Source: Rhodanobacter sp. LX-99
Lineage (GTDB): Bacteria > Pseudomonadota > Gammaproteobacteria > Xanthomonadales > Rhodanobacteraceae
Assembly (NCBI RefSeq): GCF_018599185.1
Contig: NZ_JAHFVL010000002.1
Location: forward strand, 674,041 to 738,040
Length of the DNA stretch: 64,000 nt
Direction: 5' to 3'
In this document: positions 1-64,000 of the stretch, piece after piece
Layout: every line of letters begins with the position of its first letter
Numbering within the stretch: the first letter of the stretch is position 1
Position numbers and translations under genes: made by a program
The notes under the pieces: model-generated
What the model saw: the letters and a program-made list of their open reading frames with translations, nothing else
What the model was told of the DNA's origin: nothing
Databases searched by the model: none

Positions 1-488
1 CCTATGGGCGCATCAGCAAGGCCGCGGAGTTGTATCGCGAGTGCCGGCGAGCCGGGCGCGAGTGCAAGGTCGAGGTGAGCGGCGGCGATGCGCGCTGGCT
101 CGGCCAGCCGGAGGCGGCGATCTACGCCGGCGACCTGCAGCGGCTCGGTGTCGATGCCGCCGACCTGCTGTTGGAACCGCGCAGCATGAACACCTGGCAA
201 AACGCGCAATTCAGCGAACCGCTGCTGAAGACCTACGGCGCCGACCGCGTGCTGCTGGTCTCGTCCGGCTTCCACCTGCGCCGCGGCATGCTGTACTTCG
301 CGCACTTCGGCATCCATGCCGCGCCGGTGCGCGCCGACTACGTCGGCGGCGAGCTGTCCTGGCTGCCGCTGTCGTACAACCTCGCCATGGCCGACCTGGC
401 CCTGCACGAATACACCGGCATCGTGCGCTATCACGTGTACAACGCGCTGGGCTTGAACGTGCAGGCGACGCGCGCCGGTGCGCCCTGA
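1..488 (+). CDS. YdcF/DUF218 family protein, 3' part (5' end outside window)
   Basis: The reading frame is open from the left edge (first full codon at base 3) to a TGA at 486-488, so about 161 C-terminal residues are visible. The stretch AIYAGDLQRLGV, then LLLEPRSMNTWQNA, then DRVLLVSSGFHLRRGMLYF matches the second half of the DUF218 Rossmann-like domain. In that domain a conserved Glu-x-x-Ser-x-(N)T-x-x-NA segment precedes a hydrophobic strand and an S-x-x-HxxR element. Family members are envelope-associated proteins of poorly defined function (YdcF, SanA, ElyC). The stop abuts the stop of the convergent aldehyde dehydrogenase with no spacer. Signal or membrane segments, if any, lie outside the window. 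Confidence 0.8.
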   Translation, partial: YGRISKAAELYRECRRAGRECKVEVSGGDARWLGQPEAAIYAGDLQRLGVDAADLLLEPRSMNTWQNAQFSEPLLKTYGADRVLLVSSGFHLRRGMLYFAHFGIHAAPVRADYVGGELSWLPLSYNLAMADLALHEYTGIVRYHVYNALGLNVQATRAGAP

Positions 489-1919
489 TTACGCTTCGCG
501 CATCACCATCAGGCGGATCTCGCTCATGTCCTCGATCGCGTAGCGCACGCCCTCGCGGCCCAGGCCGGACAGCTTGACGCCGCCGTACGGCATGTTGTCC
601 ACGCGGAAGCTGGGGATGTCGTTGACGATCACGCCGCCCTGTTCCAGTTCGTTCCACGCGCGCATCGCGTGGGCGAGGCTGTCGGTGAAGATGCCGGCCT
701 GCAGGCCGTAGTCGGAGTCGTTGACCATCGCGATCGCCTCGTCGAACCGCCGGAACGGCGCGAGCAGGGCGAACGGGCCGAATGCCTCCATGCGATTGGC
801 CTTCGCGTCGGCAGGCACGTCTTCCATCAGCGTGGCGTCGAGCATGTTGCCGTTGCGCTTGCCGCCGCAGAGGATCCTGCCGCCGGCCTTCTTCGCGTCC
901 AGGATCCAGCCGTGCAGGCGCTCGGCGGCAGCCTCGTCGATCATCGGGCCGAGGAATACGCTCCTGTCTTTCGGATCGCCGGCCTTGAGTTTCTTCGTGG
1001 CGGCGACCAGCTTGCGCTTCAGCGCATCGTAGATGTCGGCATGCGCGTAGATGCGCTGCACGCCGATGCAGCTCTGGCCGGACTGGTAGAACGCGCCGAA
1101 GATCAGCCGTTCGACCACGCGGTCGAGCTGCGGATCCTGGTCGGCGTCGACGATGCACGCGGCATTGCCGCCCAGCTCCAGCGTCACCTTCTTGTGCCCG
1201 GCGCGGGCCTTCAGGTCCCAGCCGATCTGGCCGCCGGTGAACGAGAGCAGCTTGAAGCGCGGGTCCTCGACCAGCGGACCGGCGTGTGCGCCGTCCAGGG
1301 TGAGGATCGAGAACGCGCCTTTCGGCAGGTCGGTCTCGGCCAGCACCTCGCCGATGATCAGCGCGCCGATCGGGGTCTTCTCCGATGGCTTCAGCACGAA
1401 CGGGCAACCGGCGGCGATCGCGGGCGCCACCTTGTGCGCGACCAGGTTCAGCGGGAAATTGAATGGCGTGATGAACGACACCGGTCCCAGCGGCACGCGT
1501 TTCGTGTAGCCGTGATAGCCGTCCAGACGGCTGGCCAGTTCCAGGTTGATCGTCTCGCCGTTGATGCGCACGGCCTCCTCGGCGGCGATGCGGAAGGTCT
1601 CGATCAGCCGGGTCACTTCGCCGGCCGCATCCTTGATCGGCTTGCCGGCCTCGATGCACAGCGCCTCGGCCAGTTCGTCGCGGCGCTCGGCGAAGCGCTG
1701 CGCGCAATGCTGCAGCACGGCCTGGCGCGCCCACGGCTTGTACTCGCGCATCGGCCTGGCCGCCTTCACCGCGGCGGCGATCGCCTTCTCGGTGGCCTTC
1801 GCGTCCGGCACGGCGACGCGGGTGGCGAGCTGGCCGCTGTACTTGTCGCGCACGTCGAGCATGTCCTTCGACGTCTGCGGCTGGTTGGCGAGGTAGTAGG
1901 GGTAGGTCTTGGCGAGCAT
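489..1919 (-). CDS. NAD(P)-dependent aldehyde dehydrogenase family protein
   Basis: A 476-residue cytoplasmic aldehyde dehydrogenase of normal family length. It oxidises an aldehyde to the acid or thioester through a cysteine thiohemiacetal. Visible signatures are TPFNFPLN with the oxyanion Asn near 154, the cofactor Lys in VLKPSEKTP near 177, SFTGG near 227, the general-base Glu248 in LELGGN, and catalytic Cys284 in GQSCIGVQR. The GQSC-I-GVQR context resembles the phosphonoacetaldehyde/lactaldehyde/non-phosphorylating GAPDH side of the family rather than betaine aldehyde dehydrogenases, but the substrate cannot be fixed from sequence. It begins 13 bases downstream of the acetolactate-synthase-like gene on the same strand, so the two are probably co-transcribed. 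Confidence 0.88.
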   Translation of the reverse strand: MLAKTYPYYLANQPQTSKDMLDVRDKYSGQLATRVAVPDAKATEKAIAAAVKAARPMREYKPWARQAVLQHCAQRFAERRDELAEALCIEAGKPIKDAAGEVTRLIETFRIAAEEAVRINGETINLELASRLDGYHGYTKRVPLGPVSFITPFNFPLNLVAHKVAPAIAAGCPFVLKPSEKTPIGALIIGEVLAETDLPKGAFSILTLDGAHAGPLVEDPRFKLLSFTGGQIGWDLKARAGHKKVTLELGGNAACIVDADQDPQLDRVVERLIFGAFYQSGQSCIGVQRIYAHADIYDALKRKLVAATKKLKAGDPKDRSVFLGPMIDEAAAERLHGWILDAKKAGGRILCGGKRNGNMLDATLMEDVPADAKANRMEAFGPFALLAPFRRFDEAIAMVNDSDYGLQAGIFTDSLAHAMRAWNELEQGGVIVNDIPSFRVDNMPYGGVKLSGLGREGVRYAIEDMSEIRLMVMREA

Positions 1920-1932
1920 GGGAATCTCCGGG

Positions 1933-3576
1933 TCAGACAGCCGCGCTCAGTCGACGGATTTCCTCGTCGAGGATGCGGTGGTTGTCGCTGTAGTCGATGG
2001 CAAGGTCGATCAGGTGCACGCCGCCTTGCGCATAGGCGCGCTGCAGGGTCGGCAGGAACTCGTCGGCGCTGGCCGGGCGGTGGCCGTGCGCGCCGTGTGC
2101 CTGGGCGAACAGCACGAAATCGGGGTTGCCGAACTGCATGCCGTAGTCGGCGTAGCCCATCTCGGCCTGCTTCCAGCGGATCATGCCGTAGGCGTCGTCG
2201 CGCAGCAGAAGGATCACCAGGTCGAGCTTCAGCCGCACCGCCGTCTCCAGCTCCTGCGCATTCATCATGAAGCCGCCGTCGCCGCAGATCGCCAACACCT
2301 TGCGCTGCGGGTATGCCATCTTCGCCGCCATCGCCGAGGGCAGGCCGGCGCCCATGGTGGCCAGCGCGTTGTCCAGCAGTACGGTGTTCGGCTGGCGCGC
2401 ACGGTAATAGCGGGCGTACCACAGCTTGTACATGCCGTTGTCCAGGCACAGCACGCCGTCGTCCGGCATGCAGCGGCGGGTATCGGCGACGATGCGCACC
2501 GGGTGCATCGGGAAGCGTGCGTCGTCCGCGTGCTCCCTCAGCTGCGCGTGGAAGGCCTCGCGCACCTTGTCGAACCTGGCGAAGTCCCAGTGCGGCTGCG
2601 GCTCCAGCGCGTCGGTGAGCCGTTCGACCGTATGCGCGATGTCGCCGACCACCTCGATCTGCGGGAAGTACACCGTGTCCACCTCGGCCGAGGCGAAGTT
2701 GATGTGGATCACCGTGCGCCGGCCTTTCTGCATGAAGAACGGCGGCTTCTCCACCACGTCGTGGCCGACGTTGACGATCACGTCGGCGGCGTCGATCGCG
2801 CGATGCACGAAGTCGCCGTCGGACAGCGCGGCGTTGCCCAGCCACAGCGGATGGTCCTCGTCGACCACGCCCTTGCCCATCTGGGTGGTGAAGAACGGCA
2901 GGCCGAGCTTGTCGATGAACGCGCGCAGCGCCACCGCGGTGCGCTGCCGGTTGGCGGCGGCACCGATCATCAGGATGGGTTTTCTCGCATTGCCGATCGC
3001 CTCGGCTGCCTGCACCAGCGCGGCGTCGTCGGGCGAGGGGCGCCGCGCGTATTCGGTGGGCAGCAGGATCGCGTCCTCGACCTCGTCGCGGGCGATGTCC
3101 TCCGGCAGCTCCAGGTGCACCGCGCCGGGGCGTTCCTCCTCGGCGCGGCGAAACGCCTCGCGCACGCGCGCCGGGATCGTCGGCGCGGAAACCAGCTGGC
3201 GCGTGTACTTGGTCAGCGGCTGCATCATGTCGACCACGTCGACCAGCTGGAACAGGCCCTGCTTGTGCGTGCGGATCGGTTTCTGGCCGGTGATCATCAG
3301 CATCGGCATGGCGCCGAGCTGGGCGTAGGCCGCCGCGGTGACCAGGTTGGTGGCGCCGGGCCCGAGCGTGGCCAGCGCCACGCCGGCTTCGCCGGTCAGG
3401 CGGCCCCAGGTCGCGGCCATGAAGCCGGCGGCCTGTTCGTGGCGGGTCACGATCAGCCGGATCGAGGACTCGCGCAGGGCTTCCACCAGGTCGAGGTTTT
3501 CCTCGCCGGGCACGCCGAAGATGCAATGCACGCCCTCGGCTTCGAGGGCCTTCACGAACAACGCCGCCGCCTTCAT
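1933..3576 (-). CDS. Acetolactate synthase large subunit-like ThDP-dependent enzyme
   Basis: A 547-residue ThDP enzyme of the acetolactate synthase family, which condenses two pyruvates, or pyruvate and 2-oxobutyrate. The N-terminal PYR domain carries FGVPGEENLD and the ThDP-activating Glu47 in TRHEQAAGFMA. The central domain spans about 185-320. The C-terminal PP domain has the metal/diphosphate motif GDGGFMMNAQ...DDAYG at about 432-463. A GGAGG ribosome binding site lies directly upstream of the ATG at 3576. No ilvN/ilvH small regulatory subunit is adjacent; the partner gene is an aldehyde dehydrogenase. This suggests a stand-alone or catabolic role rather than the main branched-chain synthase. 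Other ThDP decarboxylases of similar fold cannot be wholly excluded. Confidence 0.82.
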   Translation of the reverse strand: MKAAALFVKALEAEGVHCIFGVPGEENLDLVEALRESSIRLIVTRHEQAAGFMAATWGRLTGEAGVALATLGPGATNLVTAAAYAQLGAMPMLMITGQKPIRTHKQGLFQLVDVVDMMQPLTKYTRQLVSAPTIPARVREAFRRAEEERPGAVHLELPEDIARDEVEDAILLPTEYARRPSPDDAALVQAAEAIGNARKPILMIGAAANRQRTAVALRAFIDKLGLPFFTTQMGKGVVDEDHPLWLGNAALSDGDFVHRAIDAADVIVNVGHDVVEKPPFFMQKGRRTVIHINFASAEVDTVYFPQIEVVGDIAHTVERLTDALEPQPHWDFARFDKVREAFHAQLREHADDARFPMHPVRIVADTRRCMPDDGVLCLDNGMYKLWYARYYRARQPNTVLLDNALATMGAGLPSAMAAKMAYPQRKVLAICGDGGFMMNAQELETAVRLKLDLVILLLRDDAYGMIRWKQAEMGYADYGMQFGNPDFVLFAQAHGAHGHRPASADEFLPTLQRAYAQGGVHLIDLAIDYSDNHRILDEEIRRLSAAV

Positions 3577-3643
3577 GCATCGCCTCCGCGGGAAAGGCGT
3601 GAAGGATGCGTGCCGCGACGTTCAGTTTGCGTGAGCGGAGCGG

Positions 3644-4993
3644 TCAGTCGTCGCTGACCCGCAGCGGCAGCTCGCCGTCGGCGAGGCGCGCGCGCAGCCG
3701 CGTGTCCACGGCGACACCCTGGGCCGAGCGCAGCACCTGGCCATCCGCGTCGAACAGGATCACGTAGCCGCGCTCGAGCGTGGCCAGCGGGCTGACCGCG
3801 TGCAGCGCATGACCGGCGTGGCGCAGCGTCGTCTGCCGGCGTTCGAGGATGTGCGTGATCGCGCGGCGCAGGCGCTGATCCTGTTCGACCAACTGGCGTG
3901 CCAGCAGCGACAGGCGCGCGCGCGGATGTTGTGCCAGCAGGCGTGCATGCAGGCGCTCCAGCCGCGTGTGGCGCCGCTGGCTCTGTTCGCGCAGCACCAC
4001 CGTCAGGCGGCGTTGCAGGTGCTGCAGCCGTTCGCGGTCGCGCTGCAACCGGGCCTGTGGCCGCTGCGCCTGCAGTCGCGCCAGCAGGTGGTCGACGCGC
4101 TGCGCGTGCGCCTGCAGGCGGCGTTGCTGCAAGGTGGCCAGGCGCTGCTGCAGCTGCCGCAAGTGGCGATCGACCGCCACCGCGTCGGGCACCAGCAATT
4201 CGGCGGCGGCCGACGGCGTGGGCGCGCGCAGGTCGGCGACGAAGTCGGCGATGCTGAAGTCGATCTCGTGGCCGACCGCGGAAACCACCGGCACCGCGCT
4301 GGCGTGGATCGCCCGCGCCACCGCTTCCTCGTTGAACGCCCACAGATCTTCCAGCGAGCCGCCGCCGCGGGTCAGCAGCAGCACGTCGTAGCGCGCGCTG
4401 GCCGATGCCTTGCGCAGCATCGCCACGATCGCCGGCGGCGCCTCGCGGCCCTGCACCGGCACCGGCAGCACCTCGACGTCGGCCAGCGGCCAGCGCCGCG
4501 CCAGCACGCTCAGCACGTCGCGAACCGCCGCGCCGGTGGCCGAAGTGATCACGCCGATGCGCCGCGCGTAATGGGGCAGCGCGCGCTTGCGCGCCGGGTC
4601 GAACAGGCCTTCGGCGTCGAGCCTGGCCTTGAGCTGCTCGAACTCGCGCTGCAGCGCGCCTTCGCCGGCCGGTTCCATGTACTCGGCGACCAGTTGGAAC
4701 TCCCCGCGCGGTTCGTACAGGCCGACCTTGGCGCGCAGCAGCACCTGCATGCCGTCGACGGGGCGGAAGCGCAGCGCGGAAGCTTTCAGCTTGAACATGG
4801 CGCAACGCACCTGGGCGCCGCTGTCCTTCAGGGTGAAGTACAGATGCCCGGAGGTGGGCCTGGCCACGTTCGAAAGCTCGCCCTCGATCCACACCTGCGG
4901 CAAGGCGTCGCCCAGCAGGTCGCGCACCAGCCGGTTGAGCAGGGTGGGGGTGAGGACGTGGCGCGGCGTGGCGTTGTCGAACGGCTCGGGCAT
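3644..4993 (-). CDS. xseA: Exodeoxyribonuclease VII large subunit
   Basis: A 449-residue protein matching XseA, the catalytic subunit of exonuclease VII, which degrades single-stranded DNA to oligonucleotides with several small XseB subunits. The N-terminal OB fold (about 10-110) shows VWIEGELSN and SGHLYFTLKD. The nuclease domain shows IGVITSATGAAVRD, LLTRGGGSLEDLW, AVGHEIDFSIAD and DLRAPTPSAAAEL (about 145-275), all hallmarks of the family. A long, Arg/Gln/Leu-rich helical region (about 280-400), typical of the extended coiled arm, precedes the C-terminal segment. The nearest upstream gene on the same strand is the PLD enzyme, 97 bases away. xseB is not in the window. Confidence 0.96.
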   Translation of the reverse strand: MPEPFDNATPRHVLTPTLLNRLVRDLLGDALPQVWIEGELSNVARPTSGHLYFTLKDSGAQVRCAMFKLKASALRFRPVDGMQVLLRAKVGLYEPRGEFQLVAEYMEPAGEGALQREFEQLKARLDAEGLFDPARKRALPHYARRIGVITSATGAAVRDVLSVLARRWPLADVEVLPVPVQGREAPPAIVAMLRKASASARYDVLLLTRGGGSLEDLWAFNEEAVARAIHASAVPVVSAVGHEIDFSIADFVADLRAPTPSAAAELLVPDAVAVDRHLRQLQQRLATLQQRRLQAHAQRVDHLLARLQAQRPQARLQRDRERLQHLQRRLTVVLREQSQRRHTRLERLHARLLAQHPRARLSLLARQLVEQDQRLRRAITHILERRQTTLRHAGHALHAVSPLATLERGYVILFDADGQVLRSAQGVAVDTRLRARLADGELPLRVSDD

Positions 4994-5090
4994 AGGGGCG
5001 CGAGCCTAGCATGCGGCTGGTATCAAGTTGTGAGAAAACATCCGCTTGAGGCTGGAAGCGCATGAAAAGCATCAACAGGAAAAACCGGCT

Positions 5091-6557
5091 TCACTCGTCG
5101 CCTGCATCGCGCAGTTCGCGCCAGCGGCGTTTGCGCACGCGCCAGCTGCGGATGCCCAGGTTCAACGCGAACCAGGCGGCGATGGCGCCGAACGGCCAGC
5201 CGATCCACGCCGGCCACAGGAACGCGACCACGGCCAGCGCGGCAAGCGCCACGGTACCGATCACCAGCGGACCGCCGCTGGTGTCGCCGAGCACGCGGCG
5301 ATTGCTCAGCGCGGCGCCGACGCTGTTGGCGATGCGCAAGGCGCCGGCGGCGGCGCGGCCGGAACTGCCGCCGGCGTGGCGCACGCGCGGCGGTCTCACC
5401 TCGCTGCTGCGTACTCGCTCGCGGCTGCCGTTGCCGTGCCGGCGGCGACGCGAAGCCAGCACGATCTCGGTGGCGTTGCCCAGGTCTTTCTCGTATTGCG
5501 CGGCGAGCTGGCCGGCGAAGCCGGCGTCCTCGACCGCCACGTCGAGTTCGCGGTTGCCGAGCCAGCTGGCGATGTTGAGGTTGGACGAACCGACCCGCGC
5601 CCATTGGCCGTCGGCCACCGCGGTCTTCGCGTGCAGCATCGAACCGTTCCATTCGAACACGCGGATGCCGGCCTTCAGCAAGGGCCGGTAACCCGAACGC
5701 GACATGCCGGCCACGATCGGGATGTCGCTGCTGCCAGGCACCAGCAGGCGCACGTCCACGCCGTCGCGCGCCGCTGCCACCAGCGCCTGCACGTACGGCG
5801 CGAGGCCCACGAAGTAGGCGTCGGTGAGCCACAGCGTCTTGCGCGCCATCGCGGCGATCAGCTGGTCGAGCCGGTACATGCCGGCGGTGGCCGGCTGGGT
5901 GGCGATCAGCCGCAGCGCCACGTCGCCGGCCGGCGCGGCCGGTTCCGGCATGGCCGAAAACGGCCGCAGTGCGGTGCCGATCTCGCCCCAGCTTTGCGCG
6001 AACGCGGCTTCCAGCTCGGTCACCGCCGGGCCGCGCAGCGCTACGCCGGTGTCGCGCCAGGGCGGCACGCCGCGCTTCGGGTTGCCCAGCCATTTGGCGC
6101 TGATGCAGACGCCGGACAGGAAGCCGAGGTTGCCATCGACCACCAGCAGCTTGCGGTGGTCGCGGCTGATCCAGCCGAACGGCTGGCCCAGTTGCGGCGG
6201 ATTGAATACCCGCACCTCGCCGCCGGCCGCACGCAGCGGCGCCCAGAACGCGCCGCGCGACTGGGCGAGGCAACCGAACCAGTCGGCCACCACCGCGACG
6301 AACACGCCCGCCTGCGCACGTTCGACCAGGGCGTCGCGAAACGCGCGGCCCACCTCGTCGTCGCGGATGATGTAGTTCTCCAGCAGCACGCGCTGCCGCG
6401 CGCCGCGGATCGCGGCCAGCCAGGCGTCGTAGTGCGCGGCCGCGTCGATCAGCAGCTCCACCGCGTTGCCGTTGAGCAGCGGAGCGCCGGCGGCACGGCT
6501 CAAGGCCTGTTCCGCGAGCAGGCGGCTGGGGGTGGTCGGGATCAATGGCGTGGGCAT
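5091..6557 (-). CDS. Cardiolipin synthase-like phospholipase D family protein
   Basis: A 488-residue PLD-superfamily enzyme with two HKD motifs: HRKLLVVD at about 134-141 and HAKTAVAD at about 309-316. Each is followed by the expected GS/SN elements (GFLSG, RVGSSNLN). Cardiolipin synthases join two phosphatidylglycerols to make cardiolipin and glycerol. The start MPTPLIPTTP at 6557 was chosen because the frame upstream is antisense to the acetyl-CoA hydrolase gene. Unlike E. coli ClsA there is no N-terminal membrane hairpin, as in ClsB. Instead, a hydrophobic pair of segments lies near the C-terminus (about 425-465), after a basic stretch. It diverges from the acetyl-CoA hydrolase gene with 66 bases between starts. 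Confidence 0.85.
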   Translation of the reverse strand: MPTPLIPTTPSRLLAEQALSRAAGAPLLNGNAVELLIDAAAHYDAWLAAIRGARQRVLLENYIIRDDEVGRAFRDALVERAQAGVFVAVVADWFGCLAQSRGAFWAPLRAAGGEVRVFNPPQLGQPFGWISRDHRKLLVVDGNLGFLSGVCISAKWLGNPKRGVPPWRDTGVALRGPAVTELEAAFAQSWGEIGTALRPFSAMPEPAAPAGDVALRLIATQPATAGMYRLDQLIAAMARKTLWLTDAYFVGLAPYVQALVAAARDGVDVRLLVPGSSDIPIVAGMSRSGYRPLLKAGIRVFEWNGSMLHAKTAVADGQWARVGSSNLNIASWLGNRELDVAVEDAGFAGQLAAQYEKDLGNATEIVLASRRRRHGNGSRERVRSSEVRPPRVRHAGGSSGRAAAGALRIANSVGAALSNRRVLGDTSGGPLVIGTVALAALAVVAFLWPAWIGWPFGAIAAWFALNLGIRSWRVRKRRWRELRDAGDE

Positions 6558-6623
6558 CGGTCGAGTGTAGGCGATGGCCTGTGCGCGCGCCGTCATCACG
6601 GGGCTTCTGGCATCATCCGGCGC

Positions 6624-8567
6624 ATGCCGATCGAGCACCGCTACGCCGACACCGATGCCTGCGCGCGCTACCTTGCCGACGAGCTGGGGCCGGACCTGCG
6701 CATCGCCGCGCCGCTGGGCCTGGGCAAACCGCACGGGTTGCTCAACGCGCTGTATCGGCTGGTTGCCGCCGACAGCGGGCGTTCGATGCGCCTGTATACC
6801 GCGCTGTCGCTGACCCGGCCGCAACCGGCGCCGGGGCTGGAGCAGCGCTTCCTCGGGCCGTTCCTCGACCGCCACTTCGGCGCCGATGCGGTCGACCTGC
6901 ACTATGCGCTGGACCAGGCGCGCGATGCGTTGCCGGCGAACGTCGAGGTGCACGAGTTCTACCTGCAGTCCGGCGCGCTGCTGCGTTCGGCCAGCGCGCA
7001 GCGCAGCTACATCAGCCAGAACTATACCCACGTGGCGCGCGACCTGGCGGTGCAGGACATCAACCTGCTGGTGCAACTGGTGGCGCGCCGCGAAGGAGCG
7101 GACGGCGTGCACTACAGCCTGTCGTGCAACCCGGACCTGACCCTGGATTTCCTGCGCCAGGTGCAGCTGGCCGGCCGGCCGCGGCCGACGTGCGTGGCGG
7201 TGGTGCACCCGGACCTGCCGTACCTGGGCGGCGATGCCGAGGTGGCGGAAGCGTATTTCGACGTGGAACTGCGTCCGGACGCGTCGCCGCCGCTGTTCGC
7301 GCTGCCGCGCTCGCCGGTGGGTCTGGCCGAATACGCGCTGGGCCTGCACGCCAGCGCGCTGGTCAAGGATGGCGGCTGCCTGCAGATCGGCATCGGCGCG
7401 CTGTCCGACGCGCTGGTCAAGGCGCTGCTGCTGCGCCAGCAGGACAACACCCCATGGCGCCGCGCGCTGGTGGCGCTGGACCCGGCCGGCGCCACGCACG
7501 CACTGGCCGGCCAACTGGGCGGCCTGGCACCGTTCGAGGCCGGCCTGTACGGCGCCAGCGAGATGGTGATGGACGGCTTCATGCACCTGCAGCGCGGCGG
7601 CATCCTGAAACGACGCAGCTGGGACAACCTGGCGCTGGAACGCGCCGCCGCCAGTGGCCGGTTGAACCCCGCCACGCCGGGCGGGCATTACCTGCGCGGT
7701 GCGTTCTTCCTCGGTTCGCGCGAATTGTACGAATGGCTGGACGCCACCGAAGCGGCCGATCCGGATGCGATCGACATGTGCGCGGTCTCCAACGTCAACC
7801 AGCTGTACGGCAGCCATCAGGCGCTGGCGGCGCTGCAGCGGCGTGGCGCGCGTTTCTTCAACACCTGCATGATGGCGACCCTGCTCGGCGCGGCGGTGTC
7901 CGACACGCTGGAGGACGGCGCCGTGGTCAGCGGCGTCGGCGGCCAGTACAACTTCGTGGCGATGGCGCACGAACTGCCGGACGGCCGCTCAGTGCTGCTG
8001 CTGCGCGCCACCCGCAGCCACCGCGGCGGGATCGAGAGCAATATCCGCTGGAACTACGGCCAGACCACCATCCCGCGCCACCTGCGCGACATCGTGATCA
8101 CCGAATACGGCATCGCCGACCTGCGCGGCAAGAGCGACGGCGAGTGCGTCGAGGCGATGCTGGCGATCGCCGACGCGCGCTTCCTCGACGCGCTGTGTGC
8201 GCAGGCGAAGGCCCACGGCAAACTGGCCGCCGATTTCGCGATACCGGAAGCCTGGCGCCGCCACCATCCAGGCCACCTGCACGAGGTGTTGGCGCCGTTC
8301 CGGCACAAGGGCCTGCTGCCGAAGTTTCCGTTCGGCAGCGATTTCACCGAGGTCGAGCAGCGCCTGCTGCCGGCGCTGGAGTGGCTGAAGGCCGGCAGCA
8401 GCAACTGGCGCGGCAAGCTGCGTCTGCTGCGCGCGTTCTGCCGGCCCGGGGCAGCGGTGCCGGGCGAGGCCGAGGCGTTGGCACGCATGGGACTGGATGC
8501 GCCGACCGCGCTGGCCGATCGCCTGCAGCAGCGCCTGCTGCAGGCCGCCTTGCGCCGAAAGCCGTAG
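6624..8567 (+). CDS. Acetyl-CoA hydrolase/transferase family protein
   Basis: A 647-residue member of the acetyl-CoA hydrolase/CoA-transferase superfamily. The C-terminal half is clearest: DGAVVSGVGGQYNFVAMA, then NIRWNYGQTTIPRHL and DIVITEYGIADLRGKSD, which form the conserved acyl-CoA-binding core. The N-terminal domain contains GLGKPHGLLNALYRL. The protein is longer than the roughly 430-510 residue succinate or 4-hydroxybutyrate CoA-transferases, with extra sequence within the first 330 residues and a C-terminal extension. The ATG at 6624 is preceded by noncoding sequence shared with the divergent cls-like gene. Hydrolase versus CoA-transferase activity cannot be decided here. Confidence 0.85.
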   Translation: MPIEHRYADTDACARYLADELGPDLRIAAPLGLGKPHGLLNALYRLVAADSGRSMRLYTALSLTRPQPAPGLEQRFLGPFLDRHFGADAVDLHYALDQARDALPANVEVHEFYLQSGALLRSASAQRSYISQNYTHVARDLAVQDINLLVQLVARREGADGVHYSLSCNPDLTLDFLRQVQLAGRPRPTCVAVVHPDLPYLGGDAEVAEAYFDVELRPDASPPLFALPRSPVGLAEYALGLHASALVKDGGCLQIGIGALSDALVKALLLRQQDNTPWRRALVALDPAGATHALAGQLGGLAPFEAGLYGASEMVMDGFMHLQRGGILKRRSWDNLALERAAASGRLNPATPGGHYLRGAFFLGSRELYEWLDATEAADPDAIDMCAVSNVNQLYGSHQALAALQRRGARFFNTCMMATLLGAAVSDTLEDGAVVSGVGGQYNFVAMAHELPDGRSVLLLRATRSHRGGIESNIRWNYGQTTIPRHLRDIVITEYGIADLRGKSDGECVEAMLAIADARFLDALCAQAKAHGKLAADFAIPEAWRRHHPGHLHEVLAPFRHKGLLPKFPFGSDFTEVEQRLLPALEWLKAGSSNWRGKLRLLRAFCRPGAAVPGEAEALARMGLDAPTALADRLQQRLLQAALRRKP

Positions 8568-8582
8568 GAGCCGGCCGGCGGG

Positions 8583-8777
8583 CTATGGCGTGGAGCGGTC
8601 GGTTTCGCCGGACGAGTCGGGGGCAGGTTCTGCCGGCGCGGGGTCGTCCATCAAGGGCAGCACCGACGGGCTGTCCAGGTCGTCGAACTGCTGGTGGTTG
8701 ACCGCCCAGAAGAACAGCCACACCGCGACCACCACCACCAGCAGGGTGACCGGGATCAGCACCAGCAGGATGTTCAT
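8583..8777 (-). CDS. ccoS: cbb3-type cytochrome oxidase assembly protein CcoS
   Basis: A 64-residue protein with one N-terminal membrane helix (ILLVLIPVTLLVVVVAVWLF). The sequence FFWAVNHQQFDDLDSP that follows is diagnostic of CcoS/FixS, which is needed for insertion of copper/heme cofactors into cbb3 oxidase. An acidic Pro-rich tail ends the protein. The start codon overlaps the ccoI stop (ATGA), so translation is probably coupled. It is the last gene of the minus-strand cco locus and ends 15 bases from the convergent acetyl-CoA hydrolase gene. Confidence 0.9.
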   Translation of the reverse strand: MNILLVLIPVTLLVVVVAVWLFFWAVNHQQFDDLDSPSVLPLMDDPAPAEPAPDSSGETDRSTP

Positions 8778-11035
8778 GCGCGCAGCTCGCGCGGGCGGGC
8801 TGCCGGACCGGAGGCGTCGGAGCGGTCGGGTGCCGCGTCGCCGCCGACGCGCAGCGCGTTCAGCACCACCACCAGCGAGCTCAGCGACATGCCGATGCCG
8901 GCCAGCCACGGCGGCACGAAACCGAACGCGGCGAACGGCACCGCGCACAGGTTGTACAGCAAGGCCCAGCGGCGGCTCTGTGCCATCACCCGCTGCACCT
9001 GGCGGGCGACCGTGCGGGCGTCGACCAGGCCGTCCAGACGTCCATCCAGCAACAGCAGGTCGGCGTGCGCCTGGGCCAGCTCGGTGCCCGACGCCAGCGC
9101 CGCGGAGACGTCGGCGCCGGCCAGCACCGGGGCGTCGTTGCTGCCGTCGCCCACGGCCAGGGTGGTGTGGCCGTGCGTGCGTGCCGTCCGCAGCCGTTCG
9201 AGCTTGTCGGCGGGCGACTGCCGCGCATGCCAGTCGTCGATGCCGAGGCGGGCGGCGAGCGCGGCGACGCGGGTTTCGCTGTCGCCGCTGGCGATCGTCG
9301 CGGCGATGCCGTCGGCGCGCAGCGCGTCGAGCGTGCGATGGGCATCGACGCGGGGTTGTTCGTCGAGATGGAACGCGGCGATCGCGCCTTGCGCGTCGGC
9401 CAGCAGCAGTGCGCCGGCCAGCTCGGACGGAACCGGCTGACTGCCGGAAGCCAGCGCGAAGTCGGCACGGCCCAGGCGCAGCTCGCGGCCATCGACCTCG
9501 CCGCTGATGCCGGCGCCGGCATGCACCTGCAGCGACTGCGCGTGCAGCGGCAGCACTTGCTGGCGGGCCGCATCGGCGAGGGCGCGGGCCAGCGGGTGCG
9601 AGCTTTCGTGGGCCAGCGCGGCGGCCAGCTGCAGCACCTGCTCGGGCGTGTCGCCGCGCAGCGGCTCGACCGCGCGGCGGTCCAACTGCGGCACGGTCAG
9701 CGTGCCGGTCTTGTCGAACAGCGCATGGTCGACCCGCGCCAACGCCGTCAACGCCGCACCGTCGGCGACCAGTACGCCGCGGCCGGCCAGCACGCCGAGC
9801 GCGCGGGTCAGCGTGGCCGGGCGGGTCAGCGCGAACGCGCAGGGGCAGGCCACTACCAGCACAGCCACCGCGGCCTCGAACGCGCGACCGGGATCGACCA
9901 GCAGCCAACCCAGCGCGGTGAGCACGGTGAGCACCAGCACGCGGGCGACGAAGCGGCCGATCTCGCGATCGCTGGCGGCGATCAGCGAACGCGCCTGCCG
10001 CGCGCGGGTGGCCAGGGCGCCCAGCCGCGCCACCGTGGTGGTGGCGCCGCCGTGCTCCACGCGCAACTCGGCCGGTCCGGACAGCAGCACGCTGCCGGCG
10101 ACCAGCCGCTCGCCACGCTCACGCTGCAGCGGGTGCGACTCGCCCGACAGCAGTGCCTCGTCCACCCGCACGCCGGCGCTTTCCAGCACGCCATCCGCCG
10201 GCACGGTGCCGCCTTCGGCGATATGCACGCGGTCGCCGGGCAGCAGGGCGATCGCAGCCACCGTTTCCAGCTCGCCATCGGCGCGGCGTCGCTGCGCCAG
10301 CAGCGGCGTGGCGTCGATCGCGGCGTCGCCGAGCGCGCCGCTGCGGTGGCGCGAGCGCAGTTCAACGTAGCGCCCGCCGAGCAGCAGGAACACGAACATG
10401 GTCACCGAGTCGAAATAGATCTCGCCGCCGCCGCGCAGCGTGTTGAACGTGCTGGCCAGGAACACCAGCCCCACCGCCAGCGCCACCGGCAGGTTGATGC
10501 CGAGCCGGCGCTCGCCCAGTTCGCGCGCGGCGCCGCTGAAGAACGGCTGCGCCGAGTAGAACACCACCGGCAGGGTGGTCAGCAGGCCCAGCCAGCGGAA
10601 CAGGTTGCGCGTGCTGAAGTCGACGAAATCGACCACGCCGATGTAGATCACGAACGCGTACGTCATCACCTGCATCGAGCACATGCCGGCGACCAGCAGG
10701 CGCTTCAGCGCGTCGTGCTGCTCGTGCGAGCGGGCGTCGTCGATGCTGTCGTGCTGCAGCGGCTGCGCCGGGCAGTCCGCGGCGGCGAAGTTGTCGAGCA
10801 GGCCCGGCAGCGAGGTGCGTTGCGCGTCCCACACCACCCGCACGCGCCGCGCCGGGCGATCGATGGCGACACGCCGCACGCCGGGCAGGGCGCGGATCCG
10901 CTGTTCCAGCCACAGCACCTGGCGCGCGTCGTTGAGCGACTCGACCCGCAGTGCGATTTCGCTGCAACCGTCGCGGCGCGGGCGCAATACCTGCGCGGCG
11001 AGTTGCGGATGGGCCCACGCCGCGTAGGTGTTCAT
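8774..11035 (-). CDS. ccoI: Copper-translocating P1B-type ATPase CcoI/FixI (cbb3 assembly)
   Basis: A 753-residue P1B ATPase that exports copper for CuB insertion into cbb3 oxidase. Visible are the intramembrane metal site CPC (397-399, VVACPCAFALTRP), the phosphorylation motif DKTGTLT (Asp441), the actuator motif LLSGES near 295-300, and a terminal GDGSNDAPVL hinge motif. The start MNTYAAWAHP at 11035 overlaps the upstream stop by ATGA. The N-terminal roughly 90 residues look like a metal-binding HMA fold, but only single cysteines occur (Cys24, Cys88) and the usual CxxC is absent. Context between the short FixH-like gene and ccoS supports CcoI rather than a general CopA. Confidence 0.92.
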   Translation of the reverse strand: MNTYAAWAHPQLAAQVLRPRRDGCSEIALRVESLNDARQVLWLEQRIRALPGVRRVAIDRPARRVRVVWDAQRTSLPGLLDNFAAADCPAQPLQHDSIDDARSHEQHDALKRLLVAGMCSMQVMTYAFVIYIGVVDFVDFSTRNLFRWLGLLTTLPVVFYSAQPFFSGAARELGERRLGINLPVALAVGLVFLASTFNTLRGGGEIYFDSVTMFVFLLLGGRYVELRSRHRSGALGDAAIDATPLLAQRRRADGELETVAAIALLPGDRVHIAEGGTVPADGVLESAGVRVDEALLSGESHPLQRERGERLVAGSVLLSGPAELRVEHGGATTTVARLGALATRARQARSLIAASDREIGRFVARVLVLTVLTALGWLLVDPGRAFEAAVAVLVVACPCAFALTRPATLTRALGVLAGRGVLVADGAALTALARVDHALFDKTGTLTVPQLDRRAVEPLRGDTPEQVLQLAAALAHESSHPLARALADAARQQVLPLHAQSLQVHAGAGISGEVDGRELRLGRADFALASGSQPVPSELAGALLLADAQGAIAAFHLDEQPRVDAHRTLDALRADGIAATIASGDSETRVAALAARLGIDDWHARQSPADKLERLRTARTHGHTTLAVGDGSNDAPVLAGADVSAALASGTELAQAHADLLLLDGRLDGLVDARTVARQVQRVMAQSRRWALLYNLCAVPFAAFGFVPPWLAGIGMSLSSLVVVLNALRVGGDAAPDRSDASGPAARPRELRA

Positions 11036-11271
11036 CGCGGCGGATCGGTCGAAGGGTGGGGCGGCGGGCTGGTGCTGCTGTGCGCGCTGACGGGCACGCC
11101 GAACACGGTGTGCGAGGTATCCAGCGGCGTGTCGGCTTGGCTCGCGCCGAGCACGATCATCCACACGCAGCCGGCCAGCGATGCCATGAAGATGAACACG
11201 CCCAGCCACAGCACCGGCTGGCGATACCAGGCCGATGCCGTGCGGGCGGCGATGTCATTGCCTGCTTTCAT
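11032..11271 (-). CDS. ccoH: Short CcoH/FixH-like membrane protein
   Basis: A 79-residue protein with one membrane segment: AWYRQPVLWLGVFIFMASLAG begins at residue 14 and is followed by CVWMIVLGASQADTP. The pattern WYRQP-x-LW followed by a Trp-containing helix matches the N-terminus of FixH/CcoH, which aids cbb3 assembly. The large periplasmic domain of typical FixH (about 150-180 residues in total) is missing and replaced by a Pro/Ser-rich tail. It overlaps the ccoP 3' end by 17 bases and ccoI by 4, so it is embedded in the operon. Assignment is by position and the short motif. It could also be a distinct small oxidase-associated protein. Confidence 0.65.
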   Translation of the reverse strand: MKAGNDIAARTASAWYRQPVLWLGVFIFMASLAGCVWMIVLGASQADTPLDTSHTVFGVPVSAHSSTSPPPHPSTDPPR

Positions 11272-12163
11272 CGGCAGGGTGCGACAGGTGATAGACGTAG
11301 GCCGCGACCACGCGGATCTGCTCCTCGGACAGACGCGGGCTCCACGCCGGCATGTGGCCCTGGCGGCCCTCGCCGATGCTCTTCTCGATGTCGGCCACGC
11401 TGCCGCCGTGCAACCACACCTTGTCGGTGAGGTTCGGTGCGCCCAGCGCCGGGTTGCCCTTGCCGTCGGCACCGTGGCAAGCGGCGCAGGTGGCGAACAG
11501 CGGCTGCCCGGCAGCGGCCTTGGCCGCATCGTGCGGCGCGCCGGACAGGCTCAGCACGTACTGCGCGAGGTTCTTCACGCTGTCCGCGCCCAGGCTGGCC
11601 CACGGCGGCATCACGCCGCTGCGTCCGTCGCGGATCGAGGTGGTGATGTCGCTGCCGCTGCCGCCGTAGAGCCAGTCGCCATCGCTGAGGTCGGGTGCGC
11701 CGAGCGCGACGTTGCCCTTCGCGCTGCGCTGGTGGCAGGCGGCGCAGTTGTCCTCGAACAGCACCTTGCCCATCTGCAGCGCGGCGGGGTCGCCGGCCAG
11801 CTGCTCGACGGGGTACAGCTTGAAGCGCTCCATCAGCGGCGCGAGCGTGGCTTCGTTGACGGCCACGTTGTGCGCCAGCTCGCCATGCGAGGTCCAGCCG
11901 AGCAGGCCCTTGAAGCTGCCGAAGCCGGGGAACAGCGCCAGGTAGACGAAGCCGATCACGAACATGGCGCCGGAGAACAGCACCCACCACAGCGGCAGCT
12001 TGCGCACGCCTTCGCGCAGCACGCCGTGAGCCCAGACGTGACCGCTGGTGCCGTCGGGCAGGGTGGGGATCTTCGCGCGCGGGCCCCACAGGTACAGGAA
12101 GAACGTGATGCCCATGTTCAGCACCACCAGGAACATCACCCACAACGACCATCCCGTGCTCAT
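11255..12163 (-). CDS. ccoP: cbb3-type cytochrome c oxidase diheme subunit CcoP (subunit III)
   Basis: A 302-residue subunit that passes electrons from soluble or membrane c-type cytochromes to CcoO. It has two N-terminal membrane helices (about 6-26 and 57-78), separated by a segment containing WGHxH-like polar residues. Two cytochrome c domains follow, with heme motifs CAACH at 140-144 and 226-230 and distal methionines in GVMPPW (Met185) and GHMPAW (Met271). Length is typical of CcoP. The start at 12163 overlaps the ccoQ stop, and the 3' end overlaps the FixH-like gene. Confidence 0.97.
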   Translation of the reverse strand: MSTGWSLWVMFLVVLNMGITFFLYLWGPRAKIPTLPDGTSGHVWAHGVLREGVRKLPLWWVLFSGAMFVIGFVYLALFPGFGSFKGLLGWTSHGELAHNVAVNEATLAPLMERFKLYPVEQLAGDPAALQMGKVLFEDNCAACHQRSAKGNVALGAPDLSDGDWLYGGSGSDITTSIRDGRSGVMPPWASLGADSVKNLAQYVLSLSGAPHDAAKAAAGQPLFATCAACHGADGKGNPALGAPNLTDKVWLHGGSVADIEKSIGEGRQGHMPAWSPRLSEEQIRVVAAYVYHLSHPADESRQ

Positions 12164-12357
12164 GGGCGGTCCTCCCTGTTGTCGAATTCGGATTCGTCTT
12201 CCACAGGCTCGTCTTCCATCGGCAGGCGCGCCATGCGGTTGAACGTGGGCTTGTGGTACTTGCGCCACGCCCAGAACCAGATGCCGAGGAAGGTGAACAT
12301 CATCAGCAGGATGAACACGCCGGCGACGTGGCCCCAGACCGGGTTCATCGGAGTCAT
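12160..12357 (-). CDS. ccoQ: cbb3-type oxidase small subunit CcoQ
   Basis: A 65-residue single-helix protein ([21 protein letters not shown]), followed by [15 protein letters not shown] and an acidic tail. This is the usual layout of CcoQ/FixQ, which stabilises the interaction of CcoP with the oxidase core. It overlaps ccoO at its start (4 bases) and ccoP at its end. Confidence 0.93.
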
Positions 12358-13004
12358 GGCGCACCTCCGGTGCTGGCCGGCACACCTGCGGCGTCAGGTT
12401 CGTTCTTGATGCCCAGGCCCTGCAGGTACGCGATCAGCGCATCCATCTCGGTCTTGCCTTCCACCGCGGCCGGCGCGCCGGCGATGTCCGCATCGCTGTA
12501 CGGGTCGCCCAGCCTGCGCAGGGTGCGCATGCGCGCCTGGACGTCGGCGGCATCGAGCTTCTTTCCCGCCAGCCACGGGTAGCCGGGCATGTTCGACTGC
12601 GGCACGACCTGGCGCGGATCCAGCAGGTGCATGCGCTGCCAGTCGTCGGAGTACTTGCCGCCGACGCGGGCCAGGTCCGGGCCGGTGCGTTTGGAGCCCC
12701 ACTGGAACGGCCGGTCGTAGACCGATTCGGCGGCGGTCGAGAAGTGGCCGTAGCGCTCGGTCTCGAAACGCAGCGCGCGGATCATCTGCGAGTGGCACAG
12801 GTAGCAGCCCTCGCGCACGTAGATGTCCTTGCCGGCCAGCCGCAGCGGGTCGTACGGATGCACGCCGGGCGGCGCCTCGAGCTTGTGCGCCTCGACGAAC
12901 AGCGGGGTGATCTCGGCCAGGCCGCCCAGCGAGACCATGATCGCGATGCCGATGCCGAGCAGGCCGGCGTGTTTCTCGATCGCTTCGAAATGTTTGTAGG
13001 CCAT
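12354..13004 (-). CDS. ccoO: cbb3-type cytochrome c oxidase monoheme subunit CcoO (subunit II)
   Basis: A 216-residue subunit with one N-terminal membrane anchor ([20 protein letters not shown]) and a periplasmic cytochrome c domain. The heme site is CYLCH at 67-71, and the distal Met lies in SNMPGYPWL. Motifs [16 protein letters not shown] and [19 protein letters not shown] are conserved in CcoO. The start [14 protein letters not shown] at 13004 was chosen over an upstream in-frame codon because it matches the family N-terminus. It lies 13 bases after ccoN. Confidence 0.97.
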
Positions 13005-13017
13005 GGTATGAGCTCTT

Positions 13018-14484
13018 TCAACCAACAGCAGGCAGCGGGGCCGGAACCTGGTGCGGCACCGGCTCGGGGACCGGCACCGGGATCGGCTTGATCAGGCGCG
13101 CGCGCGCATCCGCCGCGGTATGCCACAGGTTCCAGGCCATGACCCACATGCCCGACAGGATCAGCACGCCGCCGAACCAGCGGATCACGTACATCGGCTT
13201 GATCGCGATCAGGCTGTCCAGGAAGCCGTAGGTGAGCGCGCCGTCCGGGTTGGTGGCGCGCCACATCAGGCCTTCGGTGACGCCGGCGGTCCACATCGCG
13301 CCCACGTACAGCAGGGTGCCCATGATGTGCAGCCAGAAATGCACTTCCATGCCCTTGCGCGAATACATCTCCGGGCGACCCAGCGCGCGCGGCGCCATCG
13401 CGTAGAGCGAGCCGATGGTGATCATCGCCACCCAGCCCAGCGAGCCGGAGTGCACGTGGGCGATCGTCCAGTCGGTGTAGTGCGACAGCGAGTTCACCGT
13501 CTTGATCGCCATCATCGAGCCTTCGAAGGTCGACGCGGCGTAGAACACCAGCGACATCACCATGAACTTGGCGGCGGGGTCGGTCTTCAGCCGCCACCAG
13601 GAGCCGTTGAAGGTGAGCAGGCCGTTCGCCGCCGAACCCAGACTGGGCATCAGCAGCACCAGCGAGAACGCCATGCCGACCGACTGCACCCAGTCGGGCA
13701 GGGCGGTGTACATCAGGTGGTGCGCGCCGGCCCACATGTAGACCGAGATCAGCGCCCAGAAATTGACGATCGAGAAGCGGTAGCTCCACAGCGGCTGCTG
13801 CGCCTGCCGCGGCACGAAGTAGTACATCATGCCGAGGAAGCCGGCGGTGAGGAAAAACGCCACCGCGTTGTGGCCGTACCACCACTGCACCATCGCATCG
13901 ACCACGCCCGAGTAGATCGGGTAGGACTTGAACAGCGACACCGGCAGGGCGAGGTTGTTGACGATGTGCAGCAGGCCCACCGCGATGATGAACGCGCCGT
14001 AGTACCAGTTCGCCACGTAGATGTGCTTGATGCGCCGGCGTGCCAGGCTGCCGAAGAACACCACGCCGAAGCTCACCCAGACGATCGCGATCAGGATGTC
14101 GATGATCCATTCCGGCTCGGCGTACTCCTTGCTCTGGGTCATGCCCAGCGGCATGGACACCATCGACAGCACGCAGACCAGCTGCCAGCCCCAGAACGTG
14201 AACGCGGCCAGCTTCCTGAACGCCAGCCGCGCGTGGCCGGTGCGCTGCACCACGTAGTAGCAGGTGCCCATCAGCGCCGAGCCGCCGAACGCGAAGATCA
14301 CGCCGAAGGTGTGGTCGGGGCGGAGCCGGCTGAAGGTCAGCCAGGGGATCTCGAAATTGAGCGCCGGCCACATCAGTTCGGCGGCGACGTAGACGCCGAC
14401 CGACATGCCGATGATGCCCCAGACCGCCGCAGCCAGCAGGAACTGGCGCACGACCTTGTCGTTGTAATACTCGGTATTCGGCAT
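13018..14484 (-). CDS. ccoN: cbb3-type cytochrome c oxidase catalytic subunit CcoN (subunit I)
   Basis: A 488-residue, twelve-helix heme-copper oxidase subunit of the C family, the high-affinity terminal oxidase used under low oxygen. Conserved features seen are [17 protein letters not shown] with a heme ligand His, [20 protein letters not shown] (CuB and heme region), [15 protein letters not shown] (CuB His pair) and [14 protein letters not shown] (heme b and b3 ligands). The C-terminus carries a short Pro-rich tail. It is the first gene of the operon. A GGGGAA ribosome binding site precedes ATG 14484, about 20 bases downstream of the predicted Anr-dependent start of transcription. Confidence 0.98.
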
Positions 14485-14504
14485 GGGGTTCCCCGGCTGG
14501 ATAA

Positions 14505-14552
14505 CTGAACAATTTTAAGCGAAGCATGCGGCGCTGCATTGACCCCGATCAA
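14505..14552 (-). promoter_or_regulatory. Anr/FNR-type promoter of the ccoNOQP operon
   Basis: On the minus strand, TTGATCGGGGTCAA (14552-14539) fits the Anr/FNR consensus TTGAT-N4-ATCAA at 9 of 10 defined bases. A TAAAAT -10 element sits at 14517-14512. The box centre (14545.5) is about 41 bases upstream of the start expected from that -10 (about 14505), the spacing of class II FNR-activated promoters. This fits oxygen-limited induction of cbb3 oxidase. Transcription start and Anr binding are inferred. Confidence 0.8.
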
Positions 14553-14712
14553 GTTGCTGCGGCAATCCGTCCCCGTGCCGATGACGCTGGGCGGCGCTGT
14601 GCAACCGGTCGGCCGCCAGCGTGCGCCGATTTGCCACAGGGCGGCAGGCCTGATCGGGTATCCTTGGCACTATCGCCGCGAACCATCGCGGCCTGTCATC
14701 CCGGTTGATTCC

Positions 14713-15972
14713 ATGAGTGAGATTGCTGCACAGAAACCGCGTCCGGCTGCGCCGGCGTCACGCCGGCCCAGCGTGGCCGTGCAGATCGGCAAGGTAAAGG
14801 TCGGCGGCGGCGCGCCGGTGGTGGTGCAGTCGATGACCAACACCGATACCGAGGACCCGGCCAGCACCGCGAAACAGATCGCCGAGCTGGCCCGTGCCGG
14901 CTCCGAGCTGGTGCGCATCACGGTCAACACGCCGGCCGCCGCCGCCGCGGTGCCGCGCATCGCCGAGCGGCTGGCGATGATGGGCGTGGACGTGCCGATC
15001 GTCGGCGACTTCCACTACAACGGCCACCTGCTGCTGGAACGCGAGCCGGCCTGCGCCGAAGCGCTGGCGAAGTACCGCATCAACCCCGGCAACGTCGGCT
15101 TCGGCAAGAAGCACGAAAGCCAGTTCGCGTCGATCATCGAGAAGGCGCTGCGCTACGCCAAGCCGGTGCGCATCGGCGCGAACTGGGGCTCGCTGGACCA
15201 GGGCATGGTCACCGCGCTGATGGACGAGAACGCCCGCCGCGCCGACCCGTGGGACGCCTCGCACGTGGCGCGCGAGGCGCTGATCCGCTCGGCGCTGGAC
15301 TCGGCCGCGCTGGCCGAGAAGATCGGCCTGCCGCGCGAGCGCATCATCCTGTCGTGCAAGGTCTCCGGCGTACAGGAACTGATCGCGGTGTACCGCGACC
15401 TCGCCGCGCGCTGCGACTACGCGCTGCACCTGGGCCTGACCGAAGCCGGCATGGGCTCCAAGGGCATCACCGCGTCCAGCGCCGCCCTGGCGGTGCTGCT
15501 GCAGGAAGGCATCGGCGACACCATCCGCATTTCGCTCACCCCCGAGCCGGGCGCCTCGCGCACCGGCGAGGTGATCGTGGCGCAGGAACTGCTGCAGACC
15601 ATGGGCCTGCGCTCGTTCACGCCGCTGGTCACCGCCTGCCCGGGTTGCGGTCGCACCACCAGCGAGTTCTTCCAGGAACTGGCCAAGACCGTGCAGGAAC
15701 ACGTGCGCGAACAGATGCCGACCTGGCGCATCAAGTACGACGGCGTGGAGAACCTCACCCTGGCGGTGATGGGCTGCATCGTCAACGGGCCGGGCGAGTC
15801 CAAGCACGCCAACATCGGCATCTCGCTGCCGGGCAACGGCGAGGCGCCGGCAGCGCCGGTGTTCATCGACGGCGAGAAGGCGATGACCCTGCGCGGCGAC
15901 AACATCGCCAACGAATTCGTGGGCATCCTCGACGACTACGTGGCCCGAAAGTATGCGGCGCGAACGGGCTGA
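14713..15972 (+). CDS. ispG: 4-hydroxy-3-methylbut-2-en-1-yl diphosphate synthase (flavodoxin)
   Basis: A 419-residue IspG/GcpE, the [4Fe-4S] enzyme that converts MEcPP to HMBPP in the non-mevalonate isoprenoid pathway. Seen are [51 protein letters not shown] and the cluster cysteines in [13 protein letters not shown] (Cys309, Cys312) and [10 protein letters not shown] (Cys355). The ATG at 14713 was chosen because a longer in-frame extension would run through the cco promoter region and has no family similarity. It is divergent from ccoN. The ytfT/rodZ-type neighbours seen in enterics are absent. Confidence 0.97.
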
Positions 15973-16077
15973 GGCTCCGATCACACCGTCACGGCACGCG
16001 CTGGTTCATACTCCCGCCCGCCCGCAAGAGGCGTGGCGTGCATGTCGTGGGCGGGATGATCTCGCCGGGGAGCCGTC

Positions 16078-16878
16078 GTGAGAATCAGCCCTCAGTCCCG
16101 CACCGTCCTGCTCTACGTGCTGTTGTCCGCGTTGTGGATCTGGTTGTCCGATCGTGCGCTGGACGCCCTGGTGCACGGCCAGGCCGAGCTGACCTTCCTG
16201 CAGAGCGTCAAGGGCTGGCTGTTCGTGGCCAGCACGGGTGCGTTGCTGTACTGGATGATCGGCCGTGATCTGCGCCGCCTGCAGGCTGCCAACCGGAGAC
16301 TGCTGGACGGGCATGCCCAGGCCTTGCGCGTGCTGGTCTCAGCGATGGACATACGCCACCGCGAGACCGGCGACCATTCCGACCGGGTGATGCGCATGGC
16401 CACTGGCCTGGCCCGTCTGGCCGGCGTGCACGGCGAAGCGTTGCGCAACCTGACCTTCGGCGCCTTGCTGCACGACATCGGCAAGCTGGCCTTGCCCGAT
16501 GCGGTGCTGATCAAGCCGGGCAAGCTGGACGACGAGGAAATGGCGGAGATGCGCCGCCATCCGCAACTCGGCTACGAGCTGCTGCAGCGGGTGGACTTCC
16601 TGCGCGATGCCGGCGAGATTCCGCACAGCCATCACGAGCGTTGGGATGGCGGCGGTTATCCGCAAGGCTTGCGTGGCGAGCAGATCCCGCTGGCCGCGCG
16701 CATCTTCAGCGTGGTCGACGTGTGGGACGCGCTGATCACGGCGCGCGTGTACAAGCCGGCGTGGCCGGAGCCCGAGGTGCTGGATTATCTGCGCGAGGCC
16801 GCCGGCAGCCAGCTCGATCCCCACTTGGTGGCGCTGTTCCTGGAAAATTACGACGAACTCAAGGCGCTCGGTCGCTGA
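16078..16878 (+). CDS. Membrane-anchored HD-GYP domain phosphodiesterase
   Basis: A 266-residue protein with two N-terminal membrane helices (about 9-25 and 47-62), then an HD-GYP domain from about 85 to 260. HD is at 132-133 in LLHDIGKLALPD. The GYP loop is intact at 193-195 in HHERWDGGGYPQGL, and SVVDVWDAL follows. The family hydrolyses cyclic di-GMP; metal ligands such as HRETGDHSDRV are present. There is no periplasmic sensor domain worth the name, only about 20 residues between the helices. The start is GTG at 16078, with GGGGAG upstream. Its 3' end overlaps the convergent aat gene by 20 bases. Confidence 0.92.
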   Translation: MRISPQSRTVLLYVLLSALWIWLSDRALDALVHGQAELTFLQSVKGWLFVASTGALLYWMIGRDLRRLQAANRRLLDGHAQALRVLVSAMDIRHRETGDHSDRVMRMATGLARLAGVHGEALRNLTFGALLHDIGKLALPDAVLIKPGKLDDEEMAEMRRHPQLGYELLQRVDFLRDAGEIPHSHHERWDGGGYPQGLRGEQIPLAARIFSVVDVWDALITARVYKPAWPEPEVLDYLREAAGSQLDPHLVALFLENYDELKALGR

Positions 16879-17608
16879 AACCGGTTCCCGCGCAGGGCTG
16901 GATCAGCCGCGGCGTGAAGGCGGCCCAGCTGCCGACCAGCCCGGGCAACTGGCCGAGCCGGGCCACCTGGCGCAGGAATTCCGCACGGGGCATCTCGACA
17001 GCGCCCAGGCCGAGCGTATGCGGGTTGCTGACCTGGGTGTCGATCAGCGGGAAATCCATGTCGCACAGCAGGCGCGCCAGCGCGGCCAGGGCGAGCTTCG
17101 AGCCGCCGCTTTCCGCGCTGAACATCGACTCGCCGCAGAACAGCCGGCCGATCGCCACGCCGTAGATGCCGCCGACCAGGCGCTCGCCGTCCCACACCTC
17201 CACGCTGTGCGCATGGCCGAGCCGGTGCAATTGCACGTAGGCGTCGATCATCGCCGGCACCAGCCAGGTACCGGTGTCGTTGGCGCGCGGCGCGGCGCAG
17301 GCGCGGATGACCTGGTCGAATGCGTGGTCGACGGTCAGCCGCCACGACTTGCCCTTCAGCCGGCGGCGCAGGCTGCGGTTGATCCGCGGGGTTTCGGCAT
17401 GGAACACGCAACGCGGGTCGGGCGACCACCACAGGATCGGCTCGTGCTCGCCGAACCACGGGAAGATGCCGAGGCTGTACGCGGCCAGCAGCCGCCGGGG
17501 CGACAGGTCGCCGCCGAACGCGAGCAGGCCATTCGGTTCGGCCAGCGCCTGGCGCGGGTCGGGGAAGCGGTCCCAGAGTTCGGCATCCAGCAGCGGTAGC
17601 CTGTTCAT
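16859..17608 (-). CDS. aat: Leucyl/phenylalanyl-tRNA-protein transferase
   Basis: A 249-residue Aat. It adds Leu or Phe from aminoacyl-tRNA to N-terminal Lys/Arg of proteins, marking them for ClpAP through the N-end rule. The signature FPDPRQALAEPNGLLAFGGDLSPRRLL at the N-terminus is followed by AYSLGIFPWF, LWWSPDPR, HSVEVWDGERLVGGIYGVAIG and SGGSKLALAALA. All are typical, and length is normal. The start codon overlaps the stop of the upstream GNAT-like gene (ATGA), giving a two-gene operon. Confidence 0.96.
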   Translation of the reverse strand: MNRLPLLDAELWDRFPDPRQALAEPNGLLAFGGDLSPRRLLAAYSLGIFPWFGEHEPILWWSPDPRCVFHAETPRINRSLRRRLKGKSWRLTVDHAFDQVIRACAAPRANDTGTWLVPAMIDAYVQLHRLGHAHSVEVWDGERLVGGIYGVAIGRLFCGESMFSAESGGSKLALAALARLLCDMDFPLIDTQVSNPHTLGLGAVEMPRAEFLRQVARLGQLPGLVGSWAAFTPRLIQPCAGTGFSDRAP

Positions 17609-18765
17609 CGTTCGACCTTGCCGTGATCGGCATAGGGGCTATGGCTTTGCAGCTCGGCGGCATAAGCGTCGACCGCTTCGGCCTCGCTGGCAAGCGCCAT
17701 CGCCACCGCGGCACGGAAACCGGGGTTCGCCAGGTAGTGGCGCGAGTGCGTGCGCACCGGCAGGAACCCGCGCGCCAGCTTGTGTTCGCCCTGCGCGCCC
17801 GGCTCGAAGCGTTCGAGCCGGTGTGCAATCGCGTGCTCGATGCCGCGGTAATAGCACAGCTCGAAATGCAGACCGGGCACGTCCACCGACGCGCCCCAGT
17901 AGCGGCCGTACAGCACGTTGCCGCCCTGCACGAACAGCGCCATCGCCACGATGGCGTCGCCGTCGCGGGCCAGCGCGAGCTGCGCGGTCGATCCCAGCGT
18001 GCCGAGCTGGCGGAAGAACGCGGCGGTCAGCGCGGCGTGGTTGCCTTTCATGTCGAAGGTGGCTTCGTACAGCGCATGCACGCGCCGCCATTCGTCGGGG
18101 CTGAGCGTGTCGCCGCTGCGCCACTCGATGGCCAGCCTGCTCGCCGCCACCTGGCGGCGTTCGCGCAGGATGTTCTTGCGCTTCTTGTGGTTGAGCGCGG
18201 CGAGGAAATCCGGGAAGTGGCGGTAGCCGCGGTTGTGCCAGTGAAACTGCACGTCCGAGCGCGCCAGCCAGCCTTGATCGGGAACGTCGTCGTCGAACGC
18301 GGCGAGTTCGGCCGGCTGCAGGAAATTCGCGTGCACCGACGACAGGCCCAGCCGTTCGGCTTCGCGGCGCATCGCCTCGACCAGTTCGCGCTGCAGCGAT
18401 GGCGTACGCGCATGCTTGCCGGCCAGCAGGCGCGGGCCGGGCACGGGCGAGTAGGGCACGCCGTTGAGCAGCTTCGGGTAGTACTCGCCGCCGGCGCGTT
18501 GCCAGGCGCTGGCCCAGCTCCAGTCGAACACGAACTCGCCGTGCGAATTGCCTTTCAGGTACAGCGGTGCGGCGGCACGCAGGCGGCCGTCTTCGTACAG
18601 GGCCAGGTGATGCGCCTGCCAGCCCCAGTCGGGGCGGATGCAGCCGCTGCGCTCCAGCGCGTCCAGGAACGCGTGCGACACGAACGGGTTCGCGTCGGCA
18701 CGCAGGGCATCCCACTCCGCGGCTGGCAGTTCGGCGATCGCGGCATGGAAGCGGATCTCGTGCAT
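17605..18765 (-). CDS. GNAT-like N-acetyltransferase (peptidogalycan biosynthesis/DUF482 family)
   Basis: A 386-residue protein of the DUF482 family (COG3146), a double-GNAT fold related to FemAB-type aminoacyl transferases. Recognisable blocks are PFVSHAFLDALERSGC, WGWQAHHLALYEDGR, YYPKLLNGVPYSPVPGPRLL, FHWHNRGYRHFPDFLAALN, KKRKNILRERR and FELCYYRGIEHAIAH. The enzymatic role is not established. The start MHEIRFHAAI at 18765 matches the family, and a longer in-frame extension was rejected. It is transcribed with aat by overlapping start and stop, an arrangement that hints at a link with aminoacyl-tRNA use but does not prove it. Confidence 0.85.
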   Translation of the reverse strand: MHEIRFHAAIAELPAAEWDALRADANPFVSHAFLDALERSGCIRPDWGWQAHHLALYEDGRLRAAAPLYLKGNSHGEFVFDWSWASAWQRAGGEYYPKLLNGVPYSPVPGPRLLAGKHARTPSLQRELVEAMRREAERLGLSSVHANFLQPAELAAFDDDVPDQGWLARSDVQFHWHNRGYRHFPDFLAALNHKKRKNILRERRQVAASRLAIEWRSGDTLSPDEWRRVHALYEATFDMKGNHAALTAAFFRQLGTLGSTAQLALARDGDAIVAMALFVQGGNVLYGRYWGASVDVPGLHFELCYYRGIEHAIAHRLERFEPGAQGEHKLARGFLPVRTHSRHYLANPGFRAAVAMALASEAEAVDAYAAELQSHSPYADHGKVER

Positions 18766-18841
18766 GGCCGTGGAGAGTGGGGGAAGCGGTACGGTCCTGC
18801 CACCACTCGCTTCTCGCTCCTCTCCACTCACTCCCGCTTCA

Positions 18842-19993
<1,152 letters not shown>

Positions 19994-20019
19994 TCACACT
20001 TCCACAGGACCCATTCTTC

Positions 20020-21084
20020 ATGCGCATCGGCATTCCCTCCGAAACCAAGACCCTGGAAGGTCGCGTCGCCCTCATCCCGGCCGCTGCCGCCGACCTGGTG
20101 CACCGTGGCCACGACGTGTTCATCCAGTCCGGCGCCGGCCTGAAAAGCGGCTTTGCGGACGATGCCTATGCAAGGGAAGGCATCCCGGTGGTGGCGGACG
20201 CCGCCGCGCTGTACGAGGCTGGCGAGTTGATCGTTAAGGTGAAGGAGCCGATCGCCGGCGATCTCGCCTTGCTGAAAAAACACCACCTGCTGTTCTGTTA
20301 CCTGCACCTGGCTGCCGAACCCGAACTGACCCGCAGCCTGCTCGGCATCGGCCTGACCGGCGTGGCATTCGAGTCGGTGACCGAGAACGGCATGCTGCCG
20401 CTGCTGCTGCCGATGTCGGTGATCGCCGGCCGCATCGCCACCCAGATCGGCACCACGCTGCTGCACCGCCCGCAAGGCGGCAAGGGCAAGCTGCTTGGCG
20501 GCATGGCTTCCACCCCGCGCGGCAAGGTCGTGGTGCTCGGCGCCGGTGCCGCCGGCGGCAATGCCGCCGCACTGGCTGCGGCCGCCGGCGCCAACGTGGT
20601 GGTGTTCGACAAGCGCCAGGACCGCCTGGCCGAAATGATGACGATGGGTCCGAACGTCACCGCGCTGTATGCCTACGAGTCGTCGGTAGCCGAAGAGGTG
20701 CGCGACGCCGACATCGTGGTCGGCGCGGTGCTGATCCCCAGCGCCCGGGCGCCGCACGTGGTCAGCGAGGCGATGGTCAGGACGATGGAGCCGGGCAGCG
20801 TGCTGGTGGACATCGCGATCGACCAAGGCGGCTGCTTCGAGACCTCGAAGCCGACCACCTGGGAGAAGCCCACCTACGACGTGCACGGCATCACCCACTT
20901 CTGCGTGACCAACATGCCGGGCGCGGTGCCACAGACTTCCTCGCTGGCGATCTCCGCCGCGATCCTGCCGTACGTGCAGCGGCTGGCCGCGGGCGATGAG
21001 TGGCGCGCGTTCGAGCCGCTGAAGGTCGGCATCAATGTCGATGGCGGCAAGCTGGTGCATCCGGCGCTGCAAGGTATGCTCTGA
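20020..21084 (+). CDS. ald: Alanine dehydrogenase
   Basis: A 354-residue NAD-dependent alanine dehydrogenase converting L-alanine to pyruvate and ammonia reversibly. Visible are [18 protein letters not shown] (substrate Arg15), LIVKVKEP (substrate Lys), LFCYLHLAA with catalytic His, the NAD-binding [14 protein letters not shown] near 170, and [15 protein letters not shown]. The ATG at 20020 opens with the canonical family N-terminus. The longer in-frame extension overlaps the divergent intergenic region and was rejected. ftsK follows, beginning 26 bases after the stop. The gene sits where lrp sits in E. coli. Confidence 0.94.
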
Positions 21085-21110
21085 CCTTGGGCCGGAAAGG
21101 AACACCACGC

Positions 21111-23435
21111 GTGGCGCGCAACACGAATACAAGGCAACCATCGAAGGAAGGCCTCAGCGAGGAGCTGAAGCGCCGGCTGCGCGAAGCCGGTGCCCTGCTG
21201 CTGTTGCCGCTGGCGCTGTACCTGCTGGTGTGCCTGTTCAGCTACGACCCGCACGATCCCAGTTGGACGAATGCCGGCCAGTTGGAACACGCGCGCAATT
21301 TCGGCGGCACCGTCGGCGCCTATATCGCCGACCTGCTGCGCTGGATCTTCGGCCTGGTCGCCTACTGCTTCCCGTTGCTGCTGCTGTTGCTGGGCGTGCA
21401 GGTGCTGCGCCAGCGCGGCGAGCAGGTGGTGCATCCGTGGGAGCCGGCGTTGCGCCTGATCGGCTTCGTGTTCTTCTTCATCACCGGTCCGGCACTGCTG
21501 TACCTCAATTTCCACGACGAGCCGGTGCTGCCCCAGGGCGTGGGCGGCATCATCGGCGTGTGGGTCGGCGACGCCCTGCTCAGCGCGTTCGGCGACAAGG
21601 GCGCGCCGCTGCTGTTGCTGGCCCTGTTCCTGGTCGCGGTAACCCTGGCCACCGGGTTGTCCTGGTTCAAGGTGATGGACCTGACCGGGCATGGCGTGCT
21701 GAAGCTGCTCGACTGGCTCAAGGGCAAGCTGCGCGAAGCGCCGCAGGCGCTGGCCGCACGCCAGGCGCGCACCGAGCGCGAGGTGGTGAAGAAGGCCGAT
21801 GCGGTGCGCCAGGCGAAGCGCGAGCCGGTGCGCATCGAGGCGCCGCCCGCGCCGGTGGCCAAGAGCGAGCGGGCCAGGCTGGAAACGCAGATCCCGTTGT
21901 TCGTCGGCGCCGCCACGCCGGGCGAACTGCCGCCGCTGTCGCTGCTGGACGAGGCGCCGCCGCAGGGGCCGGGCTATTCCGAGGAAACCCTCGAAGTGCT
22001 CTCGCGCCAGGTCGAGTTCAAGCTGAAGGACTTCAAGATCGACGTGAAGGTGGTCGGCGCCTATCCGGGCCCGGTGATCACCCGCTTCGAGATGGAGCCG
22101 GCGCCGGGCATCCGCGGCTCGCAGGTGTCCAGCCTGGACAAGGACATCGCGCGCGGCCTGTCGGTGGTCAGCGTGCGCGTGGTCGACGTGATCCCCGGCA
22201 AGAACGTGATCGGGCTGGAGATCCCCAACACCCACAAGCAGATCGTGTATCTCTCCGAGATCCTGCGTTCGGACAAGTACGACCAGCAGAAATCGCCGCT
22301 GGCGCTGGCGCTGGGCAAGGACATCGGCGGCAAGCCGGTGGTGGTCGACCTGGGCAAGATGCCGCATCTGCTGGTGGCCGGCACCACCGGTTCGGGCAAG
22401 TCCGTGGCGGTCAACGCGATGGTGCTGAGCCTCTTGTACAAGGCCAGCCCGAAAGACGTGCGGATGATCATGATCGACCCGAAGATGCTGGAGCTCTCGG
22501 TGTACGAGGGCATCCCGCACCTGCTGGCGCCGGTGGTCACCGACATGAAGGAAGCCGCCAATGCGCTGCGCTGGTGCGTGGCCGAGATGGAGCGCCGCTA
22601 CAAACTGATGGCCGCCGTCGGCGTGCGCAACCTGGCCGGCTTCAACAAGAAGGTGAAGGACGCCGAGAACGCCGGCCAGCCGATGCTGGACCCGCTGTTC
22701 CGGCCGAACCCGGACATGCCGAACCTCGCCGCCGAACCGCTGGAACCGCTGCCGTACATCGTGGTGTTCATCGACGAATTCGCCGACATGATGATGATCG
22801 TCGGCAAGAAGGTGGAAGAGCTGATCGCCCGCCTGGCGCAGAAGGCGCGCGCCGCCGGCGTGCACCTGATCCTGGCCACCCAGCGCCCGTCGGTGGACGT
22901 GATCACCGGCCTGATCAAGGCGAACATCCCCACCCGCATCGCGTTCCAGGTCTCCAGCAAGATCGACTCGCGCACGATTCTCGACCAGAGCGGCGCCGAG
23001 ACCCTGCTCGGCCACGGCGACATGCTGTACCTGCCGCCGGGCACCGCCACGCCGGAACGCGTGCACGGCGCCTTCGTCGACGACCACGAGGTGCACCACG
23101 TGGTGGCCTGGCTGAAGTCGCAAGGCGCGCCGAACTACATCGAAGGCGTGCTGGAGGAAGTCCAGGCCACCGGCGACGGCAAGTTCATCAACGACTCGGG
23201 CCTGCCGCAGGAAGGCGAAGAGGGCGGCGACGCGGATACCCAGCTGTACGACAAGGCCGTGGCGATCGTCACGCAGACCCGGCGCGCCTCGATCTCCGGC
23301 GTGCAGCGGCACCTGCGCATCGGCTACAACCGCGCCGCGCGGCTGGTCGAGCAGATGGAGCAGGACGGCGTGGTCAGCGCCCCGCAGCACAACGGCAACC
23401 GCGAGGTGCTGGCGCCGCCTCCGCCGAAGAACTGA
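21111..23435 (+). CDS. ftsK: DNA translocase FtsK
   Basis: A 774-residue septal DNA pump that clears and aligns chromosome termini for XerCD/dif recombination. About four membrane helices lie in the first 190 residues. A short Ala/Arg-rich linker follows (about 200-270, much shorter than in E. coli). The alpha/beta motor has Walker A GTTGSGKS (424-431) and Walker [14 protein letters not shown]-terminal winged-helix gamma domain ([29 protein letters not shown]) ends the protein. The start is GTG at 21111 with GGAAAGGA upstream; ATGs further upstream lie inside ald. It sits between ald and lolA. Confidence 0.97.
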
Positions 23436-23450
23436 AGCCAGCCTTGCAGG

Positions 23451-23465
23451 GCGGGCACTGCCCGC
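23451..23465 (+). terminator. Possible hairpin after ftsK
   Basis: GCGGGC-ACT-GCCCGC lies 15 bases after the ftsK stop. It is a 6-bp GC stem with a three-base loop. No T-run follows, so termination is uncertain. It may reduce read-through into lolA or simply stabilise the mRNA. Confidence 0.3.
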
Positions 23466-23565
23466 ATCCCGCGAAGCCCGAAGAACATCACCCGCTGCTC
23501 CCTACCGATCCGTTAAGCCGGCACTGTCCACAATCCACCGCCACCGCCACGTTCCGGGGAACCCG

Positions 23566-24231
23566 ATGAAACGCTTCATGCTTGTCCTGTCCGCCGTCGT
23601 GCTGACGCTGTCGCTGAGCGCCGTGGCGCAGGCTGCCGCTGGTCCGGCGCGCGCGCGGCTGGATGCATTCGCCACCGGCCTGCATTCGCTCACCGGCCAC
23701 TTCAGCCAGACCCTGACCGACCTCAACGGCCACACCAGCAAGAACAGCTCCGGCACCCTGGCGCTGCAGGCGCCGCGCCAATTCCGCTGGGACACGCTGG
23801 CGCCGTACAAGCAGACCATCGTCGCCGACGGCAGCCGGGTGTGGATGTACGACCCGGAACTCGAACAGGTCACCGTGCGCGTGCAAAGCAGCGAAGAGGC
23901 GCACAGCCCGCTCACCGTACTGACCGACCTCAGGCAGATGGACAAGGACTTCAAGGTGGTCGAGCAGGGCGAGCACGACGGCCTGGCCTGGCTGCGGCTC
24001 AGCTCCACCGCGAAGGACCCGCAGTTCGACTACGCCGACCTCGGCTTCGACGCGAACGGTCTGGCCCGCATGACGTTCCGCGACCAGCTCGGTTCCACCA
24101 CCGACATCCGCTTCTCCGGCTGGCAGCGCAACGCGCCGATTCCGCCGGCCACCTTCAACTTCGTGCCGCCGAAGGGCGCCGACGTGATCGGCGATGCACC
24201 GGTGATCGACGTGCAGCCGCTGAAGGACTGA
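23566..24231 (+). CDS. lolA: Outer-membrane lipoprotein carrier protein LolA
   Basis: A 221-residue periplasmic chaperone that takes lipoproteins from LolCDE to LolB. A signal peptide spans 1-23 with cleavage after AQA. The mature part shows LTGHFSQTLTD, SSGTLALQAPRQFRWDT, KQTIVADGSRVWMYDPELEQV, and RFSGWQRNAPIPPATFNFVPPKGADVI, the conserved LolA barrel segments. GGGGAA precedes the ATG. The position between ftsK and the rarA/serS block is conserved in gammaproteobacteria. Confidence 0.96.
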   Translation: MKRFMLVLSAVVLTLSLSAVAQAAAGPARARLDAFATGLHSLTGHFSQTLTDLNGHTSKNSSGTLALQAPRQFRWDTLAPYKQTIVADGSRVWMYDPELEQVTVRVQSSEEAHSPLTVLTDLRQMDKDFKVVEQGEHDGLAWLRLSSTAKDPQFDYADLGFDANGLARMTFRDQLGSTTDIRFSGWQRNAPIPPATFNFVPPKGADVIGDAPVIDVQPLKD

Positions 24232-24238
24232 TGCCGCC

Positions 24239-24931
24239 ATGACCGTGCTGCGCAGGTTGCCGCGCTGGGCCTGGATCGGCGGCGGCATACTCGCTTTCAT
24301 CGCCGGCATGGTCAACGCCGCCGGCTACATGGGTTTTCGCCATCAGTCGATCACCAACCTGACCGGATCCACCAGCCTGCTCGGCATCGCGGTGGGCACC
24401 GGCGACGGCGGCGAGACGTGGCACTGGCTGTTGTCGATCGGCGCATTCGTGATCGGTGCCTTGCTCAGCGGCCTGATCGTGCAGCAGCACACGCTGAAGC
24501 TCGGCCGACGCTACGGGGTGGCGCTGGTGCTGGAGTCGTTGCTGCTGTTTGCCGCGGTGCCGCTGCTGGACGCCGGCAGCTCGTACGGCCTGGACCTGGC
24601 CGCGATGGCGGCCGGGCTGCAGAACGGCATGGCCAGCACCTACAGCGGCATGGTGTTCCGTACCACCCATGTCTCGGGCATGTTCACCGACCTGGGCATC
24701 TACATCGGCCAGCGCCTGCGCGGGCTGGAAGTGGATACCTTGCGCATCCGCGTCTGCCTGCTGGTGGTCGGCACCTTCACGTGCGGCAGCGCGGTCGGTG
24801 CGTTGCTGTTCCGCGTGCTCGGCGAGCGCACCCTGCTGATCCCGGCCGTGCTGACCGGCTTGTGCGGCGTGGGCTACGGCGTCTACCGCCAGTACACGCT
24901 GATACGCGGAATCGACGCCGACGCGGCTTGA
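24239..24931 (+). CDS. DUF1275 (YoaK-like) membrane protein
   Basis: A 230-residue integral membrane protein with about six hydrophobic segments. GMVNAAGYMGF near residues 22-32, the ITNLTGSTSLLG block near 40, LQNGMASTYSGMVFRTTHVSGMFTDLGIYIG in the middle, and the final helix pair are typical of DUF1275, whose function is unknown. It starts 7 bases after lolA, with the ribosome binding site (AAGGA) inside the lolA 3' end, so the two are probably co-transcribed. It interrupts the lolA-rarA linkage found in E. coli. Confidence 0.88.
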   Translation: MTVLRRLPRWAWIGGGILAFIAGMVNAAGYMGFRHQSITNLTGSTSLLGIAVGTGDGGETWHWLLSIGAFVIGALLSGLIVQQHTLKLGRRYGVALVLESLLLFAAVPLLDAGSSYGLDLAAMAAGLQNGMASTYSGMVFRTTHVSGMFTDLGIYIGQRLRGLEVDTLRIRVCLLVVGTFTCGSAVGALLFRVLGERTLLIPAVLTGLCGVGYGVYRQYTLIRGIDADAA

Positions 24932-24943
24932 CCGTCGCGCGGC

Positions 24944-27900
24944 TCAGCTGGCGATGGCGCAACGGTTGCGGCCGGCACGCTTGGCCTCGTACAACGCCTT
25001 GTCGGCGCGCGACAGCCATTGCTCGATCGACTCGCCCGGACGCAGCGCGGCGACGCCGATGCTGGCGGTCACCGGGATCGAGCGCCCGTCGTGGTTCACC
25101 GTGGTGGCGGCCAATGCCGTGCAGATGCGCTCGGCGATGTCCCGTGCCAGAGGCAAGCTGGTGTCGGGCAGGCACAGCACGAATTCCTCGCCGCCGTAGC
25201 GGCCCACCAGGTCGCCTTGCCGGCAGTGCTGCTTGATCACCTCGATCGCGCCGCGGATCACCGCGTCGCCGGCCAGGTGTCCGTGGGTGTCGTTGATCAG
25301 CTTGAAGCGGTCCAGGTCGAACAGCGCGATGCAGGCCGATCCGCCCTGTGCCCGTTCGCGCTCGAGCCCGGCCAGTTCCAGGAAGCGGCGGCGGTTGTAG
25401 ACACCGGTCAGCCCGTCGGTGCTGGCCAGTTCGTCCAGGCGGCGGTTCGCGACGAGCAGATCGCGCGTGCGCTCGTCGACCTGCCGCTGCAACTGGACCG
25501 CCTGTCGCCCCAGGTACAGGGTGCGCAGATGCACCAGCGCGGCGATCAGCGCCGCCAGCAGCAGGGCGGCGACGATCCGGCTGAGCGTGGTTTCGTACCA
25601 GCGCGGCTTGACCGTGACCGCCAGGTCGGTCTCGACCGTGTGCGGCTGCAGGCCACGGGTGGCGGCGCGCAGGCGCAGCCGGTAGTTGCCGTGCGGCAGG
25701 CTGGTGTAGATGGCGCTGGGCAGGTTGCCCTTGGGGATGACCGTCCAGTCCTCGTCGAGGCCGTCCATGCGATAGCTGTAGGCGGTCTCCATCGGCGCCT
25801 GATAGTCGAGCAGGGCGAAGTCCAGGCGCAGGTTGCGGTTGCCCCGGTCCAGCCTGATCTTCGCGTTGCCGGCGGGCAGCTTGCCGAACGGCATCGCCAC
25901 GCCGTTGACCACGGCATGGGTGACTGCCAGCGGTGCGGCGGCGCTCGGCAGCGGTTGCCAGTGCGGGCGGATCACGGTCAGCCCGCCCAGCCCGCCGAAC
26001 AGCAGTTCTCCGCCGGGCGCGCGGGCCGCGGCGACGTTGACGTAGCTGGCGATGTGCAGGCCGTCGCGGGTGCCGAGGTTGGCCACCTCGTGCGTATCGC
26101 CGTCGATCCTGGCCACGCCGCTGGACAGGCTGGCCCAGAGCCGGCCGCGGTCGTCGGCCAGCACCGCGTTGACCTTGTCGCTGGACAGGCCTTGCGCCAG
26201 GCCTATCGTCTGGAATTTCCACGCTTCGCCGCCGGCCGGGGGATCGACCACGCCCAGTCCGCCGAATGTGCTGACCCATACCTGCCCATGCGGGCCCCTG
26301 CTGATCGAACCGATCAAGTCCTGCGGCAGGCTGGTGGCCTCGTCGGCGCGGTGGCGCAGGTTGGTGAAGTGGCGCGGCAGGCTGTCGCCGCTGGCGATGC
26401 TGAGGCCGCGGCCGGTGCCGTACCACCAGTCGTTGCCCACCTTTGCGATGTGCCGCACGGTGTCGCTGGCCAGGCTGGCCGGGTCGTCCGGCACGTGGCC
26501 GGCGTGCTCCAGCACGCGGGTGCGGATGTCGTAGCGGTAGATGCCGTCGTAGGTGCCGATCAGGAGGCGCGGGCCATCCGGCTGCAGGCTCAGCACCGGC
26601 TTGTCGTGCAGCGCCGGCAGCACCGAATCCTCGATCGCCAGCGTATCCGGGTCGATCCGCGCCAGCCCCTGGGTGCCGACCCAGATCGAACCGTCGGCGG
26701 CTTCGGCGAGGCTGCGCACGTCGCGTTGCGTCTGGCTGCCGTCCAGGTGAAGGTGGCGCATGCGGCCGGCCTTCAGGTCGATCACGTCGATGTGGCCGGC
26801 GCCGAGGCCGAGCCAGATCCGCCCGCGCGAATCGACGAAGATGCTGTGTACGTTGGTGTCGGACAGCGCATTCTGTTCCAGCGGCGAAGGCAGCAGCGAG
26901 AACGCGGTGCGCGCCTGCGGATTGTGGCGGGCGACGCCCAGGTCGGTGGCTGCCCAGATATTCCCCGAGCGGTCGCGCAGCAGTGCGCGCACCGAGTCGC
27001 CGGGCAGGGACGAGGGCACTGCCGGGTCGTGGTCGATCCATTGCACGCCGGGCTCGCCGGGCGCGTACTCGAGCACGCCGCCGCCGTCGGTGGCGATCCA
27101 TACCTCGCCGGCGCTGGTCTGCAGGAAGTCGCGCACGGTCGAGTGGCGTGCGCTGTCCGGGTAGCCGCTGAAGCCCGGCACGCCGTGCCAGCGGCCGTCG
27201 GTATCCCGGTACGCCGCGCCGGCCTGGCCGCTGCCGGCCCACAGGCGGCCTTCGCGATCCTGCATGATCGCCCAGATCTGGTTGCGCAACACCGTGGCGG
27301 CGGGCGTGTCCGGTGTCGCGGGCCGCACGAAGGCATCCGTGCCTGCGCGGCGGACGAACAGGCCGTCGTTGTTGCCCAGCCACAGGTTGCCGTGCCGGTC
27401 CTGCATCACGCTGAAGTTGCGCGGCGCGGGATCCGCTCCGGTGTCCACCCGGCGGATCTTGCCGGTGCGCAGATCGAGATGGTCCAGTCCGTCCTCGGTG
27501 GCGATCCAGACGCCGCCGGCGTGATCGTCGTCCAGCGCGAAGACCTTGCGGTCGGAGAGGCCGTCGGCGCCGACCGGATAGACATGGAAGCTGTTGTCCG
27601 CCGGCTCGAACCGGGCCAGGCCGCCGGCATTGGTGCCGATCAGCAGGCTGCCGTCCGGCAGCGCGAGCAGGCTGCGCACGTAGGCGTCGGGCAGGCCGGG
27701 GGCCTTGCCGCTGCTGGCGCCAAACACCTGCAGGCGGTAGCCGTCGTAGCGCACCAGGCCGCCCATGGTGCCGATCCAGATCAGGCCATCGCGGTCCTGC
27801 GCAATCGCGGTGGTGATCGAATGCGGCAGGCCGTCGGAAATGCCGACCTGGTCGAACCAGGGCGCGTCGAACGGAGCCCAAGGATCGCCGCTGCCGGCGC

Positions 27901-28000
27901 TGGCCGGGGTGCACAGGAAAAACAGCAGAAACAGGCCGGCAAGACGCAGGCCGGCAAGACGCAGGCAGAAACGGCGGCGACGGAAGCGCGCGCCGGTCAT
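24944..28000 (-). CDS. Diguanylate cyclase with periplasmic two-component-regulator propeller and Y_Y_Y domain
   Basis: A 1018-residue inner-membrane protein. A signal peptide (about 1-35) is followed by a large periplasmic region of Reg_prop beta-propeller repeats, recognisable as repeated DRDGLIWIGTMGGL-, DRHGNLWLGNNDGLF-, SRGRIWLGLGAGH- and DRGRLWASLSSGV-type units (about 50-720). A Y_Y_Y domain (YQAPMETAYSYRMDGLDEDW) comes next, then a membrane helix near 805-825, a short coiled linker (RQVDERTRDLLVANRRLDELA) and a GGDEF domain with intact active site GGEEF at 936-940. It should make cyclic di-GMP in response to a periplasmic ligand. The chosen ATG (28000) gives a clean signal peptide; an in-frame ATG at 28057 is the alternative. 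No RxxD I-site was confirmed. Confidence 0.9.
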   Translation of the reverse strand: MTGARFRRRRFCLRLAGLRLAGLFLLFFLCTPASAGSGDPWAPFDAPWFDQVGISDGLPHSITTAIAQDRDGLIWIGTMGGLVRYDGYRLQVFGASSGKAPGLPDAYVRSLLALPDGSLLIGTNAGGLARFEPADNSFHVYPVGADGLSDRKVFALDDDHAGGVWIATEDGLDHLDLRTGKIRRVDTGADPAPRNFSVMQDRHGNLWLGNNDGLFVRRAGTDAFVRPATPDTPAATVLRNQIWAIMQDREGRLWAGSGQAGAAYRDTDGRWHGVPGFSGYPDSARHSTVRDFLQTSAGEVWIATDGGGVLEYAPGEPGVQWIDHDPAVPSSLPGDSVRALLRDRSGNIWAATDLGVARHNPQARTAFSLLPSPLEQNALSDTNVHSIFVDSRGRIWLGLGAGHIDVIDLKAGRMRHLHLDGSQTQRDVRSLAEAADGSIWVGTQGLARIDPDTLAIEDSVLPALHDKPVLSLQPDGPRLLIGTYDGIYRYDIRTRVLEHAGHVPDDPASLASDTVRHIAKVGNDWWYGTGRGLSIASGDSLPRHFTNLRHRADEATSLPQDLIGSISRGPHGQVWVSTFGGLGVVDPPAGGEAWKFQTIGLAQGLSSDKVNAVLADDRGRLWASLSSGVARIDGDTHEVANLGTRDGLHIASYVNVAAARAPGGELLFGGLGGLTVIRPHWQPLPSAAAPLAVTHAVVNGVAMPFGKLPAGNAKIRLDRGNRNLRLDFALLDYQAPMETAYSYRMDGLDEDWTVIPKGNLPSAIYTSLPHGNYRLRLRAATRGLQPHTVETDLAVTVKPRWYETTLSRIVAALLLAALIAALVHLRTLYLGRQAVQLQRQVDERTRDLLVANRRLDELASTDGLTGVYNRRRFLELAGLERERAQGGSACIALFDLDRFKLINDTHGHLAGDAVIRGAIEVIKQHCRQGDLVGRYGGEEFVLCLPDTSLPLARDIAERICTALAATTVNHDGRSIPVTASIGVAALRPGESIEQWLSRADKALYEAKRAGRNRCAIAS
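27932..27961 (-). repeat. 15-bp tandem duplication in the signal-peptide coding region
   Basis: The 15-mer CAGGCCGGCAAGACG occurs twice back to back (27932-27946 and 27947-27961). It encodes a duplicated LRLAG in the hydrophobic core of the signal peptide of the diguanylate cyclase. In-frame and likely prone to slippage. Confidence 0.85.
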
Positions 28001-28198
28001 GCGTCGCGCAACCTGCCCGGCAGGCGTGCGCCGGCACGGCCTGTCGCGATCATCCATCCGGAAGGAAACTGCCCCCTTGCCTTCACCTGCGTCCTGTCCC
28101 CGACAGCGCGTAGCGGGCCAAGCACCGCTGCGTGGCGGGATCATACCGGCAATCGGCGGCGGCCAGATGAACCGGCAGGCATGGCTTATCATGCCCGG

Positions 28199-29536
28199 AT
28201 GCCCCGTCCTGTCTCGCCATCCACCCCCGGCCTGTTCGCCGAACCCGATGCGCTCAAGCCGCTGGCCGAGCGCATGCGCCCGCGCAGCCTCGATGAAATC
28301 GTCGGCCAGCAGCGGCTGGTCGGTCCGGACAAGGCGCTGCGCCGCGCGCTGGAGGCCGGCAAGATCCATTCGATGGTGCTGTGGGGCCCGCCCGGCTGCG
28401 GCAAGACCACGTTGGCCTTGCTGGTGGCGCGTTATGCGGACGCGGATTTCCGCGCGATCTCGGCGGTGTTGTCCGGCTTGCCGGACGTGCGCAAGGCGCT
28501 GGCCGAGGCCGAGGTGAACTTCGCCCAGGGCCGGCGCACCGTGCTGTTCGTCGACGAGGTGCACCGCTTCAACAAGACCCAGCAGGATGCCTTCCTGCCG
28601 CACATCGAACGCGGCGTGATCATCTTCATCGGCGCCACCACCGAGAACCCCTCGTTCGAGCTGAACTCCGCGCTGCTGTCGCGCTGCCGCGTGCACGTGC
28701 TGGAACCGATCTCCACCGACGACATCGTTGCCGCGCTGAAGCGCGCGCTGGCCGACGGCGAGCGCGGCCTTGGCGAGTTGCAGCTGCAGGTTTCCGACGA
28801 ATCGCTGGACTCGATCGCCCAGGCCGCCGACGGCGACGTGCGCCGCGCGCTGACCCTGCTGGAAATCGCCGCCGAATTAGCCGACGACAAGCGCATCGAC
28901 GAAGCCACCCTGGCCCAGGTGCTGGCCGACCGCACGCGCCGCTTCGACAAGCAGGGCGAGCAGTTCTACGACCAGATCTCGGCGCTGCACAAATCCGTGC
29001 GCTCGTCCGACCCGGATGCGGCGGTGTACTGGCTGTGCCGGATGCTCGACGGCGGCGTCGACCCGCTGTACCTGGCCCGGCGGCTGACTCGCATGGCGGT
29101 GGAAGACGTCGGCCTGGCCGAGCCGCGCGCGTGGCGCATGGCGCTGGACGCGTGGGATACCTACGAACGCCTGGGCAGCCCCGAAGGCGAACTCGGGCTG
29201 GCCCAGCTGGCGATCTGGCTGGCCATCTCGCCCAAGAGCAACGCCGCCTACATGGCCTACAACAAGGCCCGCGACGCGGTGCGCAGCGGCGGCACGCTGG
29301 AAGTGCCGATGCACCTGCGCAACGCGCCGACGAAATTGATGAAAGGCCTCGGCTACGGCAAGGGCTACCAGTACGACCACGACGCCGAAGGCGGCATCGC
29401 GCTGGACCAGCAATGCCTGCCCGACGAATTGGCCGGCAGCGTGTTCTACGAGCCGGTCGAGCGCGGCCTGGAGCTGCAACTGCGCGAAAAGCTGCTGGCC
29501 CTGCGCGCCGCCCGCGCCAAGGCCCGCGGCAAGTAA
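28199..29536 (+). CDS. rarA: Replication-associated recombination protein RarA (MgsA)
   Basis: A 445-residue clamp-loader-like AAA+ ATPase acting at stalled replication forks. Motifs are Walker A GPPGCGKT at 63-70, Walker B FVDEVHRFNK at 117-126, sensor 1 IGATTENPSFELNSALLSRC, and sensor 2 DGDVRRALTLLE. The C-terminal tetramerisation domain contains MLDGGVDPLYLARRLTRMAVEDVG and AISPKSNAAYMAYNKA. The start MPRPVSPSTPG at 28199 was preferred; an in-frame ATG six codons upstream (28181) is possible. It is part of the conserved lolA-rarA-serS neighbourhood. Confidence 0.97.
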   Translation: MPRPVSPSTPGLFAEPDALKPLAERMRPRSLDEIVGQQRLVGPDKALRRALEAGKIHSMVLWGPPGCGKTTLALLVARYADADFRAISAVLSGLPDVRKALAEAEVNFAQGRRTVLFVDEVHRFNKTQQDAFLPHIERGVIIFIGATTENPSFELNSALLSRCRVHVLEPISTDDIVAALKRALADGERGLGELQLQVSDESLDSIAQAADGDVRRALTLLEIAAELADDKRIDEATLAQVLADRTRRFDKQGEQFYDQISALHKSVRSSDPDAAVYWLCRMLDGGVDPLYLARRLTRMAVEDVGLAEPRAWRMALDAWDTYERLGSPEGELGLAQLAIWLAISPKSNAAYMAYNKARDAVRSGGTLEVPMHLRNAPTKLMKGLGYGKGYQYDHDAEGGIALDQQCLPDELAGSVFYEPVERGLELQLREKLLALRAARAKARGK

Positions 29537-29614
29537 TCCCGGCTGCTGCGCGCGCCCTTGCCGCCGTCCCGGTGCCCGGCATAGATTCGCCGCATCAACC
29601 GGGGAGGGTGAGCC

Positions 29615-30193
29615 ATGCGCGTACTGATAGCAGGTCTGATCGGCGGCATCGTGATGTTCGTGTGGGGCGTGGCGGCGCACATGGCGCTGGGGCTGGGCGA
29701 GACAGGCATCCATCTGCCGGCCAACGAAAACGCCGTCTTGAGCAGCCTGCATGAAGGGCTCGGCAACCAGTCCGGCATCTACATCCTGCCGTCGCTGGAT
29801 CCGAAGAAGATGGGCGACGAGGCGGTGCTCAAGGCCTACTCGGAAAAGGCGGCGACGTCGCCGTATGCCTTCGTGGTCTACCTGCCGCAAGGCGAGGACA
29901 TGATGCAGATGGGGCCGCAGATCGGCCGGCAGTGGGCGTCCGACACGCTCGCTGCGCTGGCACTGGCCTTCATGCTGGGGCTGGCCGGGCTGGGTTTCCG
30001 GCGACGCGTGGCGCTGGCAGCCGTGGCGGCGGTATTCGCCTGGCTGTGCACGATGGTGCCGTACTGGAACTGGTATCGCTTCCCGCTCGATTTCACACTG
30101 GCTGCACTGGTCGAGCAACTCGTCGGCTGGCTGCTCGCCGGCGCCGCGATGGCCTGGTGGCTGGGTCGCAGCGAACGCAGGCTGGCCAGCTGA
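29615..30193 (+). CDS. Uncharacterised membrane protein
   Basis: A 192-residue protein not recognised as a characterised family. It has an N-terminal membrane helix (VLIAGLIGGIVMFVWGVAAHMAL), a periplasm-like stretch of about 75 residues (LPANENAVLSSLHEGLGNQSG, then a lysine-containing segment), and three further helices (about 108-125, 130-150 and 160-180). A Trp/Tyr-rich loop MVPYWNWYRFP lies between the last two. GGGAGG precedes the ATG at 29615. It lies between rarA and serS on the same strand, with 78 and 143 base gaps. The compositional match to its neighbours suggests a resident rather than acquired gene. Confidence 0.75.
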   Translation: MRVLIAGLIGGIVMFVWGVAAHMALGLGETGIHLPANENAVLSSLHEGLGNQSGIYILPSLDPKKMGDEAVLKAYSEKAATSPYAFVVYLPQGEDMMQMGPQIGRQWASDTLAALALAFMLGLAGLGFRRRVALAAVAAVFAWLCTMVPYWNWYRFPLDFTLAALVEQLVGWLLAGAAMAWWLGRSERRLAS

Positions 30194-30233
30194 GCCGCCT
30201 CGCTCTTTCCTCGCGGAGATGCCTTTCTCTCTC

Positions 30234-30252
30234 CCCCTGCGTGTAGCAGGGG
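30234..30252. repeat. Hairpin (CCCCTGC / GCAGGGG) upstream of serS
   Basis: A 7-bp GC stem (30234-30240 with 30246-30252) and five-base loop lie between the uncharacterised membrane protein gene and serS. Such CCCCTGC...GCAGGGG inverted repeats are common intergenic elements in xanthomonad-like genomes and may act as terminator or mRNA stabiliser. No T-run follows. Confidence 0.45.
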
Positions 30253-30303
30253 AGGGGTGAAAGCGTGCGTTGCATTGCGGGCATAGCCACCCGGCAGCGA
30301 TAA

Positions 30304-31997
<1,694 letters not shown>

Positions 31998-32043
31998 TAA
32001 ACTTCCACGCCTGCTGGCAACCCAATCTGCCGGCGATAGTCAT

Positions 32044-32133
32044 GGAGAGATGGCCGAGCGGTTTAAGGCAGCAGTCTTGAAAACTGCCGTAGTGGTAACA
32101 CTACCGTGGGTTCGAATCCCACTCTCTCCGCCA
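32044..32133 (+). tRNA. tRNA-Ser (anticodon TGA)
   Basis: A 90-nt type II tRNA with a seven-pair acceptor stem (GGAGAGA at 32044-32050 with TCTCTCC) and encoded discriminator G plus CCA (32131-32133). The D arm is TGGCCGAGCGGTTTAAGGCA. The anticodon stem GCAGT/ACTGC encloses loop CTTGAAA with anticodon TGA at 32078-32080. The long variable arm and TTCGAAT T-loop are as in serine tRNAs. It reads UCA/UCG/UCU codons. Confidence 0.97.
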
Positions 32134-32173
32134 GAAAAGCAAAACGCCCCCACGTGGGGCGTCTTGCTTTTCT
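32133..32173 (+). terminator. Rho-independent terminator of tRNA-Ser
   Basis: A long inverted repeat starts at the CCA end. The left arm AGAAAAGCAAAACGCCCC pairs with GGGGCGTCTTGCTTTTCT with one mismatch around a short CACGT-centred loop. The A-rich left arm and T-rich right arm give the classical terminator layout in both directions, so it also serves the convergent toxin-antitoxin operon. Confidence 0.88.
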
Positions 32174-32215
32174 GATGGTGACGACTGGATGAGAACCCGT
32201 GGTGGAGCGCCGAAC

Positions 32216-32632
32216 CTACGCTCGCGCGCGTGTTCCTTTCAAGCGTCCAGCTCCAGCCGCGGCGCTCTTCGCCTTCTTGGCGGCAGTAACTGCGACTGAC
32301 GTTTTGGGCTTCGCTGGCTTCTTTGTTGCTGCCGTGGCCTTCTGCTTGGTTACCGGTTTCACCGCCATCCGCAACCCAAGCGCGCGCACCACTTTCCCCA
32401 CAGTGGCATATCCGGGTGTTGCGCCTGGCTTCAGCGCCTTGTAGAGGCTCTCGCGGCCAACTCCGGCATCCTTGGCAAGTTGCGACATGCCGCGGGCTTT
32501 GGCTACGTGCCCAAGGGCCCGAAGGAACTCGTCGTCGTCGCCATCGGCCATCACCTGGGATAGATACTCGGCAATGGCTTCCTCGCTGTCCAGGTAGTCG
32601 GCAACATCGAAGGTCGTAAGTTGAAGGGCCAT
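32216..32632 (-). CDS. higA: HigA-type antitoxin (addiction module antidote, HTH) with basic C-terminal tail
   Basis: A 138-residue protein. The first about 90 residues match the probable addiction-module antidote family: FDVADYLDSEEAIAEYLSQ, DDEFLRALGHVAKARGMSQLAKDAGVGRESLYKALKPG and ATVGKVVRALGL, a Cro/C1-type HTH. A tail of about 48 residues rich in Lys and Ala follows (KQKATAATKKPAKPK, AAKKAKSAAAGAGR), unlike the usual roughly 95-105 residue length. The gene starts 1 base after the toxin stop. The partner and HTH predict an antitoxin that also represses the operon through the 18-bp palindrome upstream. Confidence 0.85.
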   Translation of the reverse strand: MALQLTTFDVADYLDSEEAIAEYLSQVMADGDDDEFLRALGHVAKARGMSQLAKDAGVGRESLYKALKPGATPGYATVGKVVRALGLRMAVKPVTKQKATAATKKPAKPKTSVAVTAAKKAKSAAAGAGRLKGTRARA

Positions 32633-32633
32633 G

Positions 32634-32927
32634 TCAGACCTCCTTTGCAAGCTGAGCGGCGCGCTTGATATCGCGCTGCTGGGTTTTCTTGTCGCCGCCG
32701 CATAACAGAATAACGATGGCGTTGCCCCGCAACGTGAAGTAGGTGCGGTAACCGGGGTCGACGTCGATCCGCATTTCAGAGACGCCCTCGCCAACGGGTT
32801 TCACATCACCCAGATTGCCGGTGGCAGCGCGATCAAGACGGCGTGCGATGGCGATGCGCGCCTTCAGGTCGCGCAAGCTCTTGTGCCAGACAGCGAACTC
32901 TTCCGTGAGCTGGACGATGTAGGGCAT
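32634..32927 (-). CDS. higB: HigB/RelE-type toxin (addiction module killer protein)
   Basis: A 97-residue protein of the RelE-like addiction-module killer family, predicted to be a ribosome-dependent mRNA interferase. Typical blocks are FAVWHKSLRDLKARIAIARRLDRA, GNLGDVKPVGEGVSEMRIDVDPGYRTYF and the C-terminal ILLCGGDKKTQQRDIKRA. Toxin-first order with the antitoxin immediately downstream is the usual HigBA arrangement. No Shine-Dalgarno sequence is placed well before ATG 32927, in keeping with a leaderless transcript. The operon is convergent with the tRNA-Ser terminator. Confidence 0.9.
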   Translation of the reverse strand: MPYIVQLTEEFAVWHKSLRDLKARIAIARRLDRAATGNLGDVKPVGEGVSEMRIDVDPGYRTYFTLRGNAIVILLCGGDKKTQQRDIKRAAQLAKEV

Positions 32928-32962
32928 GTCGTCGATTGTATCCGATCGGATACAGTTCGCAA
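32928..32962 (-). promoter_or_regulatory. Promoter and 18-bp palindromic operator of the higBA operon
   Basis: The perfect palindrome TGTATCCGATCGGATACA (32937-32954) lies 9 bases before the toxin ATG. On the minus strand, TACAAT (32940-32935) forms a -10 element, and TTGCGA (32962-32957), 16 bases upstream, is a fair -35. The operator fills the spacer, as expected for autorepression by the antitoxin/toxin complex. The predicted start of transcription is within one or two bases of the ATG. Confidence 0.75.
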
Positions 32963-33073
32963 GGACTTCGAATCACGCTAACCGGAGCTAATCAGGTCCG
33001 CGTCACTTTCCTGGCTCCATTCTGCAGATCGGCGCTATCGGCTCAGACCCGCGGGCACGGTGGCCCCATCGAC

Positions 33074-33367
33074 GCCGATATCCCAACAATCTCCGCCGAC
33101 CGAAATCCTCCCGGCATGGATATCCAGCGACCCGGCGCCGACCAAATTTCACTCGGCGGGGGCATCCGGATACTCGAAGTGGATGTCTGGATACCCCGGC
33201 GGGAATATCCGCCACTCGGTGCCGACTGACATGCCGTCGACGGGGATATCCCGGTACCTGGCGTCGACTGAAATCCAGTCGGCGGTGACGTTCCGACACC
33301 TGGCGGGGATGCGCGGCTACCCGACGCCGACTGAAATCCAGTCGGCGCCGATACGCCGCCCGGTCAA
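33074..33367. repeat. Array of about 14 imperfect 21-bp repeats
   Basis: The segment divides into fourteen consecutive 21-bp units without a phase break, and a more degenerate unit can be traced to about 33053. Two unit types occur. Type A, at 33095, 33137, 33221, 33263 and 33326, has the form GCCGACTG-N5-CAGTCGGC, a stem-loop; the copies at 33263 and 33326 differ by one base. Type B fills the other positions and carries GGGATATCCC-like or related cores. A and B partly alternate, giving 42-bp spacing. No unique spacers are present. No stop occurs within the array in the TonB-receptor frame or in one minus-strand frame. Located between higBA and the TonB-dependent receptor. Confidence 0.9.
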
Positions 33368-33527
33368 GACGATCGGTGGTGCGGCTGACGGCGTGCCGCA
33401 GAGGCCCGCCGGTCGCCGGCAGGGTGATTTCACGCACGCAATCCCAACAAGAGGCTTTTTTGGCGAAAAAAGTCGGAGTAGCTTGCCGAAGGGGGATACA
33501 GAGGCCAATGAGAGGGGGGGAAAGAAG

Positions 33528-36191
33528 ATGCTCAACCATACAGGTGTCAACGTAGTGCTTTTGCGCGCGGTGCGGGCGGCGCTTGCCGCCGCCACGCTGC
33601 TCGCGTGTTCGGCGCAGGCGCAGGATCCGGGAGCGTCGGACAGCAGGCAGGCCACGGCCCGCCAGGCGAGCGGAACGCAGGAACGCAGCAATGCGGAGAA
33701 AGAAAAGTCGACCACCAACCTGCAGGAGGTCGTGGTGACCGGCACGCATCGGGCCGGCCTGTCGCCGACCGAGTCCATCTCGCCGATCGACGCGTTCAGC
33801 GGCAGCCAGATCGCGAACCAGCCATCGGCGGATTTGACCGATGCGCTGACCAATATCGTGCCGTCGCTGACCACCCAGCGCTTTCCCATCGCCGACGGCA
33901 CGGCGTTCGTGCGGCCGGTGTCGTTGCGCAACCTGTCGCCCGACCAGACCCTGGTGCTGGTCGACGGCGTGCGCTTCCATCGTTCGGCGTTGGTCAACCT
34001 GCAGATCGATCCGCTCGGCACCTTCAACCAGGGCGCGCAGGCGGTCGATTTCTCGGTGTTTCCGTCCAACGCGATCGAGCGCGTCGAGGTGCTGCGCGAC
34101 GGTGCCTCGGTGCTGTACGGATCGGATGCGATCGCCGGCGTGGTCAACGTCATCCTCAAGAAGGCACCCACGGGCGTGACGGTCAGCGCGGAGCTGGGCA
34201 AGTACGGCAAGGGCGATGGCAATCTGCGGCGCTACGACGCCGACGCGGGGCTCCCGCTCGGCACCGACGGCTTCGTGCACGTGAGCGCCGAGCGCGAGAC
34301 GACCGACCCCACCTCGCGCGGCGTGCCGCAGGGCGGCGCGGCGGCCGTCGCGGCGGTGGTGGGCGCGAACCTGGTGCCGTACGACGGCCTCGGCCAGCGC
34401 TGGGGTGACCCGCAGACCAAGACGAACAAACTGTTCGTCAACGCGGGCCTGCCGCTGACCGGCGATGTGCAGCTTTACGGTTATGGCAGCTTCATGGACA
34501 AGAAGGTGTTGTCCAGCTTCTTCTATCGCAACCCGGTACTGTCGCCGCAGTACGGCATCAGCGGTCGTTCGACGCTGGTCAGTTATGCCGACGGCACCCT
34601 GACACCCGCAGACGCGCCGCAGTCGCTGGTGGACAGCATCGTGGCGGGCGGCGGCAACCCGGCGAATTACCTGACAGCCAACGCCGCGAGCCCGAGTGGC
34701 TGGGTGCTGCTCAATCCGATCTACACGAAGTTCCCTGGCGGCTACAGCCCGCTGTTCGGCGCCGACATCGCCGATCACCAGCTGGTCGGCGGCGTGCGCG
34801 GCGGCGGGCAGAGCAATCTGCAGTGGGACGTGCACTACCGTACCGGCAGCAACGAGGTCGACTACCGGCTGCAGGGTTCGATCAACCCGAGCCTGGGCAG
34901 CCTTTCGCCCACGAGCTTCCGCCCCGGCAAGCTGACCCAGCGCGAGCAGGGTGCAGGCGCGGATTTCGTCCGTTCGTTCGACAACTCGCCGCTCACGCTC
35001 GCCTTCGGCGCGCAGTGGCGCCAGGAAACCTACATCATCCACCAGGGCGATCCGGGTTCGACCGAGGTGGGGCCGACCGCGTCGGTGTTCGGCGTGGGGT
35101 CGGACGCCTTCCAGGGCTTTCCGGCCAACGCGGCGGGGAGGTTCACGCAGAACAGCGATTCTGCCTACTTCGACGCCGAGACGAACCTCACCGACAAGTG
35201 GTCGGGTGCGGCGGCGGTGCGCTACGAGCATGCGGACGGCTACGGTTCCAAGGTGGTGTACAAGCTTTCCAGCCGTTACGCGTTCACCGACGCGTTCGCG
35301 CTGCGCGGTACGTACAACACCGGCTTCCGCACACCGACCCCGGGCCAGGCAAACACGCTGAATGTCACCACCACGGCGAACGCCCAGGGCGGCCTGATTC
35401 CCAGCGGCACCTATCCGGTCGACAACCCGGTGGCGCGCGCGCTCGGCTCGACGCCGCTGAAGACCGAAACGTCGAAGAGCCTGTCCGTGGGCGCCGTGTG
35501 GACGCCGGTCGACAACCTCACGACCACCCTGGACTACTACCGGATCAGGATCGACGACCGCATCGGCCTGGTCAGCAACAGCGTGACCCAGGCTACCGTC
35601 GACCAACTCGCCGCCGGCGGTTACCCGAACGCGCAGCTGCTGCTCGGCAGCGACGCCAGCTATTTCGGCAATGCGTTCGGATCCGACATCCACGGCATCG
35701 ACTTCGTGGTCGACACAAGGCACCAGCTGGGCAACGGCACGCTCAACGTCGACTTCCGCTACAACCGCAATACGCAGAACGTGGTCAAGGTACAGCCGGA
35801 CACGCTCAACAACGATTTCGTGTACGACCTCGAACACCAGGTGCCCAAGAGCCGGTCGGTGCTCAGCTTCGACTACGGGCTGCACCGGTTCGACGCCATC
35901 GCGCGGATCAACCATTACGGCGGCTGGAGCACCACGGTCGGTTTGTTCGGCAGCAACAATCCGCCGGACGACGTGAATCACTACAGCGGCAAGACGCTGC
36001 TCGACCTGGAGGCGCGTTACAAGTTCAACGACACCTTCTCGGTGGCGGTCGGAGGCAACAACGTCTTCAACACCTACCCCGGCAAGGAGCAGAACGGCAC
36101 GCTGCAATTCCTTGGCGTCAAGTACGCGCTCACCTCGCCATTCGGTTTCAACGGCGCGTTCTGGTACGTGCGCATGACGGCCAGCTTCTGA
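33528..36191 (+). CDS. TonB-dependent outer-membrane receptor
   Basis: An 887-residue outer-membrane transporter. A signal peptide of about 32 residues ends at SAQAQ. The plug domain follows: LQEVVVTGTHR, a TonB-box-like element at the N-terminus, LVLVDGVRFHRS, IERVEVLRDGASVLYGSDAIAGVVNVILKK. A 22-strand-type barrel ends in an aromatic residue (MTASF), as required for outer-membrane assembly. The C-terminal region RYKFNDTFSVAVGGNNVFNTYPG is typical. The substrate is unknown; no siderophore or sugar gene is adjacent. A strong purine-rich ribosome binding site (GAGGGGGGGAAAGAAG region) precedes ATG 33528. The same frame stays open upstream through the repeat array, but the signal peptide and SD fix the start. 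Confidence 0.93.
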   Translation: MLNHTGVNVVLLRAVRAALAAATLLACSAQAQDPGASDSRQATARQASGTQERSNAEKEKSTTNLQEVVVTGTHRAGLSPTESISPIDAFSGSQIANQPSADLTDALTNIVPSLTTQRFPIADGTAFVRPVSLRNLSPDQTLVLVDGVRFHRSALVNLQIDPLGTFNQGAQAVDFSVFPSNAIERVEVLRDGASVLYGSDAIAGVVNVILKKAPTGVTVSAELGKYGKGDGNLRRYDADAGLPLGTDGFVHVSAERETTDPTSRGVPQGGAAAVAAVVGANLVPYDGLGQRWGDPQTKTNKLFVNAGLPLTGDVQLYGYGSFMDKKVLSSFFYRNPVLSPQYGISGRSTLVSYADGTLTPADAPQSLVDSIVAGGGNPANYLTANAASPSGWVLLNPIYTKFPGGYSPLFGADIADHQLVGGVRGGGQSNLQWDVHYRTGSNEVDYRLQGSINPSLGSLSPTSFRPGKLTQREQGAGADFVRSFDNSPLTLAFGAQWRQETYIIHQGDPGSTEVGPTASVFGVGSDAFQGFPANAAGRFTQNSDSAYFDAETNLTDKWSGAAAVRYEHADGYGSKVVYKLSSRYAFTDAFALRGTYNTGFRTPTPGQANTLNVTTTANAQGGLIPSGTYPVDNPVARALGSTPLKTETSKSLSVGAVWTPVDNLTTTLDYYRIRIDDRIGLVSNSVTQATVDQLAAGGYPNAQLLLGSDASYFGNAFGSDIHGIDFVVDTRHQLGNGTLNVDFRYNRNTQNVVKVQPDTLNNDFVYDLEHQVPKSRSVLSFDYGLHRFDAIARINHYGGWSTTVGLFGSNNPPDDVNHYSGKTLLDLEARYKFNDTFSVAVGGNNVFNTYPGKEQNGTLQFLGVKYALTSPFGFNGAFWYVRMTASF

Positions 36192-36212
36192 CCGGCCATC
36201 GCCTGCTGAGGT

Positions 36213-36240
36213 CATCCCCCCGGGCGCGCCCGGGGGGATG
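36213..36240. terminator. Perfect 28-bp GC palindrome between convergent genes
   Basis: Bases 36213-36226 (CATCCCCCCGGGCG) are exactly complementary to 36227-36240. The palindrome starts 21 bases after the TonB receptor stop, ahead of the convergent epimerase gene. It could be a bidirectional transcription stop, although there is no T-run on either side. Confidence 0.5.
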
Positions 36241-36315
36241 GCGGCCGGTGGAGCCTGCGCGCGCCATCCGGCGTGGCTTGCCCGCCATTCGGCTCATCGC
36301 CTTGCGCGCCTTCAG

Positions 36316-37326
36316 CTACACGCCGTAGTACTCCCGGTACCAGCTCACAAAGTTGGCAATGCCCGTGCCTACCGAAACCTTCGGGGCATACCCGACCGCC
36401 CGGATAAGTTCCGACACGTCCGCCTCGGTATCGGGCACGTCGCCCGCCTGCAGGGGCAGCATCTCCATTTGCGCCTTGCGTCCGAGGCACTCCTCCAGCA
36501 CCGCGATGTAGCGCAACAACTCCACCGGTTGCGCATTGCCTATGTTGTACAGCCGGTAGGGAGCGACGCCGCTGCTGGCCGGGTCGGGAAGATTTCCATT
36601 CCAGTCGTTGTCCTTGCCCGGCAGCGTATCCAGCGTACGGATCACGCCTTCCACGATGTCATCCACGTAGGTGAAGCTGCGCCTGTGCCGGCCATGGTTG
36701 AACACCTTGATCGGTTCGCCGGCCAGAATCGCCCTGGTGAACAGGAACAGCGCCATGTCCGGGCGCCCCCATGGACCGTAGACCGTGAAGAAGCGCAGCC
36801 CCGTGCACGGGATGCCGTACAGGTGCGCATAACTGTGCGCCATCTGCTCGTTGGCTTTCTTGGAAGCGGCGTAGAGGGTCAGCGGGTGCTCGGTGGGCTG
36901 GTGCTCGGAAAACGGCATGGCGGTGTTGGCGCCGTATACCGAACTGGTGGAGGCAAAGACCAGGTGTTCCACGTCATGCTGGCGGCAACCTTCCAGGATG
37001 TGCAGAAACCCGGTGACGTTGCTGGCCACGTAGATGTGCGGGTTTTCGGCCGCGTAGCGCACGCCGGCCTGGGCAGCCAGGTTGATCACGCGCCGCGGCT
37101 TGTGCGTGGCGAAGGCGCTTTCCACTGCCGCGCGATCGGCCAGGTCGGCATGAATATGCGTATAGCCCGGGTGCGCCATGAAACGCGCCAACCGCGCTTT
37201 CTTCAGGTTGACGTCGTAGTAGTCATTGAGGCTGTCGAAACCGACGACTTCGTCGCCGCGTTCGAGCAGTTGCAGCGCGACGTGTGAACCGATGAAACCG
37301 GCGGTGCCGGTAACCAGCACTTTCAT
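36316..37326 (-). CDS. NAD-dependent UDP-sugar 4-epimerase (UDP-glucuronate epimerase/CapI type)
   Basis: A 336-residue extended short-chain dehydrogenase. It has the NAD motif GTAGFIG at 7-13, the family block [16 protein letters not shown] near 31-46, catalytic Tyr152 and Lys156 in [10 protein letters not shown], and [17 protein letters not shown] and [14 protein letters not shown] downstream. CapI-like enzymes interconvert UDP-glucuronate and UDP-galacturonate, and relatives act on the N-acetylated uronates. Because the gene directly follows a TviB-type UDP-HexNAc dehydrogenase (15 bases), its likely substrate is UDP-GlcNAcA, giving UDP-GalNAcA. UDP-glucuronate remains an alternative. Confidence 0.85.
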
Positions 37327-37341
37327 GGCAGGAAATCCTGT

Positions 37342-38619
<1,278 letters not shown>

Positions 38620-40269
38620 ACAGTCATCCCGAGTTGATTTGGATAGCCATCTTGGATGTGCATGGTGTTCGGGCGAATATAGATCCTGATCTGGCCGCGA
38701 ATCAAAGCGCCGGTAATGCGCAAACAGCCTGAATGGCGGTGAAAGTGCGCTTTGTGCGCCCCTGCGATGAATCGCAGTGAATTTCTCTCGGCCGATGCAC
38801 GGAGTTCCGTCCGCAGGCGACTCTGTATCCGCATGCCGTAATGGCCACGCGCAGTTGGAATTGCGTGCGCATGCAGCGTGAGTCAGCGTTCTTGACGTGG
38901 GCTAACCCTTGCGTTTGCGCCAACGCATCGCGGACTATGCCAAGGTATGGCGTGCACATACCGTGCACGTTTCCAGGCGGCGGATACGCAACTGTCTCGG
39001 GTCGAAACGAGTGACGGCGGGCGTCCCGAAGTATTGCGGGCGGCTCATGTTTTACCTCGCCGCGGGCCGATTCGGCGTGACGCGTTTTCCATGGCGAGCG
39101 GCGGGCGAGCGGCGGCTTGAGATACGGCGACACGGCTGGCCGCGGCGCCATCAGAAGGCTGTCTTGTAGCGGGGCAACGTCCGTGCCGGGCCAAACCCGG
39201 CCGGCGGATGTTCTGCAGCCGGATCGTTCCCGGCGTCAGTGCAGAATGTTCAGATGGAACATCAGCCAACCGGCCAACGCACTGAGCACCAGACAAACAG
39301 CAAGCCAGAATCCTCGGGAGTTTTTATCCCAGGCAGGCTTTTTCTTGTCGTTTCCCATGTTTTTTTCGCACCAGACAGGTGGCAGCCGAACACGACGTGG
39401 ATGGTTGCTAACGAGGGCTAGTATCGTGCCAAACCAAGGTGCAGACGCTGTTGGACATTGAATATGGCGACTCCAGGTACCGATTTGCGATGGATGCCGC
39501 AGTTTGACTCGAGTGCCAAAGTGGGACAGTGCGTGGCGGGGCGCGCTGGTTTGCATAGAGTGTAACGGCTCAGCGCTTTCTGCACAGGCAGGCCGCAAAA
39601 GTACCGCGATGGGCGGCATGGTTCCTCGGACATGCGTATCTGGCGTTCGGCCATGCCGCGCTGCCGCGCATGGCCCTCGGCGTGGGAACTCCTGCTCCGT
39701 CCGCCAGCGCGGTGCAGCGGCGGCCGGTGAGCATCCGGCCGTTTGTTCGGGCGAAGAAGGAACGATCAGGCAGATGCCCCCTCGTGATTCTTCATGGGCC
39801 GACGGCCTTCTTCGACTTCATTGCGAATGGCCTTCCATATCTCATGGTGTTGTGGCGACACTCGATCACGTCGGCCATGCGATGACTGGAAAGATCAGCC
39901 TGTGCGTGGCGATTCCATCGTCGTTGATTCCGGGTCGGATGTCGCCAACTCATGCCGATTTCACTTGCTGGCAGATCCCAGGCTGCGCGTTTTGTCGTGT
40001 TATCCATAATCAATCAACGTCGCCATATATTCGATGGCTCGTGATGTTTCCTTCACACGGCATGTGGCATCCACTGATCCATTTTCATGTCTGATTCTCA
40101 ATCCGGTTATTGAACCGCGGGGTTCGGGAAGCCCGGCCGCAGAAAAATGAATTTACGCTTTACCGGGCGCCGACTGCCTGGTCGAAATCCCGGATTTACT
40201 GCGTTACGTGTTGTTTAATGTCGATTCCAGGATGGCCTAGTGGATTGTAATCTTCGAGGCCTATTAACC
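38620..40269. other. Gene-poor 1.65-kb divergent region between tviB-like gene and wza
   Basis: No convincing long gene is seen. Open frames of up to 196 codons exist, but their predicted proteins lack recognisable domains and have coding composition unlike the neighbours. GC content falls to the right of about 39400. The only plausible gene is a 40-codon ORF at 39236-39358 (listed separately). A small hairpin (GCCGGG-N5-CCCGGC) lies at 39185-39201. The promoters of both polysaccharide transcription units must lie here, but none could be placed confidently. Confidence 0.6.
39236..39358 (-). CDS. Possible 40-residue single-pass membrane protein
   Basis: This 40-codon ORF begins MGNDKKKPAWDKNSRGFW and continues into one hydrophobic helix (LAVCLVLSALAGWLMF). 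It ends HLNILH then TGA. A basic, Lys-rich N-terminus followed by a helix predicts N-in topology. No strong ribosome binding site is seen, only an A-rich leader. It is the most protein-like reading frame in the surrounding gap. It could be a chance ORF. Confidence 0.35.
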   Translation of the reverse strand: MGNDKKKPAWDKNSRGFWLAVCLVLSALAGWLMFHLNILH

Positions 40270-41376
40270 ATGAAAAAAAGTCGCGCCTTTATCATTCTGA
40301 GTTTCGCGTTGCTCGTTAACGGTTGCGTGTTGGCGCCGGGACAACGCATGTCTGGCGAAGGGCTGGTTCGCGGTACACCGACGGACAGCAGCCAGGTCCA
40401 GTTGGTGACGATCACTCCGCAACTGTTGACGCAGGACAATGCAGCGGTATTGAGCGCCACGGTGCCGCAGGCGCTGTTGTCGTACAAGCCGGAGCCTTAC
40501 CGCGTTGGCCCCGGCGATACGCTCTACATCACGGTCTGGGACCATCCGGAACTGACATCGCCTGCCGGATCACAGCAGCAGACGGCAGCCAATGGCCGCT
40601 TGGTTCGTTCGGATGGCACGATGTTCTATCCGTACGTGGGTTCCGTGAAAGTCGCGGGAATGACGATCGAAGAGGTGCGCCAGGACATCAGCACGAAGAT
40701 CGCCAAGTATGTGGAGAGGCCGCAGGTGGATGTCGGCGTCGTCGGCTATAACAGCCAGCACGTGCTGCTGCAGGGTGCTTTCAAGAATACCGCTCCGCAG
40801 CCGATCACGACGGTTCCGCTGACCTTGGGGCAGGCGCTTGGCACGGCAGCGGTCAATGCCGATCAGGCCAACATGTCCGATCTGATATTGACCCGCGACG
40901 GGCAGGATTACCACCTGGACCTGACTGCCTTGGGCAACGGCCACGGCATTGCGCAGGATATTTACCTGAAGCCGGGAGACCGCCTGCTGCTTCCTTTCAA
41001 CGACACCCAGGAGGTGTACGTGATGGGAGAGGTGCTGCATCCCCTGGCCGTCACCTTCAGGAGCGTTTCCGACATTTCGCTGACGCAGGCGCTGGGTCGC
41101 GCGGGCGGCCTCAACCCCGTCACTTCCGATGGCAGGGAGGTGTACGTCATTCGTGGTGCGAAGAATCTGGAAAACGCTCCGGCCAAGGTCTTTCAGCTTG
41201 ATGCCCGTTCGCCCACGGCGTTCGCACTGGGAGACCAGTTCAGGGTAAAGCCCGGCGACGTGGTGTTTGTCGGCGCGGCTGGCGTGACTCGCTGGAACCG
41301 CGTGTTGAGCCAGTTGTTGCCATCGGCCACCCTGCTCAGCAGCGCAGCCGCTGCAAACTACAGCGCGACCCACTGA
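40270..41376 (+). CDS. wza: Wza-type polysaccharide export lipoprotein
   Basis: A 368-residue outer-membrane polysaccharide export protein, forming the translocation channel for the polymer. The lipoprotein signal peptide ends LLVNGC (Cys at about residue 18; Asn at -2 is unusual). Poly_export block YRVGPGDTLYITVWDHPELT near 77-96, SDGTMFYPYVGSVKVAGMT, and two or three SLBB-like segments (VLLQGAFKNTAPQPI, VYVMGEVLHPLAVTFRS, FRVKPGDVVFVGAAG) follow. The start MKKSRAF at 40270 was chosen because it opens the signal peptide. Wzb and Wzc partners are 18-20 kb away on the other strand, which is an unusual split. Confidence 0.93.
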   Translation: MKKSRAFIILSFALLVNGCVLAPGQRMSGEGLVRGTPTDSSQVQLVTITPQLLTQDNAAVLSATVPQALLSYKPEPYRVGPGDTLYITVWDHPELTSPAGSQQQTAANGRLVRSDGTMFYPYVGSVKVAGMTIEEVRQDISTKIAKYVERPQVDVGVVGYNSQHVLLQGAFKNTAPQPITTVPLTLGQALGTAAVNADQANMSDLILTRDGQDYHLDLTALGNGHGIAQDIYLKPGDRLLLPFNDTQEVYVMGEVLHPLAVTFRSVSDISLTQALGRAGGLNPVTSDGREVYVIRGAKNLENAPAKVFQLDARSPTAFALGDQFRVKPGDVVFVGAAGVTRWNRVLSQLLPSATLLSSAAAANYSATH

Positions 41377-41980
41377 GGCGATTCAGCCACTCACAGGTGA
41401 AGCGAAACCATCGGCCGGCAGCGAGCGCGCTGTCGGTCGATGTCGTGCGAGTGGCCCGCCCCGAAGGGGATGTGCGTAGCCATCCGGTATGCGTATTACT
41501 ACGGCCTGGCCGTTGCTGCTGCGGGCGGCCAGTCCCTGTCGTTTCGCTCCATGGCGGGCAGGCAGTCGAATTCGCGGTCCGGAAGTCTATTCAGCGCGTG
41601 GACAGGCTCCGTTCAGTCCATGAAAATCAGGCCGATTATCGTGGAACGCAATTTGAACAAATGATTGACGAAATGGTCATCTAAGGCATGTGGGGCTGAA
41701 TAAATGGTTTGCACTACGTAAGCACCAGCACCCAAAGATGGTAGGTTCCTAAGTCTGAGATTAGAACAAGTTCGTTTTTCCTAGCAATGACTGTCGGATT
41801 ATCCCATGGGCGTCAACTTGTTTTTCCATCGGGTAAAACGGCGATTCGCCAATCATCAATCCACAGGTCCATAGGCGCAGACCGTCGGGGTTTTCACGGC
41901 TCGATGTCTGCATCACTCACAATTTGAGCTCGGCTGGAATCAGGGGGATCCACTCGAGGTTGGTCGGAGGTAGAGATGCC
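41377..41980. other. 600-bp gap between wza and the WecA-type transferase gene
   Basis: No convincing gene. Short frames (for example 41440-41664) have no recognisable product. The segment 41690-41900 is clearly richer in A+T than flanking DNA and could hold a promoter for the downstream transferase. A TTGACG at 41665-41670 lacks a convincing -10 partner. Confidence 0.5.
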
Positions 41981-43183
41981 ATGCACGAACCACGGCTAGT
42001 CGTTGATTGTCTGGTTGCTGCATGCACATCGGCCCTGGCCATTGTCGTGCTGCGCCGGTTCGCTGTCTCGCTGGGACTGGTGGATCACCCCGATCAGCGC
42101 AAACAGCATATTGGTGACGTGCCGCTGGTTGGGGGACTCGCAATCTTCATGGGAGTGGCCGCAGGGGCGGCTGGCCACGGCCAGTTCCAGGAATTCGAGA
42201 TGGTTCTGTTGGGCACTGCCGCCGTGCTTGTCATGCTCGGCGCGCTGGATGACCGCTTCGACCTCAGCGTGCGGGATCGACTGCTGATTCAGACCATCGT
42301 CATCCTGACGGTCATCGCCAGCACCGGCGTTTACATCCACACGCTGGGGACTCTCTTTGGCCATAAAGTGGCGTTGGGCTGGACCGGCGTTCCGTTGACG
42401 GTGATCGCCGTCATCGGCCTGGTGAATGCGTTCAACATGATGGACGGCATCGACGGCCTCGCCGGCAGCCTGGAATTGGTCAGCATCGCCGCCATCATCC
42501 TGTTTGCCGATCCCACGCCCTTGCATGGAGTCATCGCGTTGCTGGCCTTGCTGGCCGCCGCGTCGTTGCCTTACCTCGTCGCCAACCAGGGTTTCATGGG
42601 CGGAAAGATCTTCCTGGGTGATGCCGGAAGCATGTTGATCGGCTATCTGTTGGCCTGGGCGCTTATCCGCATGAGCCAGATACCCCAGACGCAGTTGTCG
42701 CCCGTCAATGTGCTGTGGTGCGTGGCGCTGCCGGTCTTCGACACTTTTGCGGTGATGTATCGGCGCATGCGCCAGGGCAGGTCACCGTTCAAGCCAGATC
42801 GTGGGCACATCCACCATATCCTGCTGGGAACGGGCCTTGGACCTCGTACGACCTTGGCTGCACTCGTCGCACTCGCTTCCAGCCTCGCGCTCATCGGTGC
42901 ATTCATCAGCAGCGCAGCCCACTCGGCGGGTACGAACCTGGCCACATTCTGCGTGGCCATGGGCGTGTACGCGGTGACGGTCACACATGTATGGCTGCGC
43001 CAGGAAGCCCGCCAGCGCGGGGCGCCCGATTCGCAACATGCCGTCGACGCGGCCATCAATTCGTCGAACGCCGTCCGGGAATCCGATTCGGATGAGCTTG
43101 CCGGGCAGAAGGATGGGCTCATGCTTGAGGAAAGCGACAAAACCGAGGCGTACGGTCCGGCGCGACGATCATCCCGTCGTTGA
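41981..43183 (+). CDS. Undecaprenyl-phosphate sugar-1-phosphate transferase (WecA/glycosyltransferase family 4 type)
   Basis: A 400-residue polytopic membrane enzyme that transfers a HexNAc-1-phosphate from UDP-sugar to undecaprenyl phosphate, the first step of repeat-unit assembly. The MraY/WecA superfamily motifs are intact: RKQHIGDVPLVGG near 40-52, ALDDRFDLS (Asp90, Asp91), NAFNMMDGIDGLAG (150-162), FLGDAGSMLIGYLLAW (211-226) and the HIHH loop (276-279). The C-terminal roughly 50 residues are polar. A GGAGG site precedes ATG 41981; the alternate upstream in-frame start lacks homology. It lies downstream of wza on the same strand. Confidence 0.92.
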   Translation: MHEPRLVVDCLVAACTSALAIVVLRRFAVSLGLVDHPDQRKQHIGDVPLVGGLAIFMGVAAGAAGHGQFQEFEMVLLGTAAVLVMLGALDDRFDLSVRDRLLIQTIVILTVIASTGVYIHTLGTLFGHKVALGWTGVPLTVIAVIGLVNAFNMMDGIDGLAGSLELVSIAAIILFADPTPLHGVIALLALLAAASLPYLVANQGFMGGKIFLGDAGSMLIGYLLAWALIRMSQIPQTQLSPVNVLWCVALPVFDTFAVMYRRMRQGRSPFKPDRGHIHHILLGTGLGPRTTLAALVALASSLALIGAFISSAAHSAGTNLATFCVAMGVYAVTVTHVWLRQEARQRGAPDSQHAVDAAINSSNAVRESDSDELAGQKDGLMLEESDKTEAYGPARRSSRR

Positions 43184-43241
43184 CCCACGGCGGAATGATC
43201 CACGGCAGGCACGTCACGCTGGAGAGGATGATTTGCAGGTC

Positions 43242-44678
43242 TCAGGATCGGGGCCGCCTGACTCCGCGGAACTCGATCGTCGCGCCATTGGCGACCTTCT
43301 TTACGCTGCCCTCGACGTCGTTCGCGTACTCGAAAGAGTGTTCCAGCATCAGATGGCCCTTGCTGATGCGCATCTCGTTGCTCGTGCTCAGGAACGACAT
43401 GGAAGCAGCGCGTGCGCCATGCTTCACCACATTTCCGGAAATGACCACCCGGTCGATCTTCCGTGCATTGTCGGGCGACTTGTCTTCGGCGAAGTTGATG
43501 CAGGTCGCGTGGATGTCGGCGAACACGTTGCCCGCGCATACCAGACCGTTCGCGCCAAGCACGCCGATCACGCCCATCTGCGGCCGTATGCCGATGAACG
43601 TATTGCCGGTGACCACCGTGTTGATGGCATTCCGGCTGGTTCGGGAAGCGATGGCGCCGAGGCGTATCGCATCGCCGCCTGGCCCGGACCCCGGCGGCGA
43701 GCGCTGAAAGGTGCAGCCACTGATCTGCGTGCCGCTCAAGCCCTTGACCGCCACGTCGACGCGTATCGAGTTGAGGAAGTGGCAGTTCAGCACGCTGAGA
43801 TTGTCCGGCCTGTCCGTGGCGGTCTTGGCCTTGGTCGAGGTGTCGATGCCCCAGTAGCAGTTCGTGAACTCGCAGTCCGACACGACCCAGTCGTGGATGT
43901 TGTCGCCGACCTGATGTCCGTTGAAGAACGTGATGCCCGCTGTGTTCACGGAATCGATGTCGACGAATCGGCAACGGGCGATGGTCACGTGGCGGTACAC
44001 GCTCCAGTTGTGGTCGGGCTCGAAATCGATGCCGCCCACCGAACGGGAAAGTTTCGCGTTGCCGATATTCCGGAAGACGCAGTTCTCCACCGTAAGCCCG
44101 TCGCAATCGATGACGGACAACCCGTTGCGGTTGTCCTTGACCGCGCCGTCGAACACGCAGTCGCGCACGGCGATGCGCTGGTTGTGGCGTTCGGTGCTCG
44201 CGAGCGTCCCCGAACCGACATACATGCCGTCCCCGCGAAAGCCGTAAAACATCACCCGTTCGACGGTCAGGTCCGAGGTGGCATTGACGGCGAGCAGGTA
44301 GAAGTACTGCTCGTAGCCGAATTCGGCCACCCGCCCGTCGAGCTTCAGATCGTGCAGGTGGATGTCGCGCATGTTGTCCGCGACGCGGCGGCTGCCGCCG
44401 TCGCGTATGTGGGTGACGAGCATGAACTCGCTGGCCAGCGTCTTGTCGTATGCCTTCAGCTCGCTGGCATGTCCCTCGCCGTACAGCTCGAAGCCGGACT
44501 TGAGGTTCAGCTGTTTCACGGGATAGACCCCGGCGGGCACGAACACCTTGCCGGCAGCGGCAATCGCGGCCTGGATGCCGCCTGTGCAGTCGTACGTGCT
44601 GTGGCCGGCACGGATGGCGGCATGTTCCGACGCGGGGATGAAATCCAGTACGTTCGCCTTTTGCAACGAGGATGGCAT
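43242..44678 (-). CDS. Right-handed parallel beta-helix protein (pectate-lyase-like fold)
   Basis: A 478-residue protein. The N-terminus (about 10-70: DFIPASEHAAIRAG..TYDCTGGIQAAIAAAGKVFVPAGVYPVKQLNLKSG) resembles the Pectate_lyase_3 start seen in polysaccharide-cleaving enzymes and phage tailspikes. The remainder is a beta-helix with repeated short N/C/G turns (VIDCDGLTVENCVFRNIGNA, VVSDCEFTNCYWGID, VSGCTF-like turns). No signal peptide or anchor is seen at the chosen ATG, which has a good GGAGG site 7 bases upstream; an N-terminal extension would not add one. It lies inside the polysaccharide cluster, so a polymer-modifying or depolymerising lyase/hydrolase is likely. Catalytic residues were not identified. 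Confidence 0.8.
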   Translation of the reverse strand: MPSSLQKANVLDFIPASEHAAIRAGHSTYDCTGGIQAAIAAAGKVFVPAGVYPVKQLNLKSGFELYGEGHASELKAYDKTLASEFMLVTHIRDGGSRRVADNMRDIHLHDLKLDGRVAEFGYEQYFYLLAVNATSDLTVERVMFYGFRGDGMYVGSGTLASTERHNQRIAVRDCVFDGAVKDNRNGLSVIDCDGLTVENCVFRNIGNAKLSRSVGGIDFEPDHNWSVYRHVTIARCRFVDIDSVNTAGITFFNGHQVGDNIHDWVVSDCEFTNCYWGIDTSTKAKTATDRPDNLSVLNCHFLNSIRVDVAVKGLSGTQISGCTFQRSPPGSGPGGDAIRLGAIASRTSRNAINTVVTGNTFIGIRPQMGVIGVLGANGLVCAGNVFADIHATCINFAEDKSPDNARKIDRVVISGNVVKHGARAASMSFLSTSNEMRISKGHLMLEHSFEYANDVEGSVKKVANGATIEFRGVRRPRS

Positions 44679-44828
44679 GGCGCAGCCTCCGGTTGTGTAG
44701 GACTTCTGTGACGGGAGTGATGGCTCCAGCGGAGCCATCGGTCGAGTCTAACGCGGGAGAAGTTCTGGCTCTGAACCTTACATGACTTGCGTCACGGGAA
44801 GGTTCGTCGTGCTGTTTCATATGGACGC

Positions 44829-45992
44829 CTAAATGGACGATTCGGCGGATGCCTCAGGCAGGTTGCACAGCTCCGCATAGACTGCCATGGTGCGCTGGAT
44901 GACGATGCGTTCATCGAACTGCGTCCGTGCCTTGCGGCGCGCCGCTTCGCCCAGTCGACGCGCGAATTCGGGGTGGTCCTGCAGCCGCGCGATCGCCTGC
45001 GCCAGCGCGTCGCTGTTTCCCAGCGGAACCAGCAGTCCGTCGACGCCGTCGGATACCACTTCGCGACAGCCCGGCACATCCGTGGTGATCAATGGAAGCC
45101 CGCAGGCGGCCGCCTCGACCAGGGTCCGCGGCAATCCTTCTCGATAGCTCGGCAGCACCACGATATCGACCGATCCGAGCAGGCCGATCATGTCGTCGAC
45201 GTGGCCGAGCCAGGTCAGCAGGCCCTCGTCGACCCATCCGCGTATCGTCAGCTCGGGCACCGCGGCGGGGTTGCCGGGATCCGGCGTGCCGGCGAGCAGG
45301 GCATGGAGCGTGCGGCCCTGGCGGCGCAGCTGCCGGATCGCGGCGACGTATTCGCCGACGCCCTTGTCCCAGAGCAGGCGGCTGGCCAGCAGCACGCGCG
45401 GGCATCCATCGTCGGATGCCTGCCGGGATATCCCGGCGAATTGCGCGCAATCCACGCCCGAGCCGCGAATCAGGCGGATATGTGCCGGGTCGACCAGTCC
45501 GGCCCGCCGGAACAGTTCGGCGTCGTCCGCATTCTGCAGGATGAGTCGTGCGCCACGGCCGCCGAGTGCCAGCCGCAGCAAGCCGCGCACCACCGGCCGC
45601 AACAGCCGCGCCTTCAAGTGCGAGCTGGTGAATACGTAGCCCATTCCCGCCACGGCATTCACCCTGGCGGGAATGCCGGCCAGCCGCGCCGCCAGCGAGC
45701 CGTACACGGCGCACTTGATGGTGAAGCCATGGACCAGCGTGGGCCGTTCGCGCCGCAGCAGGTGCGTCAGGTGCCACAGCAACGCCAGCTCGCGCAGCGG
45801 GTTCAAGCTGCGCCGCTGCATCGGCAACGGTTCCCAGCGCAGGCCCAGGGCGCGCAATCTGTCGCCATACGGTCCGGGTGGAGAAATCAGCAGCACGTCG
45901 TAGCCGGCCCGCTGCAACGACGTCGCCAGCGCGCGCCGGAAGTTGTAGAGGTACCAGTCGGTGTTGGCGAACAGGACGGCTTTCATGTGCAC
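44829..45992 (-). CDS. Glycosyltransferase family 4 (PglA-like)
   Basis: A 387-residue GT-B enzyme. The N-terminal domain contains KAVLFANTDWYLYNFRRAL and LVHGFTIKCAVYGSLAARLAG. The C-terminal nucleotide-sugar domain contains RVLLASRLLWDKGVGEYV, LTIRGWVDEG and the EX7E motif in SYREGLPRTLVEAAACGLPLI. The N-terminus resembles PglA/Wlb-type enzymes that add N-acetylgalactosamine-type sugars to lipid-linked acceptors, so a role in adding an amino sugar to the repeat unit is suggested. It starts 43 bases after the asnB stop and ends 150 bases before the beta-helix gene. Confidence 0.88.
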   Translation of the reverse strand: MHMKAVLFANTDWYLYNFRRALATSLQRAGYDVLLISPPGPYGDRLRALGLRWEPLPMQRRSLNPLRELALLWHLTHLLRRERPTLVHGFTIKCAVYGSLAARLAGIPARVNAVAGMGYVFTSSHLKARLLRPVVRGLLRLALGGRGARLILQNADDAELFRRAGLVDPAHIRLIRGSGVDCAQFAGISRQASDDGCPRVLLASRLLWDKGVGEYVAAIRQLRRQGRTLHALLAGTPDPGNPAAVPELTIRGWVDEGLLTWLGHVDDMIGLLGSVDIVVLPSYREGLPRTLVEAAACGLPLITTDVPGCREVVSDGVDGLLVPLGNSDALAQAIARLQDHPEFARRLGEAARRKARTQFDERIVIQRTMAVYAELCNLPEASAESSI

Positions 45993-46035
45993 GCCCCGCG
46001 CGCAGCCATGGGTGCATGACCACAGGCGCCGGTCG

Positions 46036-48003
46036 TCATGCCGATGCCCTCCGGTTTTCCTCCAGCCAGGCCTGGAACATCAGCACCGTCCACAGTTGAT
46101 GCTGCCAGTTGCGCCGGCCGCTCAGGTGCTCCTTCCACTTCTGCCGGATCGCGGCCGGCTGGAAATAGCCCTCCTGGCGCAGGCGGCTCTCATCGAGCAG
46201 GGCTTCTGCCCAGTCGCGCAAGGGGCCGCGCAGCCAGCTGTCCAGCGGAATGCCGAAGCCCATCTTGGGCCGCTCGACCAGCTCTCTTGGCACATGCCGA
46301 TACAGCACCTGGCGCAGCAGCCATTTTCCTTGCCCGTCACGGATCTTCTGCCGCAGCGGCACGCGCCAGGCCAGCTCCACCACGCGGTGGTCGAGCATCG
46401 GCACGCGGGTCTCCAGGCTGTTGGCCATCGCGGCGCGGTCGACCTTCACCAGGATGTCGTCGGGCAGGTAGGTTTGCGCATCCATCGCCATCATCCACTG
46501 CGCAAGGTTGCCGGCGTGCGGCCACGCTTCGGGAGTGGTCAGCACAGTCGGCGGTTCCTGCGCGCCAAGCACGATCCCGGCCGGGTCCTGCCACTGGCTG
46601 GCGAGGTTGAGGAAGAATGCCTGGCCGCTCGACAGCGTGAGCACGTCCGCGAGCTTCTGCGCCTTGTCGCCCGGCGTGGCCAGGTGCCAGCGCTTCGGCA
46701 GCAACGGCTTGACGCGCTCGAACAACCTGTCCCACGCCGCCGGGGCCACGACGCGCAGCGCGCCCGCCGCGGCACGACGTGCCAGCGGCGGCAGGCGCTG
46801 CGCCTTCTCCCAGGTGGTACGCGCCGCCAGGTAGCGGTTGTAGCCGCCGAACAGTTCATCGCCGCCATCGCCGCTCAGCGCCACCGTCACTTCGCGACGG
46901 GTCAGCTGGCTGATCAGGAAGGTGGGGATCTGCGAGCTGTCGCCGAACGGCTCGCAGAAAATCGCGGGCAGCCGCGGGATGGCGGCCAGCGCATCCGCGG
47001 GATGCACGTACAGTTCGGTGTGCTCCGTGCCGAGATGTCTCGCCACCGCCTTGGCGTGCGCGGCCTCGTCGTAGCCGTTTTCGCTGAAGCCGATGGTGAA
47101 TGTCTTGATCGGCCGATCGCTTTGCGCCTGCATCAGCGCCACGACCGTGCTGCTGTCGATGCCGCCGCTGAGGAACGCGCCCAGCGGCACGTCGGAAAGC
47201 ATCTGCGCGCCGACGCTGGCGCCCAGTTGCGCTTCCAGAGCGTCGGTGGCTGCGGCGTCGGTAGCGATCAGCGGTTCGCCCAGGCCCGCGCTTACCGCTT
47301 CGTTGTAGCGCCAGTAGGGCGCCGGTTGCGCCTCCCGCGGCACATCCGCCGGCATGCGCAGCAGGTGTCCGGGACGCAGCTTGAACACGCCGCGGTAAAT
47401 GGCATGGGGCGCGGGAATGCAGTCGTGGCGCAGCAACAACGCCAGTGCGCCGCGATCGATATCCGCCTGGAAGGCGGCATGCGCCTTCAGCGCCTTCAGC
47501 TCCGAACCGAACAGCAAGGTGTCGCCCTGCCAGCCGTAGTACAGCGGCTTTTCGCCCATCCGGTCGCGCGCCAGCGTGAGCGCGCGCTGCTGGCGATCCC
47601 ACAGGGCGAACGCAAACATGCCGACGCTGGCCTGCAGGGTTCGTTCGACGCCCCAGGCGACGAAGCATGCGAGCAGGGTTTCGGTATCGGAATGCCCGCG
47701 CCACGCCGGCGCGGCATGTTCCGCATGAAGACGCTCGCGCAACTCGAGATGGTTGTAGATCTCGCCGTTGAACACGATGACATGGCGCCCGTCGCTCGAA
47801 TGCATGGGCTGGTGGCCGGCGGGAGAGAGGTCGAGGATCGACAGGCGCCGCTGCGCCAGCGCGATGCCGGCGGCCTCGTCGCACCACGCGCCGCTGTCGT
47901 CGGGGCCGCGATGGCTGAGCCGGGCCGACATCGCCTGTACCTGTGCCAGCAGCGCGTCCCGTGCGCCACCGTGGCGTTGCCAAAGGCCGGTCATGCCGCA
48001 CAT
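46036..48003 (-). CDS. asnB: Glutamine-hydrolysing asparagine synthase-type amidotransferase
   Basis: A 655-residue class II amidotransferase. Processing exposes catalytic Cys2 (MCGMTGLW). The glutaminase domain contains LSHRGPDDSGAW, VFNGEIYNHLELR and RDRMGEKPLYYG. The synthetase domain has the ATP-pyrophosphatase loop LSGGIDSSTV (about 265-275), SGDGGDELFGGYNRY and a long C-terminal region. Within O-antigen and capsule loci such proteins (for example WbpS) amidate sugar carboxylates rather than make asparagine. Here the predicted uronic acid is a plausible target. Overlaps the upstream glycosyltransferase by ATGA. The genuine AsnB role cannot be excluded. Confidence 0.9.
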   Translation of the reverse strand: MCGMTGLWQRHGGARDALLAQVQAMSARLSHRGPDDSGAWCDEAAGIALAQRRLSILDLSPAGHQPMHSSDGRHVIVFNGEIYNHLELRERLHAEHAAPAWRGHSDTETLLACFVAWGVERTLQASVGMFAFALWDRQQRALTLARDRMGEKPLYYGWQGDTLLFGSELKALKAHAAFQADIDRGALALLLRHDCIPAPHAIYRGVFKLRPGHLLRMPADVPREAQPAPYWRYNEAVSAGLGEPLIATDAAATDALEAQLGASVGAQMLSDVPLGAFLSGGIDSSTVVALMQAQSDRPIKTFTIGFSENGYDEAAHAKAVARHLGTEHTELYVHPADALAAIPRLPAIFCEPFGDSSQIPTFLISQLTRREVTVALSGDGGDELFGGYNRYLAARTTWEKAQRLPPLARRAAAGALRVVAPAAWDRLFERVKPLLPKRWHLATPGDKAQKLADVLTLSSGQAFFLNLASQWQDPAGIVLGAQEPPTVLTTPEAWPHAGNLAQWMMAMDAQTYLPDDILVKVDRAAMANSLETRVPMLDHRVVELAWRVPLRQKIRDGQGKWLLRQVLYRHVPRELVERPKMGFGIPLDSWLRGPLRDWAEALLDESRLRQEGYFQPAAIRQKWKEHLSGRRNWQHQLWTVLMFQAWLEENRRASA

Positions 48004-49088
48004 CACGCATGCCCCGCACGGCGCAATATGTCCGCGAGCCGCGGCACCTGCGCCACCAGGCTGTATTCGGCCTCGACCCGCGCGCGACCCGCGCGGCCCA
48101 TGCGCGCGCGCAGGGACGGGTTCGCGATCAGGCGTTCCAGAGCGTCCCGCCATGCGGCATCGTCCGCTGCCAGAAAACCGTTCTCGCCGTGGCGCACGAT
48201 GTCGACATTGGCCCCGACCGGGGAGGCCACCACCGGTAGGCCGCACGCCATGTACTGGATGATCTTGTAGCCGCACTTGCCGCGCTCCCACGGGCTGTCG
48301 AGCAGCGGCATGATGCCGATGTCCATCCGCGCGATCATGGCGGCCTCGCTGGCTTCGGACCATGCCACCACTTCCGGCGTGATGCCGTCGAACTGGTTCG
48401 CGGTCTCCGCTCGCGCGCCGACCAGCAGCAGACGCGCATGGTGCCCGGCGCAAACCTGCTCAAGCACCTGGCGGATATCCAGCATGTAGTGTTCGGTGGC
48501 GGGCGAGCCGACCCAGCCGATGACCGGTGGCTGCTCATCGGCCGGGCTAGTCGCCGCATAGCGCAGCTCGTCCACCACCGTCGGGATGATTTCGATCCGC
48601 GCGGCACCCGCCTGCCTGGCCCGTGCCGCTAGGTACCGGTTGCCGGCGATCACGCAGGCGGCGCCATGCATGATCCGGTCGATCTTGCGGCCCAGCATGC
48701 GGCGTACCAGCGGGTTGGCGGACTGGTCGTATTTGTGGAACAGCGCATCGTCGTAGTCGACCACGTACGACTTGAGCGAACGTGCCAGCGCTGCCTCGAT
48801 CCAGTAGGGCAGGTAGGGAAACAATTCGCCCTCGATCCAGGCGAGGTCGTGTTCGCGGCGGCGCAGGAGCTGCATGAGCCGCCGGCTGAAATAGCCCCAT
48901 GCGCGGTATCTGGCGGCCTCGGGGTGGCCGCCGTAGAGCGCTTCGAGATAGGCATCCGGGAACAGTGCATGCACCTGCACGTCGATGCCGTGATCGCGCA
49001 GCGGAGCGAGGTACTGCAGGCTGCGCAATCGCGAACTGGGGCCACGTCGCGAATATTTGGAAAACAGCAGGACCTTGAGACGCTTCAT
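48003..49088 (-). CDS. Glycosyltransferase (GT-B fold, family 4-like)
   Basis: A 361-residue GT-B enzyme. It starts MKRLKVLLFSKYSRRGPSSRLR, has VVDYDDALFHKYDQSAN and IIPTVVDELRY in the N-terminal half, and PPVIGWVGSPATEHYML, MPLLDSPWERGKCGYKIIQYMACGLPVV and GANVDIVRHGENGFLA in the C-terminal half. The pattern RGKCGYKIIQYMACGLPVV is frequent in surface polysaccharide transferases. Donor and acceptor are unknown. Overlaps the polymerase gene upstream and asnB downstream by four bases each, indicating coupled translation. Confidence 0.88.
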   Translation of the reverse strand: MKRLKVLLFSKYSRRGPSSRLRSLQYLAPLRDHGIDVQVHALFPDAYLEALYGGHPEAARYRAWGYFSRRLMQLLRRREHDLAWIEGELFPYLPYWIEAALARSLKSYVVDYDDALFHKYDQSANPLVRRMLGRKIDRIMHGAACVIAGNRYLAARARQAGAARIEIIPTVVDELRYAATSPADEQPPVIGWVGSPATEHYMLDIRQVLEQVCAGHHARLLLVGARAETANQFDGITPEVVAWSEASEAAMIARMDIGIMPLLDSPWERGKCGYKIIQYMACGLPVVASPVGANVDIVRHGENGFLAADDAAWRDALERLIANPSLRARMGRAGRARVEAEYSLVAQVPRLADILRRAGHA

Positions 49089-50404
49089 TCCTGGCCCTTC
49101 CTCAACGCCATCGGGTACTCGATGGACAGCGCCACCAGCGGGACGACGTACATCCACTGGAAGACGAAGGCCTCGATGTAGGGGTTCGTATTGGTTCCGA
49201 GGAAGGCGCAGACGAAGCCGCAGAACATGAACTTGTGCCGGGGCGGCAGCCGACGGCCATAGGCCAGCCGGATCACGGCAACGATGTAAAGCAGGAACGG
49301 CAGGGCGTAGATCAGCGTGCCGAGTATCCCGACCCGATAGAGCGTGGCCAGCCACACCAACTCGTAGCGCCAGGGATGAACCGTATCGCTGATGAAGTCC
49401 ACGCCGACGCCGTGGCCGGCGCCCAGGCCATCGTTGGCAAGAATGCCGGCGAACAGCGAACGGGTCATCTGCACCCGCGCGCTGCCGCCGCCCGAGGCGA
49501 GTTTGGTCGAGACGGCGTCGAGCACCGTCGACAGGCTGATTTGCGTGTAGGCCTGCAGCAGGACGAGTGCCGTTGTCACCGCGATCAGCATCGGCAGGCC
49601 ATAGCGGATGATGCGGAAGATCGGCGATTTTTGCCGGCGGCCGGTCGTGCGTGACGACAGCAGCAGGCCGAGAAACCAGCCGAGCGGCACGGCGAGGATC
49701 AGCGCCGTGCGGCCGGAGGTCAACGCGCAGACCAGCAGCATCGCCAGCAGCGCGAGCCGCATCAGCCGGTTTTTGATGAGTTCGGGCGAACCGAAGAAGC
49801 CGCCGCACAGGAAGATCAGCGAGCCGTAGACGTGCATGGTGGCGCCGGCAAACCCCTCGTTGAGATTGACGTTGGCGCCTTCGAAGAAGAACGTCACGGC
49901 TGCCGCGCCATATCTGAGGTACAGATAGAAGAACAGGGCGACGCTCAGCGCGCACAGCAGGCTGAGCACGGCGAACCAGTCGATCAGCCGGTCGGTTCCC
50001 AGCTGTCTCAGCAGGCCATCGGCAATGATGGTCCACAGCAGAGGTGAAAGGATGTAGATCGCCACCACCTGGATCTCGGCCTCCTGCGGCGCATCGTGCA
50101 TGCCGCCCACGACCATGTAGACGAGGGTGACGATCACCGTGCAGGCATATAGCGCCAACAGGGTCCTGAAGCCGGGGCCGATGCGCAGCCCAGGCAACGC
50201 CAGCATGAAGGCCAGCCCCATCGCCGCTGCGCTGGTGACGGGGAGAGAGTTGGGCACGACCACCGTCAGCAGGAGCAGCGCAAAGGCCACCCCCAGGAAC
50301 ATGTGGCGCACGGTGAACCGGTACCTGCCGGTGAAGGACTGCGGTTCCGGCGACAGGAATACGGACATCGGCGGCACCGGCGCGGGTTCGTTGCCGGGGT
50401 TCAT
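49085..50404 (-). CDS. wzy: O-antigen/exopolysaccharide polymerase Wzy-like membrane protein
   Basis: A 439-residue protein with about eleven to twelve membrane helices. A large hydrophilic loop in the second half (residues about 255-330: RTTGRRQKSP, then SGGGSARVQMTRSLFAGILANDGLGAGHGVGVD) fits the Wzy_C/O-antigen ligase-like fold, in which a loop with RxxM/GxGxG residues is periplasmic. It would polymerise flipped repeat units at the periplasmic face. Waal-type ligase is an alternative, but position between glycosyltransferases and wzx favours polymerase. Overlaps both neighbours (ATGA). Confidence 0.78.
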   Translation of the reverse strand: MNPGNEPAPVPPMSVFLSPEPQSFTGRYRFTVRHMFLGVAFALLLLTVVVPNSLPVTSAAAMGLAFMLALPGLRIGPGFRTLLALYACTVIVTLVYMVVGGMHDAPQEAEIQVVAIYILSPLLWTIIADGLLRQLGTDRLIDWFAVLSLLCALSVALFFYLYLRYGAAAVTFFFEGANVNLNEGFAGATMHVYGSLIFLCGGFFGSPELIKNRLMRLALLAMLLVCALTSGRTALILAVPLGWFLGLLLSSRTTGRRQKSPIFRIIRYGLPMLIAVTTALVLLQAYTQISLSTVLDAVSTKLASGGGSARVQMTRSLFAGILANDGLGAGHGVGVDFISDTVHPWRYELVWLATLYRVGILGTLIYALPFLLYIVAVIRLAYGRRLPPRHKFMFCGFVCAFLGTNTNPYIEAFVFQWMYVVPLVALSIEYPMALRKGQE

Positions 50405-51678
50405 GGCTGCACCATGTTCGAAATCCAGCGGTCGAGCATACCGGCCTGGGCGACCCTGCTGTAGGCGGCGATGTCGTGCCGCGCACCGACGCCCGAAGGC
50501 GATAGCGCGATCCGCAGCGCATCGCTTCCCGATGCGCCCGCGCTGGTCAGGATGGTTTGCCCCGCGCCTGTCTGGTCGAGGATGGCGGTGGCTTCGTTGC
50601 GCACTCCCGAAATGCATACGATGCCTGCGCCGGCGGCGAGGTATTCGAACAGCTTGCCGGTGGCGCAGCTGGCACGCGAGCCGGTCAGCAGCAGCAACTT
50701 GTCGCAACGTTTCATGAGCTGCAGCGCCAGCGTGCGCTCGACCGGCCCGAGCACGCTGACGGAGAAGCTGGCACGCCGGAGCGAGGCCGTCTCGGCCTCC
50801 GTCAGTTCGCCGACGAACATCAGGTGCCTGTTCACGCTGGCTTCGATGGGCTCGTTCAACGCATCGACGAGGTAATCGAGGCTCTTCGATGCCGACCCGT
50901 CGCTGGCGCCGATGCGCCCGAAATGCCCTATCAGCAGCGCGTTGGCCGGCACCTGCCGGGCGAGAATGGCCGCGGCGCGGGTGCTGCCTTCGAAATCATT
51001 GTCGAGTGAGGCGAAGTCGGCCGGATCGTAGCCGTTGGGCAGGATTGCCGTGGCCTTGCCTGGATAACGCCGCTGGAAATCGTCGACGAGGGGGTGGCTT
51101 ACGGACGTGACCAGGCTGCTGGCGGCCACCACGCGCCCCTCGATCAGCTTGCGCATCCATTTTCGCAGCCAGCCGGGCCTGCCTAGCGGTTCGAAAACCA
51201 GCCCGTCGCGGAAGTCCTGCAGGCAGCCGATGCGGTGTTTGCTGGCCAGGGCCGCAGCAGCGACCAGGGCGTCGACCGGCGAATACGTGCCGATGGCCAC
51301 GCATCGCTCGCCCGCAACCAGCTTCTCGGAGCACAGCCGGTTGGCCTCGGCCAGCGCGTGGACGAACCAGGGTCGCGTGCGCGCATGGCCATCGGCCAAC
51401 AGGAACGGCAGCGGGCGAATGAAGGCCGCCGCCAGGGTCAGCAGCGACGCCATCGCGGAAGACTCGCTGCCCACGCAACGCCCGGGCAGCGGAAAGACCG
51501 TGATGTCCGTGTGCGGCGGCGCCGTGGCCTCGACCATGGCCAATGCCGGCTCCCGCGCGAAGACGAATACGCGGTATTTCGCCGGGTCCAGGTATTTCAG
51601 CAGGCTCTTGAATCGCTGCGCGGCAATATTGCCGGACAAGTGATGCGCCGCGAAGACAAACAAATTGATTTTCTTCAT
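50401..51678 (-). CDS. Glycosyltransferase (GT-B fold, family 4-like)
   Basis: A 425-residue GT-B protein. It opens MKKINLFVFAAHHLSGNIAAQRFKSL and shows CLQDFRDGLVFEPLGRP, SLVTSVSHPLVDDFQRRYPG, ILPNGYDPADF, LIGHFGRIGASDGSASK and ASCATGKLFEYLAAGAGIVCISG, the last corresponding to the EX7E nucleotide-binding region. Its sequence diverges from standard GT4, so the donor is unknown. It ends with an ATGA overlap into the polymerase gene and is 126 bases downstream of wzx. Confidence 0.85.
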   Translation of the reverse strand: MKKINLFVFAAHHLSGNIAAQRFKSLLKYLDPAKYRVFVFAREPALAMVEATAPPHTDITVFPLPGRCVGSESSAMASLLTLAAAFIRPLPFLLADGHARTRPWFVHALAEANRLCSEKLVAGERCVAIGTYSPVDALVAAAALASKHRIGCLQDFRDGLVFEPLGRPGWLRKWMRKLIEGRVVAASSLVTSVSHPLVDDFQRRYPGKATAILPNGYDPADFASLDNDFEGSTRAAAILARQVPANALLIGHFGRIGASDGSASKSLDYLVDALNEPIEASVNRHLMFVGELTEAETASLRRASFSVSVLGPVERTLALQLMKRCDKLLLLTGSRASCATGKLFEYLAAGAGIVCISGVRNEATAILDQTGAGQTILTSAGASGSDALRIALSPSGVGARHDIAAYSRVAQAGMLDRWISNMVQP

Positions 51679-51804
51679 CGCTGGATCCTCAATCTGTCGG
51701 CAGCGTCATCATCGGGCGCGACGATGGACTCCTTGTTCCGGCATGCGCAGGCGCCTTCCGTGGATCGGGCGGCGTGGGCGCGGTGGCGGCAGGGCATCGA
51801 CTGC

Positions 51805-53262
51805 TCATGGCAGGGCACCAGGTCCTCCCTCGGGTTCCGGGCAGATGGGCTGCGGCTTGATCGCCGCTTGCAGGGAGCGGTACATGCCCATCCATTCGGT
51901 ACGGAAACACCCGATGGCGATCGGTAGCATGGCCAGCCAGACCAGGCTGAAATGAACGGGAGCGCGCGGACCGAATACCAGCGTCGCGATGGAAAGTCCC
52001 ACGCAGGCGGTGACGAACACGTACAGCCGGACCCGGGGGAAGGGGCGCCAGACGTAGGCCGACGCTTCGGTTCGGGCCACGAAAAAGACGAGGAACGCAA
52101 TGGCGTTGGCCACCACGGCGCCGGCCGCGCCGTGCGCGGGCACCAGCCACACGCTGAGGGCGATATTGACGACCAGTGCGGCGACGGTCGACCACAACGA
52201 CAGCATGGACCGGCGCGTGATGCCGATGCCTACGCAAGTCACCTCGGAGAGGGTGTAGAGCAGCGGCTCGCCGATGCAGCACAGCATCAGGTATTTCACC
52301 TGGATGTAGCGTGCAGGCAGCACGAAATCGGCCAGCCAGGAGAAGGTGCCGCTCAGCACCCAGATGGCGCACACCACGGCCAGGGCCTGCTGGGCAATGT
52401 TGTCGACCCGCCGCATGTCCACGCCGTGGGCAACCCATTTGTAGACGAGTGGCGCCCACAGCACGGTGAAAATCGTCTGGAAGACGACGCCCACGCCGGC
52501 GAAGCTCATGGAGACCGAATAGACCGCCAGCTCCGAAAGGCTGGACAGCGAGCGCAGCGCCAGCGTGCTGGTGGCATCCAGCCCCCAGTAGGCCACGCCG
52601 GCGAAGATCAGCGGCGTCCCGTAGCCGAGCACGAATCGCACCTGCGCGGGGGAGACGGGCGCGCGAACTGCCGGCGCCCATTCGCGCCACGTGTTCCAGC
52701 CGTAGGTGAGCAGCACCGACAGCAGCGAAACGAGATATGCCGCTTCCAGTTGCGCGAACGACTTGCGGAAGGTCGACGCGGCCATCACCGTCACGACCAG
52801 CAACAGCAGCACCTTGGGCAGGATCTGGCTCATCGAGAACGCCACGCCGCGATCCTGCATGCGCAGGATCAGCGAAAGGAACCGCGAGATGAAACTGGTC
52901 GCCACGCAAGCGAGAAGCATCCAGTAGTAGGCGACATGCCCCACCCCGAACAGCCAGCCGGCGACGTGCTGGTCGAACGGCGCGGTCACCAGCATCGCCA
53001 GCAGCAGCAACGCGCAGCCGGGCGCGAAACAGGCTTTCAGCAGGGCCGCGCGATCGGTCGATTCGTGGTACTCCCGCACGTAGGCGCGATCGAGCCCGAG
53101 GCTGAAAAGCAGCACGCCGAACGAGACCGCGATCTGCACGATGTTCAGGCGGCCGACGTCGGCCGGCGGGAATACCCAGGCAATGACCGGCACTGTCACC
53201 AGGCCGAGCGCGGCGGTGGCGATGGGGCCAACGGCAAATGCCAGAGCAGTGCGTATGTTCAT
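51805..53262 (-). CDS. wzx: Polysaccharide flippase (Wzx-like, MOP superfamily)
   Basis: A 485-residue protein with about twelve to fourteen hydrophobic segments. The N-terminus (TALAFAVGPIATAALGLVTVPVIAWVFPPADVGRLNIVQ) is the usual Polysacc_synt start. FVLGYGTPLIFAGVAYW and AARYIQVKYLMLC appear later. It should move undecaprenyl-linked repeat units to the periplasm. The C-terminal 30 residues are polar and proline-rich. It lies 32 bases after the upstream glycosyltransferase stop. Confidence 0.9.
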   Translation of the reverse strand: MNIRTALAFAVGPIATAALGLVTVPVIAWVFPPADVGRLNIVQIAVSFGVLLFSLGLDRAYVREYHESTDRAALLKACFAPGCALLLLAMLVTAPFDQHVAGWLFGVGHVAYYWMLLACVATSFISRFLSLILRMQDRGVAFSMSQILPKVLLLLVVTVMAASTFRKSFAQLEAAYLVSLLSVLLTYGWNTWREWAPAVRAPVSPAQVRFVLGYGTPLIFAGVAYWGLDATSTLALRSLSSLSELAVYSVSMSFAGVGVVFQTIFTVLWAPLVYKWVAHGVDMRRVDNIAQQALAVVCAIWVLSGTFSWLADFVLPARYIQVKYLMLCCIGEPLLYTLSEVTCVGIGITRRSMLSLWSTVAALVVNIALSVWLVPAHGAAGAVVANAIAFLVFFVARTEASAYVWRPFPRVRLYVFVTACVGLSIATLVFGPRAPVHFSLVWLAMLPIAIGCFRTEWMGMYRSLQAAIKPQPICPEPEGGPGALP

Positions 53263-53294
53263 CCGTTGATCAGTCCGGTGGAGCCATGTCGCAA

Positions 53295-54596
53295 CTACCT
53301 TCCTGTCGCTTGCCGAATCCTCGATGCCGCCTGGCGTCGGTGTCGGACCGGGTTGTCGTCGGACGCTCCGATGGCGACGACGCTTGCAACGAAATCGCGG
53401 TAATTCCTGGCGGCGTCGAAGCCGGCCTCGATCGCCTGTCGTGCGTTGGCGCGCAAACGCTCGTGCCCGTCAGCGAAGGCGACCCGGTCCATCGCGTCGG
53501 CGATTTCCTTCGCGTCCGGGTGCGGGCCCAGCAACACGCCGCAGCGGTCGGACACCAGGCTGGAGATACCGCCCACGTCGGGCGCGACGACCGGCACGCC
53601 CGCGCTCATCGCTTCCATGATGGAAACCGGAACGCCTTCGGACTCGCTGGTGTTGACCAGCATGTCCACCGGAGCGTCGAGGTAACGCGCCTTGACGGCG
53701 TGGTGGGGCAACTCGCCGGTAAACGTGCAGTCGAGGTTGTCCAGGCCGGACAGTTTCAGCTTTGCCAGCGCCATGATCTCTTCCAGCAGCGGACCGCCGC
53801 CGACATGCGTCCACGTCATGCGGATGTTCCGGTGCCGGTCGGCGAGCAGGCGCAGTGCGTCGACCACCCTGTCCAGCCGCTTCACGCGCAGGCAAAAGGA
53901 AACCGACACGACATGCAGGAACCCGGCGCGGCTCGGGCGCGCGAGGGCGCCTGCCAACGGCACGCCCAGCGGGCTGATGCGGATGTTTTCCGGCGGCGCG
54001 CCGTAAGTCCGTTGCAGGTAAGCCCTGGCCTCGCGGGACAGCGCGAAGATCGCGTCGAAGGCGGCGATGAACTGCCTCTTGAGCGGCATGTAGCCGTGAT
54101 CGCGCCGCGCTTCGTACAGGTCGAAGCCATGCACGCGGGAGACGACCTTGCGCACCACACCCGTTTCCCTGGCGAGCACGGCGGCGCAGGCTTGCGTGTC
54201 GTTCCAGTAGCAGTAGGCCACGTCGATCCGGCCGTGGGCCTTGGCATGCCGTTGCAGCTGCGCGGATTGTTCGAGCGCCTTGGACGTATGCAGCAGGGCA
54301 CGCGCGATGGTGCGCGGGTGGATCTTTCGCGACTGCCGCAAGTAGCCCAGCTCGCGCCGGAAGACCGCGGAGCACAGTGCGGCCAGCATGAACCACAGGC
54401 GTCCGGCTCCGATGGTGCCGGCCATATCCAGGCCGACCGCGATGCGCGCCGGCACGGGCCGCGGTTTTCCCGCGGCCAGCGCGGGAAGCAGCGTCACGCT
54501 GATGCCGTCGTGCATGGCCCAGTAGCCGATCTCGTCCTCGATGAATTGCTCACCGGGAAGGTAGGGGTAGGCATTGGTCAGGATGACGATTCTCAC
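53295..54596 (-). CDS. Glycosyltransferase family 4
   Basis: A 433-residue GT4 enzyme. The N-terminus is VRIVILTNAYPYLPGEQFIEDE, read with GTG 54596 as start; that GTG overlaps the stop of the upstream gene (GTGA). Downstream are VVSRVHGFDLYEARRDHGYMPLKRQF, RISPLGVPLAG, VSFCLRVKRLDRVVDALRLL, HVGGGPLLEEI and the EX7E motif ESEGVPVSIMEAMSAGVPVVAPDVGG. These are classic GT4 features. The sequence resembles colanic-acid-type (WcaL/AmsK) transferases. Donor and linkage are unknown. Confidence 0.9.
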   Translation of the reverse strand: MRIVILTNAYPYLPGEQFIEDEIGYWAMHDGISVTLLPALAAGKPRPVPARIAVGLDMAGTIGAGRLWFMLAALCSAVFRRELGYLRQSRKIHPRTIARALLHTSKALEQSAQLQRHAKAHGRIDVAYCYWNDTQACAAVLARETGVVRKVVSRVHGFDLYEARRDHGYMPLKRQFIAAFDAIFALSREARAYLQRTYGAPPENIRISPLGVPLAGALARPSRAGFLHVVSVSFCLRVKRLDRVVDALRLLADRHRNIRMTWTHVGGGPLLEEIMALAKLKLSGLDNLDCTFTGELPHHAVKARYLDAPVDMLVNTSESEGVPVSIMEAMSAGVPVVAPDVGGISSLVSDRCGVLLGPHPDAKEIADAMDRVAFADGHERLRANARQAIEAGFDAARNYRDFVASVVAIGASDDNPVRHRRQAASRIRQATGR

Positions 54597-55696
54597 GATG
54601 GCGCGGCCATGCCCGAGGTAATGATGTCGGTCACGCTGTCCTGGTAGATGGCGTGATCCACCTTCAAGGGAATGCTGATCTTGAAACAGCCGACCGCGGC
54701 GAGGCTGGTCGAGAGCACCCGGCGCCAGTTCGCGGTCACGTCGTCCATCGTCAGCATGGCGGTGCGCGCCGTGGCCAGCGCGTTGTATTCCTCCCAGTAG
54801 AGGTGGTCGTGGAAGATGCTGTATTCGGCGCTGACGACGGCGATCGTCATGTCGACGGCATTGGCCAGGTCCAGCGCGGACACGCGGATACCGGGCACGT
54901 CCTCGCGCACCACGTAGTACAGGCGGGACAGCGGGGCCGACGCGGACTCCACGTGCTGGTAGAGGCGGTCGGGCGACATCTTGCGTCGCACGCTGGCGGA
55001 GTTCACGCGGTTCTTGATGTTGAAGTGGGCGCGGTCGATCCACCCGCGCCCCGCGAGAAGCTCGCTCTTCATCTCGTTGCCGGCGCAGTTGTAGCCGTAG
55101 ATCTTCGGCCAGGCCATGTTGCCGTGGACGCGGGCGGTGGCTGACATGACCACGATGTCGTCGCTGATGAAACTCGCGTCCTCGTTGCTCCGCAGCGCGA
55201 GCATGGCCGACGACTTGCCGGCGCCGCCGGTGCCGGCGAGCAGGCAGGCGCTGTCGCCGATCGTCACCGCTGCCGCATGGATCGGCACCATGTCATCGAA
55301 GAAGTAGACCGACGGCACCAGCACGAACTCGTGCAGGAGCTGCTCGAACGCCTCGGTTTCGCGCGAGTACTCCATCGACAGCAGCTTGTGGATCGTGCCG
55401 CGTATCCCGCGGCGCAGCTTGATGGCGACCTCGACTTCCAGGCGCCCGTCGCTGGAACGCTCCCAGTAGACGTCGACCGTGGGAAACGAGGTCCGCATGC
55501 CGTGCTCGAATGCCTCGTGCACGCGGGGATTGACCGAAGAAGGCCTGCGCGCGGTGATGGTGTGGCCGATGCGGATGTTCACCTCGGGCTCCCGATCGTC
55601 GGCATCCGCGTACAGGCTCAGGCTTTCCGCGAGCAGCTCCTGCAGGCTCGCCTCGCTGGAAAAGGCATAACACTTCCCGAAAATGATTTTCTTCAT
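54593..55696 (-). CDS. HPr kinase-like P-loop protein in the polysaccharide operon
   Basis: A 367-residue protein. The C-terminal half resembles the HprK C-terminal kinase domain: MVPIHAAAVTIGD with His140, Walker A GTGGAGKSS (155-163, Lys161), and SFISDDIVVM with the Asp pair 179-180. The N-terminal about 130 residues are of unknown fold. The HprK phosphorylase signature downstream of the SDD motif was not found. The substrate is unlikely to be HPr; related HprK-like proteins occur in exopolysaccharide loci with undefined roles. It sits between wbpE (ATGA overlap) and a GT4 gene (GTGA overlap), so it is translated with pathway enzymes. Sugar or lipid phosphorylation or regulation is possible. 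Confidence 0.75.
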   Translation of the reverse strand: MKKIIFGKCYAFSSEASLQELLAESLSLYADADDREPEVNIRIGHTITARRPSSVNPRVHEAFEHGMRTSFPTVDVYWERSSDGRLEVEVAIKLRRGIRGTIHKLLSMEYSRETEAFEQLLHEFVLVPSVYFFDDMVPIHAAAVTIGDSACLLAGTGGAGKSSAMLALRSNEDASFISDDIVVMSATARVHGNMAWPKIYGYNCAGNEMKSELLAGRGWIDRAHFNIKNRVNSASVRRKMSPDRLYQHVESASAPLSRLYYVVREDVPGIRVSALDLANAVDMTIAVVSAEYSIFHDHLYWEEYNALATARTAMLTMDDVTANWRRVLSTSLAAVGCFKISIPLKVDHAIYQDSVTDIITSGMAAPS

Positions 55697-56814
55697 GCGG
55701 AACGAACCCGGTGCGGCGGTAGACGAGAGAGGACCGACGCCAGCGCGGCAACGATGGGATGCTGCCGGCTGGCGTCCAGATACGGCGACATGGGCAGGCT
55801 GATGACCTGTTCCGCGACGGCGTCGCCCACCGGCAGGCGTACCTTGCGGTCGGCCACGGCCGGCTGCCGGTTGAGCGGAAGCGGGTAGTGCACGGCGGTC
55901 GGAATCCCGGCTTCCTTCAGGCGGGCCCGCACGGCGTCGCGGTCGGGTACCTGTACGGTGTACTGCGCCCATGCGCTGCGGTTGTAGGTTTCGACGACGG
56001 GCGCGATCGCGAGTTCGGCCTCGGCGAGCAGCCGGCCATAGGTCTGCGCCACCTGCCGGCGCAGCGCGATCTCGTCGTCGAGAATGTCGAGCTTGGGCAG
56101 CAGGATCGCTGCCTGCAGCGTATCCAGGCGGCTGTTCACCCCCACGCGCACGTGGTGGTAGCGCCGGTCCTGGCCATGCCGGGCGATCTGGCGCACGAGG
56201 CGGGCCAGCTCCGCGTCGTCGGTCAGGACGGCGCCACCGTCGCCGTAGCAGCCGAGCGGCTTGGTGGGGAAAAAACTGGTGCACGCGAGGGTGCCGAGGC
56301 TGCCGCTCTTGCGGCCCTTGTAGCTGGCGCCGAAGCTCTGCGCCGCATCCTCGATGACCGGAATCCCATGTTTCGCGGCGATGGCGTTGATGGCGTCGAA
56401 GTCGGCGCACTGGCCGTAGAGCGAAACCGGGATGATGGCCCGGGTGCGCGGCGTGATGGCCGCTTCCAGCAGCTCGGGGTCGAGGTTGAAGCTGCGCGGG
56501 TCGATGTCCACGTACACGGGCCTGGCGCCGAGAAGCGCCACGGTTTCGGCGGTGGCGATATAGGTGAAGCCCGGCGTGATCACCTCGTCGCCGCGGCCGA
56601 TGCCCAGTGCCATCTGGGCGATCTGCAGCGCGTCGGTGCCGTTGCCCACCGAGATGCAGTGCGCCACGCCCGCGTAGGCGGCCAGTTTTTCCTCCAGCTC
56701 GCCCACTTCCGGGCCGAGGATGTACTGGCCGTGCGCGAGCACGCGGGCGATCCCCGCATCGAGGCGATCCTTGATGCGGGCCTGCTGGGCCCTGAGGTCG
56801 ATGAAGTCGATCAT
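55693..56814 (-). CDS. wbpE: DegT/DnrJ/EryC1-type aminotransferase (WbpE-like)
   Basis: A 373-residue PLP enzyme. The family signature is intact: [49 protein letters not shown], and the Schiff-base Lys185 in [15 protein letters not shown]. WbpE transfers an amino group from glutamate to the 3-keto sugar UDP-2-acetamido-3-keto-glucuronate, made by WbpB, giving the 3-amino sugar for WbpD. The adjacent wbpD and wbpB genes make this assignment specific among DegT enzymes. Starts overlap the wbpD stop by ATGA. Confidence 0.92.
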
Positions 56815-57407
56815 TCCGCGGACTCCTGCCTGTACAACGTGCGCCCGCTCAACACGTAGCGCGTGCCGGTATGCGCGCAGACGTCCTCGGCGTGGCCCTC
56901 CAGCGGCAGGTTCAGCTGCTCGCCGAACTCGCTCATCCAGCCGATCTGCCGTGCCGGCACGCCTGCCATCAGGGCGTAGGCCGGCACGTCCCGATTGACG
57001 ACCGCGCCGGCGCCGACGAAGGCGAACTCGCCGATCGTGACGCCGCAGACGATGGTGCAGTTCGCGCCCAGGGTGGCGCCCCTGTTGACCACCGTGTCGC
57101 GGAATTCGCCCTTGCGCTCGATCAGCGAGCGCGGGTTGTACACGTTGGTGAACACCATGCTCGGGCCGCAGAAGACGGCTTCCTTCAGCGTCACGTTGTC
57201 GTACACCGACACGTTGTTCTGGATCCTGCAGCGGTCTCCGATGACCGCCTTGTTGCCGACGAACACGTTCTGCCCGAGCGAGACCTCGTTGCCGATGCGG
57301 GCGCCGCCGCAGACATGCGTGAAGTGCCATACGCGGGAGCCTGCGCCGATCTGGGCGCCTTCATCGACGATGGCGGAGGGGTGCTGGTAGTAGTCCATGG
57401 CGCTCAC
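56811..57407 (-). CDS. wbpD: UDP-3-amino-glucuronate N-acetyltransferase (WbpD-like, left-handed beta-helix)
   Basis: A 198-residue hexapeptide-repeat acetyltransferase. Repeats such as [41 protein letters not shown] and the C-terminal [28 protein letters not shown] form the left-handed helix. It uses acetyl-CoA to acetylate the 3-amino group, completing UDP-2,3-diacetamido-2,3-dideoxy-D-glucuronate. Overlaps wbpE at its stop and is 3 bases after wbpB. Confidence 0.93.
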
Positions 57408-57410
57408 TCT

Positions 57411-58517
<1,107 letters not shown>

Positions 58518-60716
58518 TCATCCGGACGGCGCGCCGACGCCGTAGTAGGCGTAGGAGTAATAACCTCTGCTGCGTTTTTCCACGGCGTTGAAGATGGCGC
58601 CCTTGAGAGGGACGTTGTTCTGCTCGAAACGTTGCCTGGCCAGGGCGACTTCGCGTGCCTGATTGAGTCCGAAACGCACCACCAGCAGGGCCGTGCCGGC
58701 GTGATGGCCGATGATGGCGGCGTCGGTCACCGCCAGGATGGGCGGGGTGTCGATGATGATCAGGTCGAACATCTGCTTCAGATGCTCGAGCAGCGCGGAG
58801 AAGCGGGCGTTCATCAGCAGCTCGGAAGGGTTCGGCGGCAACTTGCCGCGAGCGATGAAATGCAGGTTTTCCAGCAAGCCGATCTGGCGCGTCGCCGTAA
58901 TCAGGTCGGTCTGGCCCGAGATCAGCTCGGAAAGGCCGACTTCGGGCTTGCCGCCGACGACCTTGTGCAGCGAGCCCATGCGCATGTCCCCGTCGACCAG
59001 CAATACCCGCTGATTGCTCTGGGCGACCACCGTGGCAAGGTTGGCGGAGACAAAAGTCTTGCCGACATCCGGGCTGGATCCGGAGATCATGAGTACATTG
59101 TTTTTGGCTTCCAGCCGGGCGAAATGCAGGCTGGTGCGCAAGCTGCGCAAGGCTTCGGTGGCCAGGTCCGTGGGCGCATCCATGACCAGCAGGTGCTGTT
59201 TGCCCCTTCCGTGGATGCGCTTGCCCTGCAATGCCTGCTCGCGCAGGCTGATCGGGATGGTGGCGTACACGGGCAGGCCGATCTTTTCGATGACGGCGGG
59301 GTCTTCGATGCCGCGATTGAGCATCTGCCGGATGAAGACGTAGACGAGGGCCACAAACCCGCCGAGGAGCGCGCCGCCGAGTACCACGATCATTCTTCTC
59401 GGCCATACCGGCCGCGTGATGTCCACCGCCGCCTTGTCGATGATGCGCACGTTGCCCACCGTGCCCGCGCGGGCTATATCCAGCTGCTGGGCCTGATTGA
59501 GCAGCCCGGTATAGGTGTCGTTGCTCACCTGCACGTCGCGGGTCAGCTTCAGCAGCTGCTGCTGGGTATCCGGCAGGTTGCCCACTTTCTTGTCGATCCC
59601 GCTCTTTTGCGCCTCCAGCTGGCCGATCTGCTGTATCAGCGCCTTGTAGGCCGGGTGCTCGGGCGTGTACTGGCGCTGCATGTCCGCCTGCTGCAAGCGC
59701 AACTTCTGGATATTGGCCTGGATGGCAACTTCCTGATCCAGCAGCCCCTGGGTCTGCATGCTGATATCAACCGAATGCGCCTTGATCTGATACGCGTTGA
59801 GCGCCGCCGTTGCCCTTTCCAGGTCGCGGCGCACGTTGGGGAGTTGCTCCCTGACGAATTTCAGGCTGTTCGCCGCTTCCGCGGAATTGCGATCCACATC
59901 CTGCCGCACATAAAGCTCGCCGACCTCCTTGAGCACATTGGTGGCCAGCTCCGGGTTGGGGTTGTCATAGGTCATCCGGAGGATGCCCGACTCCTTGCCC
60001 TGTTCGTTGACGTTGATGGCCTGCTGGAGCCCGTTGATCACGGTCAGCCGGCGATGGCGGAATACACGAAACTGCGTGCCCGGATTTGCAACCAGCGTCT
60101 GGACCTGAATGGTCACGCCATGGCCCCTGGCGGCTTGCCCCGTGTTGCCGACGACCAGGACGTTGTCGTCGTCGTCCACCAGGACATAGGCGCCGTCCTT
60201 GCCGGCAACCAGTCTCAGCGGCCGATCCAGCAGGCTGTCCGGAACGTCCAGCTGAAAAATTTCCAGTTTCGAGCCACCCCAGTCGTAACCGATCATGTCG
60301 AACAGGGGCGGGGACACCAGGCCGGGATTTTTCGAGGCATAGCGGCGCGCGAAGAAATTGCCGATCACGGGCATGCGCTGCGGGTGCGCTTCGATCGTGA
60401 GTTTGAGCTCGTCGACCGCCGCGCCGATCACCATGCGCGAAGTGATCAACGCGGTTTCCGTCGTCGCCTCGGGGCTGGAAGCTCCCAGGGTCTGGGTCAG
60501 CGCGCTCAGTCCTGGCAGGCTTGGCACTTTCTGTTCCACCTGCACGACGGATGTGGCCTGATAGATCGGTGTGGTCAGCAGCGCATAGGCGATGCTGAGC
60601 AGGATGAATATGCCGGTAATGGTGCCAATCAGCCATTTGTGGTCGCTGAGCGTGCCGAGCAGTTCGCTCAGGTCAATCTCGTCATCGCGTTGCACAGCGT
60701 CTTGGATGGCGGCCAT
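58518..60716 (-). CDS. wzc: Polysaccharide copolymerase / tyrosine autokinase Wzc
   Basis: A 732-residue bacterial tyrosine kinase. The Wzz-type N-terminal domain has a membrane helix near 28-48 (LIGTITGIFILLSIAYALL), a long periplasmic coiled-coil region with a PCP-type PxxP element and a second helix (RMIVVLGGALLGGFVALVYVF). The cytoplasmic BY-kinase has Walker A SSPDVGKT (547-554, Lys553), RVLLVDGDMR and FDLIIIDTPPILAVTD. A Tyr cluster (YYSYAYYG) at the C-terminus is the autophosphorylation tail. It controls Wzy-dependent chain length with Wza and Wzb. The start at ATG 60716 was chosen because the GTG at 60776 would overlap wzb. Confidence 0.94.
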   Translation of the reverse strand: MAAIQDAVQRDDEIDLSELLGTLSDHKWLIGTITGIFILLSIAYALLTTPIYQATSVVQVEQKVPSLPGLSALTQTLGASSPEATTETALITSRMVIGAAVDELKLTIEAHPQRMPVIGNFFARRYASKNPGLVSPPLFDMIGYDWGGSKLEIFQLDVPDSLLDRPLRLVAGKDGAYVLVDDDDNVLVVGNTGQAARGHGVTIQVQTLVANPGTQFRVFRHRRLTVINGLQQAINVNEQGKESGILRMTYDNPNPELATNVLKEVGELYVRQDVDRNSAEAANSLKFVREQLPNVRRDLERATAALNAYQIKAHSVDISMQTQGLLDQEVAIQANIQKLRLQQADMQRQYTPEHPAYKALIQQIGQLEAQKSGIDKKVGNLPDTQQQLLKLTRDVQVSNDTYTGLLNQAQQLDIARAGTVGNVRIIDKAAVDITRPVWPRRMIVVLGGALLGGFVALVYVFIRQMLNRGIEDPAVIEKIGLPVYATIPISLREQALQGKRIHGRGKQHLLVMDAPTDLATEALRSLRTSLHFARLEAKNNVLMISGSSPDVGKTFVSANLATVVAQSNQRVLLVDGDMRMGSLHKVVGGKPEVGLSELISGQTDLITATRQIGLLENLHFIARGKLPPNPSELLMNARFSALLEHLKQMFDLIIIDTPPILAVTDAAIIGHHAGTALLVVRFGLNQAREVALARQRFEQNNVPLKGAIFNAVEKRSRGYYSYAYYGVGAPSG

Positions 60717-60747
60717 AGGGATGGTCAACTCGTGGCGTGGATGGGAA

Positions 60748-61182
60748 TCACAGATAGGGTTCCCAGCTACTGACACCCTGCGTGATTATCTCGTGAACAT
60801 GTTCGAATGCAGTTCGCTGCCGACGATAAGGGTCGGGGATGTCATTCCCATGCAGCCATTTGTCGAGCAGATAAACCTTGCCGTTAACCTCGGGCGCGAG
60901 TTGAATCATTGCGGCTAAATGGTTCTTTTCCATGCCCAGTACCAGATCGGCTTCGCGCAACATGGAAGGCGTCAGCTGATGTGCGCGATGCATCGTGCCG
61001 TCGATGCCGTTTTCGGCAAGCAATTGCAGGGCGGTCGCATCCATGGGGCTGCCGACAAGCGCGCCGAGTCCGGCGCTGCTGAATTTGACGTCGCGCGATT
61101 TCATGCGCTGTCGGAACAGGTATTCGGCCATTGGGCTGCGGCAGATATTGCCCATGCAGACAATCAGTATCTGTTTGAACAC
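60748..61182 (-). CDS. wzb: Low-molecular-weight protein tyrosine phosphatase Wzb
   Basis: A 144-residue phosphatase. The signature CX5R is at 9-15 (CMGNICRS), and the general acid is Asp117 in DPYRR. It dephosphorylates the C-terminal tyrosines of Wzc, cycling the kinase during polymer export. It starts the long minus-strand polysaccharide block, 31 bases upstream of wzc. The spacing and order (wzb-wzc) are conventional, but wza lies far away on the opposite strand. Confidence 0.95.
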   Translation of the reverse strand: MFKQILIVCMGNICRSPMAEYLFRQRMKSRDVKFSSAGLGALVGSPMDATALQLLAENGIDGTMHRAHQLTPSMLREADLVLGMEKNHLAAMIQLAPEVNGKVYLLDKWLHGNDIPDPYRRQRTAFEHVHEIITQGVSSWEPYL

Positions 61183-61707
61183 GGCGTCGACAACTCCTGG
61201 AGCCCGAGTCAGCCTCGATCAGGGCGCAAGAAATAGTGGGCTCGGCCACCTGTCTATTCCTGGCGAAGGCTCATATCACGGAGTCAAGGAGCCTGCTGCC
61301 AACAGCAAGTCACGTAACTCATGATAATGGGTTCAATAGGCAGCCTATAAACAGGAACCGCTACCTATTCGATTATTTCGTTCTTGCGGTTTCGGAAAGA
61401 GGTTGATGCATCGTTGCAAATTGGCCAGTTGCCAGTGCAAGGCTGCAATGCGGTCTTCGATCATTGCATGTGCGAATGGTTTTACAGTGAACAGGAGCCA
61501 AATGATCCATTCAATCATCGTGAGCAATGTGAATGTGAACGTGAATGTGAATTCACATCGGCTTGCCTTGGTCGTATGGATGATCGGGCGAATGTTGCCT
61601 GAGCTTGCGTCTCTCGTCGGGTTGGCGCTGCCGTGCGTGCATACCGACTACCGGGCACGCCGTGCAGGCCTGGCGCGAGTTTTCCACAGTCATGAGGGTT
61701 CGTCGTC
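61183..61707. other. Intergenic region between wzb and galE (divergent)
   Basis: A 525-base divergent gap, presumably with promoters for wzb/wzc and galE. GC content is lower than the genes. Short ORFs (for example 61403-61711 on plus) have no recognisable product. A four-copy hexamer repeat at 61529-61552 is the only structure noted. No promoter could be assigned with confidence. Confidence 0.5.
61529..61552 (+). repeat. GTGAAT hexamer tandem repeat (four copies)
   Basis: Units at 61529, 61535 (GTGAAC), 61541 and 61547 form a 24-bp tandem array. The final unit with TCAC forms the palindrome GTGAATTCAC (61547-61556). In-frame reading on plus gives alternating Val-Asn residues. It may be a slippage-prone regulatory element upstream of galE or simple low complexity. 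Confidence 0.8.
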
Positions 61708-62715
61708 ATGAACAACAGCGTCCTCGTCACCGGTGGCGCCGGCTACATCGGCAGCCACGTCGTCCAGCAGCTGGTCGCACGCGGCGAGAGCGTTGTCGTC
61801 ATCGACGACCTGAGCACTGGTTTCCGCGAAGTGGTGCGTGATGCCGAGCTGGTGGTCGGCAATGTCGGTGACCGCGCACTGGTTGCCCGCGTGCTGGACG
61901 AGCATCATGTCGATGCGGTTCTGCATTTCGCCGCGCACACCGTGGTGCCCGAATCGTTGAACCATCCGCTCAAGTACTACGGCAACAACACCTGCAATAC
62001 GCAAAGCCTGCTCGCCTGTTGCGCGGAGGCCGGCGTGGGGCGATTCATCTTTTCCTCTACCGCCGCGGTCTATGGCGTGACCGATGACGGCGTCGCCGAC
62101 GAGGACACGCCCACGCAGCCGGTCAATCCGTATGGAGCATCGAAGCTGATGTCCGAGACCATGCTGCGCGATCTCTGCGCCACCGGGGCGATGCGGCATG
62201 TGACCCTGCGCTACTTCAACGTTGCCGGCTGCGACCCGAGGGGGCGCATCGGCCATTCCACGCTTCACTCGACGCTGCTGATCAAGGTCGCCTGCGAGCA
62301 TGCGGTCGGCAAGCGCGCCAACATAGCCGTCTTCGGCAGCGACTACGACACGCCGGACGGTACCGGCATTCGCGACTACATTCACGTCGAGGATCTGGCC
62401 GCGGCCCACCTGCGCGCGCTCGATCACCTGCGTGACGACGGCGAGTCGTTGACGCTCAACTGCGGTTACGGTCACGGCTACAGTGTTCGCGAAGTCATCG
62501 ACGCGGTGCAACGCGTCAACGGCCATCCCCTGACCGTGATCGATTTGCCGCGTCGCGCCGGCGATACGCCGATGCTGATTGCGCGCAGCGATCGCCTCAA
62601 GCAGCGGCTGGACTGGCGGCCGCAGTACGACGATCTGGATTTCATCGTGCGCACGGCACTGCTGTGGGAACAGAAGCTCGCGCGGGAGGCCGTGACGCTG
62701 GTTTCGAGTACATGA
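61708..62715 (+). CDS. galE: UDP-glucose 4-epimerase
   Basis: A 335-residue extended SDR. NAD motif GGAGYIG lies at 9-15, FAAHTVVPES near 74-84, the catalytic Tyr142 and Lys146 in NPYGASK, RYFNVAGCDPRGRIGH and GTGIRDYIHVEDLA downstream. It interconverts UDP-Glc/UDP-Gal and perhaps UDP-GlcNAc/UDP-GalNAc, supplying precursors to the adjacent polysaccharide cluster. It starts with ATG at 61708 with GAGG upstream, and is convergent with glmS. Confidence 0.95.
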   Translation: MNNSVLVTGGAGYIGSHVVQQLVARGESVVVIDDLSTGFREVVRDAELVVGNVGDRALVARVLDEHHVDAVLHFAAHTVVPESLNHPLKYYGNNTCNTQSLLACCAEAGVGRFIFSSTAAVYGVTDDGVADEDTPTQPVNPYGASKLMSETMLRDLCATGAMRHVTLRYFNVAGCDPRGRIGHSTLHSTLLIKVACEHAVGKRANIAVFGSDYDTPDGTGIRDYIHVEDLAAAHLRALDHLRDDGESLTLNCGYGHGYSVREVIDAVQRVNGHPLTVIDLPRRAGDTPMLIARSDRLKQRLDWRPQYDDLDFIVRTALLWEQKLAREAVTLVSST

Positions 62716-62738
62716 ATTTCGTAAGGCCCGGGGAGGAT

Positions 62739-62759
62739 GCGCCGAACCTTGTCCGGCGC
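62739..62759. terminator. Possible hairpin between galE and glmS
   Basis: GCGCCG (62739-62744) pairs with CGGCGC (62754-62759) around a nine-base loop in the 58-base convergent gap. It could stop transcription from either side. There is no clear T-run. Confidence 0.3.
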
Positions 62760-62773
62760 GCGCGCCCCATGCG

Positions 62774-64000
62774 TCATTCCACGGTCACGGATTTCGCCAG
62801 GTTGCGCGGCTGATCGACGTCGGTGCCGCGCAGCACGGCGACGTGGTAGGCGAGCAGTTGCAGCGGCACGGTGAACACGGCGGGGGCGATGAAGCTGCCG
62901 CCGGATTCCACCCGCAGCATGACGCCGTGGTCGGCCATGTCGCCCATGCCGGCGGCGCCGTCGGCGAACACGATCAGGCGGCCGCCGCGGGCGCGCACTT
63001 CCTGCAGGTTGGATTTCAGCTTGTCCAGCAGCGGGCCGTTCGGCGCCACCGCGATCACCGGCATCTTCTCGTCGACCAGGGCCAGCGGGCCGTGCTTGAG
63101 TTCGCCGGCCGGGTACGCCTCGGCGTGGATGTAGGAGATTTCCTTGAGCTTCAGCGCGCCTTCCAGCGCCACCGGGTACTGCGCGCCGCGGCCGAGGAAC
63201 AGCGCATGCTGGCGCTGAATGAACTCGCCGGCCAGCTCGATGATCGCCGGCTCCAACTGCAAGGCGTCCTCGATCGCGCGCGGCAGGTGCTGCAGCTCGG
63301 CGCACAGGGCCATGTAACGGTCGGGGTCGAGGCCGTGGCGGCGGGCCAGTTCCAGCGAAAGCAGGGCGAGCCCGGCCAGCTGGGTGGTGAACGCCTTGGT
63401 CGAGGCCACGCCGATTTCCGGGCCGGCGCGGGTCATCAGTTTCAGGTCCGCCTCGCGCACCAGCGAGGACTCGGGCGAATTGCAGATCACCAGGGTGCCG
63501 AGGTAGCCGCGGCGGCGCGATTCGCGCAGCGCGGCCAGGGTGTCGGCGGTTTCGCCGGACTGCGAGATCGCCACGAACAGCGTGCCTTCGGGCACCACCG
63601 TCTCGCGGTAGCGGTATTCGCTGGCCACTTCCACGCTGACCGGCAGGCGGGCGAATTCCTCGATCCAGTATTTCGCGACCAGGCCGGCGTGGTAGCTGGT
63701 GCCGCAGGCGATGATGTGCAGGCCGCGGGTGGCCTGCAGCAGCGCGTCGCTGTCGACGCCGAAGGTGTTCGGCAGCACGCCGTGCGGGCCCAGGCGCGCT
63801 TCCAGCGTGCTGGCCACCGCGTGCGGCTGCTCGAAGATTTCCTTCTGCATGTAGTGGCGGTACTCGCCGCGCTCGACCGCGTCGGTGGACAGCTCGCTCT
63901 CGTGCACGGCGCGCGCGACCGGCGCGCCGTCGAGGCCGCACACCTGCACGCTGTCGCGGGTGATCTCGACCACGTCGCCTTCGTCGAGGTACAGCATCCG
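62774..64000 (-). CDS. glmS: Glutamine-fructose-6-phosphate aminotransferase, C-terminal part (5' end outside window)
   Basis: The frame runs open to the right edge, so 408 C-terminal codons are visible. Two SIS (isomerase) domains are recognisable: the first with ACGTSYHAGLVAKYWIEE and AISQSGETADTLAALRE, the second with LGRGAQYPVALEGALKLKEISYIHAEAYPAGELKHGPLAL. The C-terminus is LAKSVTVE, as in GlmS. GlmS makes glucosamine-6-phosphate, the entry to UDP-GlcNAc, and so supports the HexNAc-rich polysaccharide. The glutaminase domain with Cys2 lies outside the window. Confidence 0.95.
   Translation of the reverse strand, partial: RMLYLDEGDVVEITRDSVQVCGLDGAPVARAVHESELSTDAVERGEYRHYMQKEIFEQPHAVASTLEARLGPHGVLPNTFGVDSDALLQATRGLHIIACGTSYHAGLVAKYWIEEFARLPVSVEVASEYRYRETVVPEGTLFVAISQSGETADTLAALRESRRRGYLGTLVICNSPESSLVREADLKLMTRAGPEIGVASTKAFTTQLAGLALLSLELARRHGLDPDRYMALCAELQHLPRAIEDALQLEPAIIELAGEFIQRQHALFLGRGAQYPVALEGALKLKEISYIHAEAYPAGELKHGPLALVDEKMPVIAVAPNGPLLDKLKSNLQEVRARGGRLIVFADGAAGMGDMADHGVMLRVESGGSFIAPAVFTVPLQLLAYHVAVLRGTDVDQPRNLAKSVTVE

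What the first reader, a model, noticed from the sequence alone, without database searches (positions are those of the whole stretch)
33074..33367. Helically phased array of 21-bp repeats with alternating hairpin and non-hairpin units
Fourteen consecutive units keep an exact 21-bp register for almost 300 bases, which is two turns of B-DNA. Five units are A-type stem-loops (GCCGACTG-N5-CAGTCGGC). The others are B-type, often with a GGGATATCCC-like core, partly giving a 42-bp A/B rhythm. All units are imperfect, yet the register is not lost, so length is conserved more strongly than sequence. The array lies between a toxin-antitoxin operon and a TonB receptor. It stays open in the receptor reading frame and, on minus, as heptads such as SRRRVAA/SRRQVPG/GRRRVAG. 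It could be a protein-binding or condensation scaffold, a structured RNA leader, a recombination hotspot or an unusual coding repeat.
Basis: partly seen in the sequence, partly recalled or inferred. Interest (0 to 1): 0.75.

Follow-up and report, generated by a model that had tools for sequence, protein, structure and literature searches.

The report
Orphan array of 21-bp repeats
The window holds a worn, gene-less copy of a DNA repeat array that elsewhere sits right next to a gene for an unstudied small protein, which points to a gene-plus-array pair in bacteria whose job is unknown.

Summary
At 33074-33367 fourteen imperfect units keep a 21-bp register. The same array, without an indel, lies upstream of the same TonB receptor in two other genomes of the genus. 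The genus is Rhodanobacter by relatives.

It is not a coding repeat and not a conserved receptor leader. Unit searches led to arrays of the same type at a second locus in four genomes. There they lie directly 3' of a gene for a ~161-aa helical protein with no Pfam, NCBIfam, PHROGs or PADLOC family. Starting from that gene, 21 or 42 bp is the strongest period beside it in 39 of 43 family loci, against 1 of 33 control loci. One species is in another phylum (Fibrobacterota). Unit sequence differs between loci; the 21-bp length hardly does.

In the gene-linked array most like the window's, unit junctions are conserved between species and centres are not. The window's array shows no such constraint, and no relic of the gene lies in the window. 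Best reading: an orphan, decaying copy of the repeat half of an undescribed gene-plus-array cassette. The units are probably dyad DNA sites spaced two helical turns apart. DNA binding is inferred, not shown.

The parts
33074..33367 (.). Orphan array, 14 units of 21 bp (unit junction consensus TCGGC|GNNGA)
   Evidence: orthologous in G022 and G009 (L005, L006)
33095..33115 (.). A-type unit, 6 of 10 dyad pairs
33137..33157 (.). A-type unit, 7 of 10 dyad pairs
33221..33241 (.). A-type unit, 6 of 10 dyad pairs
33263..33283 (.). A-type unit, 8 of 10 dyad pairs
33326..33346 (.). A-type unit, 9 of 10 dyad pairs
33368..33527 (+). DNA between array and receptor start; its 75-150 bp next to the start match in 7 of 9 genomes that have the receptor but not the array
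33528..36191 (+). TonB-dependent receptor gene (neighbour, not part of the array system)
32216..32927 (-). Gp49-like toxin / HI1420-like antidote pair (neighbour); conserved in G022, replaced in G009

Best explanation
The array is an orphan, decaying copy of the repeat half of a chromosomal gene-plus-array cassette that I find in no library or paper searched. An intact cassette has a gene for a ~160-aa all-helical protein and, beside it, an array of 21-bp units (about 160-550 bp as measured). The array lies 3' of the gene in most loci and 5' in 8 of 37, mostly in one subfamily. Shown: the association with the gene; the 21-bp length over unrelated unit sequences; gain and loss of units in steps of 21 bp; conservation of unit junctions in the gene-linked array nearest to the window's type; no such constraint in the window copy; no relic of the gene in the window. 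Inferred: each unit is a dyad DNA site, bound by the partner protein or a complex that needs it. Sites two helical turns (21 bp) apart lie on one face of the helix, so the protein can polymerise or bridge along the array. The window copy lost, or never had, its gene at this place and now drifts.
For: (1) One A-unit of the window, allowed 3 mismatches, hit a second array in G022 and G063 (seen by periodicity, read). A model trained on both places then found the second locus in G009 and G021 too, neither used in training (E 3.6e-9 and 8.1e-13). (2) All four second-locus arrays lie 3' of the same 161-aa gene; in G063 the contig ends inside the gene. (3) The top period beside family genes is 21 or 42 in 39 of 43 loci, against 1 of 33 controls. 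With the same measure, 34 of 43 reach 0.50, against 1 of 33 controls. Fibrimonas (phylum Fibrobacterota) and three other genera of the class are among them. (4) Inside orthologous 3' arrays the indels are 21, 63 or 84 bp. (5) In the second-locus array, junction positions differ between clades at 0.096 and centres at 0.519, p 2e-4; within clades 0.071 and 0.200, p 0.0016. In the window array it is 0.091 and 0.098, p 0.42. (6) Mean unit identity of the window array to second-locus arrays is 0.49-0.50; to other array types 0.32-0.40; to two random window stretches 0.31-0.33. (7) Dyads: pairing exceeds column-order shuffles at p<0.05 in 25 of 36 rows (recounted). Within-unit pairing against dealt arms is p<0.05 in 9 of 36 rows; Fisher over 22 locus groups, taking the least favourable row of each, p 0.0015. 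No G-T over A-C excess.
Against: No binding was tested, and the fold searches gave no convincing match that would suggest DNA binding. Proteins 81% identical flank arrays with different unit centres, so any recognition would have to rest on the ends. Runs of T lie on the gene-sense strand (184 TTTT against 8 AAAA in 37 arrays, some of them in flanks), which fits a transcribed array as well. The junction positions were chosen from pooled unit consensus, and the strong junction test is one locus. Other arrays support it unevenly: ECF locus r -0.57, p 0.003; 6 units of the SQNL array r -0.47, p 0.02; one NLVD array r -0.29, p 0.10; another r 0.44, p 0.98. The dyad of the window array itself is not significant. 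The window comparison has only about 10% divergence, so weak constraint could be missed. Exceptions to the association: L092, L095, L124 and L125 by top lag. Five of the 39 hits are weak (L098, L100, L108, L116, L132, all below 0.50).
Confidence: 0.52

Rival explanations
1. The arrays are transcribed and cut into small RNAs used by the helical protein, in the manner of TIGR-Tas arrays but with an unrelated protein.
For: Geometry is close to that reported for TIGR: two alternating 8-12-nt repeats with 9-nt spacers, arrays up- or downstream of the gene, repeats conserved within a locus and differing between loci (PMC12045711, passages read). Here 42 bp is the top period in many loci, junctions are conserved and centres vary, and T-runs are on the gene-sense strand.
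Against: No Nop family among Pfam matches of 24 members. Centres recur as palindromes such as TGAAATTCA rather than as unique spacers. No G-T excess; the sense strand folds to lower energy in only 15 of 33 arrays (mean z -1.5 sense, -2.0 antisense). In some loci a terminator hairpin with a T-run, seen by eye, separates gene and array.
Confidence: 0.21
2. An ordinary minisatellite: slippage makes and unmakes units, with no function; the link to the gene is hitch-hiking.
For: Unit gain and loss in steps of 21; neutral pattern in the window copy; patchy distribution; no junction effect in two 5' arrays.
Against: One unit length with unrelated sequences in 39 of 43 loci; position-specific constraint in the gene-linked array; dyads. 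Slippage predicts uniform decay over the unit.
Confidence: 0.18
3. A regulatory region of the TonB receptor.
For: It lies about 160 bp upstream of the start codon in the window, and upstream of the same receptor in two more genomes.
Against: Absent from 9 of 12 genomes with the receptor; in 7 of those 9 the 75-150 bp next to the start match without it. In G009 an insert parts array and receptor.
Confidence: 0.05
4. A coding heptad repeat on either strand.
For: Open frames in the window; 21 bp equals seven codons. The receptor-phase frame across the array is open in all three genomes.
Against: Synonymous fraction of changes 0.17-0.43 against 0.28-0.32 expected, in no frame consistently raised; a stop in the minus heptad frame of each relative. 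In G022 the frame does not reach the receptor.
Confidence: 0.03

Closest known systems
TIGR-Tas systems (PMC12045711, passages read)
   Same: A single gene next to an array of short alternating repeats; array up- or downstream; repeat sequence conserved within and different between loci.
   Different: The protein here has no Nop match and is ~160 aa; the unit is 21 bp; centres recur and are palindromic; no RNA evidence; one family member found no relative in the phage and plasmid collections, and the family profile none in the viral contigs.
REP/BIME elements with RAYT transposases (PMC2817692, passages read)
   Same: Short imperfect palindromes in regular clusters; a linked gene.
   Different: No GTAG/GTGG head; a few tandem arrays per genome instead of many scattered copies; the linked protein is no transposase by Pfam.
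Ordinary minisatellites / VNTRs
   Same: Head-to-tail units, gain and loss of whole units.
   Different: The same unit length recurs over unrelated sequences and beside one protein family, with position-specific constraint at least at one locus.
Iteron / centromere arrays (parS, plasmid iterons; recalled, not looked up)
   Same: Helically spaced direct repeats beside the gene of a binding protein.
   Different: No plasmid match; binding untested; neighbours not searched for replication or partition genes.

Membership tests
TIGR-Tas | Nop-domain Tas protein | tested here: not met
   24 members of A2 against Pfam at E<=0.1: three families listed, none a Nop family. By fold inconclusive.
TIGR-Tas | Array of two alternating 8-12-nt repeats with 9-nt variable spacers | tested here: inconclusive
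   42-bp alternation and conserved junctions seen, but centres recur and are palindromic.
TIGR-Tas | 36-nt processed RNAs | not testable with these tools
   No RNA data.
REP/BIME | GTAG/GTGG-type head before the palindrome | tested here: not met
   Units of the window and second-locus arrays: G[GC][GC]GAY...TCGRC; heads as given in PMC2817692.
REP/BIME | High copy number scattered in one genome | tested here: not met
   Model R1: strong arrays in 5 of 45 genus genomes, at most two per genome.
REP/BIME | Linked RAYT (tyrosine) transposase | tested here: not met
   Linked protein has no transposase match.
Known RNA families (Rfam) | Gathering-score match over the array | tested here: not met
   Only a tRNA matched in the window.
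Gene-plus-array cassette described here | Family gene beside the array | tested here: not met
   For the window copy: no family match in 64 kb (best tblastn E 0.09, best profile E 4.4); hence called an orphan.
Gene-plus-array cassette described here | Unit type and 21-bp register of the gene-linked arrays | tested here: met

The most novel reading that the evidence does not exclude
A ~160-aa helical protein family, found in at least two bacterial phyla and often in several copies per genome, forms with its own 21-bp palindromic arrays an undescribed array-based system: either a self-spaced DNA scaffold of fixed two-turn pitch, or an RNA-array system unrelated to Nop and Cas proteins. The window's array is an orphan of it, perhaps still served in trans by the two family proteins of the same genome.
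Probability: 0.5. Interest if true: 0.85.

Novelty: categorically new. Interest (0 to 1): 0.66.

Why it matters
A 21-bp pitch that outlives complete change of the repeat sequence, beside one uncharacterised protein family, is what a system reading DNA geometry, or a short-repeat RNA system, would leave. The protein is small, confidently predicted and encoded by cultured soil bacteria, so the question can be tested at once by binding and small-RNA assays. If real it adds a kind of gene-plus-array system. It would also explain some unannotated repeat stretches that read as heptad ORFs.

Tried and rejected

Errors of mine: the SQNL and both NLVD rows were compared without alignment, because the inputs had equal length; one search repeats them aligned. 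In one search the automatic bounds cut the window array short; one search uses fixed bounds. The Fisher value (1.4e-6) used rows I had picked, several of them the most favourable of their locus and two from one locus; one search redoes it with the least favourable row of each of 22 groups (p 0.0015; median rows 4e-5). For that I lowered the best explanation from a drafted 0.55 to 0.52.

Weaknesses in counts: the 43 loci are 26 of 26 matches, 4 of 9 and 13 of 15 (the rest are the same places again). They include orthologues, and L090 and L112 give identical figures, so they are probably one place. L093 (contig end) and L100 are gene pieces. Among the 33 controls one (L157, G028) does carry an array-less family gene; L146 was dropped as too short. 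In random window stretches the top lag was 21 or 42 in 28 of 194, with lag-21 values of at most 0.50. In one search I used 27 of 30 fetched loci (L144, L146, L159 left out). Weak model matches between 20 and 24 bits were examined only in part: two (L067, L068) proved to be arrays of other unit types.

Full report
The observation. The stretch 33074-33367 divides into 14 units of 21 bp. Self-match at multiples of 21 is 0.41-0.57 against 0.19-0.36 at other lags. Lag 21 at 33065 is the strongest period of the whole window over lags 10-79 (0.484; best of 10 Markov shuffles 0.390). Five units are A-type with 6-9 of 10 dyad pairs, the rest have 2-4. The same array lies upstream of the same TonB receptor in two other genomes of the genus, 90% and 89% identical, without an indel. 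In one of them (G009) the DNA on both sides has been replaced or interrupted.

What it is not. Among the three genomes the synonymous fraction of changes is 0.17-0.43 against 0.28-0.32 expected, consistently raised in no frame; the minus heptad frame has one stop in each relative. The receptor occurs in 12 of 45 genus genomes. Only 3 of these 12 have the array. In 7 of the other 9 the 75-150 bp next to the start codon match the window; in G025 15 bp do, in G013 none. Rfam finds nothing in the window but a tRNA. Within the window no other stretch matches the array model above 10.4 bits.

The way out of the window. One A-unit, allowed three mismatches, hit a second place in G022 and in G063. Periodicity there showed a second array, read out. 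A sequence-only model of four units, trained on the receptor-linked arrays and on this second locus in those two genomes, then found the second locus in G009 and G021 as well. Strong matches occur in 5 of 45 genus genomes. No other genome has a match above 24 bits. Two weaker ones (22.3 and 20.5 bits) proved to be 21-bp arrays of another unit type (L067, L068); other weak ones were not examined. At the second locus all four arrays lie directly 3' of a gene for a 161-aa protein; in G063 the contig ends inside the gene. Relatives named identify the genus as Rhodanobacter.

The partner gene. The protein has no family in Pfam, NCBIfam, PHROGs or PADLOC and no relative in PDB sequences. The best stray hits were E 0.0086 (Pfam, one of 24 members), 0.27 (PHROGs) and 0.16 (PDB). 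AlphaFold2 gives an all-helical model (mean pLDDT 89, pTM 0.70) without a convincing match in solved structures. In the genus, 15 of 45 genomes hold 26 matches, 6 of them two or more. I group them in three subfamilies; the others are 26-30% identical to the first sequence. In a class-wide draw 4 of 369 genomes, the own one included, have it, with 2-6 matches each, some broken. In a phylum-wide draw it is 2 of 398, the own one included. A profile search of the protein collection gave 1201 clusters at E<=1e-8 among 7994 scored candidates; every name shown among the 120 listed is hypothetical or uncharacterized protein.

The association. I took up to 900 bp on each side of 43 family matches and asked which period from 12 to 60 is strongest. 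It was 21 or 42 in 39 of 43, against 1 of 33 control loci and 28 of 194 random window stretches. With the same measure 34 of 43 reach 0.50, against 1 of 33 controls. The exceptions were L092, L095, L124 and L125. L098, L100, L108, L116 and L132 count as hits by rank but stay below 0.50. L095 is a copy with an in-frame stop whose flank has a 43-bp period, as if register were lost with the gene. Fibrimonas termitidis (Fibrobacterota) shows the array in both loci examined, at 0.80 and 0.50. Arrays lie 3' of the gene in 29 and 5' in 8 of 37 measured. Units differ completely between loci, for instance GACTGAAATTCAGTC, GAGGTTCGGAACCTC and CCGAGCTTTTTGCTCGG centres, but the length stays 21. Orthologous 3' arrays differ by whole units: 21, 63 and 84 bp. 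Gaps of other sizes (1, 2, 16, 20, 22) lie at the edges or outside. The register is not absolute: one subfamily array has 1-bp and 15-bp gaps inside.

Constraint and its loss. In the second-locus arrays of four genomes, junction positions 1, 4, 5, 18, 19 and 21 differ between clades at 0.096, the centre 7-16 at 0.519 (p 2e-4). Within clades, at a depth near that of the window comparison, it is 0.071 and 0.200 (p 0.0016). In the window array it is 0.091 and 0.098 (p 0.42). Without picking positions, unit-to-unit homogeneity predicts low divergence at the second locus (r -0.86), at the ECF locus (r -0.57, p 0.003) and, over 6 units, in the SQNL arrays (r -0.47, p 0.02). It does not do so convincingly in two 5' arrays (r -0.29, p 0.10; r 0.44) or in the window array (r -0.24, p 0.14). 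Window units resemble second-locus units (0.49-0.50) more than other arrays (0.32-0.40), but unit order is not shared in 10 of 12 comparisons. No family gene or relic lies in the window. The own genome has two other family genes with arrays of other unit types (loci L089, L101). Hence: an orphan array, related in type to the second-locus cassette and drifting.

DNA or RNA. Dyads in the consensus exceed column-order shuffles at p<0.05 in 25 of 36 rows, the window row not among them (recounted). Arms of one unit pair better with each other than with arms of other units in 9 of 36 rows at p<0.05. Fisher over 22 locus groups gives p 0.0015 with the least favourable row of each and 4e-5 with medians. 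If RNA pairing kept these dyads, G-T should exceed A-C on the gene-sense strand. Counts are 414 G-T (505 expected) and 362 A-C (417 expected), so there is no such bias. This favours double-stranded DNA. Against it, T-runs are strongly on the gene-sense strand (184 against 8; some in flanks), which an RNA reading would explain.

Gain and loss. At the ECF-sigma locus the gene plus array is whole in 4 of 27 genomes compared, truncated in 1, without array in 1 and absent from the 1.5 kb examined in 21; DNA on the ECF side matches in all 27. The cassette therefore seems to come and go as a block, but its ends were not searched for terminal repeats.

Mechanism. My best reading is a tandem array of dyad DNA sites at a pitch of two helical turns, read by the helical partner or a complex with it. 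The step from array to binding is inference. TIGR-like RNA arrays are the closest architecture in print that I read (PMC12045711, passages), but the defining Nop domain is not found. REP/BIME elements (PMC2817692, passages) fail on head, copy number and transposase. Nine open-literature searches listed nothing visibly on this family.

Noticed in passing
L067 (G034:C34), about 1386-1554: A second orphan: a 21-bp array of the GAGGTTCGGAACCTC type in a genome without any family match, beside an ORF that looks like an integron-type tyrosine recombinase (by eye, not searched).
   Followed up: partly
window 32634-32927 (-) and L108 3' flank: A Gp49-like toxin of an addiction module lies next to the orphan array. 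By eye a similar protein is encoded just 3' of one family gene in G022. May be chance.
   Followed up: no
L095: Family gene with an in-frame stop and a flank whose top period is 43 instead of 42: gene and register seem to decay together.
   Followed up: partly
L087, array 3' of the gene: 84 bp (four units) more than in L099, as a near-repeat of the units before it: an apparent recent duplication.
   Followed up: yes
L066 upstream of the array: A pair of REP-like palindromes (ATTCCGGCGAAGGCCGGAAT type) lies beside the second-locus array.
   Followed up: no
window 32044-32133 (+): tRNA-Ser(TGA) lies between seryl-tRNA synthetase (30331-31617) and the toxin-antitoxin pair; the block shared with G022 starts shortly after it, a possible integration site.
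   Followed up: no
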